Below are positions 1-64,000 of a DNA stretch of 64,000 nucleotides, piece by piece. The notes beneath the pieces are model-generated. The model was not told the origin of the DNA. It saw nothing but the letters and a program-made list of their open reading frames with translations, and made no database searches. The first letter of the stretch is position 1. Every line of letters begins with the position of its first letter. The translations under genes were made by a program, and so were the position numbers. Origin of the DNA: Typha latifolia (lineage: Eukaryota; Streptophyta; Magnoliopsida; Poales; Typhaceae); assembly GCA_019914945.1 (NCBI GenBank), contig CM034109.1, positions 3,410,001 to 3,474,000 of the forward strand, given 5' to 3'.

Positions 1-60
1 CTCACATCCGTTAATCAAACGTCAACTCATCGATAGGGTCCATGGGACCCAAGGAGGATG
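1..60 (-). mobile_element. Tekay/Del LTR scrap
   Basis: The first ~60 bases resemble the stretch found in the other Tekay-type LTRs of this window near 41605 and 11100 (a ...CTCATCG...GGTCCA.GGG.... block), read on the reverse strand. Only this scrap is in the window. The junction with the integrase remnant that follows lies at about 60-86. Confidence 0.4.
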
Positions 61-85
61 GAGACCTTGCTTTCGATGCATCATC

Positions 86-433
86 AAAAGTTAGCACATC
101 GCTACTTTGGTCCGTTTTAGGTGTTAGAACGTATCAGTTCGGTTGCATATCGATTGGAGCTTGCCTGAAGGGTCGAGAGTACATCGTGTCTTCCATGTTT
201 CATTGCTGAGAGAGCGGATTGGAGACCATAAGGTCGTTGGATCAGTTATACCAGAGCCATTGGAGGAGATAGAGATCGTAGAGCTAGTACGTGTACCTGC
301 TAGGCGCCGACGATGACATGGTATCAGATTAGAGATGGAAATTCCAGTTGAGTGGCTTGGCAAGCCATTTGATGAGGTGACATAGGAGATGGAGACAGAT
401 ACCTTGGAGCATTTTCCCGACTTTACACCTTGA
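86..433 (+). pseudogene. Chromovirus integrase C-terminus with chromodomain (family A)
   Basis: Forward remnant of the end of a Ty3/gypsy pol polyprotein. The readable part starts in the integrase C-terminal region (a [14 protein letters not shown] segment), passes through the family's HxVFHVSLLRE-type stretch at about 195-225, and ends in a chromodomain (IPVEWLGKPFDEVT, then EHFPDF) closed by TGA at 431-433. Chromodomains at the integrase end define chromoviruses and are thought to guide integration to particular chromatin. In-frame stops (for example TGG to TAG in the chromodomain near 388) show it is dead. The polypurine tract and 3' LTR follow directly. Confidence 0.8.
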
Positions 434-439
434 GGGCAA

Positions 440-452
440 GGTGGGGGAAGCG
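440..452 (+). promoter_or_regulatory. Polypurine tract (plus-strand primer) of family A chromovirus
   Basis: GGTGGGGGAAGCG lies directly before the TG of the LTR. The same purine run precedes LTR starts at 26806 and, on the reverse strand, at 35653, 21226 and 1507. Confidence 0.75.
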
Positions 453-499
453 TGGTGGGTTGATACACCTTGTTAGAGTCTTTTTTTATTGCTTTCGAA

Positions 500-715
500 C
501 ACGGAAGGGGTCGCGTTTGAATGCCTTTACGAATGCCTGCATCAGGTTTGCAAAAATAGAGAACGCAAAATATGCATTCGAATGCGATCAGGCGCGTTCG
601 AATGTCTGCATCAGGTTCGCATCGATAGAGAATGCCTTTTATGCGTTTGAACACGATCAGGTGCGTTTGAATGCGATCGGGTGCGTTCGAACGCGATCGG
701 CGGGAGTCCACTAGA
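500..715 (+). repeat. U3 array of GCGTTCGAACGC palindromes
   Basis: About six perfect or decayed GCGTTYGAAYGC units, separated by GATCGGGCGC-type spacers and by two copies of a TTCGCAnnnATAGAGAA segment (near 545 and 615). The best-kept unit is at about 682-693. The array ends ~45 bp upstream of the TATA box, as in the other LTRs of this family. Confidence 0.85.
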
Positions 716-757
716 ATTAGGGTTAATTATTATTATTTTGGCTTGTTGGCTAGCCTC

Positions 758-763
758 TATAAA
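758..763 (+). promoter_or_regulatory. LTR TATA box
   Basis: TATAAA inside CCTCTATAAAGGTGTGGAT. The same context is kept at 62457 and, on the reverse strand, at 16642 and 58724, which supports it as the LTR core promoter. Confidence 0.7.
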
Positions 764-1225
764 GGTGTGGATGATAGTCAAATTCATTATGCTATTGGAA
801 TATTAGTTTCTTGCCTCTCTATCTTCTCTCTACTCTAATCTCCCTCAATGTCCCTCAATCCAGTCGAGCATCATTGTTAGCGGAGCTCCTTTCTTTTTCA
901 CCTAGTCGCCTCTATCGACCCTAAAAAATGACTTGCTCTCTTCCTCCTCTTCTCTGGTGTATCACCTTGAACTACCACACATCCATTAATCCACCTTCAT
1001 CAATCCCTAGTCGAGCTCCACCACCTCTAAGTGGAGGTGTTAGTAGTGTGTGGAGGTGGAGAGATGGAGAGATGGAGAGAGAGCTTAGCTAAGGAAGAAG
1101 GGATGCCATGACTAGAGCTTGGGCTGAGGAAGAAGGGCTAGCGTGACTACCGAGGTGAGCTCGGGTGTGAGGCTAAGTTTAGGTTGGGGTTGATGGGCTC
1201 AGCTGGTGGCCTCAATAGGAGTGCG

Positions 1226-1227
<2 letters not shown>

Positions 1228-1297
<70 letters not shown>
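1228..1297. repeat. (GA)35 microsatellite
   Basis: An uninterrupted GA run of about 70 bp. In the sense orientation of the surrounding LTR it is CT and lies 50-120 bp downstream of the TATA box. The open reading frames through it are repeat artefacts. Confidence 0.95.
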
Positions 1298-1299
<2 letters not shown>

Positions 1300-1394
1300 A
1301 ATTAGGGTAATTCTCATTGCCCTCTTGGGGTGCTCACCACACCATCTTTATAGTGGCTACCCCATACTAGGTTATTTGCTCTTCAAGCAACTAA

Positions 1395-1479
1395 ACCAAC
1401 CTTGACTCGACTAGACTAACCCAACCAACCTAACTCGACTAGACCAACCCGACCAACCTAACTCAACTAGACCAACTAG
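1395..1479. repeat. 28-bp tandem repeat, three copies, in L3 U3
   Basis: Units begin at about 1395, 1424 and 1452, with core AACTCGACTAGACCAACC. The array lies ~45 bp upstream of the reverse-strand TATA box, the position held by the TTCGAA array in the other chromovirus LTRs. Confidence 0.85.
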
Positions 1480-1507
1480 CTCTGGGCTGGTTCACAATAA
1501 TCCACCA

Positions 1508-2151
1508 CGCTTTCGCCACCTTATCCTCAAGGTGTGAAGTCAAGGAAGTGCTCGGCTATCTTGGACTCAAGCTCCCATGTAGCGTCATCGGAGTGTCGAC
1601 CAAACCACTCTACCAGAATCACTATCTATAGCCTCCGATCTCTACATCGTCACCTCCTTGCCAAAACCCTCATCGGCTCCACTAGGTGTGTCTCCTCCAC
1701 TGGGTCAGGTATGTCCACATCCACGATATGGTCCATTCCTACTTGGGTAATGCCAGTCTGTATGCTACTAGGCCTACTTGCTCTAGCACTCGGAATGGCT
1801 CAAAATACCAGTGCGCTAGTTTTTGGTTGCGCACTAATCTTTGGATGATGACCTACTAATATGGTTGAACACACACGAACACCAGGTCGCCGACTATAAA
1901 CTCTTGCTCACGATGCTTGCGATCATAGACCTGATTTATGCTGTTCAGTGCCTCTGCCATGTGGGTCCGCAGTCTCCTCAGGGTAGCATCTCTATCCATC
2001 AACTCTAGGTTCACCTCTGTTCCATTCTGAGAGGCTACGGGGTCATAGGCCCACAAGGTCAGTGATGGCCTACCATACACTGCCTCAAAGGGGGTTATCT
2101 GAATGCTAGTGTGAAAGGCAATGTTGTAGGACCACTCTGCCCATGGCAGAT
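1508..2151 (-). pseudogene. Chromovirus integrase C-terminal half with chromodomain, reverse
   Basis: Reads from 2151 down. It begins inside the integrase core at LPWAEWSYN...TPFEAVYGRP, goes through the DRDATLRRLRTHM region and YDRKHREQEFIVGD, and ends in a decayed chromodomain (1522-1690, WFGRHSDDATWELE). It is the second half of an integrase whose first half is at 8140-8415; a Tekay LTR separates them and a 5-bp duplication marks the break. The reading frame is open from about 2151 to 1856, with breaks further on. Confidence 0.8.
2147..2151. repeat. Target-site duplication CAGAT (partner 8140-8144)
   Basis: CAGAT occurs directly before the TG at 2152 and directly after the CA at 8139. A 5-bp direct duplication around a TG...CA element is the LTR-retrotransposon integration signature. 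The integrase frame rejoins across it (NYL at 8140s, LPWAEW at 2140s). Confidence 0.9.
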
Positions 2152-3508
2152 TGTGACACCCACACTCTAAACACGTGCATAGCACGAGCCCACACGGCAC
2201 GTGCATAGCACCTGACCATTCAGTTTGTTACTGACAATCAAATAAACCTGTAGCAACATCATAATTTTATCCACAATATCTAAACTAAGAATAACTCAAG
2301 TCTAACTGTCAACAGCATACAGATAACCCTACTTGGGCCCCACACAGGCCACAACACATTATCAAGAGCTTTTCACAACTACATATACACAACAAGAGGT
2401 ATATACATAATTTTACAAGTACAAAGTCACCTGCTAAAATATAAGACAATGATACAGATACACTTTGGAGGATGTCAACTATTACATCAGATAAGATAAC
2501 TCATCTGGCATACAACACTAACCACACTCTACTCCTCACTCACCAGCAAGACCTCTAAGGGAGTATCCTGCTCCTCTCGATCACTTGGGTTTTTGGAAAG
2601 GAGGAAACAAGAGAGTCATGAGCTAAAGGCTCAGTGAATAGACCTTACCCCGAATTAGTGATGCCAAATAAAGAGTAAATCAAGTACTGGATAATATAGA
2701 TCAGAAAGAGTATCATATCATGAATAAGTAAATGAATGTATCCTCAATACTATATAAATGAAATATAGATAACATGTCATGTCATAAATGATAAAAATAC
2801 ATAATCCTCAACAATGAATAAACAGATCACCACGTCATATGATCATCATAACTCTCTCTCTCAAATATGACACATGATGCATGCCGACCATGACAATGCT
2901 ATGATATCAGATATAATTATATATGATGTATATTGACCACTCAATAATCAGGTATGTCAAATAATAATGAAATCATATGCATTTCTTAACATCACGATCA
3001 TCACCGACATCTCGGTATAATATCATCATACTAGACCACTGTGCACAGTCAACACCCGGTACCCGGTCTCAATATCATGCCCGAAGGCTCAGAGCATACT
3101 CTGCCATCTGCAAGGAGTATCTCAAATATAACCATACCCTACCATCCGCTAAGGGTATCAACATCCATCCAGACCAAGCACCCCACATAGTTGATAGAAA
3201 TCTCGTGAGGATAACTCGCTACATATGCCCTAGCGAACGGCATGTGTCCGATTGTCTGTGTGCACAGACTCAACTAACCTCGGACATGGGCCACGAGATA
3301 TCGCATATCAACGACCATAATCATCACTCCAGGTACCCCTAACCCTAGCGCCTACTCGGGTATCCTCATGCTTTCTATCAGCTATCCTATCAATCACATT
3401 TCATGCTTTCCCCTACTAAATGTCAGATCGAATGCATATATCCAGTACGATAACAAGTCAAAGCATAACAGGAATTTAGGTGGAATAGGAATCAAGAGAA
3501 AATGATGC

Positions 3509-3513
3509 AATGT
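3509..3513. repeat. Target-site duplication AATGT (partner 6691-6695)
   Basis: AATGT precedes TGTAACAACCC at 3514 and follows GGGGGCATTACA ending at 6690. Removing 3514-6690 plus one copy restores the surrounding LTR P1, which continues at 6696. Confidence 0.9.
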
Positions 3514-3725
3514 TGTAACAACCCAATCCCAAAAAAAAAAAGAAAAAAAAAATTCATGGGCACGACGCGACCGGCCACACTATGGTTGGCCTCGTGCCCA
3601 TGCCAGCTGCTCATGCAGCTTGGTGGGGCGCCACGCGCTGCGGCCCGCTGCCGCAGCCAACTAGCCGCGATGGGCCCCGGCGCCGCCACTACTCCTCCTC
3701 CACCGCCTTCTCTCTCTCTCTTTAA

Positions 3726-3730
<5 letters not shown>

Positions 3731-3780
<50 letters not shown>
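3731..3780. repeat. (CT)25 microsatellite in LTR P2
   Basis: A clean CT run about 220 bp inside the sense start of the LTR, with a second impure CT tract at about 3845-3896. Equivalent CT tracts occupy the same region of P1, P5, P6 and P7. Confidence 0.95.
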
Positions 3781-3783
<3 letters not shown>

Positions 3784-4050
3784 CACCCTCTCACTCTACT
3801 CTCTCTCACTCCCTGGGCCGCTGCCGCCGCCCGGTGAGATCTCTCACTCCCCCTCTCTTTCCTTCTCTCTCTCCCTCTCTCTCTCTCTTTCTCTCTCGCC
3901 CGAGGTTGGGATCGTCGGAGCCGAGCCGCGCCGAGAGGCCGGCCGGGCGGCCGGCGGCGCACGGCCACGGTGCCCTCCCCGCCGCCCGGTCCGCAACCTC
4001 CTCCCTCACCTCCTCTCTTTCTTCTCTTCCTCTTCTCTTCTTCTTCTTCT

Positions 4051-4098
<48 letters not shown>

Positions 4099-4099
4099 T
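4051..4099. repeat. (TTTC)12 microsatellite in LTR P2
   Basis: A tetranucleotide run within a longer pyrimidine-only stretch (4011-4135) just before the GC palindrome. P5 has a shorter TTTC run at about 30376-30394 in the matching position. Confidence 0.9.
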
Positions 4100-5614
4100 T
4101 TCTCCTTCTTCCTCAGCTCCTTCTCTTTCCTTCTGCACAGTGTTGGGCTCGGCCTAGCAGTGATGGTAGATGTAATTAATTTATTAATTAATTAGTTTAT
4201 TTATGTTATTTATTTAGGTATTTTTCTTCTTAATTAATGCAAATAGATTATTTAGACATTAACTATTTTAATAATATTATATATCCTTCAATATAATTTT
4301 ATTAATGATAATTTTTATAATTAATAATTAATTAGGTATAAATATAGGTAATACTTATATTTATTTATTTATTTACATATCTATTAGATTAATAGATAGA
4401 TTTGTAAATTATAATTATTAGATTTATATTCTAATACCCTCATCATATATATTTTAAGTATTTCTATTAATTTTATGATTATTCTGCAACAAATAAAATA
4501 CTAAGTTTATTTAGTTATTTATTTATTATTTTATTGAGTAAAGACTGCGTTGTCCCTAATTAATCAAGATAGTGTATGAATTATAAAATTAATTAAAATT
4601 AGACCACCTCTATACTTATTTAGCCTTTTATTTTATTTTATAATTATATATTTAGAAATACTCTTATATAAAACGAAACATGCCTCTTCTCCTTATATTA
4701 TAACTAACATTTTATAGTAATAAAGAATTATAATATTTGAATCGTATCTATATTATAGACCTAGTTATGTAATCAAAAATAAAGAAAAGTGATTCTAAAT
4801 CTAATAAACCTTTATATTTTAACTGAATTAATTCTAATTAGATAAACGGCTAACATCATACAACTTAAATATTTCAGATCCCGAACCCCCTTATTTGAGA
4901 CCCCGTGGACCTTGCTAGCGATGAGTGTCATTTGGTTACCTGACGGACGTGAGAGATGCATGGTTTGTATCTTCTGATCAGACGGTGAGTAGTCTTATCC
5001 CTTAGATGCCTTTCTCAAATTAGGTTATATTATATATTTGTGTATATGCATGTTTTAGCCTCCAGCATGATTATATGATTTTATCTAGAGATGATTATAT
5101 TCGAGCATATTTTATCATGCATTCGATTATGCTGATTTGAATATGAGTTGGTGATATATATAGAGATGATCAGAGATGATTCTACTATTATGATTGTTTA
5201 CCGAGTTGATCTGTAGCATGAGTATGCATGTAATAGATTAGCACGAGTATGTATGTAATAGATTAGCATGAGTATGCATGTGTTGACGATACAGTTAGAG
5301 ATTACATTGCATCATTTTCTCTTGATTCCTATTCCACCTAAATTTCTGTTATGCTTTGACTTGTTATCGTAATGGATATATGCATATGATTTGTCATTTA
5401 GAAAGAAAGCATGAAATGTGATTGATAGGATAGTTGATAGAAAGCGTGGGGATACCCGAGTGGGCGCGAGGGTTAGGACGCGCTTGGTGGATGATTGATT
5501 GCTCGACATGGTCGCGATCCTGTTGGCCTTACGTTCGAGGTCATTAGTCTGTGTGCGAGTTATCCTCACGAGATTTCTATCAGCTAGAAGGGTGCCCGGT
5601 CTGGATGGATGTTG

Positions 5615-5639
5615 ATACCTTTAGCGGATGGCAGGGTAT
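5615..5639 (+). repeat. 25-bp hairpin unit of Tekay LTR (P2 copy)
   Basis: ATACCTT and AGGGTAT flank an 11-base loop; in the sense strand the seven pairs include one U.G wobble. A weaker second unit follows at about 5657-5680. P3 carries six copies. Confidence 0.65.
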
Positions 5640-7479
5640 GGTTATATTTGAGGTACTCCTTGCGGATGGCAGAGTATGCTCTGAGCCTTCGGGCATGATG
5701 TTGAGACCGGGTACCGGGTGTTTACTGTGCACAGTAGTCTAGTATGTCGATATTATACTGAGATGTCGGTGATGATTATGATGTTGAGAAATGCATATGA
5801 TTTCATTATCATTTGATTACCTGATTATCGAGTGGTCAATATTCATCATATATGATTGCATTTGATATCATAACGTGGTCATGGTCGGCATGCATCATGT
5901 GTCATATTTGAGAGAGAGTTATGATGATATTATGATACGGAGATTTGTTTACTCATGGTCGAGGATTATATACTTTTATCAGTTATGACATGTTATCTAC
6001 TTTTTATTTATATATTATTGAGGATACATTCATATACTCATTCACGGCATGATACTCTTTCTGATTCATATTATCCAGTATATGATTTACTCTCTGTTTG
6101 GCATCACTGATTCGGGGTAAGGTCTATTCACTAAGCCTTTTGCTCATGACTCTCTTTATTTTTTTTCTAACCCCTCAGATTTGTGGTACGTGATAGCGAC
6201 CTGAGATATCTTGAGAAGATATTTTAGAGTGATGATGAGGTGAGCTATTAATGCGAGACGGTATAGAAGATAGTTTAACCAGACATTGAGTTGTATCGTT
6301 GTTTGTTATATTTGTGCCTTATTGTATCGAATGATGATTTGTATAGTATATATCAGAATTTATAGCACTCGTGTATTAGTTGTTTAGTTGTATCTTGATG
6401 GTTTGTTGTGGCCTATGTGGGCCCTGCCAGATTATATAGTGGTCTAGTGTATATTATTATGAACTTGGATATTCATATGTTAACAAGTTTATTTAGTTGA
6501 TAGTATGATGTATTTGATGATGGATTATGTGATCATGGATAGGTTAACATGTTTTATTTGATGATGTCATGATTATATGTGCACAGGAGAGTATCTGTGT
6601 GGGACGAGCCCTGCCCGACCTGTCGCGTGCGCCACGCATGCAGTGTGGGCATGTGGGCGTGCACGTGCCGTGCCGGGCGGGGGCATTACAAATGTAATCT
6701 CTAACTGTATCGTCAACACATGCATACTCATGCTACATATCAACTCGGTAAACAATCATAACAGTAGAATCATCTCTAATCATCTCTATATATATCACCA
6801 ATGTACTCATATCCCAAATCAGCATAATCGAATGCATGATAAAATATGCTCGACTGTAATCATCTCTAGATAAAATCATATAATTATGCTGGAGGTCAAA
6901 ACATACGTGTACATAAGATATAATATATTCTAATTTGAGAAAGGCGTCTAGGGGATAAGACTACTCACACCACTGAAATACCAAACCACCACTCGTTCAC
7001 GCTGCTACGATAACGATCAGGCCTCAATAGCTAGGTCCATAGGGTCTTAAACAGGGGGGTCGAGATCTGAAATTATTTATAACAAATATGTCAGTCTTTC
7101 TATTAATTAAAATTAACCCGACAAAAGAATAGTTTTTTATTGTAATTATGTACTCTTCATTTCTATATTTGTTTTTGTTATTTATTAATCATAATTATAT
7201 TATTTAATTGTGTATTTAGAATATATTTTATCTGTCTATTATTCTCTTTGATAATTAAGAAAATAAGAATTAAGTTACTGTAATTAATTATGTAAGAATA
7301 TACATACATAACCGTAATATTTACTATTACCTACTTAGGATTAAAATAATAATTTATATTGCAGGTATTTTGCTAAACATGATATAATTAGAATTATATA
7401 CTAACTATGATACAATTATATTTAATTTGTATAACTTAAATACATTAAATTAACTAAGGTAAACTAATTGTGCATATCT

Positions 7480-7502
7480 ATGTATATATATATATATATA
7501 AT
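7480..7502. repeat. (TA)n microsatellite in LTR P1
   Basis: A short TA run between the AT-rich LTR body and the GC palindrome pair. Confidence 0.75.
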
Positions 7503-7514
7503 ATAAATGTATAT

Positions 7515-7571
7515 GGTGCTGGGCTCAGCCCTGCACCATGCACAGCAAGGCGCTGGGCCGAGCCTAGCACC
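7515..7571 (-). repeat. Pair of GC palindromes in LTR P1
   Basis: Two imperfect inverted repeats of the GGTGCTGGGC..GCCCAGCACC type at 7515-7537 and 7549-7571. The same element occurs in every copy that keeps this region, singly or doubled. Confidence 0.75.
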
Positions 7572-7768
7572 CCTTGCAAAGTGCAGCCAAGGAGAGAAGG
7601 GGAAAAAAAAGAGGAGAGGAAGACGAAAGAGAAGAAGAAGAAGAAGAAGAAGAAGGAGAAGGTTGGGACATGGGGGAGGGGTGCGGCCGCTGGTGGCCAC
7701 TTAGCGGCCGGCCTCTCGCCGATGGCTCAACCCTCCGGCGGTCCGAGAGAAGGCCGACAAAGAGAGGT

Positions 7769-7982
<214 letters not shown>

Positions 7983-8139
7983 GCGGGGAGGGGCTGCGGC
8001 GGCGGCGGTAGGGGCCCACCGCGCCAGCTGGCTCGGCCAGGTTGGCCGGGCCGGCGATTGGGGCGCGTGGCGCCCATCCCTGCTGCCACGTCGTGCCATG
8101 CAGTGCAGTTTTTTTTTTTTTTGGGCTTGGGTTATTACA

Positions 8140-8415
8140 CAGATAATTGAGCCACCTCTTGGGGTGCTCTCTCACAAAGCAACAAAGATATTGCTCGATG
8201 CCTAATAGCTTGAAGTACTCTGTCCAAAAGTCATTGATGAAGACTCGATCTCTATTTGAGACTATGGAACGTGGCATGCCATGAAGCTTGCCAACATCGC
8301 GTACAAACACCTCCGCTACAGTCTACGCCAAGAATGGGTGCACCAGGGCTAAGAAGTGGGCACACTTGCTTAGCCTGTCTACCACCACAAATATAACAGT
8401 GATAGGTTACGGAAC
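8140..8415 (-). pseudogene. Chromovirus integrase core, first half, catalytic Glu segment deleted
   Basis: Reads from 8415 down: [15 protein letters not shown], a FVRDVGKLHGMPRSIVSNRD stretch with the second catalytic Asp, then FWTEYFKLLG joined directly to IEQYLCCF. In the relatives here (for example 25985-26160) about 24 residues lie between these two points and carry the YHPQTD..TEVVNR segment with the catalytic Glu. The deletion keeps the frame. The sequence continues at 2151 after the Tekay insertion. Confidence 0.8.
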
Positions 8416-8547
8416 GTCCCCTTCAATATCTGGATTGATTATAGGAAGTAGTCCACGCAACCGAGGAAAAATATTCACCAAATATTCTCCCATAGTCAGA
8501 AAATTACAAAACTAAGGTTGGTCGATCCGTAACTTCCTGATCTACCT
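8416..8547 (-). mobile_element. Chromovirus LTR U5 fragment, reverse
   Basis: Matches the U5 end of the other family A LTRs (GGAAGTAGTCC...GGAAAAATATTCACC...CCGTAACTTCCTGATCTAC on the plus strand). It joins the integrase remnant directly, so the whole gag-protease-RT interval has been lost at this junction. Confidence 0.6.
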
Positions 8548-9362
8548 TTTTTCTTTTATTTAGAAATCAACTCAAAGATTTAAACAAGACGTTAATCCTC
8601 TAGTGGTACTATTGGACAAACATATCCCTACTAAATCATCCATCTTGCCGGTACAATCAAAATTTTATACCTACTAACATAAGTATCTTGCAAACATAAT
8701 TTATCATACCAGTCATCCCAAAAATTCCTTTCCCTATACTATCTACAATCATCTATATCACAACACATAATTTCTTTTCCACTATACAAATTCATTATAT
8801 TTCTTACTCATCCATCCACAATCCATAATTATAACTTTCATAAAAATTAGAATAGTCTCTCTGCACATATATCTTTTATATCAATCTCCTAATCTCAAAT
8901 GTATCCATAATAGATCAAAAATCCAAAATATGCTATATATGCTCAAAATAACCTCAAATCTACTGCTAATAATCCTTCTGCATAAAATACCTATCTCCAC
9001 ATGTTTACAAATTTTTACACTTTATCGCAACATATGAACATGTCGACATCTCCAATATTATGCTCCACTAACTATAACACCTCGACCTCAATAACATCAA
9101 TGCATGATTTAGTACTATCTCTTCCTATTCATTAGTCGCTCAGATAAATTCTAAACACACAAATATCACAAATTATTTCTATCAATATCGTCAAGTATCG
9201 AACTTAATAATCTCAACATCACCACCTAGATCTCTATCTCAACCAATTAATATCAAACTCATCGAGATCGACTACTAGCGTAACCCTAAACCAAATCAAC
9301 AACTACTATACTTGATGGTTTGCCAGATCATCCTTAAACCTAAGCTCTAATACCACCTGAAT
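8548..9362 (-). mobile_element. Tekay internal leader, non-coding
   Basis: AT-rich sequence immediately inside the LTR ending at 9363, starting with a primer-binding site at 9344-9355. By position it is the untranslated leader of a Tekay element read on the reverse strand. I see no gag. The left end is cut by the chromovirus LTR fragment near 8548. Confidence 0.5.
9344..9355 (-). promoter_or_regulatory. Primer-binding site of Tekay element (tRNA-iMet)
   Basis: GCTCTAATACCA on the plus strand, i.e. TGGTATTAGAGC on the minus strand: one mismatch to the plant initiator-tRNA-Met site TGGTATCAGAGC. It lies 7 bases inside the LTR end at 9363, which fixes the sense strand of this LTR family. Confidence 0.75.
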
Positions 9363-11890
9363 TGTAATGCCCCCGCCCGGCACGGGCATGTGCATGCCCA
9401 CGCGCCCACACGGCACGCGCGGCGCACGCGACAGGACAGGCAGGGCCCGTCACGCACAGATACTCTCCTGTACACATACAATCATGACATCATCAAATAC
9501 TACCTACTAACATATCCATGATCATATAACCCATCACCAATTAAATCATATTATTAACCAAATAAACATATTAACATATGGATATCCCAGTCCACAATAA
9601 TATACATTAAACCACTACATAATCTGGCAGGACCCACACAGGCCACAACAAACCATCAAGATACAACTAAAACGACTAATATAAGAGTACATTATGATTC
9701 AACCTGTATTATACAATTCATCGTCTAATACAACAGAGTACAAATATCAAATACTAGTACAACTCAATTCCTATATAAACTATCATCTATACCGTCTCGC
9801 ATCTATAGCTCACCTCATCATCGTTCTAAAATATCTTCTCAAGATATCTCAAGTCGCTATCACATACCATGTATCTGAGGGGGTTAGAAAATAAATAAAA
9901 AGTGTCATGAGCAAAATGCTTAGTGAATAGACCTTACCCGGGATCAGTGATGTCAAATAGAGAGTAAATCATGTACTGGTTAATATGAATCAGAAAGTAG
10001 CATGATGCCATGTATGAACATGTATATATATATCCTCAATGACATATATATGAATAAAATTAATTCTCATGAATGAGCATATTATATCCTCAACCAAAAA
10101 TATATCACATGATGAAATTACCATATAACATCACCGAATATAACGACATATCATATATAACAATAATGAAACTGGTCACATCAATGATGATGCATGATGC
10201 ATGCCAACCACTAGATAATCGTATATGTTAGAGCCAGATATAATCCACATATTTCTCACTATCACAATCAACCGTCTTAACTCTGAATATCATCCACCAT
10301 GCTGGACTACGGTACCCGGCCCCAAACTTGATACACAACATGTCACAAGCTCAAAGCATACCCTGTCATACGCTAAGAGTATCTTTGTAGATGAATCATA
10401 CCCTGCCATACGCTAAGGGTATCTATGTGGATAAATCATACCCTGCCATACGCTAAGGGTATCTCAGAAGAAAGTAATCATACCCTGCCATACGCTAAGG
10501 GTATATCAGTGATAGTTGTACCCTGTCATACGCTAAGAGTACAACCATCAGCCATCACCATACTCTACCATACGCTAAGAGTATGTCTAGTACCATCCGG
10601 ACCCAGATACCGTTCCAGCCATCACATCATATCACATCATATCACATGACATCACATCATATCACATACACATGTACTTTTATGATTTTCTATACATGAT
10701 AAATCATATGCATATATCCAGTACGATAACAGATCATGCAACTCAGCAATTTAGGTGGTAAAGAAGCCAAGAGAAAAATGATGCAATGCTGACTTTAACC
10801 ATGTATCTAACACATGTATACTTTTGCTAGTCTATCACATGCATAATTATAATAGAGATCATCCTGACATAAAAACAATAACAGTATAATCATCTCTATA
10901 TATCACCAATGTACTCATATCTCGATCAGCCCTAATTAAATACATGATAAAATATGCTTGACTAAAATCATCTCTAGATAAAATTATATAATTATGCTGG
11001 AGGCCAAAACATGCATGTACATAAGATATAATATATTATAATTTGAGAAAAGCGTCTAGGGGATAAGACTACTCACAGTTTAATCAGAAAACACAAACCA
11101 CGCATCTCTCACGTTTGTCAGATAATCGAGTAACACTCATCGCTAGCAAGGTCCACGGGGTCTCAAATAAGGGGGTTCGGGATCTGAAATATTTAAGTAG
11201 TATGATGTTAGTCGTTTATCTAATTAGAATTAATTCAGTTAAAATATAAATGTTTATTAGGTTTAGAATCACTTTTCTTTATTTTTAATTACATAACTAG
11301 GTCTATAATATAGATACGATTTAAATATTATAATTCTAGTATTATTATAAAATGTTAGTTATAACATAAAGAGAAGAGGCCTACTTCTTTTTATATGAGA
11401 GTATTTCTAAATATATAATTATAAAATAAAATAAAAGGCTAAATAAGTATAGATAAGATCTAATTATAATTAATTTTATAATTCATACACTATCTTGATT
11501 AATTAGGGACAATGCAGTCTTTACTCGATAAAATAATAAATAAATAACTAAATAAGCTTGGTATTTTATTTGTTGTAGAATAATCATAAAATTAATAGAA
11601 ATACTTAAAATATATATGATGAGGGTATTAGAATATAAATCTAATAATTATAATTTACAAATCTATCTATTAATCTAATAGATATATAAATAAATAATTA
11701 AATATAAGTATTTACCTATATTTATACCTAATTAATCATTAATTATAAAATTATCATTAAATTATATTGAAGAATATATAATATTATTAAAATAGTTAAT
11801 GTCTAAATAATCTATTTGCATTAATTAAGAAGAAAAATACTTAAATAAATAACGTAAATAAATTATAAATATTTATAGTTAATGTCTAAA
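9363..11890 (-). mobile_element. Tekay LTR P3, sense-start truncated
   Basis: Sense end at 9363 (TGTAATGCCCCCGCC on the plus strand). It collinearly matches P1, P2 and P6 through the GC-rich end, the 9900-9960 block (...GTGAATAGACCTTACCC...), the hairpin region (expanded here) and the AT-rich body, and stops near 11890. The pyrimidine-rich sense start is missing; it abuts the oppositely oriented LTR P4. Confidence 0.8.
10358..10584 (-). repeat. Six-copy hairpin array (25-bp units, ~40-bp period)
   Basis: Units at 10358, 10398, 10438, 10480, 10518 and 10560, each 25 bp: 7-bp arms (ATACCCT / AGGGTAT) around an 11-base loop of the GCCATACGCTA type. Units 2-4 pair perfectly. Unit 6 has compensatory changes in both arms (ATACTCT / AGAGTAT). 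Units 1 and 5 have one change that is a C.A clash on the plus strand but a U.G wobble in the LTR sense RNA (minus); unit 5 also has a compensatory A-U to G-C pair at the stem base. Other LTR copies hold one or two units. Confidence 0.9.
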
Positions 11891-13929
11891 TAATCCTGCT
11901 CTTCCTTCCCTTCTATTCTCTTCTTCTTCTTCCTTCTTCCCTCTTCCTTTCTTCTTCTTCTTCCTTAGCTGCTTCTTCTCTTCTTATTTTTCTACAACAG
12001 TGCTCGGCTTAGCCCAGCACTGTAGCAGGCCAGTGCTAGGCCAAGCCCAGCACTAGTACTAGTGATCCCTTATTCTTTTTAATTTTATTATTTATTTATT
12101 TAAGTATTTCTGTCTTAATGAATACAAATAGATTTAGACATTATTTATTTTAATAATAATACATATTCATCATTATGATTATTGTTAATTAAAATTAATT
12201 AATGATTAATTAGGTTATAAACTATTACACATAAATATAGGTAATACTTATATTTATTTATTTATTTATATGTATATTAGATTAATAGATAGATTTGTAA
12301 ATTATAATTATTAGATTTATATTCTAATATTCTTATGATATACATTTTTAGTAATTCTATTAATTTATTATATATTTTAATTTTTGTAACAAATAAAATA
12401 CTAGGCTTATTTATTTATTTATTATTTTATAAAGTAATCTCTAATTAATTAAGATATAATTATAGTTAGGTTTTCATCTATATTTATATTTTTATTCTTA
12501 TCTGTAATAAAAAATCTAGCTAGTTATAAAGATAAGTAGAAATTATAAAACCTTCTAAATCATCATATATTACATGAACGGTTTTTAATCAGATAAAACG
12601 GCTAACATCATACTACTTAAATAATTTTAGATTTCGACCCCACTATTCGAGACCCCGTGAAGTTAGCTTTCGAGGCTTGATCATTGTCGTAGCAACGTGA
12701 ATGAGTGGTTGTTTAGTATTTGCAGTGGTGGTGAGTAGTCTTATCCCCTAGACGCCTTTCTCAAATTAGGTTATATTATATATTATGTACATGCATGTTT
12801 TGGCCTCTAGCATGATTATATGACTTTATCTAGAGATGATTACAATCGAGCATATTTTTATTATGCATAGAATTAGGCTGATCTTGGATATGAGTATGAT
12901 GATGATAAATACAAATGATTAGAGATGACTATATTGTTATGATTTTATATGAAGATGATCTTCTAGTAGGAGTGTGCATGTGACAGACTAGTAGGAGTAT
13001 GCATGTGTTAGATATATGGTCGGAGACTACATTGCATTATTTTCCTCTTGACTTCCTTAACACCTAAATTCCGTACTGGATATATACATGTGATCTGGCA
13101 TTTAGAAGGAAAGCATGAAATGTGATTGATAGGATAGTTGATAGAAAGCGTGAGGATACCCGAGTAGGCGCTAGGGTTAAGGGTGCTTGGAGTGATGATT
13201 ATGGTCTCTGATATGCAATATCTCGTGGCCCATGTCTAAGGTCAATTGAGTATGTGCACACAGACAATCGGACACATGCCGTTCGCCAGAGCATATGTGG
13301 CGAGTTATTCTCACGAGGTTTCTATCAACTATGTTGGTGCCCGGTCTGGATGGATGTTAATATCCTAGCGGGCGGCGGGGTATGATTATATTTGAGATAT
13401 TCTTGCGGGTCACGGAGTATGCTCTGAGCCTTCGGACATGATGTTGAGACCGGGTAGCAGGTGTTGACTGTGCATAGTGGTCTAGTGTGATGATGGTATA
13501 CCGAGATGTCGGTGTTTGACTATGCTACGGAGAATTTCACCTGATTATTAAGTAATTATCATAATTTATACACCATTGCATTTGATATCATGACATAGTT
13601 GGCATGCATCATGTGTCATATTTAAGAGAGAGTTATGATGATAGTATGACATGGAGATCTATTTTAGCAGATGATTTTGTACTTGTATAATTATGTATAT
13701 ACTATCGTTGTGTATATGTAGTTGTGAAAAGCTCTTGATGATGTGTTGTGGCTTATGTGGGGCCCAAGTAGGGTTATCTGTATGTTGTTGACAATTAGAC
13801 TTGAGTTATTCTTAGTTTAGATGTGGATAAAATCATGATGTTGCTATAGGTTTATTTGATTGTTAGTAACTAATTAAATGTTAGGTGCTACGCACGTGTC
13901 GTGTGGGCTCATGCCATGCACGTGTTTAG
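11891..13929 (+). mobile_element. Tekay LTR P4, both ends truncated, sense plus
   Basis: Begins in the pyrimidine-rich early part (11893-11990), continues with the paired GC palindromes (11998-12054), AT-rich body, the GTGAGTAGTCTTATCC block (12731), a hairpin region (about 13345-13410) and the GC-rich end. It stops near 13928 (CACGTGTTTAG), a few bases short of the terminal ...CA. It sits head-to-head with P3. Confidence 0.75.
11998..12054 (+). repeat. Pair of GC palindromes in LTR P4
   Basis: CAGTGCTCGGC..GCCCAGCACTG at 11998-12022 and AGTGCTAGGC..GCCCAGCACT at 12032-12054, each with one arm mismatch. They are separated by 8-9 bases, as in P7. Confidence 0.85.
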
Positions 13930-13939
13930 GGTTCGAGTT

Positions 13940-14562
13940 TTGCAGAAGGTTAGGGCAAGTGTTGGATAGATTGGAAGAAGGGGAAGGAGAGGGCCGCCGC
14001 CCCTAACGGTCTAGGGTGATTGGCCGGTCGATTGAGGTTAGAAGCGGCGTCGCCGGGGATTGAGAGAACGAGAGCGAAGAAGACGAAGGAGGCAAGGCAA
14101 AACTCAATTCTTCAATAATAATCTTTTGGTTGCCATCCACATCCCTTTTAGAGGCTAACAAAACAACTCAAAATTAACCCTAAAGAATACAATTTCGCCG
14201 ACCGCGTTCGAACGCGCCCGACTGCATTTGAACGCACCGGGTTCGCTCTTCTCTAGATTTGTGAACGTGATGCAAGCATCGAACGCATGATTGAACGCGC
14301 CTGTTTTCCACTTCTATGGATTTACGAACGCGATGCAGGCGTTCACAGTGCGTTCGAATGAGGCATTCGAACGCACAATACACACTCTCACAACCCGTTC
14401 ACAACCGTGTTCACAACCGTGTTCGAACTCACTCCATCCGCGTTTGAACGCAACTTACAGAAAACTTCTTTTCTTGGAAATTAAACTTTAAAACAAGAAA
14501 CAAAGACACTCCTAAAGTGAATCCATGCTTAAGACGACATCGGTGAAGTCCGAATCGTATCA
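13940..14562 (-). mobile_element. Chromovirus LTR of subfamily L2, reverse, truncated
   Basis: Reverse-strand match to the LTRs at 20311-21226 and 48508-49276: the GGTTAGGGCAAGTGTTGG region, the GTCGCCGGGGAT segment, the TTGCCATCCA leader and the TTCGAA array. Similarity ends at GTATC near 14562, about 13 bases before the expected LTR start. Confidence 0.75.
14195..14450 (-). repeat. U3 TTCGAA palindrome array (L2 LTR)
   Basis: Perfect unit GCGTTCGAACGC at about 14203, plus decayed GCGTTYGAAYG units to 14450, mixed with TTTGTGAACGTGATGCA and GGATTTACGAACGCGATGCA segments. On the reverse strand it lies just upstream of the presumed transcription start. Confidence 0.8.
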
Positions 14563-14580
14563 GTAGGGATCGGTCAAGCT

Positions 14581-15300
14581 GTCATGCATGCCACCTTTTG
14601 AGGATCCGCCAACACTCGTTCCGCTGTTATGATGTGGCCTAAATACTCCATTTGTGATACTCCCCATAGGCACTTGGACTTCTTAATTTTCAGCTGGTTT
14701 TGCTTCAACAAATTTAGCACATCCTCTAAATGCCGCCAATGTCCATTTCAGTCCTGTTGTACACTAAAATGTCCTCAAAGAATACCAAGACATACCGTCA
14801 TAGTAGAGGCCGAAAAATATCATTCATGAGGCCTTGAAAAGTAGCTAGAGCATTTGTGAGACCAAATGGCATCATCCAAAACTCGTAGTGCCTGTCCGGA
14901 GTCCGAAATACAGTTTTATGCACATCAGCCGAGTGAACTCTAATTTGATGATACCCGGCCCTCAAGTCAAGTTTGCTGAATATAATTGCCCCTGTAGGCT
15001 TATCTAGCAGATCCTCTATGACCGGAATGGGATGCCGGTCCTTGACAATGACAGTGTTTAGTGCCCGGTAGTCGACACAAAATCGCTACGGCCCGTCCTT
15101 CTTCCGCACCAATAACACGGGCAATGAGTAAGAGCTATGACTTGGTTGTATGAGACCTTGCTCCAACATCCCGGCCACCATCTTGGAGATAACTTCCTTA
15201 TGTACATGTGGATACTAATACTGTCTCACATTTGCCGGTGCAGCCCCGGGTACAATCTCTATTCGATGGTCCATCGTTCGCCTTGGCGGCAACTCCTTTG
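14581..15300 (-). pseudogene. Chromovirus reverse transcriptase remnant
   Basis: Reads from 15300 down: the leader of RT with the SSYSLPVLLVRKK-like and DYRALNTV segments, [25 protein letters not shown] and the catalytic box near 14775. The box reads FFEDIL instead of FFDDIL, so one metal-binding Asp is replaced by Glu. It ends in the EYLGHI.....DPQKVACM segment at 14581-14660. It is truncated before RNase H and fused to the L2 LTR. Confidence 0.8.
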
Positions 15301-16154
15301 GCTCCTCAATTTAATAGTCCAGCAAATTTATCTAATAAATTAGACAAATCAATGGTAGTACCTAGACTCATTTGAGGCTCATCTCCTGCTGGTCCTAACT
15401 GAAGAAGATAGGCCCAATCACAAGGCAGCCCCACCATTGGCTGCATTGCTGGAATCGGCAAGGACCGAACGCCATCAAGCCACACCTCTTTGTTTCCTTG
15501 CTTAAATTTCATCCACATACTCCGGAAATCAAATGTGACGGGTGCCAAGCTCTACAACCACTAAGTGCCAACGGATACAAGTTCACAATGATGTCGTGTC
15601 CTTGCACCCATATAGCAACCCGACAGCACAAGCTCTCCGCCCGAAGCTTCATGCCGTCTCCAATAGCAACCTCAAACCCCGTGGTTGGTTCAGCATCCAA
15701 GCCCGATCTCCTCACTAACCACTAGTCTAGAAAGTTGTGTGTACCCTGGAATCGATAACGGTGTGCACACAATACTTTCTAACGAGTCCGTCCACCCGCA
15801 ATGTCCTCAGTGCGGAAGTATCCGAATATGCATGCATCAATATCTCTGCTTGGATATCTTTCTCCGCGCCCTCCTTCACATCCTCCCCATGGACCTCCTC
15901 TGCATACTCTCCATCACCAACATCCTCATCGTCCCCCTCGAGACCGTCGATGAGCATCACACTCGCGATCGATTTGAAACACTAATGAATGGGGGTGAAA
16001 CGTTCATCACATCAAAAGCAAAGCCCGTTCGCTCTTCGCTCCTCCACCTGGGCAGGTGTGAGAGATCGAATGGGGGGTCTTGTGCCTCGTCTAACATCGA
16101 AAGAGGGTCTCAAAGGTGGTTGTGCTCCAGTACTAGCAGTCGCTCTAGTATGGA
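15301..16154 (-). pseudogene. Chromovirus protease and gag zinc-finger remnant
   Basis: From 16154 down: the end of gag with a decayed CCHC-like knuckle (around 15965-16035), the MLIDGLEGDDED acidic linker (near 15935), then retropepsin at about 15860-15590. The active-site triad reads DSR rather than DSG (plus strand near 15750), so the protease is inactive. The linker to RT follows (WLQSLAPVTF type, about 15550). The LTR U5 abuts the gag end directly, so PBS and gag N-terminus are deleted. Confidence 0.75.
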
Positions 16155-16957
16155 ACGTCCTCTTCAATATTTGGATTGATTGCAGGAAGCAGTTCGTGCA
16201 ACCAAGGGAAAATATTCACCAAATATTCTTCCGTACTTAGATTCGGAAGTGGTCAATTCGTAACTTTCTAATCTACATTTTTGGCATTGATGCCTTTCAC
16301 AAATTCGGACTGCAACTGGGACGAAAATACACCATAATGGGGATAATGGTGGTGGTAATGGGTGGAGAGGATGATAGGTTTATGGATGATAATGGAGATA
16401 AGGGTGGATTGTTGATGTAGTTTAAGGAATAAGGACGAAGAGGGAGAAGTGGCTGAGATCCCAAGGAGGAGGGACGACTCGATAGATGAGGAGGTTAGAA
16501 GATAGATGAGACCTTGCCAACGGTAGAGGTGGCTGGTTGGTGAAGAGAAGAGGGAGATTAGGGTAGAGAGACTAGAGAGAAGATAGAAGAAGATAGAAAC
16601 CAATATTCATTCATCATAATGATTTTGGCTGCCATCCACACCTTTATAGAGGCTAGCCAACAAGTGAAAATAACAATTATTAACCTTAATACTAGTGGAC
16701 TCTCGCCGATCGCGTTCGAACAGGGTCGACCGCATTCAAATGCATAAAAGACGTTCTTTGTGGATGCGAACTGATGCAGGTGTCGAATGCGCCCGACCGC
16801 ATTTGAATGCACATTTTGCATCTATTTTTGCAAACTGATGCAGGCGTTCGCAAAGGCATTCGAACGCCCCTTCGGCATTCGAACACGACCTATAGAAAGT
16901 TTATTTTTCTAAAAATAAACAACTAATGCAATAAGAAAAGACTCTAGCAAGGTGTAT
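16155..16957 (-). mobile_element. Family A chromovirus LTR, reverse
   Basis: Sense start near 16957 (GACTCTAGCAAGGTGTAT on the plus strand, a few bases lost), TTCGAA array at 16690-16880, TATA box (CTTTATA) at 16642-16648, R/U5 to about 16155. The U5 end matches the end of the LTR near 8416. It follows the truncated integrase of another element at 16958. Confidence 0.8.
16690..16880 (-). repeat. U3 TTCGAA palindrome array
   Basis: CGCGTTCGAACAGG at about 16717 and four to five decayed GCATTYGAAYGC units, interleaved with two TTTGTGGATGCGAACTGATGCAGG-like segments. It lies ~45 bp upstream of the reverse TATA box. Confidence 0.8.
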
Positions 16958-17450
16958 TAGACAGAGTATCCCCGCACCTCTGGTAGCCCCTCGATGACAT
17001 CCATGGAGATGTCCTTCCAAACCCGCTCTGAAATCAGTAAGGGCTATAATAATTTGCTATGACTAAGTCGGTCTTCAACTTTTGGCACACCTAGCACGAC
17101 CTCATGTGCGCTATCACCGCCTTCTTCATCTCAGCCCATGTATAGCTTTGCGAAAGCCATTTGCAGGTCCTCTGTGTGCTTTCATGTCCAACCTTTGGAG
17201 TGGAATGGAAGTGGTCCATGAGTTGAGCGCACAACCCATGATCTGCTGGCACCTAGATGCGCGCTCTGTCCAATAATAATCCATTGTGGCTCTCGAGCTC
17301 GGGGTGGCTCACTTGGTTGTTCACTAGTTCCTACATCAACCTCAATATCATATCTCTAGGTCAGCTGTTCCTGCTCTCTAGAGGTCCTCTAGTGTGAGTT
17401 GCTAGGATAGTGCATCCGACGCCTTGTCCCTTTATTTGTATTGCAGCTCG
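16958..17450 (-). pseudogene. Chromovirus integrase N-terminal part, decayed
   Basis: Reads down from 17450: linker from RNase H, decayed zinc-binding region (a CxxC-like pair near 17085-17100, one position now a stop), and the start of the catalytic core at 16960-17010 (SMDVIEGLPEVRGY on the reverse strand, with the first catalytic Asp). It is truncated at 16958 by the LTR. Confidence 0.7.
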
Positions 17451-17850
17451 TAATCATACCTCAGTAGCTTGGTGACCCATCTCTAATGTGCCAGAGTATG
17501 AATGCGCTGACTCATGAAGTAGGGAAGGCTCCGTTGATCTGTCCAAATCATGAACTGCCATCCGATCAAATAAGGCCGCCATTTGGTCACTGCATGCAAA
17601 ATGTCGAGCATCTCGCGCTCATAAGTGCATAACTGCTATGACCTTTCTAATAAAGTGTTATTGAGATAAGCTATAAGCCTCCCATTCTACATGAGTACGA
17701 TGCCTATCCGTACAGAGGCGTCACACTCAACCACGAACTATTGTGTGAAATCCTATAAGGCCACGAGGGTAGTGGTCCTGGCAGCCTTCATCTCCTCGAA
17801 GACCTGGGTCACCTCGTTAGTTGACTCAAAAGCGTCCTTCCTCAGCAAGG
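17451..17850 (-). pseudogene. Chromovirus RNase H remnant
   Basis: Reverse strand. The VECDASV segment near 17720, the YEREMLDILHAVTKWRPYLIG segment (17560-17625) and the WTDQRSLPYFMSQRIHTLAHQRW segment (17490-17555) keep the catalytic Asp-Glu-Asp pattern of the family. Several stops break it. It lies in the expected order between RT and integrase. Confidence 0.75.
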
Positions 17851-18592
17851 ATGTGAGCGGGACTGCTATCTTGCCGTATCCGACCACAAACCAACGGTAG
17901 TAGCCCGTTAGACCAAGGAAACTGTGTAGCTCTCGGACGATCTTCAATCATGGCCAGCTAACCATGTAAGAAACTTTGCCTGGATCAGCTGCCACTCAGC
18001 TGAAATGATGTTGGCGAGGTACTCCACTAAGCACTCTCCCCATAGACACTTGCTCTGCTTCACCTTCATGGAACGTCCTGTTGTACACAAGAATGTCATC
18101 AAAAAATACCAACACGTACTGTCGAAGAAGTGGTCAAAATATGTCATACATCAGGCCCTAGAATGTTGCCAGCACATTTGTCAACCCGAATAGCATCTGA
18201 ACTCGTAGTGCCTATCGTGAGTCTGGAATGCTGTCATATGCACATCCTATACTCGGACTCAGAACTGATGGTACCCTGCGCGGAGGTCGAGCTTGCTGAA
18301 GTAGGACGTCCCTATCAGCTCGTCTAATAGCACCTCAATAACTAGTATGGGGTACCGATCCTTGACGGTGATGGCGTTTAGCACGCGGTAGTCTATGCAA
18401 AATTGCCAACTCCTGCCCTTCTTCCTCACTAGTAGAACCGGTGAAGAATATATGCTTCGACTCGGCTGGATGATACTCTGCTCGAGCATCTTGGTGACTA
18501 GCCTCAAGATTCCCCCCTTCTGCATATGTGGGTATCAGCAGATCAACAGGTTTACCTAAGTTTGGAGCGAGCTTAAGTATAGTCGGGGCCAA
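17851..18592 (-). pseudogene. Chromovirus reverse transcriptase remnant (second subfamily)
   Basis: Reverse strand. Open at 18525-18259 with SPVLLVRKKGRSWQFC, DYRVLNAITVKDRYP and [11 protein letters not shown]. The catalytic box near 18090 is FFDDIL, so the two Asp survive, unlike three of the other RT copies here. The thumb segment (SFLGLTGYYRWFV) is at about 17890. Frameshifts separate the pieces. Confidence 0.8.
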
Positions 18593-19070
18593 CTATAGAA
18601 AATAGGAAAGTTCTTCGGCGCCCAGCACACCAATCAATCGCTGCAGCACAATATGAGGTTGAGTCCGGACCATATCTAATCTCACCACTCGCCCATCACT
18701 CCGAAATGGGTGCCGCATGTGTGAGAAGTCAAATGTAATCGGGCCAAGGCTCTGAAGCCACTGGGCGCTCAAGACCACATCTACCCTACGGAGTAGGCTT
18801 GGCCTCCAATCCAATTCTCCGCATGAGCCGCTCGTCCAAGAAGTTATGCATATTCCCGGTGTCGATGACTATGTGTATGCTATGCTTCTCGACCACCCCG
18901 TCCACTCGTAGAGTTTTCAGGGCACTCGTCCCCGAGTAAGCATGCATGGAAATCTCGACGGGTATGTCCTCTAGGCCCTCGTCCTCAGCCTCTATCAGAT
19001 CCTCAGTAGCCACGTCATCCTCCATCACCTCCTTGCGCGTCTCCTCATGGCCGTCAATCAACATCTCAGT
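18593..19070 (-). pseudogene. Chromovirus protease and linker (second subfamily)
   Basis: Reverse strand, open from 19064 to 18786. The MLIDGHEE start, acidic linker, SMHAYSGTSALKTLRVDG and retropepsin core IDTGNMHNFLDE follow in order. The active site is DTG, a functional form of the triad, so this protease is the least damaged one in the window. The linker WLQSLGPITFDF is at about 18770-18730 in another frame. Confidence 0.8.
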
Positions 19071-20310
19071 CTCGGTGGCTCTGGCGCAATAGTGGCTCGG
19101 AGTGAACTACTCGTCTCATCAAAAGCACAACCCTTTAGTCCGTCGCTCCTCCACTTGTGCAGGTTTGAGAATGAGGACTATGGGTCGTGCCCCTCCTCCT
19201 GGGCTCACCACCGGTCTCTATGCTGTCCTAACACCAAACGGGGAGGGGGTAGCCCCTGTAGCAATTGTTAGCCCTTCGCTCCTGTCTGGTGCACGTGGGT
19301 TAGTTCAGTCGTCCCAAATAGCCCATGAGGTCCTCTCAAGGTTGTGTGCTTCTTCTCCATCCGCATGGCATCCTTGAAGGCCTCGCTCAAGTTTCAAGGT
19401 CGTTAGGGGAGGATGTTGGACCTAACCTCCTCTTGCAGCCTGAAAATGAATGTGCTGATCAGCAACTGCTGTGGCCAAAGAGGTCAACAACGGCTACTTA
19501 CATGCTCAAACTCCTCTGGTATCCGGCCACTGATGTTCGCTGAACTAATTTGGAAAGGGTAGCATGGTAATCCTTGAAGCCCGCTATCCCAAATTGCCTC
19601 GATAAGCCCTCGATGAACTCGATCCACGTTTCAAACAGCTGGTGGGTGCTCACCGACCGGTACCAATGTAGGGCCACCCCCTCTAAATAGTAGCTCGCTA
19701 GTAACACCTTGACGTCTTCTGCTATGTCTTGGTACTCAAAAAACTGCTCAGTTTGAAAAATCCAATCTAAGGGTTACAACCTTGGAATTTTAGAAAGTCG
19801 AGCCTCGTCGTGCAACCACGAATTCCATTGTCATGGTTGGGGGTCATACACCGCTCCTAGCCTGACCATGGGTGGATGGAGGATCTACATGTCCGGGTCA
19901 CGCCGTCTCCCATTCGCCCTATCGTGATGTAGCCCATAGTCCTCTTGGTTCAACCAAGGGCCCATCGACGCGTCGTCTTCTATCTTGATCCCAATTGCGC
20001 TTGAGCCCGCCATTTCTCTATCCTGTACATAGGGAACTTGCGAAGGGGGCCTGACCATGGGTAGAGGTTATGGAGGCCCCCTCGATTTCACGGTGATAGT
20101 CCAAGGGTACCCGGCATGGGGTGGTATGCTAGGCCAACGATGTTCACTACTGTGTGTGCTCGCTCTCAAAAGTGGTCGTGGTTTGGCCTGGCACCTTCCC
20201 CAGACGGAATGGTCGGGCCTCGGAATTGCAGGTTGCGGTAGCAGGGGCACACCATAGTCAATGACTACCCACGCGGCTGCTAGTTTTAGTCAGAACCTAT
20301 CAGAGTAGAG
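19071..20310 (-). pseudogene. Chromovirus gag remnant (second subfamily)
   Basis: Reverse strand. The N-terminal part lies near 20280-19860 and is poorly readable. The gag core (SYYLEGVALHWYRSV, then FIEGLSRQFGI and LVQRTSVAGYQ) is open at 19707-19498. A decayed zinc knuckle is at about 19160-19100 with stops in place of Cys. The order gag-protease-RT-RNase H-integrase is kept through 16958, so this is one truncated element starting at the LTR at 20311. Confidence 0.7.
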
Positions 20311-21226
20311 CAACAGTGATACGATCTCCCCTTTTTGGCGAAGGCTCAATCTATTCTGATTTTCATCTCTGGACAGAATTTGACATGAAAATTTTAAAAT
20401 AGATCCCGAACGATGCTGCCGTCGAATAGATGTGAGATTTTGATATGTCGCAGCCCCGGAAAAGAGCTTTCCAACAAATTAAGTTTCAGGTGAATCGGAT
20501 GTAGTGATCCCGAGATATCGTCCGATTAGTGGATGAACATCAGGGGATCTGTCTTAGGATCTGTGGATGGTGGCACGAGATCCTAGGTGATGGTGGATGG
20601 TGGTGGACCAGCGTTAATGGGTGGCACTGATTAATAAGTGGTGGTGGAAGGGTTATGGGTGATGGAAGGGTTAGGGCAAGTGTTAATTAGATTGGAAGAG
20701 GGGGAGGAATGGGCTGCTTGTCCCTAAGGGACTAGGGTGATTGGCTGGTCGAGGGAGGCTAGAAGCGGTGTCGCCGGGGATCGAGAGAATGGGAGCAAAG
20801 AAGACGAAGGAGACAAGGCAAAAACTCAATTCATTAATAATGATTCCATGGTTGCCATCCATACCTTTAGAGGCTAACCAAACAATTCAACAATGACAAT
20901 TATTGACCGTAAAATAGTAGATTTTGCCGATCGCGTTTGAACGCATATTTTACATTCTCTGTATTTGCGAACCTGATGCAAGTGTTCACAAGCGCGTTCG
21001 AACGCACTCCATCTGTGTTTGAATGCACATTTCGCATTTTCTATTTTTGCGAACCTGATGCAGGCGTTCACAAGCGCGTTCGAACGCACTCCATCTGTGT
21101 TCAAACACAACATACAAAAAACTTATTTTTTCTATGAAATAAACACTAAAATAAGAATAAAAGACACCCCTAAAGTGTATCCATGCTCGAGACGTCATCA
21201 GTGAAGTCCGAATTGTATCAATCCAT
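20311..21226 (-). mobile_element. Chromovirus LTR of subfamily L2, near-complete
   Basis: Sense start TGATGGATTGATAC at 21226, preceded on the plus-strand right side by a purine tract (21227-21240) and a CCTTGAGGAC block. Sense end GATCGTATCA near 20313. About 915 bp. It contains the TTCGAA array (20925-21115) and the leader shared with 13940-14562 and 48508-49276. The TATA context is weak here (CTCTAAAGG). Confidence 0.75.
20925..21115 (-). repeat. U3 TTCGAA palindrome array (L2 LTR)
   Basis: Two near-identical ~85-bp blocks, each with GCGTTCGAACGC plus a TTTTTGCGAACCTGATGCAGG-like segment (perfect units near 20992 and 21077), with flanking decayed units. The block duplication is direct evidence of recent tandem growth. 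Confidence 0.85.
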
Positions 21227-23062
21227 CACGCTTCCATACACTTTGTCCTCAAGGTTACTCCAGTCAAACTTGCTGTGTTCGATGGGACATCCTCAGTCGA
21301 GCTTGGATACTTGTACTCCTACTGACTCAAGGTGAAATTCAGGTCTATCTACATTGAGTCCACTTGGCCTCGAGTGGTCAAACCAATTGACTCAATGTCA
21401 GTTCAGCAATAGAAATTTGGTGAATCCGATTGCGCTCGGGAGGTTGAGATAGATGTAGTTGGTTGATCCAGATTAGGTCATCCCGGTGACTCGAGTTAGG
21501 TTCAACCAACCAAACTGACTGTTGGCTGTGCTCATAATCGTTCTGCCCACTCCATGGGCAAATGTATCCTATTAGATGGTTTTTGATCATGCCCCTTATT
21601 TGACTTAACTAAGTCCCCAAGTCGAGAGATGACTCACACTTGAGTTGACCCCTTTGGCTCTTAGGTCCAACCCAGCTCATGTCTAGCAACTCAACCTGGT
21701 CAAGCCCAATCATGTAGCCATCTTGAAATTCTAACCACTTAGGGTTTTCAAAAAAAATTGAAATCCCTAATATTTCTCCAATAATTCCATCTCCATCAGC
21801 CCACCAAAGGAGTTGCCTTGGCACGTGGCAGCCTTGGCTGAGTAGTGTCCACCTCCAGTAGTTGCTTTGGCAAGGTTCCCGATAGTGTGGCGGCAGTCAG
21901 CGGCGATGGAAGGCCGAAGTTGGACCAAAAAATAAAATCTTCATCTCCTTCTTCTCTTTCCTATTGCAGCCACGGCAAGGAGCCTTCGTCCGTCTGGAAT
22001 ATGAAAGTAGGTGTCAGTGAGGTCCCTCATGGGGTGGCGGCAGTTGAGTGCTGTGGAAGGCTAAGGTTGACAAAAACAAAATCTTCATCTCCTTCTTCTT
22101 CATTTAGTCGCAGCCATGGCAGGAAGCTTTCGGCCGTTTGGGTGAGAAAAGCAGCAGCCACGAGGTCTTTACGGGGCTGTTAGTGGCTGGTGTTGCCTTG
22201 GGTGGAAGATTGCGGCCTTCTCCTTCGAGTTGTATCTCGGTAGGGAGTTGCAACGTCATCGCCGGTGAAGACACTGTCATGGTTGACTATCAATTGACCG
22301 AGGAAAATGGTGGAAGGTCGCTAGAAGCCATACGTGATTTCTTCCTGGTTGCCGACTCGCCATGGTTGCATAGGGAGGTGGGTGTAAGGCGGCCCAAGTG
22401 CCGGAACTCGCAATTCCGAATCATCTCCCTCACCACTGATGAGGATTCCTAATGAGGGATATCCAATGGCCATGCGTGTTCTTCCTCCATTCTATAGTGG
22501 TTCGCACGGTTGTCGACTTGTCGAAGAACTCCGTTCTGACGTCGAAAGAACTTTTCCAACCGTCGAGCTCGCCGGAGGAAACTACTACCTTGAAGCTGGA
22601 CTCTTCGTCATTTCTACAGGGATCAGGAAAGGTGCGGCTAGCCTTTTGCGGTTTGTTGGCGAGGTCTCCGGTGCATGGGAAGATGGGAGGTTCCAAGGGT
22701 TGCTACAATGGTTGAGGATCCTATTGTAGCCGGTGGCAATTCATTGCGGCTGACCATGGGTCGGGGTGTAGAAGCTCGATCTTGCTGGTTAGCTGAACTC
22801 TCCTCTATTTTTGTGGGGAACGGGAGGCTGTGGAGGATGTTGGGTATGCTGCAGAGGGCTCCCCATGCTGCCTTGCGATTGCCATGCTTGTTGAAGAAGG
22901 TTTCGACCATGCCACTATAGCGTCGGTCAATCTCCGGCTAAAGTCAGGACTTGTGACCTTGTTTGATGTTAGTGTCTATCTATATGGTGAAGGGTCGGTC
23001 ATATTTGTATGCCGGTGTCCGTCGTCGCGATGCCTCCTTCTGGGTGGGTGTTCTGGGATTGA
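21227..23062. other. Unclassified block, partly GC-rich
   Basis: 21227-21840 is low-complexity-free sequence without a recognisable frame; only its first ~20 bases (purine tract, CCTTGAGGAC complement) are explained. 21840-22920 is more GC-rich and holds several overlapping open frames on both strands (78-112 codons), none with a family motif I recognise, and a ~145-bp tandem duplication. It could be a captured host-gene fragment or the leader of the following element. Function unknown. Confidence 0.5.
21880..22165. repeat. Degenerate ~145-bp tandem duplication
   Basis: TGGCGGCAG at about 21889 and 22035, and AAAATCTTCATCTCCTTCTTC at about 21934 and 22078, mark two diverged copies in direct order. 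Confidence 0.75.
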
Positions 23063-23520
23063 ACATTGAGGAGTACATTTATTTCAGGGCTGCGGGATGA
23101 GATACAAGCGGATGTTCGTACTCTATGTCCTACTTCTCTTGAGGAGGCCTTTGAGAAGGCCATGAGGATGGAACAAAAGCATAGGGCTCTAAAGATGGCA
23201 GCGAAAATAAATTGCGGCAACCGAGATGGGCGATTTGCATCTAGAACGCTAGCTGAAAATTTTGCGGTTTTAAAAATAGCGGCTACGAGTACTAGACCAT
23301 GACCACCTTTGAGACCTTCTTCTGATGTTCAAGGAAGCACAAGACCCCCCCGTTCGAACTCTCACACTTGCCCAGGTGGAGGAGCGAAGACCGAAGGGCC
23401 TTTGCTTTCGATGTGATGAGTGTTTCACCCCTGGTCATCGGTGTTCTCAACCGATCGGGAGTGTGATGCTTATTGACGGTATTGAGGAAGATGATGAGGT
23501 TGTTGATGATTGAGAGTGTC
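23063..23520 (+). pseudogene. Chromovirus gag C-terminus with zinc knuckle
   Basis: Forward. It begins abruptly at TFISGLRDEIQADVRTLCPTSLEEAF, continues with MRMEQKHRALKMAAK, and ends with the Cys-His knuckle CFRCDECFTPGHRC (about 23403-23444) and the MLIDGIEEDDE linker. A TGA at 23511-23513 interrupts. The gag N-terminus, PBS and 5' LTR are absent. Confidence 0.85.
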
Positions 23521-23900
23521 GAGAGGAGGTCCATGCGGAGACCATTGAGGAGGCCGTGGAGGAAGATATCCAAGCTGAAATATCGATGCATGCATATTCG
23601 GGTACTTGCGCGCCGAGGACATTACTAGTAGACGGACAAATTAGAAAGCATTGTGTGTATATCCTCATCGATTTGGGGAGTACACACAACTTTCTAGACG
23701 AGAGGTTAGTGAGGAGATTGGGTTTGGATGCCGAGCCGACCACGGGATTTGACGTTGCTATTGCAGATGGCACGAAGCATAAGGCGGAGAGCTTGTGTCG
23801 CCGGGTTGGTATACCGGTGTAAGGAAATGATATCATTGCGGACTTGTATCCGTTGGCGCTGCAAGGAGCAGACATTGTCCTTGGTGCTCAGTGGTTACAA
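23521..23900 (+). pseudogene. Chromovirus aspartic protease, active site mutated
   Basis: Open at 23556-23822. SMHAYSGT..PRTLLVDGQI is followed by the active-site region, which reads DLG instead of DSG/DTG at about 23669-23677, then THNFLDERLVRRLGLDAEP. The substitution would abolish retropepsin activity. It sits in the expected place between gag and RT. Confidence 0.85.
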
Positions 23901-24960
23901 AGTTTGGGACCCGTCATTTGATTTCCAAGGCATGTGGATGAAATTTAAACAAGGAAACAAAGATGTGCGGCTGGATGGTGTTCGGTCTTCGCCGATTCCT
24001 ACGATGCAGCCTATGATGAGGCTACCTTGTGTGTATGATTTGGCCTATGTTCTTCAGTGAGGACCAATAGGAGATGAGCCTCAAACGAGTTCAGGTACTA
24101 CCATTGAATTGTCTAATTTATTAGATAACTTTTTTGGATTATTTGAGAAGCCATAGGAGTTGCCACTGAGGAGGGAGGCAGACCATCGCATAGAGATTGT
24201 ACCCGGGGTTGCTCCGGCGAACGTGAGGCCATATCGGTATCCACATGTGCAAAAAGAAGTTATTTCAAATATGGTAGCCGAGATGTTAGAGTAGGGTCTC
24301 ATTCAACCAAGTCATAGCTCATACTCATCCCCGTGCTATTGGTGCAAAAAAAGGATGGGACATGGCGTTTTTGTGTTGACTATCAGGCACTAAACGCTCT
24401 TACCGTTAAGGGCCGATATCCTATTCCGGTTATCGAGGAGTTGCTGGAAAAGCTTGTAGCGGCGACTATATTTAGCAAGCTTGACTTCAGGGCTGGTTAT
24501 CATCAAATTAGAATTCACTCGGCGGATGTGCACAAAACTGCATTTCGGACTTCGGATGGGCATTACGAGTTCCGGGTGATGTGTTTTGGTCTCGCCAATG
24601 CTCCAGCTACCTTTCAAGGCCTCATCAAATAAATATTTCGGCCTCTCTTGCAAAGGTATGTCTTGGTATTTTTTGACAACATTTTGGTGTATAGCAAGAC
24701 TGAATTGGAGCATTGGCGGCATTTGGAGTACAAGTGCCTATGGGGAGTACCATAAGTGGAGTATTTAGGCCACATCATTTCAGCAGATGGTGTAGCGGCG
24801 GATCCTCAAAAGGTTGCATGTATGACCGCTTGACCTATTCCTACTACTACTACCGAATTGAGAGGATTTTTGAGACTGACCGGATATTATCGACGCTTTA
24901 TCACTGGATATAGCAAGATTTCTGCTCCTCTCACTTCTTTGTTGAAGAAGGACTCTTTTA
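23901..24960 (+). pseudogene. Chromovirus reverse transcriptase, catalytic Asp to Asn
   Basis: Forward. The open part at 24333-24632 runs [21 protein letters not shown], then [14 protein letters not shown], and [17 protein letters not shown]. The catalytic box at about 24665 reads FFDNIL, the second Asp changed to Asn. After frame changes come the VEYLGHIISADGVAADPQK segment (24755-24815) and the [14 protein letters not shown] thumb (24860-24910). Stops and frameshifts throughout. Confidence 0.85.
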
Positions 24961-25420
24961 GATGGACTGATGAAGCACTTCAGCCTTTGAAAATATGAAA
25001 ACAGCAATGACGACGGCACCCATTCTAGCGCTACCAGACTTCACCAAAGAGTTTATTGTGGAATGTGATGCGTCGGGTGTTGGCTTAGGAGCTGTACTTA
25101 TGCAAGGAGGACGTCCCATAACCTTTCTTAGTAAGGCTTTGTCACAAAAATCTCAACAATTATCGACTTATGAGAGAGAGATATTAGCAATTCTACATGC
25201 GGTGACAAAGTGGAGGCCTTACTTGATCGGTAGACGATTTAATATCCAAACAGATCAAAGGAGCCTTCCATACTTTCTGGGACAGCGCATACACACTCTG
25301 GCACATCAGCGATGGGTCACAAAATTGCTGGGATATAATTATGAAAACCAATAGAAGATGGGAACGAAAAATAAAGCGGCGGATGCACTATTGTGCTAAC
25401 TCGATACCGTCGAGCTTGCA
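24961..25420 (+). pseudogene. Chromovirus RNase H, largely open
   Basis: Open at 24995-25354. DFTKEFIVECDASGVGLGAV, YEREILAILHAVTKWRPYL and IQTDQRSLPYFLGQRIHT keep the catalytic Asp-Glu-Asp. This is the best-preserved RNase H in the window. A stop follows LGYNYENQ. It degrades the RNA strand of the cDNA hybrid in the family's life cycle. Confidence 0.85.
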
Positions 25421-26490
25421 GCCTATTCATCTCCTACATTTCCCTTCCTTCACGAGCTGAGATATGCATGTACATCTGACCCAGATATTTTGAGATTATT
25501 GCAGTAAGTGATGGATGACCCGGAGCGCCATCCAGAGCTTGAAAATCGAGGCGGTTTGCTGCTAGACCGCGGATGCATTCGAGTGCCCGCAAATAATGGA
25601 TTGCGGCAAAAATTATTGGAGCCTTTCCACCATACTCTAGAGGCTAGTCATCAGTGTGTCTTTAGGACATATAGGAGGATATCTTACAGTTGCACGTGGC
25701 TAGAATTGAGGCGGGATGTGAGGAGTTTTGTCCGTGCTTGCGAAGTCTGTCAATGGGCTAAGGCAACCAGATTGAAACCGGTCGGATTACTTTAGCCTTT
25801 ACCTATACCGGACCGTGTTTGGGAAGCATTTCTATGGATATTATAGAGGGCCTTCTGCTGGTACGTGGTTATTCTGTTAACTTTGTAGTGGTTGACAAAT
25901 TAAGCAAGTATGCATCGGCCTTGTCACATCCGTTTTCAACCAAGTCGGTGGTTGAAATTTTTGTTAGAGATGTTGCTCGGTTACATGGCATGCCACGCAC
26001 GATTGTCTTGGATCGTGATCGTGTATTTATGAGTAACTTTTGGACTGAGTTTTTTAGATTACAGGGGACTCGGTTAAACTTCAGTTTGGCCTACCATCCA
26101 CAGACAGACGACCAAACCGAGGTGGTCAATCGAGGCATTGAGCAGTATTTGAGGTGCTTTGTGGGAGAGATACCGAGACAATTGTTGGAGTTCTTACTTT
26201 GGGCAGAGTGGTCTTATAACACCGCCTACTATAGCAGCATTGGCATGACACCATTTGAGGTGGTGTATGGACGCATGGCTCCGACGTTACGCGCTTATGA
26301 TCTAGTGGCATCTGCAGGTCGTATGGAGGTGGACTTAGCTTTCATTGATAGAGACGCCACATTGAGAAGGTTGCGTGCTCATCTTAAACTTGCTCAAAAC
26401 CGCATGAAGCAAGTTTATGATCGTAGCCATAGGGAGCAGGAGTTCGACATCGGCAGTTGGGTGTTTGTGAGGGTGTAGCTGTATCGATAG
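25421..26490 (+). pseudogene. Chromovirus integrase, catalytic triad present but frameshifted
   Basis: Zinc-binding region in 25508-25795 (HHTLEASHQ...VRACEVCQWAK), then a stop and frameshift near 25795-25820. The core at 25819-26478 has SMDIIEGL (first Asp), IVLDRDRVFMSNFW (second Asp) and the YHPQTDD..TEVVNR segment (Glu). Downstream are WAEWSYNTAY, TPFEVVYGR and the YDRSHREQEFDIGSWVFV barrel. All three catalytic residues survive, unlike the other integrases in this window. Confidence 0.85.
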
Positions 26491-26785
26491 GTGACCTTAC
26501 GTCCAATGCGTAACTAAAAGTTAGCACATCGCTACTTTGGTCTGTTTCGGGTGTTGGAGCGTATTGGTCCGGTTGCATATCATTTGGAGCTGCCGGAGGG
26601 GTCAAGAGTGCATCGGAGGAGATAGAGATCGCAAAACCAGTTCGAGTACTTGCTAGACGCCGACAACGACATGGTACCAGGTTGGAGATGGAGATTCTAG
26701 TTGAGTGGCTTGGCAAGCTATCTGATGACGTGACATGGGAGTTGGAGACTAATATCTTGGACCGTTTCCCTGACTTTTTACCTTG
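26491..26785 (+). pseudogene. Chromodomain of the forward chromovirus
   Basis: The segment from RYFGLF (about 26535) to FPDFLP (26765-26783) has the chromodomain shape ILVEWLGKLSDDVTWELE. A stretch between about 26605 and 26620 present in the copy at 1-433 is deleted here. The TGA at 26783-26785 closes the frame 6 bp before the purine tract. Confidence 0.8.
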
Positions 26786-26790
26786 AGGGC

Positions 26791-26805
26791 AAGGTGGGGG
26801 AAGCG
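26791..26805 (+). promoter_or_regulatory. Polypurine tract
   Basis: AAGGTGGGGGAAGCG directly before the LTR TGG at 26806; same as at 440-452. Confidence 0.75.
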
Positions 26806-27058
26806 TGGACTGTTTCCCCAACTTAGATAGGATCTTTGCTTATTGCATTAGGTGTTTATTTTCATTAAAATAAAATTTCTGTAGGTCTTATTGGAATGCA
26901 GGAGGGGTCGCGTTCGAATGCCCTTGCGAACGCTTGCATCAGCTTCCCAAATACAGAGAACGCATATTGTGCGTTCGAACGCGGTCGGGCAAGTTCGAGC
27001 GCCCGCGTTCAAATTCCTACATCGCGTTCACACATACAGAGATTGTCTTTTAGTCGCC
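26806..27058 (+). mobile_element. Chromovirus 3' LTR, U3 only
   Basis: Begins TGGACTGTTTCC. It matches the LTRs at 28179 and 62187 through TAGGATCTTT...TTCATTAAAATAAAATTTCTGTAGG, then carries a TTCGAA array (26905-27040) with a clean GCGTTCGAACGC near 26972. Similarity stops at about 27058, before the TATA region. Confidence 0.75.
26905..27040 (+). repeat. U3 TTCGAA palindrome array (truncated)
   Basis: GCGTTCGAATGC, GCGTTCGAACGC and CAAGTTCGAGCGC units with two ATACAGAGAA motifs (near 26955 and 27037). Confidence 0.8.
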
Positions 27059-28178
27059 TTCACATTGGATATCTCCAATATTAATTGGAAATTGAATGAA
27101 ACTCTTCTCAAAGACTGTGTATATCTCATTGAATTTACTTCAACTGCATAGATGTGGGATGCTACCATAAAGGGCTACTAGCCAATGATTGGAGTCTCCT
27201 ACATCTTGAAGCCTTAGTATCTTGAAAGTGATAATGCAATGAAATATGAACTGTAATATTACGTTTGGATCTATCTAACAAATGTTCCTTTTTTTGTTGT
27301 AATAAGAGATCAATTAGGGAAATAGTTAGCCGTTTTGGCTGTGTAAAAGTCTTCGACTCTACTGCATTATGGAATACAAATTCCTCGTACATCAGTACAT
27401 TTAAGATATTTCTGAAAATGTATTAGCATCCTTTAGTGGGTTTACGTTTTCTATTGACATAACCATTCAAGGATGGGTTAAGGGCTCTATGAAGCCCGAA
27501 CTTCCCTAGTCGGATGATGTCACTACTGATTGGTCTCTTTGGAGAAAAGAGACCTACCAAAATTACAAACGTTCAAATCTTGCTAGGAATAATGCCTTGT
27601 CACTTGTGCTGGAGAAGATTGAAGCATAGCAAGATATTTCTATTGAATCATTTCCTATTTTGGCGACTTCAATTATGGGAGGTGTGGCCCCTCTCTCCGA
27701 GGACCATTCTTCGGATATTACTCATGTTTGGACCAAACATAATGTATTACCATGGTTTAATGTGATTCCTCTTATCTATGTAGCAACTCTGAAATTATAT
27801 ACTTATATTGTTCATACAAAAAATAAAAATAAGTATCTTATTGTTTCAACTAATCAATATAAATAGTGAACTTGGTAAAATTCTAAAGCAATTTTGTAGT
27901 TATATAACAACATTTGCGAATATAATAACAACTTGACTTAAAACGACTAGTTATAATAAAAGATTCACAAATTAATATTAACTTGCATTAAAACGGCTAG
28001 TTATAATAACAGATTTCACAAATATAATAACAACTTTCATAAATATATAAATAACTTTTCTTGTATAACAACATTTGCAAATATATTAACAACTTTCATT
28101 AATGACATTCCTGATAAGATACTGCAAAATTTATATACTTCAACATTATATAACAACGTTCACAAATTTAATAACAAC
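27059..28178. other. Unclassified AT-rich interval
   Basis: 27059-27870 has a few short forward frames without recognisable motifs. 27890-28178 is AT-rich with loosely repeated AATATAATAACAAC / CTAGTTATAATAA phrases (near 27935, 27990, 28020, 28075), a degenerate tandem array. I see no terminal repeats or coding signature. Confidence 0.5.
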
Positions 28179-28247
28179 TGATATACTTAGTTAGGATCTC
28201 TTCTTATAGCAATAGTTATTTATTTTTATTAAAATAAAATTCTTGTA

Positions 28248-28440
28248 GGTCGCGTTTGAACACAGGAGGGATCGCGTTCGAATGCCCTTGCGAATGTCTC
28301 CATTAGATTCCCAAATACAGAGAATGCGTAATGCGTGTTCGAACGCGGTCGGGCGCATTCGAACGCCGCGTTCGCACATACAGAGAATGCCTTTTGTGCG
28401 TTCGAACGTGATCGGGCGTGTTCGAACGCAATCAGCGAGA
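28248..28440 (+). repeat. U3 TTCGAA palindrome array
   Basis: At least six units, including GTTCGAACGC at about 28340, 28361 and 28399, interleaved with two ACAGAGAATGC motifs (near 28316 and 28379). The array ends ~50 bp before the TATA box. Confidence 0.9.
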
Positions 28441-28491
28441 ATCCTCTAGAATTAGGGTTACTTATTATTTTAGGACTTATTGTCTAGCCTC

Positions 28492-28499
28492 TATATATA
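28492..28499 (+). promoter_or_regulatory. LTR TATA box
   Basis: TATATATA in the conserved context TAGCCTCTATATATATGTGGATGG. Confidence 0.7.
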
Positions 28500-29024
28500 T
28501 GTGGATGGCAGCCAAATTCATTATGCTACTGGAATATTGATTTCTTGCTTCTCTATCATCTATCTACCCTAATCTCCCTCCTCCTTCACCATCCTTGCAC
28601 CTCTACCGTTGGCAAGGTTTCTCCTAACTTCTAATCTCCCTCGACTGTCAAATCACCCATCTTTTTTGCGATCTCAACCATTTCGTTCCCTTCATCTATA
28701 TCCCTTAATCACATCCACTATCCATATTCATCTCCATACCCATCCATAACCCTAAAATCCACTCCACCCGTCAACACCACCATCCACCATCACCCATGTT
28801 ATTCCATATTTTCGTCCCTGTTGTAGTTCGAATCTGCAAAGGGAAGATAGAAATTGTAGATTAGGAAGTGAAGAATCTAATAGAATTGGTTTTGTAATTT
28901 TCTGACTAAAGGAGAATATCTGATGAATATTTTCCCACGGTTGCGCAGACTGATTTCTGCAATAAATTTAGATCTTAAAGAAATTGTTTCGTGACCTATC
29001 TTTTGGTACAAGAATCCATCAATT

Positions 29025-29057
29025 TGGTCTCAAAGCTTATCAAATTGGTATCGGAGC
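29025..29057 (+). promoter_or_regulatory. Duplicated primer-binding site (tRNA-iMet)
   Basis: TGGTCTCAAAGC (29025-29036) and TGGTATCGGAGC (29046-29057) are two diverged copies of TGGTATCAGAGC, 21 bp apart. Confidence 0.75.
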
Positions 29058-29080
29058 AGGCGAACCTCGGACCTCCATTA

Positions 29081-30052
29081 ATGGTTAAAATAAGAAAGAT
29101 GACATCAACAAGGAGACCTATGGAGAGCACTCAGACAAGGGAAGACTCAATCCACAATAACCTTAATCGTGAGGCCGATTCATTTGGAGAAACCACGGTA
29201 GGACCGAGTCAACCAACGTCCATGGGTGTGAATATGGGCTTGGTGGATGAACTTGGGGGCATGTTCCAAACATTGCTGCATAGAGTTGATGCAATTCAAA
29301 AGGATCACAATAATTTAAAGAAATATGTCATGAACCGTTTGGGTTTGACATCTCCTCAACAAAGATCCGAGCCTCAAGATGGACCAGCGGTGGGACCTCA
29401 TCGAACCGATACCCCACAGGTCCAGGTGCGTCATGTACTCCGTCAATGATCTCCTCTTACACATCATCATCCCCCACCTCCGTTACAAAACCCAAGATCT
29501 GCGGTGGTGGAACCCGAGAGGCGTGCGGCACCGTTGCGCTTCATCAATGAGGAGGATTGGCACTTTGAGGATGAGGTTGATCCCTTTGGAGATGGTGATG
29601 GACGTGCTCGAGGATTTAGAGAAGTTGATCAACATGCACAAAAGTTCAGACCTAAACCAAGGATCTTTCGCGAACCCAACAATGCTATTCGAGGGAGAAC
29701 TGCACGCTTGAACTTTCCAAAATTCTAAGGCGGTAATCCAACGGATTGGGTGTTTCAAGTTGAATAGTACTTTGATTGTCAAGGGATAGTGGAGGACACA
29801 AAAGTCCAGATGGCAAGCTTTCACCTTCAAGGAACGGCATTGCATTGGTAAGATCGGTTATTCATGGTGGAGGATTTATCAGTTGGGCTGATTTTTGTAG
29901 GAGGATTATACACAAATTTGGGACAGCGACATATGAAGATTTTGCTGCCACATTAAGCAAGATAGTTCAGAGGACGACCGTATTGGAGTACCAAGCTGAG
30001 TTCGAAAGAGTTAGTAGTGGCCACATTAAGCAAGATAGTTCAGAGGACGACC
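29081..30052 (+). pseudogene. Chromovirus gag, forward, cut off by Tekay LTR
   Basis: Start ATG at 29081, 24 bp after the PBS repeat. The N-terminal region is open to 29449 (MTSTRRPMESTQTRED, SQPTSMGVNMG, GGMFQTLLHRVDAIQ coiled-coil-like). After frame changes come the AVVEPERRAAP segment, the ARLNFPKF and TDWVFQVE capsid start, and the MASFHLQGTALHW capsid motif near 29815-29850. It is interrupted at about 30052 by Tekay LTR P5, just after a small duplication. No zinc knuckle is present. Confidence 0.8.
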
Positions 30053-30053
30053 G
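29948..30053 (+). repeat. 34-bp direct repeat in gag, 72 bp apart
   Basis: CCACATTAAGCAAGATAGTT and the bases that follow occur at 29948-29981 and again at 30020-30053. The second copy runs straight into the Tekay LTR. Confidence 0.85.
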
Positions 30054-32941
30054 TTGTGGCCGACCTCGTGCCCATGCAAATGGATGCAGCATGGGGGTGT
30101 CACACACCCCATGGCGTCACCATAGCCAACTTACTGCGGCTAGCTGACCGCGGTGGGCCCCAGCGCCATCGCAGCCGCCGCCAACCCGCCCCCCAATCGT
30201 CTCTCTCTCTCTCTCTTTCCCCCTGCTGACGTCGGCCTGCAACCATCGCCGCCGCCTCCACTAATGGGGTGAGCCTTCTCCCTCCTCTCCGGTGCCCTTC
30301 CCGCCGGCGCCAAGTCCTCTTCCTCCCTTTCTTTCTTTTCTTCTCTCTTCTCTTCTTTTCCTTTCTCCTTCTTTCTTCTTTCTTTCTTTCTTTCTCTTCT
30401 TCTTCCTTTCTTCTTCTTCTCCATTCTTGGTCCCTCCTCCTCCTCTTGCTGCAACAGTGCTCGACTCGGCCCAGCATTGTACCAAAGAGAATTATTGTTT
30501 TTTTCTAATGTTAATTATATAATTATTTTCTAATGTTAGATAATTAATTATTTTGATAATTTACACTCACTAATATAATTTTACTAAGTATTTTTAGTAT
30601 AATAATTTATTAATTATAATTATAAATATTGCCTATAAATTTATTTATAGTTTAGTTATTATTTATTAGATTAATTTATGTAGTCTTGTTGATAATAATC
30701 TTACATTTATATTTATATTTTATATAACTTTTTTTAGTATATTATTATTGTCTAATAGTTTGTATAAAATGAAATACTATACTTACCTTTTATTTTTGTA
30801 TAATAGGATAACGACTATTTTGCGTATAATTTATGATTAATTAAATAAGACTAGGTATTACAAAATAAGTATTAATAATATTATTTTTCTAATTATATCT
30901 TTATTAAATCATATATATAGTTGTCTTTGGTTATTTACAAAAAGGAGATAAATTACTATATACTTATTTCATATTTTATAATTAGCAAACTAGGATTTTT
31001 ATTAAATAAATATAAATTATGGTAATAGCATATTAATATTATCACAATTAAATTTATCCTATGAATCTAATCAATCTTAAACCTAACAAAATTCATATTT
31101 TACTCAAACAGATTATAATCGTATAAACAACTAACTTTTTGCTACTTAAACATTTTTAGACTCCGAACCCCTTTATTTGAGACCCTGTGGATTTTGCTAG
31201 TGATATGTGACGGTTGATTGATGGACATGAGGGATATGTGTGTTAGATTTTCTGATCAGAGGTGAGTAGTCTTATCCGCTAAACGCTTTTCTCAAATTAT
31301 GTTATATTATACATTATGTACATGCATGTTTTGGCCTCGAGGATGATTATGACTTTATCTAGAGATAATTATAATCGAGCATATTTTTATCATGCATTTA
31401 ATTAGGCTGATCTTGGATATGAGTATGATGATGATAAATAGAGATGATGAGAGATGATTATACTGTTATAATTTTATGTGTAGTTCATCTCTAGTATGAG
31501 TATGCATGTGTTGACTACATGATTGAAGTCTACATTGCATCATTTTATCTCTTAATTCCTATTCCACCTAAATTCCTATTATGCGTTGACTTGTTATCGT
31601 ACTAGATATATATACATATGATCTGTCACTTAGAAAGAAAGCCAAAAATATGATTGATAGGATAGTTGATAAAAAGCGTGAGGATACCCGAGTGGGTGCG
31701 AGGGTTAGGACGCGCTTGGTAGATGATTGATCGCTCGACATAGTCGCGATCCTGTTGGCCTTACGTCCGAGGTCATTAGTCTGTGTGCGCAGCAGACATT
31801 CGGACACATGCCGTTCGCCAGGGCATATGTGGCGAGTTATCCTCACGAGATTTCTATCGGCTAAAGGGTGCCTGGTCTAGATGGATGTTGATACCCTAGT
31901 GGGTGGCAGGTATGGTTATATTTGAGATACTCCTTGCGGGTTGCAGAGTATGCTCTAAGCTTTCGGGCATGATGTTGAGACCGGGTACTGTGTGTGGACT
32001 GTGCACAGTGCTCTAATATGATAAAGATATACAAAAATGATATTGATGACTGAGATGTTGAGAAATGCATATGATTTCATTATCATCTGATTATCGAGTA
32101 ATCAATATATATCATAGATGGTTACATTTGATATCATAGCATGGTCATGGTCGGCATGCATTATATGTCATATTTGAGAGATACTTATGATGATAGTATG
32201 ACATAGAAATTTGTTTATTCATTGTCGAGGATTATATACTTTTATCAGTTATGACATGTTATCTATTTTACATTTATGTATTATTGAGGAATATACATAT
32301 ACTCATTCATGACATGATGCTCTTTCTGATTCATATTTTTCAATACATGATTTACTCTTTATTTGGCATCACTAATTCGAGGTAAGGTCTATTCAATGAG
32401 GTACATGATTTACTTTTCTAAGCCCCACAGATATTATAGTACGTGATAGCGACTTGAGATATCCCAAAAAGATATTTTAGATTGATGAGGTGAGTTATAG
32501 GTGTAAGACGGTATAGATGATAATTTGTATAGAAATTGAGTTGTATCATTATTTGTTATATTTGTACTTTATTGTATCAGACGATGAGTTGTATAATATA
32601 TATCAGATTATAGTGTACTCGTATATAAGTTGTTTAGTTGTATCTTGATGGTTTGTCGTGGCCTGTGTGGGTCCTGTTAGATTATGTAGTGGTCTAGTGT
32701 ATATTATTGTGGACTTGGATATTCATATGGTAATAGGTTTAGTTGGTTGATACTATGATTTATTTGCTGTTAGATTATGTGAGCATGGATATGCTAGCAT
32801 GTAGTATTTGATGATGACATGATTATATGTGCACAGAAGTGTATTTGTGCATGATGGGCTCTGCCCATCCTGTCGTGCGAGCCACACGTTCCGTGTGGGC
32901 GCGTGAGCGTGCACGTACCTATGCCGGGCGAGGGCGTTACA
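30053..32941 (+). mobile_element. Tekay LTR P5, sense plus, start truncated
   Basis: Enters the family sequence about 70 bp inside the LTR (GGCCGACCTCGTGCCCATGC), then CT tract (30199-30217), pyrimidine-rich stretch, GC palindrome (30455-30479), AT-rich body, GTGAGTAGTCTTATCC block (31262), hairpins (about 31890-31950) and the GC-rich end GGGCGTTACA at 32941. No target duplication is detectable because the start is lost. Confidence 0.8.
30455..30479 (+). repeat. GC palindrome in LTR P5
   Basis: CAGTGCTCGAC..GGCCCAGCATTG: single, imperfect copy of the palindrome found in P1, P4, P6 and P7. Confidence 0.7.
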
Positions 32942-34705
32942 ACTACTCATCGCCAGAAATTTTAGCTAATCCAAGCAAGTGGTCTATCAACTCTTGGATT
33001 ATCGCTTGATGTGATGAATGACAGTATGAGCATATATGACATGCTAATCCATACATTATAGCAAAACCTGTCTGATTAACATGTTGCTTGACATGATTTG
33101 TTATTAATTTAAATATGATGTGTAAGTCATCCACATATCCTTACTTACTATTATGTTATGCTAGTCATGTTTATCTTACCATGCCACTTGCACACGTCCA
33201 CGACCTAAAAGGAGATGATTTCTACGTTTTGACAGTACTTGATACCTTCCCAACTAGGGTTAGGGGCAAGGGATATTTATAGTATTACATAATAAGGCAT
33301 GCCTAAGGTCTCAGCCTATAGATCCCAAATAATCAAGCAGCCATTTCATCGGGCGATAGGTAATTTACTTTGGATCGATGAGAGCCAGCCTGTTTATGGT
33401 GTTTAAAATGGAGAGTAAGGGTAGGATGACATAAACTTAGTGATACCCGATAACGCAGGGTAAAGGCATCCGTGAGTAACGGCTCACGAGATTACTACAC
33501 CATGGTGCGATGATGTGGAGCCGTGGGCTCAAATAGTCATATCATTGTGTGACACTAACTTCCGTAATGGGCTTAGGATTGGGGTCCTTTGTCTGTAGAG
33601 GTGAACGACCAGTCACGCTGTTCGTCGGGTTATGGGTAGGTGATTCTACCGCTAGGGTCTATCCTCCCATGAGGGCTACTATGATTGTTGAGCAAGTGTG
33701 GATGGACGAAGGCCTGTGTAGAAGGTGTGCCATGTATAAACAATTAATAAAATAACTATAGTCTTGTTAGACCAGGCTTGCCATTTCAAGATATTTATAT
33801 TTTAATTTACGTTATATTTACACTTGCATAGTTCACTTTCCATTATCTTGTTTTAAGCTAGGCATATTCTTATTCATGATGATTAACTAGTGATAGTGCC
33901 ACTTGCCGAGCACTATGCTAATTTTATATTGATATTAGATATAGATTGACTTGTACCCTAGCGGGATGCATGTTAGCAGTTAGCTAGTAGGGTGAAAGCC
34001 CTTTTACTTTCATGCTTTATTTTGAACTCATGTTAAGGGATTTATGTCCCCTTATTGTGCTTATTCTGAGCATCTACTTTTGTAAGGGATGCTTACCCCC
34101 CCTTTTATTGTATTATGGATGGATTGTTAGACCCCCTTTTTTACTTTTCCCTTAATTTGTTCGGAGTTCCTCATTTTGGTGGCGTGTTGTTGAGCTCCTA
34201 AACCCCCACGTGACGCTTAAGCGAGGGGTAACCCTCATGAAAGTCAATGTGGCTAGGTTCCCAAAAAAAAAAAGATTTTGGCAAATCCATATGAAATTTC
34301 CTACAGGAAATTAATAATAATAATAAATATAATATTAAAATGGTATAAGATAAAATAAATAATAATAATAATATCCAGTTGTCAATACCTATATGTTTTC
34401 CTTCGAGGACTTAATGTAGGTTGTTGATTCGCGAATCCAGGATGACCTAGTAATCATCGTACCGCCGTCTTGGGTGAATCAGCCCAAGCGGGGAACCCCA
34501 ATTCAGATGCGGCAGCGGTTGGTACGGAGACATTTGCATGCCTGGTTCAGAAATAGGAGAAACTAATCGAGGAGATCCATGTCCGTGCAGCCTCCTCACG
34601 AACATATGAGGTTCCCAACCACCTCGAAAGTACTAGAGGAGGGACATCCCTAAATCGTTTCATGCAGTTGAACCCCTCCTCCGGTTTTTAGTGGCGCCAT
34701 GATAG
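32942..34705. other. Unclassified non-coding interval, possibly another LTR
   Basis: No coding motif. The 33180-34260 part, with stretches such as GTGATTCTACCGCTAGGG and CACTTGCCGAGCACTATG, an AT-rich section and GGGATGCTTACCCCCCC, has the look of the body of a large plant gypsy LTR, but I cannot find its termini. 34261-34400 is AT-rich with (TAA)n-like runs; 34400-34705 is unique-looking, GC-richer sequence. Confidence 0.4.
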
Positions 34706-34758
34706 GCTCTGATACCACTTTAATAAGCTCTGATACTAATTGATAGGATCTGAAACCA
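34706..34758 (-). promoter_or_regulatory. Reiterated primer-binding-site units
   Basis: On the plus strand GCTCTGATACCA (34706-34717), GCTCTGATACTA (34727-34738) and the degenerate GATCTGAAACCA (34747-34758), at 20-21 bp period. The last lies inside the LTR end. Their presence outside the 3' LTR shows the repeats are carried with the LTR terminus. Confidence 0.75.
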
Positions 34759-35653
34759 AAAGATCGGCTACGAAATAATTCCTTAAGATCTGAATTTATT
34801 GTAGGAAGTAGTCCGTGCAACCATAGGAAAATATTTTTTAGATATTCTTCGGTAGTCCAACAATTACGAACCCAATAGGATGGGATCCGTAACTTCCTAA
34901 TCTACAACTTTCGTATTTATGCCCTTCGCAGATTCGAACTGTAGCAGGGATGAAAACACGGAATAACGTGGGTGATGGTGGTGGTGATGGGTGGAGTGGA
35001 TGTTAGGGTTATGGATGGGTATGGAGATGAGGGTGGATTGTGGAAGTGATTAAAGGAAGTAGACAAAGGGAACGAAGTAGTCGAGATCACAAAGAAGAGG
35101 GGTGACTCGACATACGAGAGAGATTAAAAGCGAGGAGAAACCTTGCCAACGGTAGAAGTGGAAGGATGGTGAAGAGGGAGGAAGGAGGAGTCTAGAGAGA
35201 AGATAGGAGGCAAGAAATCAAGAATCCAATTCCATAATAAATTTGGCTGCCATCCACATATATATAGAGGCTAGCCAGCAAGTCCTAAAACAATATGAAA
35301 CCCTAACAAACCAACAAACCAGTATTCCTTATCTTCTCCGATTACCTCTCGGATTAAGCTTTCATTTTGTTGCAGATAGATTTTGAATATAGAGAAGTCA
35401 TGAATATTAAAGTTGTAGATCTGGAGGTTGGCAACCTTATCCAATTAGTTTGATATTATTTGGATATGTATAGAATATTCTACAAATATTTTTCCAAAAT
35501 TGTGCAGAGCTAGATTTAACTAATTAAATAAAATCCTAACCTACTAAGACTCTAACTAAACTAAATAACCAAATAAGATAATTAGACTCAATCCATTGAG
35601 CCTAATCTTCTTTTGATGTGATCCGATTTAATCCAATTCGTATCAATCCACCA
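34741..35653 (-). mobile_element. Chromovirus 3' LTR, reverse, with a different U3
   Basis: Sense start TGGTGGATTGATACG at 35653, next to the purine tract CCACCTTGCCCTC complement; sense end ATCCTATCA at 34741. U5 and leader match the other family A LTRs and the TATA box is at about 35257-35266. The U3 (35290-35640) lacks the TTCGAA array and is AT-rich unrelated sequence. Confidence 0.8.
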
Positions 35654-36000
35654 TGCTTCCTCCACCTTGCCCTCAAGGTGAAAAGTCAGGGAAACGCTCC
35701 AAAATATCAGTCTCCAACTCCCATTGAATGGCTTGCCAAGCCACTCAAGTAGAATCTCCATCTCCAATCTGGTACTATGTCATCGTCGGCGCCTAGCAAG
35801 TGCACGAACTGGCTCTACAATCTCTATCTCCTCTAATGGCTCCGGTAGAACTAATCCAACGATCTCATGATCTCCAATGCGCTCCCTTAGCAATAAAACA
35901 TGGAAGACATGATACACTCTTAACCCCTCCGGCAGCTCCAAATGATTGCAACTGGACTAATACGCTCCAACACCTAAATGCATCTGCGGTCTAGCAGCAA
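35654..36000 (-). pseudogene. Chromodomain end of pol, reverse
   Basis: Reverse strand. Integrase C-terminal segment and chromodomain (from about 35960 to 35680) ending FPDFSP near the purine tract. It joins at about 35990 to the linker upstream of integrase, so the integrase catalytic core is deleted here. Confidence 0.75.
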
Positions 36001-36600
36001 ACTGCCTCGATTCTCCAACTCTGGATGATGCTCCAGATTATTCATCACTTCCTGTAACAATCTCAAATATCTGGGTCAGATGTACATATGCTACCTCAGC
36101 TCATCAAGGAAGGGAAAGGTAGGAGATGAATAGGCTGCAAGCTCGGCGGTATCGGGTTGGTGCGATAGTGCATCCGCCGCTCTATTATCGGTTCCCTACT
36201 TGTATTGGATTTCATAATCATATTCCAGCAATTTTTGGACCGATCTCTGCTGTGCCGGAGTGTGTATGCATTGTCCTATAAAGTATGGAAGGCTTCTTTG
36301 ATCGATTCAGATAATGAATCGTCTACCGATCAAATAAGGCCTCCACTTTATCACTGCATGCAGAATTGCCAACATCTCTCTTTCATAAGTTGATAATTGC
36401 TGAGACTTTTGTGATAAAGCCTTACTAAGATAGACAATGGGACATCCTTATTGCATTAGTACAGCTCCTATGCCAACACCCGATGCATCACATTTCATAA
36501 TGAACTCTTTGGTGAAGTCCGGTAGCTCTAAAACAGGTGCCGTCATTATTACTGTTTTCAATTTTTCAAAGGCTGAAGTGGCTTCATCTATCCTTCTTCA
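36001..36600 (-). pseudogene. Chromovirus RNase H and linker, reverse
   Basis: Reverse strand from 36600: [15 protein letters not shown] (near 36500), YEREMLAILHAV (36375), RSLPYFIGQCIHT (36280), then the AADALSHQPDTAELAAYSS linker (36170) and NLEHHPELENRGSLLLD (36040-36000). Stops near 36450 and 36320. Confidence 0.75.
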
Positions 36601-37600
36601 ATAAAGAAGTGAAATGAGTAGCGATCTTACTATATCGGGAGATGAAACGTTGATAATATCTGATCAGCCCCAAAACTCCTCTCAATCCAGTGGTAGTAGT
36701 AGGAATAGGCCAAGCGATCATACTTGCAACCTTTTGAGTATCCACCGCTACACCATCCCCTGAAATGATGTGGCCTAAATACTCCACCTATGATAATCCC
36801 CATATGCACTTGGACTTCTTGATCTTCAATTAGTTTTGCTTCAACAAATTCAGCACATCCTCCAAATGTCGCCAATGCTCCAATTCAGTCCTACTATACA
36901 CCAAAATGTCATCAAAAAATACCCCAAGACATACCTTCGCAAGGGAGGCCGAAATATATTATCCGTGAGGGCTTGAAAGGTAGCTGGAGCATTGGTGAGA
37001 CCAAAAGGCATCACCCGAAACTCGTAATGCCCGTCCGGAGTCCGAAATGCAATTTTGTGCATATCCGCCGGGTGAACTCTAATTTGATGATACTCGGCCC
37101 TCAGGTCAAGCTTACTAAATATAGTCACCCCAGCAAGCTCGTCCAGCAACTCCTCAATAACCGGAATAGGATACCGGTCATTGATAGTAATAGCGTTTAT
37201 TGCTCGATAGTCGACACAAAAACACCATGTTCCGTGCTTTTTTTGCACCAAAAGCATGGGGGATGAGTATGAGCTATGACTTCTTTTTGCAAATGTGGAT
37301 ATCGACATGGCCTCACATTCGCCGGTGCAGCACCGGGTATAATCTCTATGCGATGGTCCGCCGCTCTCCTCAGTGGCAACTCCTACGGCTCCTCAAACAG
37401 TCCAGAAAAGTTATCTAATAAATTAGACAATTCAATGATAATACCTGAACTCGTTTGAGGCTCATCATCTTCTGGTCCTAACTGAAGAATATAGGCCAAA
37501 TCATATGCACAAAGCAGCCCCACCATAGGCTGCATCGTAGGAATCGGGGAAGACCGAACACCATCAAGCCGCACATCTTTGTTTCCTTATTTATATTTCA
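36601..37600 (-). pseudogene. Chromovirus reverse transcriptase, frameshift at the active site
   Basis: Reverse strand. Open at 37308-36850 with [40 protein letters not shown] and [17 protein letters not shown]. One extra G just upstream of the catalytic box (plus strand near 36921) shifts the frame, although FFDDIL itself is still encoded in the other frame. The EYLGHIISGDGVAVD and thumb segments follow at 36787-36640. Confidence 0.85.
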
Positions 37601-38100
37601 TCCACATGCTCTGGAATCAAATATGACGGGTCCCAAACTCTGTAACCACTTAGCACCAAGGATAATGTCTGCTCCTCGCAGCGCCAATGGATACAAGTCA
37701 ACAATGATGTCGTGTCCTTGCACCCATATACTGACCTGGCGACAAAAGCTCTCCGCCCGAAGCTTCGTGCCGTCTCCAATAGCAACATCAAATCCTGTAG
37801 TCAGTTCGACATTCAAACCCAATATTCTCACTAGCCTCTCGTCTAGAAAGTTGTGTGTACTCCCTGAATCGATGATGATGTGCACACAATGCTTTCTAAC
37901 GAGTCCATCTACTCATAACGTCCTCGGTGCGGAAGTATCCGAATATGCATGCATCCATATTTTAGCTTGGATATCTTCCTCAACGCCCTCCACAATGGCC
38001 TCCTCATGGGTCTCCTCTAGACACTCTCCATCATCATCAATCTCATAATCATCCTTAGGACCATCAATAAGCATCACACCCCCGATCGGTTTAGAACATC
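37601..38100 (-). pseudogene. Chromovirus protease with intact DSG, reverse
   Basis: Reverse strand. The acidic linker (about 38085-37980), MHAYSDTSAPRTL (37950-37915), then IIIDSGSTHNFLDERLVRILGL (open 37885-37598). The active-site DSG is intact. DIILGAKWLQSLGPVIFD closes the domain near 37640. Confidence 0.8.
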
Positions 38101-39474
38101 AATGACTAGGGGTAAAACGCTCATCACTTCGAAAGCAAAGGCACTTCGCTCTTCGCTCCTCTACCTAGGCAGGTGTGAGAGTTCGAACGGGGGGGGGCTC
38201 TTGTGCCTCCTCTAACATCGGCAGAAAGTCTCAAAGGTGGTCATGGTCTAGTAATCGCAGCCGCTATTTTTGAAACCACAGAATTTCCAGTCGGCGTTCT
38301 AGGTGCAAACCACCCATCTTGGTTGCCCCAATTGTTTTTCGCTGCCATCCTTAAAGCTCTATGCTTTTGTTCCATCCTCACGGCCTTCTCAATGGCCTCC
38401 TCAAGAGTAGTAGGACATATAGCACGAACATCCGCTTGTATCTCCTCTCGCAGCCCTGAAATAAATATACTCATCAATGTACGTTCGGCCACGGTGGCTC
38501 ACAACGACTACTAAGTTTTCAAACTCAGCTTGGTACTCCAATACGGTAGTCCTTTGAACCATCTGGCTTAATGTGGCAGAAAAATCTTCATATGCCGTTG
38601 TCCCAAATCCGCGTGTAATCCTCCTACAAAAATCAGCCCATCCAATAAATCCACCACCACGAATAACCGATCTATACCAATGCAATGCCGTTCCTTGGAG
38701 GTGAAAGCTTGCCATCTGGACTATGCATTTTCTATTTTATTTTGACAATCAAAATATTGTTCAACTTGAAACACCCAATCCGTTGGATCACAGCCTTAGA
38801 ATTTTGAAAGTCCAAGCGTGCGGTTCTCCCCCAAATAGCGTTGTCAAGTTCGCGAAAGATCCTTGGTTCAGGTCTAAACCTTTGTGCATGTTGATCACCT
38901 TCTCTAAATCCTCGAACATGTCCATCGCCATCCACATACTGATGAACCTCATCCTCAAAGTGCAAACCCTTATCATCGATGAAGCGCACCGGTGCCGCAC
39001 GCCTCTCGAGTTCCACCACCGTTGGTCTTGAGTTTTGTAACGGAGGTGGGCGATGATGTGAAGGCATAGGTAGGAGGGGATCATTGACACTCATATGACG
39101 CACTTGGACCTGTGGGTTATCGGCTCTTTGGGGTCCACCGTTGGTCCTTCTTGAAATTCCGTTCGTCATTGAGGAGATTACGAACCCAATCAATTCATGA
39201 CATATTTCTTGAATTCATTGTGATCCTTTTGTATGTTATTAACTCTATGCAACAATGTTTGGAACATGCCCCTTAGTTCATCCATATTCGAACCAATAGA
39301 CGTTGGTTGACTCAGTCCTGCTTTGGTAGCTATAAAGGAATCAGCCTCGCGGTTAGGATCATCATGCATTGAGTCCTCTTTTGTCGGTGTGCATTCCATA
39401 AGTTTCCTTGTTGATGTCATCTTCCTTGTTTCAACTAATAATTGAGGTTTGAGGTTTGCCTGCTCTGATACCAA
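38101..39474 (-). pseudogene. Chromovirus gag, reverse, frame-broken
   Basis: Reverse strand from 39474: KMTSTRKLMECTPTKEDS, LRGMFQTLLHRVNNIQ, then RAAPVRFID (39010-38990), ARLDFQNSKAV (38820), capsid MASFHLQGTALHW (38715-38680), MSIFISGLREEIQADVRA and MRMEQKHRALRMAAK (38475-38340). A decayed zinc knuckle lies near 38090-38150. About five frame changes. The gag start lies 10-25 bp inside the last PBS repeat. Confidence 0.8.
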
Positions 39475-39534
39475 TTGATAGGCTTTGATACCACTTTTAT
39501 AAGCTCTGATACCAAATGATAGGCTCTGATACCA
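39462..39534 (-). promoter_or_regulatory. Four-fold reiterated primer-binding site
   Basis: GCTCTGATACCA (plus-strand view) at 39462-39473, 39503-39514 and 39523-39534, and GCTTTGATACCA at 39482-39493: periods 20, 21, 20 bp. Each copy is the full complement of the initiator tRNA-Met 3' end, one with a single change. The LTR end lies at 39537. Confidence 0.85.
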
Positions 39535-39536
39535 AA

Positions 39537-39954
39537 TTGATAGAATTTGGAACCAAAAGATCGGCTACGGAATAATTCTTTAAGATCTGAATTTATTGTA
39601 GGAAGTAGTCCGCCCAATCATGGGAAAATATTCGGCAGATATTATTCGAAAGTCAGAAAATTATGAAACTAATTTGGTTGGATCCATAACTTCCTAATTT
39701 GTATTTATTCTCTTCGTAGATTCAAAATGTAGCAAGGACAAAAACACAGAATAACGTGGGTGATGGTGGTGGTGACGGGTGGAGTGGATGTTAGGGTTAT
39801 GGATGGGTATGGAGATAAGGGTGGATTGTGGAAGTGATTAAAGGAAGCAGACGAAGGGAACGAGGTGGTCGAGATCCCAAAGAAGTCGGGTGATTCGACA
39901 GACGAGGGAGATTAGAAGTGAGAAGAAACCTTGCCAATGGTAGATGTGGAACAA
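39537..39954 (-). mobile_element. Chromovirus 5' LTR, R/U5 part, reverse
   Basis: Sense end ATTCTATCA at 39537. The U5 and leader match 34741-35170 closely (same GGGTGATGGTGGTGGTGACGGGTGGAG stretch on the plus strand). It is truncated at about 39954 by Tekay LTR P6, so U3 and TATA are lost. Confidence 0.8.
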
Positions 39955-42746
39955 AGTATATCACGCACAGATACACTCCTGTGCACATATATTATGATAT
40001 CATCAAATACTACATGCTAACATATCCATGCTCACATACACTAACACCAAATAAATCATATTATTAACCAAATAAACTTGTTAACATATGAATATCCAAG
40101 TCCACAATAATATACACTAGACCACTACATAATTTGGCATGACCCACACAGGCCACAACAAACCATTAAAATACAACTAAACAACTGATACATGAGTACA
40201 CTATAATCTGACATGTCTTATACATATCACCGTCTGATAAAATAAAGTATAAATATTAAATAATTATACAACTCAATATCTTGTTAAACTATCTTCTATA
40301 CCATCTCTCGTCTATAGCTCACCTCATTCTCGCTCTAAAATATCTCCTTAAGATATCTCAAGTCGCTATCACGTACCACATATCTGAGGGGGTTAGAAAA
40401 AAAATAAGAGAGTCATGAACAAAAGGCTCAGTGAATAGACCTTACCCCGAATCATTGATGTTAAATAGAGAGTAAATCATGTACTGGATAATATGAATCA
40501 AAAAGAGCATCATGTCATGAATAAGTATATGAATGTTCCTCAATTATACATAAATAAAAAATAGATAACATGTCATGTCATAACTGATAAAATATATAAT
40601 CCTCGACAATGTATAAATAAATCTCCATGTCATACCATCATCATAACTCTCTCTCAAATATAACACATATGATGCATACCGATCATAATCATGCTATGAT
40701 ATTAAATTAAACCACCTATGATGCATATTGACCATTCGATAATTATGTATAACAAATGATAATAAAATCATATGCATTTCTCAACATCACGATCATCACC
40801 GACATCTCGGTATAATATCATCATACTAGACCACTATGCACAGTCAACATCTAGTACCTGGTCTCAACATCATGTCCGAAGGCTCAGAGCATACTCCGCC
40901 ACCCGCAAGAGTATCTCAAATATAACCATACCTCGTCACCCGCAAGGGTATCAACATCCATCCAAACCGGCCACCCTCTTAGCTGATAGAAACCTTATGG
41001 GATAACTTGCCATATATGCCATAGCGAACGACATGTATCAAAATGTCTGCTGCGCACATAGACTAACAACCTCGGACGTAAAGCCAACAGGATCGCGACT
41101 ATATCGAGCGATCAATCATCTCTAGGCACACCCTAACCCTCGCGCCCACTCGGGTATCCTCACACTTTCTATCAACTATCATATTAATCACATTTCATGC
41201 TTTCCTTCTAAATGATAAATCATATGCACATATCCAGTATGATAACAAGTAGCATAACAGGATTTTAGGTGGAATAGGAATTAAGAGAAAAATGATGGAA
41301 TGTAGTCTCGAACTATGTAGTCAACATATGCATACTCATGCTACAGATCAACTAGACATAACCTTACAACAATATAATCATCTCTCATCATCTCTATTTA
41401 TCATCATCATACTCATATCCAAGATCAGCCTAATTATATGCATGATAAAAATATGCTCCACTGTAATCATATCTAGATAAAGTCGTATAATCATGCTGGA
41501 GGCCAAAACATGAATGCACATAATATATAATATAGCCTAATCTAAGAAAGGCGTCTAGGGGATAAGACTACTCACTCTGATCAGAAGACGTAAACTACGT
41601 ATCCCTTACATCCGCCAATCAACCGAGTGACACTCATCGCTAGCAAGGTCCACGGGGTTCAAATAAGAGGGTTCAGAGTCTGAAAATATTTAAGTAGCAT
41701 GAAGTTAGCCGCTCATCTAATTAAAATCCGCTCATGTAATATATGATGATTTATTAAGTTTTAGAATTTCTACTTATCATTATTATTAGCTAGATTTTCA
41801 ATTATAAATAAAAATATAAATATAGATAAAACCTAATTATAATTAAATTATATCTTGATTAATTAGGGACTATGTAGTCATTACTTTATAAAATAATAAA
41901 TAAATACATAAGCTGATTATTTTATTTGTACAAAATAATAATGTATAATAATTCATTAGAATTATTTAAAATGTATCTCATAAAAATATTAGTATATAAA
42001 TTTGATAATTATAATTTACAAATCTATATATTAATCTAATAGAGATATAAAAAAAAAAAAGAGTATTACCTATATTTATACCCAATTAATCATTGATTAT
42101 ACAAATTATAATTAATACTAATCATATTGAAGAATATATATTATTATTAAAATAATTAATGTCTAAATAATCTATTTGCATTAATTAAGAAGGAAAAACC
42201 TAAATAAATAACATCAATAAAATAAATAAATAACTAATTAATTAATTAAAACACTGCTATCAGTGCTAGGCTTGGCCCAGCACTGTGTAGAAAAAAAGGA
42301 GAAGAAGCCGACGAACAAGAAGGGAGGAGGGGAGGGAGCTTTGACGCGCCCGATCCCAAAGCAAGAAAGATAGAGCGAGAGAGAGAGAGGGAGAAAAAAG
42401 GAAAGAGGGGAAGTGAGAAACCTCACCAATGGCGGCGGCGGTTCCACGGGAGGTAGCGCCGGTCGGCAGGCCGGCGGTGGAGCAGCGGTACTAGTTAGAG
42501 AGAGAGAGAGAGAAATATAAAGGGGGAGAGAGAGGCGGTTGGGGGGTGCGGCGGTGGTGGCAGCAGGGTGGGGCCCACTGCGGTCATTTCGCCGAGCCCA
42601 GCTGGCGGGGCAAGTGACGCATGGTGCCCCCATGCAGCTTCAAGCTGCTTGGGTGGCGCTGCATGGGCACGAGGCCAGCTACAGTGTGGCCGGCCACATC
42701 GTGCCCAAAATTTAATTTAATTTTTTTTTGGGGACAAGTTGTTACA
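39955..42746 (-). mobile_element. Tekay LTR P6, sense minus, end truncated
   Basis: Sense start TGTAACAACTTGTCCC at 42746. CT tract (42496-42513 as GA), GC palindrome (42261-42285), AT-rich body, hairpin region (about 40890-40960), end near 39955 about 70 bp short of the expected CA terminus. About 2.8 kb. Confidence 0.85.
42261..42285 (-). repeat. GC palindrome in LTR P6
   Basis: CAGTGCTAGGC TTG GCCCAGCACTG: 11-bp arms with one mismatch around three bases. Single copy here. Confidence 0.85.
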
Positions 42747-43150
42747 ATATCGATCGGTGCCCGAGCTTCTCACGCCGCTCGAGGACCGAGGTCCTGATGC
42801 CGTCGGGTCCTCACGCGCGGATCTCCCCCCTCACTCACGCTTCCTCACACCACCTGAGCTCATTGATCCCCTTCACTCACGCCGCCAATCCCCTTCACTC
42901 ACGTTGTCGGGTCCTCACGTCGTTGGCTCCGCACACCATCAGAGCTCCTCACGCCGCCGGACACCCAAGCTCCTCATGCCACCAGACAGCCGAGCTCCTC
43001 GTGTCGCCAGACAGCCGAGCTCCTCACGCCGCCGGACATCCAAGCTCCTCGCGCCGCCGAACACCCGAGCTCCTTGTGCCGCCAGACACCCGAGCTCCTC
43101 GCCTCCTTATTTGTCGTCGCCTCATGCCGTCGGATCTTGTCAACTATGAA
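42747..43150 (+). other. GC-rich stretch with minisatellite upstream of hAT remnant
   Basis: GC-rich sequence built from variants of CTCCTCACGCCGCCGGA. Two long overlapping open frames exist only because the repeat lacks stops; the 25-bp period is not a multiple of three, so a repeat protein is unlikely. It could be the eroded 5' region of the hAT element that follows. Confidence 0.5.
42943..43101. repeat. 25-bp minisatellite, six copies plus a partial
   Basis: Units starting AGCTCCTC at 42943, 42968, 42993, 43018, 43043, 43068 and 43093, exactly 25 bp apart, about 80-90% alike. Confidence 0.9.
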
Positions 43151-43639
43151 TGAGATCAGAAATTTAGTTTGAGCAACTCAGCATCATTTTAGCTTATTAT
43201 ACTGATAGTTCAATTAAATTAATTTAGACATAGTTTAGGGTGACTCTGCCTTTAATGGTAATTTAGCTATTCTTGTTACTAACATTAATTCAATGTTATA
43301 CATTGAGGTTCTGCTAGCTTCCTGTTTGTGCATGTTGTTTGATATTAGACTACTCAGTTGTTAGTGCATGCTGTTTGTGCATGCTATTTGATATTAGTCT
43401 ACTCTAGATTTTTAGACTGCTGGTCTTCATGACATCCTCCTCTTGGCTGTTAAGCTTTGTAATACTAATTTCCCTTTACTGACTTAGATCCTTTCTATCT
43501 TAAGTGTGCTTATTCTCCTGATGTGAAGATTATTAGGCAAGTTTTGAGCTAGGCCATCTTTCACAAATACATTTGAAGATAGCAAAGTTATTAGTGCCTT
43601 TAATGGTAGTTTAGCTTATTTGATTGATATTTTGGATCT

Positions 43640-44690
43640 GATATGATATTGTTCACTTTTAAGGGTAATTTAGCTATGCTCCCTCCCATGACAGAACTCC
43701 ATAGTCCAGACTATTGTTTAATTACTGATTATGATATTACATCTCTATTTTCTGAATCTATATACCCTACAGCAAATTTGTACTTTCCTAAGATGGTTTT
43801 GATCCAATTAAATATAATGAAAGGCATGCAAAGCTCAGATAATTTTATTAGTCGTATAGCCACACAAATGAATGTGAAGTTTGAGAAATATTGAAAACAA
43901 TACAATATTATTTTAATGAAAGCTATCATCCTAGATCCATGATTCAAAATACATTTTATGGAATTCTCATACAACAAACTCTAGGACTCTTCTAATAAGA
44001 TGATAAAGATCCGCGAGAAGTTGTTTGCTCTTTTTTATCACTATGTTCAGAATACTTCTAAAGTTTTCAATGTGACATCTTTTGCTACTTTATGTAAAGT
44101 TTTAAATGATACTGAAGATAACTCTATGTTGAAGGTAATATAGTACCATTAGTATGTTCTCATCATTATATTTTTTTAATGTTCTTCATATATACAGAAT
44201 AATATTTTTTATGTAGGAGTTTGATTCATTTGAGAGTTTTGAGTTTGTGAGTAAATCATAAAAGTCACAATTAGAATTGTATCTTGAAGAGCCTCGAATT
44301 GATCGAAATTCTAAATTGGATATTTTTAATTATTAGAAATCCAAATCTTTCTCTGATGGCGTGCGATATATTAAGTATTTCTATCTCTATAGTTGCTTTT
44401 GAATCTGCTTTTAGTGTTGGTGGTAGAGTACTTGATCAATATAGAAGTGCTTTAAAGCCTAAAACTGTGGAAGCTTTAATTTGTACTCGAGATTGGTTGT
44501 TTCATATTAGAGGTAAGTATATTATTGTTTTCTTATATAAATATTCAAAAAATTCAGTCTACTAATTATTTTATTATATTATGATAGACAATTTGGTAGC
44601 ATTGGAGGAGCTAATGGAAGATATTACAAATTTGGACTTAATGGCTAATGCAAGTGAAGTTTTAGTATCTGGTGAATGCTCAAATGCATA
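43640..44690 (+). pseudogene. hAT-superfamily transposase remnant (BED/RICESLEEPER-like)
   Basis: 43780-44110 encodes a decayed segment like the region before the hAT C-terminus (KMVLIQLNIMKGMQ, then MKFEKY..YNIILMKAIILDP and VRNTS/KVLNDTED-like pieces). 44270-44330 has [21 protein letters not shown], and 44355-44510 the hAT dimerisation region ([35 protein letters not shown]) in another frame. A last piece at 44600-44690 (LEELMEDITNLDLMAN) fits the family's tail. hAT transposases cut and paste DNA elements; this one is dead. I found no terminal inverted repeats. Confidence 0.8.
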
Positions 44691-44764
44691 AATCTAAATC
44701 CGGTGAATGCTCATTGACTTATGTAAGTAAAGTTTTGTATATATCTTATATTTTAGATGTTTAC

Positions 44765-45300
44765 CTTTTGCCACTTCCCGAACAAAACATTCAGCAACCT
44801 TTCTCGCTGAAAACGGGTGCGACAATGCTATGAAATGAGCATATTTGCTCAGCCTATCCACCACAACAAACACCACCGATTGTCCTCAGACCTCCGGCAG
44901 CCCCTCGATGAAGTCCATAGAGATGTCCTCCTAGATATGCTCCGGTATAGGCAGTGGTTGCAATAGCCCGCTAGGTTTGAGCATCTCCGATTTGACTCAT
45001 TGGTAGATTTGGCATTCACGCACATATTTCTTCACGTCCACTTCATCGTTGTCTAGGTACAGTTTTGGGCCAGCCGCTTGTAGGTACGTAAGATCCCTTC
45101 ATGGCCTGCTATAGGAGTATCATGTGTGTCATTAATAGTCTTCGTAGCTCTTCGTCCGCGGGTACCTTGATCCGCCCGAACTTGAGTACCAACCTGTCGC
45201 GCTCCTCATGCTCGGGGTGGCTTAATGGGTTCTCTCTCGGCTCCTCCATGAGTTGGACCAGATCATTATCCCTTGTGCTGGCTCTCCATAGATCTGAGAA
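44765..45300 (-). pseudogene. Chromovirus integrase fragment (third subfamily), reverse
   Basis: Reverse strand. Linker EHEERDRLVLKFGRIKVPADEEL (about 45220-45150), decayed zinc-binding region, first catalytic Asp region (MDFIEGLPEV type near 44910), then [33 protein letters not shown] (44870-44765). It ends abruptly next to the hAT remnant. Upstream it is fused to the protease-RT linker, so RT and RNase H are missing. Confidence 0.7.
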
Positions 45301-45359
45301 AAAATGGAAAAGTGAGTGCTAAGAAAGAGACGAGCTCACTTGCATCCCCTATGCTTGGA

Positions 45360-45960
45360 AGTTCAATCAGCGGTTGATTTCCATCTAGCAGCACTCTCTG
45401 GTCATTCCTCTAAAATGTCAATGAGAGGTTTGTAAAGTCAAATGTCACGGGCCCCAAGCTCCGAAGCCATTGAGTTGCAAAACAATGTCGACACCTCGCA
45501 AGGCCAACAGATAAAGGTCCATTGTAAAACATTGGGCTTGCACCTCCAACTCCACACCTCCAAAAATGAAATCTGCCCGCAATGTGGTGCTGTCTCCAAT
45601 CGTCACATCGAACCCTTCCATGGGTTCCGACTCAAGCCCAATTTTTCTAAGATGTCTCTTTGTCAATGAAGTTGTGGGTGGACCTAGTGTCGATCAAGAT
45701 TATCACTATGGTTGTCTTGATTACATCATTCACCTGCAAGGTCTTTGGTGCAGCTGTCCCTAAATAGGCGTTGAGGAAGATTTCGGCTATCATGTCCTCC
45801 ACGGGTTGCTCCTTAGCTACTTCTCCTTGATGTCCAGCCACACCTTCATCTTCAGCTGCAAACTCACCCTCCACATCCTCCAATCCATCTATTAGCATCA
45901 CCGATCCCATCGGTTTAGTGCAGTAATGTCCTGGTACGAACTTCTCATCACAACGAAAGC
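45360..45960 (-). pseudogene. Chromovirus protease (third subfamily), active site DTR
   Basis: Reverse strand, open from 45910 to 45647. MGSVMLIDGLEDVEGE acidic linker, LNAYLGTAAPKTLQV, then IILIDTRSTHNFIDKET: the active-site Gly is replaced by Arg. The C-terminal part of the domain is at 45640-45460 in a second frame (GLESEPMEGFDVTIGD, DIVLQLNGFGAW). Confidence 0.8.
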
Positions 45961-47000
45961 ATAAGCCTTTGGCCCTTCATTCCTCCACTTGAGCAGGTGT
46001 GAGTGCTCGTCCGGGACCTCTAGGTGCGTACTTCACATCTTGGGATGGCTTCATGGGTGCTCGAGGAGGCACCATTGCAGCAGGGGTCCTCGGTATGCCG
46101 GTAATATTTCCCGCCCTATGGTTGGTTGAGTTTGATTGCGGCTTCTTTGGCTCGTCCAATTCTGTTTCAGGTGCAACTTAATGGCCCTGCATTTTTCTTG
46201 CATGAGCACTGCATCTTCGAAGGCCTACTTTAAAGTTCTAGTCCTTAAAGCCTTTTAGGTTGGCTTGTATATCTCCCTGTGAAGGTGCTGCGAAATTGCT
46301 GATCCGTCCATGGGGGTTGACATCGGCTACTTATCCTCTCAAACTCTTCTTGGTATGCCCCAACCATGGTCTTTTGCACCGTCTTTGAGAGGAGAGCATC
46401 AAAGATTTCATATCCCGATGCTCCAAATCGCCATGTGATATCAGCACAAAATTCAGTCCAAGTTTTAATAGCCTCATTGGCATTGGCTGCTCGAAACCAA
46501 TGAAGTGCCACATCTTCAAGGTGGAAGCTTGCAAGCGCCACCTTGTATTCTTCTGCCATACCTTGGCGTGCGAAGAATTGCTCCGCTCTATCCAACCAAT
46601 TGATCGGATCACCACCTTTGAATTTGGGAAATTTGAGTCGCACGATTTGTCCACGGATGCCGTTGTCTTGTTCCGGATGATGTCCAAGTCCTTGTCTAAC
46701 CGGAGGAGGATGCACCATGAATGGTTGATGATCTCTCCTTCGGTTTTGATTAACTCGCCGTGGTTCTGGGTCGTATTGCCCCGCCCACGGATCTTGATCT
46801 CCAAGGTGATCTCCATAGTGGTTCGCTTGTCGGATGGGTTCCCTTGTAATTGGGCCTGGTGGAACCATCCTTGCTAGCCTCTGCCCATAGGGTGGTGGCA
46901 GTAGCGGCTCTTGTGGTTGCAAATTCTGAACCGGTGGTGGTGGGCTCATGGGAGTGGACTCATGTCGTGGGGTCGATGGTGCGTTCCTGTTCCCCATGTC
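45961..47000 (-). pseudogene. Chromovirus gag (third subfamily), best-preserved gag
   Basis: Reverse strand, open for 250 residues from 46997 to 46245. Pro-rich N-terminus (TPMSPPPPVQN), RGQIVRLKFPKFKGGDPINWLDRAEQFF capsid start, ASFHLEDVALHWF, FGASGYEIFDALLSKTVQKTMV and EEFERISSR. A frameshift follows; the remaining capsid end and zinc-knuckle region (LCFRCDEKFVPGHYC type, near 45940-45970) read on to the protease. It differs clearly from the family A gag. Confidence 0.85.
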
Positions 47001-47598
47001 TTTCCCTTATCGCCTGTAATTCCCGCATCATCTCCATCATCTCCATCATACTATCATCCTTAACCCTGGCGCCTACTCGGGTATCTTCACGCTTTCTATC
47101 AACTATCATATCAATCACATTTCATGCTTTGCTTCTAAATGCCAGATCGCATGTGTAGTATGACAACGAGTCAATGCATAACAAGAATTTAGGTGTTAAG
47201 GAAGTCAAGAGGAAAATAATGCAATGCAGTCGCCGACCATATATCTAACACATGCATACTCCTACTAGTCTGTTGCATGCACACTCATACTAGAAGATCA
47301 TCTTCATATAAATGATAACAATATAGTCATCTCTAAACATTTGTATTTATCATCATCATACTCATATCCAAGATCAGCCTAATTCTATGTATGATAAAAA
47401 TATGCTCGATTGTAATCATCTCCAAATAAAGTTTATAACCTAATTAATCATTAATTAAATTTAATTAACAATAATCATAATGATGAATATGTATTATTAT
47501 TAAAATAAATAATGTCTAAATCTATTTGTATTAATTCAGACATAAATACCTAAATAAATAAATAATAAAATTAAAAAGAATAAGGGATCAGTAGTACT

Positions 47599-47654
47599 AG
47601 TGCTGGGCTTGGCCCAGCACTGGCTGCTACAGTGCTGGGTCGAGCCCAGTACTG
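47599..47654 (-). repeat. Pair of GC palindromes in LTR P7, first one perfect
   Basis: AGTGCTGGGC TTG GCCCAGCACT at 47599-47621 has perfect 10-bp arms. CAGTGCTGGG..CCCAGTACTG at 47630-47654 has one mismatch. Confidence 0.9.
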
Positions 47655-47849
47655 TTGCAAAAAAATAAGAAGAGAAGAAGCAGCTAAGGAAGAAGAAGAA
47701 AGGAAGAAGGGAGAAGAAGAGAAGAGAAGAAGGGAAGGAAGAGGAGGGAGGTGAGGACCCGAGCCGGCGGGGAGTGCACCGGCCGTTGCTGGCTAGCCAG
47801 CGGCCGACCTCTCGCCGACGGCTCGGCTCTGACGAGCCTGACCTCGGGC

Positions 47850-47851
47850 GA

Positions 47852-47907
<56 letters not shown>
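47850..47907. repeat. (GA)n microsatellite in LTR P7
   Basis: About 29 GA units with one interruption; CT in LTR sense, matching the other Tekay LTRs. Confidence 0.95.
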
Positions 47908-47910
<3 letters not shown>

Positions 47911-48181
47911 GGAGTGAGAGGTCTCACCGGCGGTGGCGGCAGCTCTAGGGAAGGTGTCGGTAATGGAGAGAAAGGAGTGTGAGATAGAATAGAGAGAGAG
48001 TAGAGTGAGAGGGTGGCCGAGAGAGAGCGAGAGAGAGAGAGAGCACGGTGGTGGAGGGGAAAAGGGGTGGCGGTGCCGGGGCCCGCCTGCGGCCAGCACG
48101 CCGTGGGCATGTGGCACCCTCACTATGCAAGCTGCTCATGTAGCCTTATAAAATTTTTTTAACCCTACTTGGGTTATTACA

Positions 48182-48198
48182 TTTTCCTCCCCCTTATC
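48182..48198 (-). promoter_or_regulatory. Tekay polypurine tract
   Basis: On the reverse strand GATAAGGGGGAGGAAAA ends directly before the LTR start TGTAATAACCC at 48181. Confidence 0.8.
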
Positions 48199-48217
48199 AA
48201 AATTTCGCCCTCGAAAT

Positions 48218-48405
48218 TTACATACCTGTAAACAATTCTGGATATTTGGACCGTATCTCATCCTCACGCTCCTAAGAAGCCTCTTCTACTACATGGTTTC
48301 TCCACAAGACTTTCACTAAAGGTATAACTTTGGTTCTCAGTACTTTATTTCTTCTAGCAAAAACTTTCACAGGTTGCTCTTCATATGATACATTTGGCTA
48401 CAGCT
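48218..48405 (-). pseudogene. Tekay/Del chromodomain terminus
   Basis: Reverse strand from about 48400: SYEEQPVKVFARRNKVLRTK, then VKVLWRNHVVEEAS, a stop where the family has Trp, EREDEIRSKYPELF and the natural TAA at 48218-48220. The LWRNH..EEA(W)E pattern is characteristic of Tekay/Del chromodomains and differs from the family A chromodomain. Only this last ~60-residue piece of pol remains. Confidence 0.85.
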
Positions 48406-48414
48406 GAACCGATT

Positions 48415-48507
48415 GGCTGCGGCAGCTGGCCGTGGGCATGTGGCACCCTCACCACAGCTTGCATGGCACGAGGCCCCATTTTTTTTAACCCTACTTGGGT
48501 TATTACA
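48415..48507 (-). mobile_element. Tekay LTR sense-start fragment
   Basis: About 90 bp matching the sense start of P7 (TGTAATAACCCAAGTAGGG at 48507 on the reverse strand, then the CATGCCACACGG-type region). Together with P7 it brackets the chromodomain piece: LTR start - pol end - purine tract - LTR. Confidence 0.75.
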
Positions 48508-49276
48508 CATACACTTTAGGGTGTCTTTATTCTTGTTTTAGCATTTATTTCATAGAAAAATAAGTTTTCTATATGTCGCGTTTGAACACGGATGGAGTGC
48601 ATTCGAATGTGCTTGTGAACGCTTGCATCAGATTCGCAAATATAGAGAATGCAAAATGTGCGTTCGAACTCGGTGAAAATCTACTGTTTTAGGGTTAATA
48701 ATTTCATTTTTGAATTGTTTGGTTAGCCTCTAAAGGTGTGGATGGCAACCATGGAATCATTATTGATGAATTTGAGTTTTGGCTTTGTCTCCTTCGTCTT
48801 CTTCGCTCCCGTTCCCTCGATCCCCGGCCATGCCGCTTCTAACCTCCCTCGACTGGCCAATTACCCTAGTCCCTTAGGGGCGGCCCTCTCCTTCCCTTCT
48901 TCCAATCTATCCAACACTTGCCCTAACCTTTCCATCACCCATAACCCTTCCACCACCACTTATTCACTGGTGCCACCCCATTAACACCGGTCCACCACCA
49001 TCCATCATTATCTAGGACCTCGTGCCTCCATCCACGAATCCTGATCAGACCCCCTGATATTTGTCCACTAATTAGATGATATCTTAAGATCCCTACATCC
49101 GATTCACCTGAAATGATTTGTTGGAAAGCTCTTTTTCGGGGCTACAACATATCAAAATCTCACATCCATCCATTGACGGCATCTTTCAGGATCTATTTTC
49201 AAAGTTCCGTGTCAGATCCTGTCCAGATCTGAAAATCGGGATAGATCGAACCTTGGCCTAAGGGGAGATCGTATCA
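48508..49276 (+). mobile_element. Chromovirus LTR of subfamily L2, plus, start truncated
   Basis: Enters at CATACACTTTAGGGTGTC (about 55 bp inside the LTR), TTCGAA array 48575-48690, leader with the TGGATGGCAACCATGG segment, U5 ending GATCGTATCA at 49276. The 82-codon frame inside it (48736-48984) is leader sequence, not a gene. The LTR end abuts a copia gag fragment exactly. Confidence 0.8.
48575..48690 (+). repeat. U3 TTCGAA palindrome array (L2 LTR)
   Basis: GCGTTTGAACACGG, GCATTCGAATGTGC and GCGTTCGAACTCGG units around one TTCGCAAATATAGAGAATGC segment: the smallest array in the window. Confidence 0.8.
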
Positions 49277-49600
49277 TATTGAGGAAAGTAAGGACATCGA
49301 TTCTATGAAGGTTAAACAATTGGTAGGAAATCTACAAACGTTTAAGTCCAATCTTTCTAAACCTAGGAAGTCCAAAGGTATAGCCCTAACCACTATTGAA
49401 CAAAATTTAGAGGAGTCTAATGATGAAGGTGATTTAGATGTTGAGATGTTGCCCTTGTTTGTTAAAAAGTTCAATAAATTCTTTAAAAAACCAAATAAGT
49501 TAAATGCTAAGAAACTTGAGAAAAACAAAACCTTTGTGAAAAAAGAAGAATACTGTGAGTTCGAATGTTGGGGTGAGTAACAACAATGTTTCTTTCACAG
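49277..49600 (+). pseudogene. Sirevirus gag fragment
   Basis: Matches 54270-54540 of the Sirevirus below: EESKDIDSMKVKQLVGNLQTF, then an Asn/Lys-rich linker with KKPNKLNAKKLEKNKTFVKK. It is open at 49305-49580 and truncated before the zinc knuckle. It keeps a section (about 49425-49480) deleted from the larger copy, so it comes from a different insertion. Confidence 0.85.
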
Positions 49601-49985
49601 GAATTGGTGAAGAACACCATCCAGCTGCACATCTTTGTTTTCTTGTTTAAATTTCATCCACATGCTCCGGATATCAAATGTAACGGGTCCCAAACTCTGT
49701 AACCACTGAGCACCAAGGACAATGTGGTCGGTTCGGCATCCAAACTCAATCTCTTCACAAACCTCTCGTGTAGATAGTTGTGTGTACTCCCCAAATAAAT
49801 GAGGATGTGCACACAATTCTTTCTAACGAGTCTGTCTACTCGTAACGTCCACGATTCGGAAGTACCCAAATATGCATGCATCGATATTTCAGCTTGGACC
49901 TCCTCTAGACACTCTCCATCATTAACAACCTCATCTTCCTCCTCAAGATCGTCGATAAGCATCACACTCCCGATCGGTTTAGAAC
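49601..49985 (-). pseudogene. Chromovirus protease fragment, reverse
   Basis: Reverse strand, open 49965-49654: MLIDDLEEEDEVV, MHAYLGTSESWTLRVD, then the active-site region reading YLG instead of DSG (plus strand near 49785), THNYLHERFVKRL, and SGYRVWDPLHLISG in a shifted frame. It ends at 49601 against the copia fragment. Confidence 0.8.
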
Positions 49986-50936
49986 ACTGATGACTGACGA
50001 TGAAACACTCATCACATCGAAAGCAAAGGCCCTTCGCTTTTCGTTTCTCAACCTGAGCAGGTGTGAGAGTTTGAACGGGGGTCTTGTGCCTCCTCTAACA
50101 TCAAAAAAAGGTCTCAAACGTGGTCGTGGTCTAGTACTCGCAGCCGCTGTTTTTTACTCCGAAGAAATTTTAGTCGGTGTTCTAGGTGCAAACCATCTGT
50201 CTCGGTTGCCCCAATTTGTTTTTGTTGCCATCTTTAGAGCCCTATTGTTTTGGTCCATCCTCATGACCTTCTCAAAGGCCTCCTCAAGCGTAGTAGGACA
50301 TAGAGCACGAACATCCACTTGTATCTCATCCCGCAGCCTTGAAATAAATGTACTCATCAATGTCCGTTTGGGCCACGGTGGCTCACAATGACTATTAACT
50401 CTTTCAAACTCAGCTTGGTACTCTAGTACAGTCGTCCTCTGAACCATTTTGTTTAATGTGACAGCAAAATCTTCATATGCCGCTGTCCCAAATCTGCATG
50501 TAACCCTCTTACAAAAATTAGCCCATCCGGTAAATCCACCACCACGAATAACCGATCTATATCAATGCAATGCCATTCCTTGGAGGTGAAAGCTTGCCAT
50601 CTAGACTTTTGCATCTTCCGCTGTACCTTGATAATCAAAATATTGTTCAACTTGAAACACCCAATATGTTGGATCACTGCCTTGGAATTTTGGAAATTCC
50701 AAACTTGCGGTTCTCCCCCGAATAACATTGTCAGGTTCGTGAAAGATCCTTGGTTCAGGTCTAAACCTTTATGCAGGTTGATCACCCCCTCTAAATTCTC
50801 GAGCACGTCTATCACCATATCCATAGGGATCTACCTCAACCTCATCGCATAGTACCAATCCTCCTCATCGACGAAGCTCACTTGTGTCGCACACCTCTCG
50901 GGTTACACCACCGCCAGTCTTGGGTTTTGCTATAGT
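49986..50936 (-). pseudogene. Chromovirus gag, reverse
   Basis: Reverse strand. RAATQVSFVDEED and REPRIFHEPDNVIRG-like pieces (50890-50700), capsid ASFTSKEWHCID (50600-50570), VQRTTVLEYQAEFERV (50447-50400), MSTFISRLRDEIQVDVRAL and MRMDQNNRALKMA (50355-50220), zinc-knuckle region near 49985-50050. Many frame breaks. The N-terminus is cut at 50936 by a forward LTR scrap. Confidence 0.75.
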
Positions 50937-51064
50937 TTGAATCTGTGAAGAGCGTAAATACGAAAGTTGTATATTTTCCCATGGTTACACAAACTGATTC
51001 TTGTAATACATTATGATCTTGAAGGAATAATTGCGTAGCTTATCTTTGGTTCCAAATCCTATCA
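50937..51064 (+). mobile_element. Chromovirus LTR U5 scrap, plus
   Basis: Matches the last ~125 bp of the family A LTR (GAATCTGTGAAGAGCGTAAATACG ... TTTTCCCATGGTTACACAAACTG), ending CCTATCA at 51064, followed by PBS repeats. Confidence 0.7.
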
Positions 51065-51067
51065 AAG

Positions 51068-51099
51068 CAGTATCAGGGCTTAACAATTGGTATCAGTGC
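51068..51099 (+). promoter_or_regulatory. Duplicated primer-binding site
   Basis: CAGTATCAGGGC (51068-51079) and TGGTATCAGTGC (51088-51099), 20 bp apart, each with one or two changes from TGGTATCAGAGC. Confidence 0.7.
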
Positions 51100-51103
51100 C
51101 TGT

Positions 51104-52110
51104 CACTGTCCCATCCAATGGCTCCGGTAGAACTGATCCAATGACCTCATGTTCACCAATCCACTCCCTCAGCAATGAAACATTGAAGACAGAATGTACT
51201 CTCGACCCCTCTAACAGCTCTAAATGATATGCAACTGGACCGATAGGAACCCAAAATAGACCAAAGTAGCGATATGCTAACTTTTGGTTATGCATTGGAC
51301 GCAAGGTCACCTGTTGATACGGCTGTACCCTCACAAACATTCAACTGCCGATGTCGAACTCCTGCTCCCGATGGCTATAATCACAAACTTGCTTCATCCG
51401 ATTTTGAGCAAGTTTAAGATGGGCACCCAACCTCCTCAATATGGCATCTTTATTCATCAAAGCTAAGTCCACCTCCGTCCGATCTGCAGATGCCACTGGA
51501 TCATAAGTGCGGAATGTCGGAGCCGTGCACCTATACACCACCTCGAACAGAGTAATGCTAATACTACTATGGTAAGCGGTGTTGTAAGACCACTCCAACC
51601 ATCGTCTCTGCATCTCACCAACAAAGCACCTCTGTTTGGCCGTCCGTCCATGTATGGTAGGTCGAACTGAAGTTCAATCGAGTCGCTTGCAATCTGAAAA
51701 ACTCGAACCAAAAGTCACTCATAAATACACGATCACGATTGGAGACAATCGTGCGTGGCATGCCCTGTAACCGAGTAACATCTCTAACAAAAATTTCAGC
51801 CACTGTCTTGGCTAAAAATTGATGTGACACCTTCATGACCAGCCTCTAGAGTTTGGTGGAAGTGCTCCAATAATTTCTGCAACAATCCATCATTTGTGGG
51901 CACCCTTATGGATCCGCGGTCCAGTAGCAAACCGTCTCGATTCTCCAACTCTGGATGGCGCTCTGGATCATCCAATACCTCGTGTAACAATCTCAAAACA
52001 TATGGGTCAGATGTACATGCATACCTCAGCTCGTAAAGGAAGGGAAAAGTAGGAGAAGAATATGCTGCGAGATTGGCGGTGTCGGGTTGGCACGATAGTG
52101 CATCTAGCAA
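51104..52110 (-). pseudogene. Chromovirus integrase, zinc-finger Cys and first Asp deleted
   Basis: Reverse strand. SCQPDTANLAAYSSPTFPFLYELR linker and LLEHFHQTLEAGHEGV (first His pair) at 52110-51850, then a jump to FLAKTVAEIFVRDVTRLQGMPRTIVSNRDRVF (51820-51730): the Cys pair and first catalytic Asp are deleted. The Glu segment GQTEV is at about 51630. WSYNTAYHSSI and the DATLRRLGAHL to EQEFDIGS barrel are open at 51613-51341. It continues to GSRVHSVFNVSLLREWIGEHEV (51220-51140) and stops at the PBS scrap. Confidence 0.8.
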
Positions 52111-52470
52111 TTTTGTAACCCATCTCTACTTTGCCGGAGTGTGAATACGCTGTCCTATAAAATATGGAAGGCTCCTTTGATCGGTTCGGATAATGAATCA
52201 TCTACTGATCAAATAAGGCCTCCACTTTGTCACCGCATGCAGAATTGCCAACATCTCTCTCTCGTAGGTCGATAATTGCTGGAATTTTTGCGATAAAGAT
52301 CTGCTAAAAAAAGCTATGGGACGTCCTCCTTGCATTAGTACAGTTCTTATGCCAACTTCTGATGCATCACATTCCACAACGAACTCTTTGGTGAAGTCTA
52401 GTAGAGCTAGAACAGGCGCCATTGTTATTGTTGTTTTTAATTTTTCAAAAGCTGTAGTGGCTTAATCCGT
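52111..52470 (-). pseudogene. Chromovirus RNase H, reverse
   Basis: Reverse strand, open 52422-52198: LLDFTKEFVVECDASEVGIRTVLMQ and LSTYEREMLAILHAVTKWRPYLI, then IRTDQRSLPYFIGQRIHT after a stop near 52195. The catalytic Asp-Glu-Asp is still encoded. Confidence 0.8.
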
Positions 52471-52817
52471 TAATCTAAAAGAGTCCTTCTTCAGCCAAGA
52501 AGTGAGAGGAGCAGTGATCTTGCCATACCCGATGATGAAGTGGCGATAATACCTGATCAGCCCCAAGAATCCTTGCAATCCTGTGGTAGTAGTAGGTATC
52601 GGCCAAGCAGTCATGCATGCTACCTTTTGCGGATCCACTGCTACACCTTCCGCTGTGATGCTGAGGCCTAAATACTCCACTTGTGGTACTCCCCATAGGC
52701 ACTTGGACACTTCTTAATCTCCAACTGGTTTTGCGTCAACAAGTTCAGCACATCCTCCAAATGCCGCCAATGCAGCAATTTTGTCCTCATATATACCAAA
52801 ATATCGTCAAAGAATAG
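52471..52817 (-). pseudogene. Chromovirus RT C-terminal part, cut by the Sirevirus
   Basis: Reverse strand. It begins at the catalytic box, FFDDIL intact at about 52795-52815, then [43 protein letters not shown] (open 52710-52462) and GLQGFLGLIRYYRHF. It ends at 52817 where the copia LTR starts, so the insertion point is within the RT active-site region. The rest of this RT is not found beyond 61020. Confidence 0.85.
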
Positions 52818-52954
52818 TGTTAGATCTTTAATTGTTGGCAATTGTGTACAAAATATTCCAAGTGTATTTTTACATGTATATGAGCTTTATACAAGTCTAG
52901 AATATCTCTGGTTTGAAGAATTGCAAGATTATTGGAGAAAAGCTGTTGAGTTCA

Positions 52955-53125
52955 CACCGCGTTCACAAACACGTTCGAACGCGGGTACTTGCGTTCACAC
53001 AGACCGAGAGCTGCGTTCAAAAACGCGTTCGAATGCAACCTGAAGAATTCAAGTTTCGCATTCGAACGCACTCGGGCCCGTTCGAACGCACCTGAGATCA
53101 AGTCATGCCGTTGGAACGCACCAAC
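52955..53125 (+). repeat. U3 TTCGAA palindrome array in a copia LTR (5' copy)
   Basis: CACGTTCGAACGCGG (near 52972), CGCGTTCGAATGC (53023), GCATTCGAACGC (53060) and CCGTTCGAACGC (53079), with GTTCACACAGACCGAGAG between. The last unit has decayed to CGTTGGAACGC (53110). Confidence 0.9.
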
Positions 53126-53193
53126 GAAGTTTGAAAATATTGGATTCTCGTGAGTTCGGATAAGACTTGGATTTGGCTCTATCTTGGAGATCA

Positions 53194-53200
53194 TATATAA
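53194..53200 (+). promoter_or_regulatory. Sirevirus LTR TATA box
   Basis: TATATAA about 70 bp after the array; the 3' LTR has TATAA at 60576-60580 in the same context. Confidence 0.7.
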
Positions 53201-53668
53201 GGATTGTGATGCCCTATATCTCTAAGGTGGTTGAAGAAGCATTATTGAAGGAGACTTCTTGAGGCTACATCAGTTCTTCAACTAACAAGGTTCTACTCAT
53301 CTACAAAACTTAATATTTCATCTTAAGGGCTGTCTAGACGAAAGATCAATATCGAGGGCTACTGAGGTTGGACTTTAATCACGAGAAGCAGTGAATCGTG
53401 TGTTCAAGCAAGCAAGACTGAGAGGAACAAAGTCGTTTGGATTGACGGGTTATTTTGTGAGTCAGTCTTGTAACTACTACTATACTAATATTTGGTTTTG
53501 ATCCGAGTTTGGATCCATGGTTTTTTCCCGTTTAGATTTTTCCACGTTAAAATCTTGGTGTTCATCTCTGTTTTCGTTCTTAATATTTTTACGGACTTTT
53601 ACTTAAGGGAACGAGTGATATCATTGCCTAGTATTTAGATACGTACTTGTGTCTAGGGGTTTTTCAAT

Positions 53669-53680
53669 TTGTATCAGAGC
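53669..53680 (+). promoter_or_regulatory. Sirevirus primer-binding site (tRNA-iMet)
   Basis: TTGTATCAGAGC, one change from TGGTATCAGAGC, two bases after the LTR end. It is single, unlike the chromovirus sites. Confidence 0.85.
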
Positions 53681-53717
53681 AGGTTCTCTCACCCTTTGAG
53701 AGAGATCAGAGATAGGC

Positions 53718-54702
53718 ATGGATTTTCATAGAGATGGACCATCATCTATTAGACCTCCTATCCTAGATGGATCAAATTATGGATATTGGAAAGCTAGGAT
53801 GAGAGCTTACTTGAAGTCTATAGATGAACGAGTATGGTTTGCAGTTGTGAACGGTTGGAGTCCACCAATGTACATGGTGGATGATAAACTTGCTGAAAAA
53901 CCGATAGAGTCATGGGATAGGTCAGATTATGAAAAAGTTGGATGGAATAGCAAGGCAATAAAAGCAATTTTTAGTTGTGTTTCTTTGGAAGAATTTAGAA
54001 GAATTTCTACTTGTGAGATAGCAAAAGAAGCTTGGACGATCTTAGAAACTACTCATGAAGGAACTATGGCTGTAAAACTTTCGAAACTTCAGAGGTTGAC
54101 TACTAGTTTTGAAACTCTACGTATGGAGGAGAATGAGACATTTGATGAGTTTCATGCAAAGCTGAGTGATGTAGTCAACTCCAGTTTTAACCTAGTAGAG
54201 AAAATTCTTGAAAACAGAATTATCCGTAAGATCCTTAGGTCTCTTCCATAGAGGTTTTAGGCGAAAGTTACAGCTATTGAGGAAAGTAAGGACATCGATT
54301 CTATGAAAGTTGAACAATTGGTAGGAAATCTACAAACATTTGAGTCAGAGTCTTTCAAAACAGAGGAAGTCCAAGGATTGCCCTATTCACAGTTCAACAA
54401 AATATAGAGGTGTCTAATGATGAAGGTGATTTAGATTCTTTCGGAAGCCAAACAAGTTGAATGCTAAAAAACTTGAGAAAAGCAAAGCCTTTGTGAAAAA
54501 GAAGAATACTGTGAGTTCAAATACAGGTGTGAGCAACAACAGTGTCAAACAGAAAAATAAGAATTCTGAAAATAAAGTTCGATGTTTTGAATGTTCTGGT
54601 TTTGGACACATAGTACAAGAATGCCCTAATTGCCTTAAGAAGAAGGGTAAAGCTATGAAAGTTTCTTGGGATGACTCAGATGAATCTGATGATGATTCTT
54701 AA
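53718..54702 (+). pseudogene. Sirevirus gag, first part with zinc knuckle 1
   Basis: ATG at 53718, 37 bp after the PBS. Open for 177 residues: PPILDGSNYGYWKARMRAYL (capsid start), ERVWFAVVNGW, AWTILETTHEGT and LQRLTTSFETLRMEENE are typical copia gag landmarks. TAG at 54249. The following part (EESKDIDSMKVEQLVGNLQTF) continues in another frame; a deletion near 54440 removes residues kept in the fragment at 49277. Basic linker, then knuckle CFECSGFGHIVQEC (54583-54624) and acidic tail SWDDSDESDDD, stop at 54700-54702. Confidence 0.85.
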
Positions 54703-55548
54703 AAAGACGAAGAAAACTTTGTAGCTTTTGCCTCTTCTCTACTTAATATTGATTCTGTTGTTGATACTGATAGTACAGATGATCAGGATATGTTACCAGC
54801 TGAGGAAGATGAATCTGAAATTCAAAAGGCATATAATGACTTGTACCTGGAGTCATTTAAACTCAAGAAAAGTAATCTTAGACTACTTCAACGACTCAAG
54901 ATAATCGAACCAGAAAGAATTCAATTTGAGGAGAAGTACAAATTGGAACTTGAACGTGTCAAAGACCTTTCTGAACAAGTTGACAATGTAAAAAATAAAA
55001 TGAAGGCTGATGAAATTGAACTAGAGCGACTGAATAAGGAAGTGACATTTCTAAAAGGGAAGAACAAACTTGATGAGATTCTAAAGGCTCAGATCTTTGC
55101 AAAAGACAGGTATGGTGTTGGATACACTAGTAATTCAAATAATAATAAAACTGTCTTCGTTTCTACAGGTATACAAAAAGAAGAATATCTGAAGTCATTA
55201 ACTGCATTTACAAAGCAATCCTGGATTAATGCTTCTAAACTGAAGTTGAATTTACAAACTGGTGAATCTTCAACGGCACCAAAGGTAAACTTTAGTCACA
55301 CTCGACAAAAGGTGAGTAGAAAACGGTTTGTTCTGACATGCTATCATTGCGGCATTGTAAGGCATATTCGACCTCATTGCAAATTTTTGCAAAAGCGTAG
55401 AAGTGCTTTCATTTATGGGATGAAAACAAAGGCCATATGGGTCAAGAAAAGTGGTTTGAAATGTTATGTTGTGCATACAGCCTTGAAAGCTTTAAATTCT
55501 GATTTGCGGTGTTTAGACAGTGGCCGTTCAAGAACATATGTCAGGTGA
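54703..55548 (+). pseudogene. Sirevirus gag, coiled coil and zinc knuckle 2, into protease
   Basis: In frame after the stop: DEENFVAFASSLLNID, then open from 54790. Residues 10-100 of this frame form a Lys/Glu/Leu-rich coiled coil (LKKSNLRLLQRLKI, LERVKDLSEQVDNVKNK). The second knuckle CYHCGIVRHIRPHC is at about 55340-55381. The protease active site LDSGRSR lies at about 55514-55534 with DSG intact, then a frameshift. Two knuckles flanking a coiled coil are a Sirevirus gag trait. Confidence 0.85.
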
Positions 55549-56609
55549 CAAGTCGTTATTTTCTAATCTTGAAAAAACATGAAGGGGGAGTTGTGACATT
55601 CGGAGATGGTAATTCATCCAAGGTAATAGGTAAAGGAAAGGTAAGTTCTCCGGGGGTTCCTATTCTTGAAAATGTTATTTATGCTAAAGGCTTGAAAGCA
55701 AATTTTCTGAGTATCAATCATGAGCAAGATTATGAGGTAAAATTCTCCGAAAATGATTGCACTATTCTAGATCATGATGGTAATGTTATATATTATGGAT
55801 CTAGAATATCTGAGAATTGCTATATTGTTGGAACGTCACATAAACTGAAATGTAACAGTATCTCTTTCTACATTGCAAATCTTTGGCATCAACGTCTTGG
55901 ACATGTGAATCATAAGGAATTATTTACTCTGTCCAAACAAGAAGTGGTAAGAGGAATACCTAAGATGAAATAAATGTCAAAAAGAGTGTGATTTGTGTCA
56001 AATTGGAAAACAAATTCGGATCTCACACAAGAAGGTAAATGCAGCTACCACCGATTGTGTGCTTCAATTAGTTCACATGGACTTGATGGGTTCAACAAAA
56101 ACGGAAAATCTTGGAGGTAAACGCAATATATTCTTAATGGTCGATGATTACTCCAGATATACCTAGATTGCCTTTCTACGTGAGAAGTCTGAAACCTTTG
56201 AAGTTTTTAAATCACTGCTTAAAATTGCAAAATGAAAAATCTACTACGCTAGTTAGGATTTGTTCTGATCATGGAAGAGAATTTGAAAATGAATTTTTTT
56301 TCTATATTTTGCGATTCTCTTGGTATTCAACATGAATTTTCAGCTCCTATAACTCCACAACAGAACGGGATTGTGGAAAGAAAGAACTGTGTTGTGCAGG
56401 AAATGGCTAAGGTTATGCTTCACGCTAAAAAGGTTACTCAAAGGTTTTGGGCAGAGGCGGTCAATACAGTGGTACATGTGATAAATCGTGTTTATCTAAG
56501 ACTAGGTATAAAAATGATTGCATATGAAATGTGGAAAGGTAAGAAACCTAGTGTTAAATATTTTCGCGTTTTTGGTAGTAAATGCTATATATCGAAAATA
56601 TTTGACTAA
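55549..56609 (+). pseudogene. Sirevirus protease end and integrase
   Basis: GGVVTFGDGNSSKVIGKGKV (55580-55640) is the protease end. Integrase: zinc-binding LWHQRLGHVNHKELF (His pair, 55883-55925), stop at 55971-55973, then CDLCQIGKQ (Cys pair). Core: HMDLMG (first Asp, 56078), SDHGREFENEF (second Asp, about 56264), and TPQQNGIVERKN (Glu, about 56353-56388). All three catalytic residues are still encoded, but a TAG near 56165 and frameshifts near 56225 and 56290 break the frame. Confidence 0.85.
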
Positions 56610-57336
56610 ATTTGACACTAGAAGTAGCGAAGGCATCTTCTTAGGGTATTCTAATAATAGCAAAGCCTACAAAGTATTAAATTTTGACACTTCTACTGTT
56701 ATGGAATCTGCTAACGTTATGATAGATGAATCCACGATAGATATAACTGAAGCTACTCTTAATTTTGTTTCTGAAGATACATATGACGAAGAAATAAGAA
56801 AGGAGCTTGATCTGAAAATTGAGAATCAGGACGAGGGCAAAGTTGAAATAAACAAAGATGACTGCAATGTACCGGAACCATCTACCAGAGTGAAAACAAA
56901 TCATCCACTGTCACAAGTAATCGGAGACGTGAATGAACCAATTAAGACAAGACGACAAATCCAAAGTGAGGTATCATTTACTTGTTATATATCTTCTTTT
57001 GAACCTAAAAATATGAAGGAAGCATTGTTAGACGATTCTTGGGTTAATGCTATGCATGAGGAATTAGAGCAATTTTCTAGGAATGATGTTTGGTATTTAG
57101 TTCCTAGACCTAAGAATGTGAACGTCATTGGAACAAAATGGATTTACAAGAATAAAAGTGATGAACATTGCAATATAGTTCGAAATAAAGCTAGACTAGT
57201 AGCACAGGGATATACTCAGGTTGAGGGTATAGATTTTGATGAGACATTTGCTCATGGTGCTAGATTAGAGTCTATTCGTATACTGCTTGCTATTGCATGT
57301 CATTTAAAATTTAAATTGTTTCAAATTGAAAGTGAA
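56610..57336 (+). pseudogene. Sirevirus integrase tail and RT N-terminus, truncated before the active site
   Basis: Open from about 56585: RSSEGIFLGYSNNSKAYKV, the acidic linker with TRVKTNHPLSQVIGD, then RT: DDSWVNAMHEELEQFSRNDVW, GTKWIYKNKSDEH, NKARLVAQGYTQVEGIDFDE, LESIRILLAIACHLKFKLFQ. It stops at 57336, just before the segment that would hold the first RT catalytic Asp. The sequence then switches to chromovirus gag on the other strand. Confidence 0.85.
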
Positions 57337-58247
57337 GGCCCTTTGCCCTTCGGTCCTCCAACTGGGCAAGTGTGAGAGTTCGAACAGGGGATCTTGTGCT
57401 TTCTCTAACATTAGAAGAAGGTCTCAAAGGTGGTCGTGGTCTAGTACTAGTAGCCGTTGAACCTACAGAATTTCTAGCCAGCGTTCTTGGTGGAAACCAC
57501 CCATCTCGGTTGCCCTAACTTGTTTTCGCTGCCATCTTGAGAGTCTTATGCTTTTGCTCCATCCTAACAGCCTTCCCAAAGGCCTCCTCAAGAGTGGTAG
57601 GACAGAGAGCACGCCCATCTCGACTTTGTGCATGTTGATCTCCTTCTCTAAATCCTCCAACTGGCCCATCACCATCTTCGAAGGGATCAACATCATCCGC
57701 TAAGTGCTAATCCTCTTCATCAACGAAGCGCACCGGTGCCGCACACCTCTCGTGTTCCACCACTGCCGGTCTTGGGTTTTGTATCAAAGGTGAGCGATGA
57801 TCATTGACCCTAACATGTCGCACCTGGACTTGTGGGGTATCAGTTCAGTACGGTGCCACCGCTGGTCCTTCTTGAGGCACCAATTTTCGTCAAGGAGATG
57901 ACGAAGCTGATTGGTTCATGACATATTTCTTTAAAGCATTATGATCATTCTGCATTGCGTCAACCCTATGCAGCAATGTTTGGAACCAGCCCCTAAGTTC
58001 TTCTGCCAAGCTCATGTTCACACCCATGGATGTTGGTTGACTCGGTCCTACTGTGGTCGCTCCAAAGGAATCGACCTCACGGTTAGAGTTATCGTGGATT
58101 GAGTCTTCCTTTGTCGGTGTGTTCTCCATTGAACTTCTTATTGATGCCCTCTTCCTTGTTTCCACCATTAATGGAGGTCTGAGGTTCGCCTGACTTTGAT
58201 ACCAATGATAGGGGTCTACGGTACCAAATTGATAGGCTCTGATACTA
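57337..58247 (-). pseudogene. Chromovirus gag fragment inside the Sirevirus, reverse
   Basis: Reverse strand. KRASIRSSMENTPTKEDSIHDN, LRGWFQTLLHRVDAMQNDHN (open 58258-57890), RHEVCGTGALRC-like piece (57740), then a deletion joins the middle of gag (57625) to the MRMEQKHKTLKMAAK region (57565-57520) and the zinc-knuckle approach RTPVRTLTLAQLEDRR (57385-57340). PBS repeats lie at 58193-58247. Confidence 0.8.
58193..58247 (-). promoter_or_regulatory. Three reiterated primer-binding-site units
   Basis: Plus-strand view: ACTTTGATACCA (58193-58204), a decayed TCTACGGTACCA (58215-58226) and GCTCTGATACTA (58236-58247), spaced 22 and 21 bp, directly inside the LTR end at 58248. Confidence 0.75.
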
Positions 58248-58805
58248 ATGATAGGCAACAGAACGATTCCTTTAAGATCTTAATTTATTGCAGGAAGCAG
58301 TCCATCGAAGGAAACTATTCACCAAATATTCTCCCATAGTTAGAAAATTACCAAACCAAGTGGAATCGATTTGTAACTCCCTCATCTATGTTTTTTATGT
58401 TTACGTCCTTCATAGATTCGAATTGCACTTGGGACAAAAATATGATATATTGCGGATGATGGTGGTGGTGACGGGTGGAGTGGATGTTAGGGTTATGGAT
58501 GATAATGAAGATGAGGGTGGATGCGTTATGTGGTCGAGACCCAAAGAAAAGAGAGGACTCAACAGACGAGGGAGATTAGAAGTTAGGAGAGACCTTGCCA
58601 ACAGTAGAGGTGGTAGGTTGGTAAAGAGGGAGGAGGGGGATTAGGTACAGAGACTAGAGAGAGGATAAAGTCGGCAATAAACCAATATTCATTAAGTATA
58701 ATGATTTTGACTGCCGTCCACACCTTTATAGAAGCTAGCCAATAAGCCAAAATAATAGTAATTAATTCTAATTCTAAAAGACTCCCGCTGATCACGTTCA
58801 AAGGC
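58248..58805 (-). mobile_element. Chromovirus LTR (R/U5 and TATA), reverse, cut in the U3 array
   Basis: Sense end at 58248. U5, leader, and TATA box (CTTTATA, 58724-58730) match the other family A LTRs. The remaining bases after GACTCCCGCTGATCACGTTC are the first array unit, where the sequence switches back to the copia element. Confidence 0.8.
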
Positions 58806-59700
58806 ACCCAATGCTACTATTATGGATCAGTGTCTGTGTATCTAGACTCTGATGTCATTCGAGTAGAGTTTCGTCTTCCATCTAGCGATTTTGAATACCC
58901 TTCCTCTGAGCTTCTTCCTTCTGTTCAGTATATTGCTGGTGATATTTTAGGGGAAGAGTGGATAGGCAATATGATGCCTCATGCCAAGCTGACTTCAGTG
59001 GCTCACATGTTACACCTTATCTGTCTCTACAATGTCATTCCAAAGACTCAGCACTCCAGCATCAATTAGGATCGGGCGTTTCTCCTTCACGCGATGCTTA
59101 CAGGCGTATCCATTGACATTGCCACCGTTATTTATGATAGCATTGTGTCAGCTGCAAGAAAAGAGACCCCCATGAAGGTTTGCCATTTGGGATCTTCATT
59201 ACCAAACTGTGCATGCAGAGTGGTGTGAGAGTTGATTCGTCAGAAGCTTCGGTTAAGGCTCAAAAACTATTGGATCGTTTCACCATGAAGAGGAGTCAAG
59301 CTCATGATCCACCATCTCCTTATAAACCGACCTCCTCTTCTGTAATTAAACAACGATCACACCAGAAAATCTCCTTTGAGGATAGTTCTGATGATGAATC
59401 ATATCAACCTGAGGGAGTGTTTCAGTTTATGACTGAATGGTTTGATCAGCTTAGCACTCAGGTTCATGATTTACAATTGGCAATTACTGCATTTTCTGGT
59501 ACTGCTGCGGAGATACGGGCTGAGCAAGCTCGTTAGGGGACGGTGCTTGATTTTGTGTTGTCTATCCTCCATCACCATTTTCCTCCTAGTGCTCCTAGTG
59601 CTTAGACTTTGGAAATTTGTGTCAGAAAGGGGGAGAGTGAGTGAGAGATCAAATTTAGAGGGAGTAGGGAATTTTGTTTAGGAGGAGTAAGGAGTGAGTT
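58806..59700 (+). pseudogene. Extra 3' ORF of the Sirevirus, putative plant transposon-protein-like domain
   Basis: 58830-59069 is open (GDILGEEWIGNMMPHAKLTS, then MLHLICLYNVIPKTQHSS); a stop and then AFLLHAMLTGVSIDIATVIYDSI in the same register; a frameshift leads to GLPFGIFITKLCMQSGV and an acidic, Ser-rich tail ending in DQLSTQVHDLQLAI (59180-59536). The layout resembles a domain often annotated as putative plant transposon protein in plant retroelements (from memory, not searched). It lies between pol and the 3' LTR, where some Sireviruses carry an extra ORF. Function unknown. Confidence 0.6.
59626..59637 (+). promoter_or_regulatory. Upstream polypurine tract
   Basis: AAAGGGGGAGAG about 355 bp before the 3' LTR. 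Several copies of such tracts before the 3' LTR are a reported Sirevirus feature. Confidence 0.6.
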
Positions 59701-59980
59701 GCATTAGCATCTGCTTTATTTGTGTTATTTTGTATATTGTGCTGAATGCTTAGTTTAAATGAAAATGTGTTGCTTTGCGTTTATGATAATTTAAGTTTAG
59801 ATCCTATGTGTTTACTGTTTATAATTTTGTATGATCTTACTTCAAGTTATTTTCACTTGATTTTGATTTGGTTTATTTTCATTTGCAAGGATTGAAGTGT
59901 TACATCTTTTTAGACTTGTTGAATACTCATTTAGAACTCTTTATAATTTTTGTAAACTAGATATTTTGTCACAAATTGCC

Positions 59981-59991
59981 AAAGGGGAGAT
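59981..59991 (+). promoter_or_regulatory. Polypurine tract adjoining 3' LTR
   Basis: AAAGGGGAGAT directly before TGTTAGG at 59992. Confidence 0.85.
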
Positions 59992-61020
59992 TGTTAGGTT
60001 TTCAGTGTTATGTACAAAATATTCTAAGTGTTTTTATACATGTACATGAGCATTTATACAAGTTTTAAAAGTATTTGGATTGAAAAATTTCAAGATCAAA
60101 GCAGAAAAGTTTCTAATTTGCACTGCGTTCGAACGCGCTCCCAGGGGTTCACACATACAGAGAACGTGTTCTGAGCGTTCGAATGCGTGTACAGACGTTC
60201 ACACATTCAGGCCGTTCGAATGCATTCACACATATAGATAATGCGTTCGGGCCATTCAAACGCGTGCAAATACAGAGAACTTTTTTCTACCATTCTAACG
60301 CAGTAAAGGGCCGTTCGAATGCACCCTGCATACGTTCATAGCATGTTCACACATACAGAGAGGAGTGCATTTGCGCGTTCAAACTCAACCAGTGAAAATC
60401 AAGTCATCGTGTTCGAATGCACTTGGGCCTGTTCGAACGCACCAGAGAACAAGTTAGCTCGTTCGAACGCGGCGAACGCAGTCCGGCCGCGTTCGAACTC
60501 ACCTGCGTAATATGCAAATTTTGGACTTATGTGAGTTCTGATATGACTTAGATTTGGCTTTCTCTTGGTTACAGATATAAGCATTGTGATGCCCTATCTC
60601 TAGGGAGTTCTTGAGGAGACATCGTTTCTTCTACCAACAAGGTCCGTCTCTTCTACATCACAATAAGCTTTCGTCATAAGGGTCATCTAAACGAAGGATC
60701 AATCTCGAGGGCTACTGAGGTTGGAGATCAATCACGGGAAGCAATGAATCATGGGTTCTAGTGAGCAAGATTAAGAGAAACAAAGTCGTGGGGATCGATG
60801 GGTTGTTTTGTGAGTTAGTCCTGTAACTGCTACTATTTTAGTGATTAGTTTTTATCCGAGTTTGAATCTGTGGTTTTTTTCCCGTTTGGGTTTTTCCACG
60901 TAAAAATCTCAGTGTTGTTCTTTGCTTTTGTTTTTTAATATTTATTCCTCATTTATTTAAGCAAAGGAGTGATATCATTTCCTAGGGGTTAGATACATAT
61001 GTATGTCTAGATTTTTTTCA
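59992..61020 (+). mobile_element. Sirevirus 3' LTR (1029 bp)
   Basis: TGTTAGG...TTTTTTCA. It is collinear with the 5' LTR but 180 bp longer, nearly all of it in the TTCGAA array (60120-60510). The TATA box is at 60576-60580. Confidence 0.9.
60120..60510 (+). repeat. U3 TTCGAA palindrome array, longest copy
   Basis: About a dozen units: GCGTTCGAACGC at about 60125, GTTCGAACGC near 60438 and 60462, and decayed units near 60177, 60213, 60255, 60316, 60410 and 60489. They are interleaved with four or five TTCACACATACAGAGAA-type motifs (60149, 60192, 60226, 60346). Confidence 0.9.
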
Positions 61021-61564
61021 AAAAGTAAATTAAAAATTATATCATTGGACCTTCACTGTAGTAAGAGAAACCATTGATTTTAATGTTTGAGTAGGATAAT
61101 TTCCTAATTAAAGTCGAGTCATATTCAATGTTAGATACTTTTTGGAGTTCCATATGGATGTCTATTGATAATCGGATCATTGAGATGCCAAACCATATGT
61201 CGTCTATTTAGGGGTTGTTTGGTGTGATGTTTCTAAAGATGGTGCGTCGACATATATTTTGAGTATAATAATTTGATAATGGATCGGAGTTAATATACTG
61301 TATATTGACATCCATTCAATTAGACTGAACATTAAAATGTAGTTTCTCCACTTCAATGAAAAGGGAAGGGAGCTCTACCTCATTAAAAGGAAACTATACC
61401 ACTTTTTTTAACTATTATTTGGTACAAAATTTGATAATTGTTTGCTAGTAATGTTCTATATTTTACATTATTTTTGTAAGTATTTTGTATCCCCAAAGTC
61501 ACTCAATTTTATTCAAATCACTCACAACTCAGGTGGAATGATGGCTTTTACATTAAGTTAGGTA
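61021..61564. other. Unclassified AT-rich interval
   Basis: It separates the Sirevirus 3' LTR from a chromovirus protease fragment. It does not continue the RT interrupted at 52817. GGGGTTGTTTGG at about 61212 recalls a DNA-transposon end, but no partner end is visible. No coding signal. Confidence 0.45.
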
Positions 61565-62186
61565 TGTAGTCGAATATGCATACATCGATATTTTAGCTTC
61601 GATATCTTCCTCCGCACCCTCCTCCACCGCCTCCTCATAGACCTCCTTTGAATAATGTCCATCACGAAAAACCTCATCGGACCCCTCGAGACTGTCAATA
61701 AGCATCACACTCCCGATCAGTTTAGAACACCGATGACCGGGGATGAAACGCATAGAAAGAAAAGGCCCTTCGCTCTTCGCTCCTCCACTTAGGCAGGTGT
61801 GATATTTTGAAAGGGGGGTCTTGTGCCTCCTCTAATATCGGAAGAGGGTCTCAAGGGTAGTTGTGCTCTAGTACTAGCAGCCATTGTCTTTGAACATGCA
61901 GAATTTCTAGCCGGCGTTCTAGGCGCAAACCACCCATCTCGGTTGCCCCAATTTGCTTTCATTGCCATCTTGAGAGCCTTGTGCTTTTGCTCCATCCTCA
62001 GGGCCTTTTCAAAGGCTTCCTCATGAGTGGTACGACAAAGAGCACGAACATCCGCCTGGATCTCCACCCGCAGCCTTGAAATGAATGTGCTTATCAATGT
62101 CGATTCGGGACAAGGTGGCTCGTAATGATTACTAACCCTTTCAAATTCAGCTTGCTACTCGAATACGGTTGTCCTCTGAACCATCT
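61565..62186 (-). pseudogene. Chromovirus gag C-terminus and protease start, reverse
   Basis: Reverse strand. FERVSNHYEPPCPE and MISTFISRLRVEIQADVRALC (62097-62035), MRMEQKHKALKMAMKANWGNRDGWFAPRT (62005-61910), zinc-knuckle end HRCSKLIGSVMLID (61740-61700), acidic linker and AKISMYAYS (61600-61570), where it is cut. On the right it is interrupted at VQ by the chromovirus LTR at 62187. Confidence 0.8.
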
Positions 62187-62267
62187 TGATATATTTAGTT
62201 AGGATCTTTTCTTATTACATTAGGTGTTTATTTTTATTAAAATAAAATTCCTGTAGGTTGCATTTGA

Positions 62268-62400
62268 ACGCAGGTGGAGTCACGTTCGAGCGCCCTTGTG
62301 AACACCTTATAAATGCCTTGTGAATGCCTGTGTTCGAATGCCTATGTCGCATTCGCAAATCCAGAGAAGGGGCTTTTTGAGTGCGTTTAAACGCGATCGA
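62268..62400 (+). repeat. U3 TTCGAA array, strongly decayed
   Basis: CATTTGAACGC, CACGTTCGAGCGC, TGTTCGAATGC and GCGTTTAAACGCG units with one TTCGCAAATCCAGAGAA motif. No unit is perfect. Confidence 0.7.
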
Positions 62401-62456
62401 CGAGTATCATCTAGAATTAGAGTTTCATATTATTTTAAGACTTGTTGGCTAGCCTC

Positions 62457-62464
62457 TATAAATA
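62457..62464 (+). promoter_or_regulatory. LTR TATA box
   Basis: TATAAATA in CTAGCCTCTATAAATATGTGGATAGC. Confidence 0.7.
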
Positions 62465-62984
62465 TGTGGATAGCAAGCAACTTCATTATACTATTGGATT
62501 ATTGATTTCTTGCCTCCTATCTTCTCTGTAGACTTCTCCCTCCTCCCTCTTCACCATCCTTCCACATCTACGGTTGGCAAGGTTTCTCCTCACTTCTAAT
62601 CTCCATCGATTGTCGAGCCACCCCTCTTTTTTAGGATCTCGACCACTTCGTTCCTCATGTCTACGTCCCTTAATCACTTCCACAATCCACTCTCATCTTC
62701 ATACCCATCCATAACCCTAACATCCACTCCACCCATCACCACCACCATCACCCACGTTATTCCGTGTTTTCATCCCAGCTACCATTCGAATCTACAAAGG
62801 GCATAAATATGAAATTTGTAGATTACGAAGTATGGATCCAACACAATTGATTTCGTAATTTTTTGACTACCAGAAAATATTTGACAAATATTTTCCCACG
62901 ATTGCGCAGACTGCTTCCTGCAACAAATTCAAATCTAAAGGAATTGTTCCGTAGCCGATCTTTTGGTTCTAGATCCTATCAATT

Positions 62985-63016
62985 TGGTATCAGAGCCTTT
63001 CATTTGGTATTAGAGC
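62985..63016 (+). promoter_or_regulatory. Duplicated primer-binding site, first copy perfect
   Basis: TGGTATCAGAGC (62985-62996, exact) and TGGTATTAGAGC (63005-63016), 20 bp apart, beginning 3 bp after the LTR end. Confidence 0.85.
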
Positions 63017-63039
63017 AGGCGAACCTCAGGCCTCCATTA

Positions 63040-64000
63040 ATGGTTGAAATAAGGAAGATGACATCAACAAGGAGACCTATGAAGAGCACATCGACAAAGG
63101 AGGACTCAATGCACGATAATCCTAACCGAGAGGCTGATTCCTTTGCAGCGACCACAGCAGGACCGAGTCAACCAATGTCCATGGGTTCGAATATGGATGG
63201 ATTAAGGGCATGTTCCAAACATTGTTGCTTACAAAACCCAAGACCAGCAGTGGTGGAACCCGAGAGGCATGCAGCACCAGTGCGCTTCGTCGACGAGGAT
63301 TGGCACTATGAGGATGAGGTTGATCCCTATGGAGTTGGTGAAGGACATGCTTGAGGATTTAGAGAAGGTGATCAACATGCACAAAGGTTTAGACCTGAAC
63401 CAAGGATCTTTCGCGAACCTGACAACGCTATTCGAGGGAGAACCGCACGCTTAGACTTTTCAAAATTCCAAGGCGATGATCGAACAGATTGGGTGTTTCA
63501 AGTTGAACAATATTTTGATTGTCAAGGTACAACAGAAGATACAAAAATCCAGATGGCAAGCTTACACCTCTAAGGAACGGGCACTACATTGATATAGATC
63601 GGTAATTTGTGGTGGTGGATTTACCGGATAGGCAGATTTTTGTATGAGGATTATGCATAGATTTGGGACAGTGGCATATAAAGATTTTGCTGCCACATTA
63701 AGCAAGATGGTTCGGAGGACAACCGTATTGGAGTACCAAGCTGAGTTTGAAAGAGTTAGTAGTCGTTTTGAGCCACCTTGGCCCGAACCAACATTGATGA
63801 GCACATTCATTTCAGAGTTGCGAGAGAAGATACAAGTGGATGTTCGTGCTCTTGAGGAGGCCGTGAGGATGGAGCAAAAACATAAGGCTCTCAAGATGGC
63901 AGCAAAAGCAAGTTGGGGCAACCGAGATAGGTTGTTTGTGCCTAGAACACTAGCTGGAAATTTTACAGGTTCAAAGACGGCGGCGGCTGTGAGCACTAGA
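63040..64000 (+). pseudogene. Chromovirus gag, forward, leaves the window
   Basis: ATG at 63040, 23 bp after the second PBS unit. N-terminus MTSTRRPMKSTSTKEDSMHD, SQPMSMGSNMDG; a deletion removes the coiled-coil segment. RHAAPVRFVDED, FREPDNAIRGRTARLDF and TDWVFQVEQYFD capsid start (63415-63515), MASLHL (63553), then VRRTTVLEYQAEFERVSSRFEPPWPEPT (63705-63795) and RMEQKHKALKMAAKASWGNRD (63868-63930). Two or three frame breaks. It continues past 64000. Confidence 0.85.

Follow-up and report, generated by a model that had tools for sequence, protein, structure and literature searches.

Palindrome arrays in gypsy and copia LTRs

The window analysed here, a 64-kb stretch of DNA, carries ten LTR arrays of a 12-bp palindrome, GCGTTCGAACGC (core GTTCGAAC), eight of them Ty3/gypsy and two in a single Sirevirus-like copia element. 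At up to two mismatches we found 49 matches to GCGTTCGAACGC, compared with 0.63 expected in shuffles (largest shuffle count, 3); 47 of these fall in the ten arrays, and the other two are isolated, at 23350 and 38179. A preliminary description had placed arrays at ten positions, interleaved with a second motif. All ten were found there, and the second motif (motif 2, TTCRCANATACAGAGAA) matched 11 times in the window at up to two mismatches, against 0.13 expected in shuffles. Motif 2 has the core A[TG]ACAGAGAR, and its gypsy and Sirevirus copies often have the half-sites GTTC and GAAC on their flanks. The description is corrected as to strand: the LTRs of arrays 14204, 16712 and 20933 run on the minus strand.

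491..694, + strand: gypsy LTR U3 palindrome array, 7 sites; TATAAA at 758-763
14204..14451, - strand: gypsy LTR U3 palindrome array, 6 sites; no consensus TATA found within 110 bp
16712..16886, - strand: gypsy LTR U3 palindrome array, 3 sites; TATAAA at about 16643-16648
20933..21087, - strand: gypsy LTR U3 palindrome array, 3 sites; no consensus TATA found within 110 bp
26910..27043, + strand: gypsy array, 2 palindromes and 2 motif 2 copies; no consensus TATA found within 110 bp
28252..28429, + strand: gypsy LTR U3 palindrome array, 6 sites and 2 motif 2 copies; TATATA at 28492-28497
48578..48671, + strand: gypsy LTR U3 palindrome array, 2 sites and one motif 2; no consensus TATA found within 110 bp
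52833..53667, + strand: copia 5' LTR of the Sirevirus-like element, ends read by eye
52971..53119, + strand: palindrome array in the copia 5' LTR, 5 sites; TATATA at 53194-53199
53718..54251, + strand: copia gag piece (PF14223), domain match
56518..57375, + strand: copia pol piece, SH3-like domain and start of RVT_2, which a nested gypsy piece cuts off
59981..59991, + strand: polypurine tract (PPT) ahead of the copia 3' LTR; inverted-repeat left arm CACAAATTGCC upstream
59992..61021, + strand: copia 3' LTR, ends read by eye
60125..60500, + strand: palindrome array in the copia 3' LTR, 9 sites and 3 motif 2 copies (60148, 60225, 60346); TATAAG at 60576-60581
62260..62394, + strand: gypsy LTR U3 array, 4 sites (one core changed) and one motif 2; TATAAA at 62457-62462

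The gypsy elements of the window are treated as Ty3/gypsy on the strength of LTR alignments with L059 and L067, two loci that carry gypsy coding sequence. L059 encodes a gypsy reverse transcriptase (RT; RVT_1), gag and RNase H, without an integrase before its array; pieces of gypsy RT also lie in the window, where the gypsy copies are broken.

The copia gag and RVT_2 domains expected of a Sirevirus were both found in the copia element (PF14223 and PF07727), as was, by eye, a Sirevirus-type junction in which AAAGGGGAGAT is followed by TGTT, in the order PPT, AT, TGTT. An inverted repeat spans the junction between PPT and 3' LTR, with CACAAATTGCC facing GGCAATTGTG as it stands at the start of the 5' LTR; the 3' LTR copy differs (by eye). 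Of the purine runs upstream of the 3' LTR, those at 59624 and 59981 look alike, and three others are weak. The two LTRs are about 72% identical, with arrays of 149 bp (5') and 376 bp (3'), and are old or mosaic. The 5' LTR array includes a pair of palindromes 20 bp apart with the spacer ACTCGGGC.

Position relative to the TATA box

We scanned 41 arrays for a consensus TATA box, leaving out L001, which is the same array as L002. In 32 of the 41, read in LTR sense, the last palindrome is followed by a box after 20-88 bp, and the same scan in the opposite sense gave 4 of 41; in nine arrays none was found within 110 bp in LTR sense. Genome-wide, TATAAA occurs 537 times at 36-65 bp downstream of an exact GCGTTCGAACGC site, and its reverse complement TTTATA 148 times in that band. 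For the window, the preliminary description had put the arrays 45-80 bp upstream of the TATA box. This held for five of the ten by the scan (62-75 bp, with the copia arrays at 74-75 bp) and, read from the sequence, for the array at 62260, where the box lies 62 bp after the last site, a weaker one, but not for the other four (14204, 20933, 26910 and 48578), for which the scan found no consensus TATA within 110 bp.

Occurrence across the genome and among lineages

Exact copies of GCGTTCGAACGC number 14,944 in the host genome (214 Mb), and the motif thus extends far beyond the window; reversed, the word does not occur there at all. A host kinase at L069 matches date palm most closely (67%). We read eleven further arrays, nine at exact sites and two in five random 10-kb stretches, all of which look like LTR U3s. 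In the nine loci and five stretches every exact site observed belonged to an LTR-type array, though this is a small sample whose nine loci, taken among at least 24 clusters, all lie on a single chromosome arm. LTRs here do not carry the array as a rule, since 26 of the 30 copia RT loci lack a site closer than 1.5 kb to the RT.

Arrays occur in three lineages: Ty3/gypsy, Sirevirus-like copia and Tork/Tnt1-type copia. Sirevirus-like LTRs with arrays elsewhere in the genome (L003, L004, L073 and L075) were assigned by likeness. The Tork/Tnt1 carriers are L027-L029 and L033, whose RT is, as judged from its sequence, close to TNT 1-94 type polyproteins; the second match listed for the Tork-type RT, at 78% across the full query, is labelled TNT 1-94 pol and comes from Linum perenne. 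Two findings would have weighed against the preliminary description, namely a motif frequent outside LTRs, or one confined to a single lineage and passed on by local gene conversion. Neither was seen: within that small, largely one-arm sample no site fell outside LTR-type arrays, and both the Sirevirus-like LTRs elsewhere and the third lineage carry arrays.

The start of a gene that we take to be glycosyltransferase-like is about 0.6 kb downstream of the L003 array. A family with the arrangement pal-GCAGACTGGT-pal-ACTCGAGGATTCTTTATATA accounts, variants included, for 15 of the 100 matches listed (by reading), and among the RT matches listed none was seen by eye within 6 kb of it. We rejected a viral source of the arrays, as one scan of IMG/VR returned no exact paired palindromes.

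Architecture, conservation and decay of the arrays

In gypsy LTRs the core TT..AA is unchanged in 124 of 132 cells (94%) compared with 728 of 1209 other non-CpG cells (60%), in a MAFFT alignment to one reference that may favour palindromes. Seven of 12 non-reference rows were used (L043, L065, L067 and W14204 were excluded as near relatives of the reference, and W26910 for its wrong orientation), and five of the seven pass p 0.05 alone. Across 254 sites we counted 268 changes, only 134 of them CpG transitions; common forms of the site are TTCGAA, TTTGAA and TTCAAA. Both arms had changed at 17 sites, the left only at 54, the right only at 60 and neither at 123 (p 0.22). The arms thus do not change together, and we rejected the idea that compensatory change maintains the palindrome, of which there is no sign.

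Spacing differs by lineage. Neighbouring sites are mostly 19-22 or 41-43 bp apart in Tork, 20-21, 30-34 or 53-55 bp in Sirevirus and 19-22 or 48-61 bp in gypsy; spacings of 19-22 bp make up 23 of 49, 7 of 41 and 13 of 23 of those between 12 and 70 bp in gypsy, Sirevirus and Tork, respectively; and the CpG observed/expected ratio is 0.98-2.47 in 24 arrays measured (1.49-2.42 in six Sirevirus-like ones), with L059 alone representing 16 integrase-less gypsy copies and three of five Tork copies included in the spacing and CpG measurements. One Sirevirus-like array (L004) has 16 sites, twelve of them 55 bp apart, a ladder that shows array growth by duplication. Exact pairs number 276 with gaps of 8-9 bp and 1,028 with gaps of 10-32 bp. 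Strict helical phasing was dropped as a rule: exact pairs 22-44 bp apart are 34 bp apart in 27 of the 50 distinct places listed, which is no whole number of turns, and the best period, computed again without L001, varies by group (10.0, 10.4, 8.4, 11.2 and 10.2).

The arrays as candidate enhancers

The same word before the TATA box in unrelated families suggests that one cellular protein may be exploited in common. We consider it probable, from sequence and position, that the arrays work as enhancers in the U3 of LTR retrotransposons, are bound by a host factor as a dimer, and arose through exchange or convergence; protein binding, dimerization and enhancer activity are what we infer. GCGTTCGAACGC would be the site of a host transcription factor acting as a dimer, and motif 2 a second site used together with it. 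Several sites upstream of the TATA box would bring the factor to the LTR promoter, and we propose that one host factor could in this way drive, or at least gate, unrelated families. The arrays would grow through local tandem duplication and, after insertion, decay, with C-to-T changes at CpGs accounting for roughly half of the total.

When we compared three gypsy with two copia LTRs, all matches with E below 0.01 lay inside the arrays, which bears out for these five the preliminary statement that the LTRs are otherwise unrelated. Outside the palindromes, gypsy and Sirevirus share eight words of 16 bp (0 in 50 shuffles) and Sirevirus and Tork one 14-bp word, and between gypsy and Tork we found no word of at least 12 bp and no excess of shorter ones, in a comparison that included L059 alone of 16 integrase-less gypsy copies and four of five Tork copies. 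Motif 2 is common to gypsy and Sirevirus over up to 21 identical bp.

There is close to an even chance that this sharing reflects descent, in which a U3 segment bearing palindromes and motif 2 moved between Sirevirus and gypsy elements, through template switching, gene conversion or nested recombination, before being reshuffled; an enhancer role could still hold then. Such a passage would account for the 21 bp that are identical between gypsy LTR L071 and Sirevirus-like LTR L003, the 17 bp identical in the same orientation between window arrays 26910 and 60125, and the common orientation of 18 of 19 shared 14-bp words. Some paired palindromes also share the spacer core TCGGG/TCGAG, which is missing from other pairs of the same arrays (GGGTGGAGT in gypsy; CCCCAGCC and CACCCCTCCT in Tork). 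However, we found no shared block longer than single motifs, flanks differ, and gypsy and Tork have only the palindromes in common.

That last likeness, limited to the palindrome, is what would be expected if selection for common host factors had led each lineage to gain its sites independently, a reading that we hold to be quite possible though somewhat short of even. The lineage-specific spacings fit it, and the accessible part of the work on heat-responsive elements in several Brassicaceae COPIA families (PMC5059998) offers a precedent. By contrast, an identical 21-bp motif 2 is long for pure convergence.

In place of activator sites, the palindromes could be silencing or RNA-structure features, which we regard as unlikely. 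Because the element RNA has the U3 at its 3' end, inverted repeats there could give rise to small RNAs; alternatively, methylation could be nucleated by the CpG-rich arrays; Bousios and co-workers reportedly linked Sirevirus LTR palindromes with small RNAs in 2016. Yet a 12-bp perfect palindrome without a loop makes a poor hairpin, and the location before the TATA box and the preserved letters exceed what a hairpin needs. Already disfavoured, and very improbable, is a neutral short tandem repeat that slippage multiplied inside LTRs and amplification carried along as a passenger: ladders of 53-55 bp exist and spacings vary, but the same 12-mer stands in three lineages between mostly unrelated spacers, in U3 at the loci read, with a conserved core.

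If one factor does bind the arrays, its removal or induction should shift copia and gypsy activity together, which makes common control of unrelated elements directly testable. The roughly 15,000 exact sites would then form a large sink for the factor and would also supply new promoters in the neighbourhood of genes, for example at L003. We advance only tentatively the broader view that the site of one factor is the main promoter enhancer of several Ty1- and Ty3-type lineages, with motif 2 passed on as a mobile U3 cassette and much of the retrotransposon load hanging on a single regulator.

Comparison with known systems

The BI and BII boxes of Tnt1 are short U3 repeats, one of them palindromic, and L028 belongs to the same lineage; the likeness drawn here is one of description. 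VOZ-type sites have the form GCGT-N7-ACGC, a candidate that finds no support here, where the gap is 4, not 7. Motif 2 as a split palindrome, GCGTTC-N11-GAACGC, fits gypsy and part of Sirevirus, but not Tork, and we retain it just as a side remark.

Heat-responsive elements in COPIA LTRs (ONSEN and others) are, in the accessible part of the source, clustered host-factor sites built of nGAAn units and gained repeatedly by separate families, those described being Copia, with no sharing with gypsy seen in that part (PMC5059998). The present arrays resemble them as clustered candidate host-factor sites in LTRs of separate families. Unlike nTTCnnGAAn, TTCGAA has TTC and GAA adjacent, without the two-base gap, and we rejected a heat-shock element of alternating nGAAn units for GCGTTCGAACGC on this ground.

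The letters also fit the CHR element, bound by LIN54/TSO1-type CXC proteins; the accessible part of that work concerns cell-cycle gene promoters and gives the LIN54 consensus as TTYRAA (PMC4974476). This consensus covers TTCGAA as well as TTTGAA and TTCAAA, which CpG decay produces from it, a fit of sequence alone, but a CHR site leaves the GCG/CGC flanks and motif 2 unexplained.

A close counterpart in layout is the Sirevirus RM box, and it corrects the preliminary statement that no described LTR enhancer of such form was known to its author, as palindromic repeats before the TATA box of Sireviruses were already known. In the accessible part of Bousios 2010 (PMC2829016), RM boxes are palindromic, occur in many copies (at least 8 per element) in the first half of the LTR, and form CpG islands shortly before the TATA box, at an average of 37 bp; 12 of 13 have a CGG-CCG core (Tnd-1: ACAATCGATTGT), and they are called Sirevirus-specific. 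The palindrome here is likewise repeated (9 sites in the 3' LTR, 5 in the 5' LTR and 16 in L004) and likewise CpG-rich, as an observed/expected ratio, before the TATA box, at 74-75 bp compared with that average. It differs in its core and word, which are not CGG-CCG, and in that the same array also stands in gypsy and Tork-like LTRs. We found no published report of the GCGTTCGAACGC word in LTRs among titles and abstract starts, a coverage mostly outside subscription journals. Set against the palindromic repeats before the TATA box that were already known in Sireviruses, what is new is that the word differs and that copia and gypsy elements share it.

Palindrome arrays lie in the LTRs of three retrotransposon lineages

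The preliminary description reported ten arrays of a TTCGAA-cored palindrome in the window, eight in Ty3/gypsy LTRs and two in those of one Sirevirus-like copia element. We found all ten, with 49 matches to GCGTTCGAACGC at ≤2 mismatches (0.63 in shuffles) and 11 matches to a second motif, motif 2 (0.13 in shuffles), both far above shuffled expectation. Three of the gypsy arrays are held by minus-strand LTRs. In the host genome, whose 62 contigs total 214.19 Mb and in which the window occupies C11:3410001-3474000, we counted 14,944 exact copies of the palindrome word and 0 of the same word read backwards. A receptor-kinase gene of this genome, in L069, has its nearest matches in date palm and other monocots. 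The first 100 exact-site matches listed, all on contig C1, group into 24 clusters, nine of which we read (L002-L004 and the hand-picked L070-L075). We also read five randomly chosen 10-kb stretches, and two of them (L065 and L067) carried an array. All 11 of these arrays outside the window had the appearance of LTR U3, and loci without coding sequence were assigned to a lineage by LTR likeness, by eye.

Arrays read outside the window, by lineage
Gypsy, six: L002, L065, L067, L070, L071, L072
Sirevirus-like, four: L003, L004, L073, L075
Tork-like, one: L074

Frequent genome-wide occurrence outside LTRs had been named as evidence against the reading of a shared host-factor site; in this small sample of nine C1 clusters and five random stretches, we saw no exact site outside an array. 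The flank of one listed exact-site place outside the loci read, C1:5380740, could not be classed. Isolated two-mismatch matches lie at window 23350, window 38179 and L067:8808. The array-bearing Sirevirus-like LTR at L003:1370-2560 lies upstream of a glycosyltransferase gene, which we take to be UGT85-like, at about 0.6 kb from the gene's start, and points away from it.

Arrays appear to belong to particular families

Among the best-scoring matches listed in a reverse transcriptase (RT) search, 16 of 30 gypsy loci and 4 of 30 copia loci had an array no more than 1.5 kb from the RT; absence is uninformative for LTRs outside the fetched sequence, a situation to be expected with complete gypsy elements. 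Clustering at 80% identity placed all 16 of these gypsy loci within one RT cluster of 21, and the four copia loci formed one of 12 RT clusters, which is Tnt1/Tork-like. The RT loci with no array nearby suggest that only particular families have it.

At the gypsy locus L059, the array starts about 140 bp past the end of the RNase H frame, with no integrase between. The array-to-RT distance is much the same at the other 15 gypsy loci, which gives the group the look of a multicopy derivative that lacks integrase, although the full reading of this family comes from L059 only. L059:2062-3250 and the 15 like loci show gag, protease, RT and RNase H followed directly by the LTR array. Since it is apparently without integrase, this family would be partner-dependent.

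Position and spacing of the palindromes

Read in LTR sense (the element's own orientation), a TATA-like box followed the last palindrome in 32 of 41 arrays, compared with 4 of 41 in an opposite-sense control. The distance was 20-31 bp in Tork, 74-75 bp in Sirevirus and 48-63 bp in gypsy arrays, L002 excepted (88 bp). Nine arrays (L065, L070, L072, L073 and five in the window) had no such box within 110 bp in LTR sense. Genome-wide, TATAAA was found 36-65 bp downstream of the exact site 537 times versus 148 for TTTATA; the wider TATAWA pattern gave 962, with some sites counted twice. Many aligned gypsy LTRs (for example, window 491-760) also have a telobox-like TTAGGGTTA after the last palindrome and before the TATA box.

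Palindrome pairs 19-22 bp apart are frequent. Some gypsy pairs are separated by GGTCGGGC or GATCGAGT, Sirevirus pairs by ACTCGGGC or ACTCGAGCC, and outer Tork pairs by GCCCYGAGG, which resembles the gypsy and Sirevirus gaps only when reversed; gaps of other pairs in the same arrays are unrelated. In a further family (G000:C1:14866850-14866903 and similar places), the paired palindromes are spaced 22 bp apart and a TATA box follows the second at about 14 bp. Sirevirus arrays include 53-55 bp ladders. Array units were thus multiplied by local duplication, and spacing is set by family with no single rule. In one Sirevirus-like LTR (L004:1501-2117), a palindrome-like site recurs twelve times at 55-bp intervals, and every unit contains a motif-2-like piece.

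Sequence shared between lineages

Allowing ≤1 mismatch to the motif 2 core A[TG]ACAGAGAR, we counted ten sense and three antisense copies in 15 gypsy arrays (sense copy in 7 of 15; shuffle mean 0.5), 12 sense and 0 antisense in six Sirevirus-like arrays (6 of 6; 0.4), and three sense and seven antisense in three Tork-like arrays (0.2), the antisense Tork matches probably stemming from a CT-rich run. Comparison of three gypsy with two copia window LTRs placed every match at E <0.01 inside the arrays, which bears out the view that these LTRs are otherwise unrelated.

With palindromes masked, gypsy and Sirevirus arrays had 19 common 14-bp words (shuffle mean 0.04) and two common 20-bp words (together ACGTTCGCACATACAGAGAAC), Sirevirus and Tork had one common 14-bp word (0.02), and gypsy and Tork had no common word of at least 12 bp; these shuffles preserve nothing beyond base composition. 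Without masking, the longest common words were 24 bp (gypsy-Sirevirus) and 18 bp (gypsy-Tork), much of each being palindrome. The 21-bp identity speaks for exchange of the motif and its companion between lineages, but longer common blocks are lacking. That lack, together with the lineage-specific layouts, points instead to separate assembly in each lineage under the same demand.

Conservation and a candidate factor

When seven other gypsy LTRs were aligned to L059, the palindrome TT and AA were identical in 124 of 132 cells, compared with 728 of the region's 1209 other non-CpG cells. Five of the seven single rows passed p 0.05; the pooled p of 3e-17 is overstated because cells are non-independent and the aligner may favour repeats. 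Across 254 sites, CpG transitions made up 134 of 268 changes, and we saw no concerted change of left and right arms. Taken together, the sites look conserved between lineages and then left to decay with no upkeep, which is the pattern that promoter sites should show in elements dying after insertion.

The simplest account would be a dimeric host factor that binds the palindrome, acts from clustered sites upstream of the TATA box and is exploited by several retrotransposon lineages. PMC4974476 gives TTYRAA as the LIN54 consensus and states that TSO1 and CPP1 share the tyrosines by which LIN54 recognises bases, along with most of its contacts to the backbone. Both TTCGAA and the products of its decay match this consensus, making a LIN54/TSO1/CPP1-type protein a candidate, as a lead from sequence.

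Comparison with known Sirevirus motifs

Copia gag and RVT_2 are both present in the copia element of the window, whose reverse transcriptase is interrupted by nested minus-strand gypsy sequence (window 57320-58811). Like Sireviruses as portrayed in the available text of Bousios et al. (PMC2829016), the element has a PPT/LTR junction with an inverted repeat. According to the same text, 13 Sireviruses carry palindromic, CpG-rich repeated motifs upstream of the TATA box, with a CGG-CCG core in 12 of 13, and such motifs are absent from classic copia elements. The window element matches this picture, its core excepted. One palindrome common to Sirevirus-like, Tork-like and gypsy elements of a single genome goes beyond that description as available to us, and our literature searches found no report of it. 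Palindromic Sirevirus motifs before the TATA box are known, and what appears to be new is one palindrome across three lineages.
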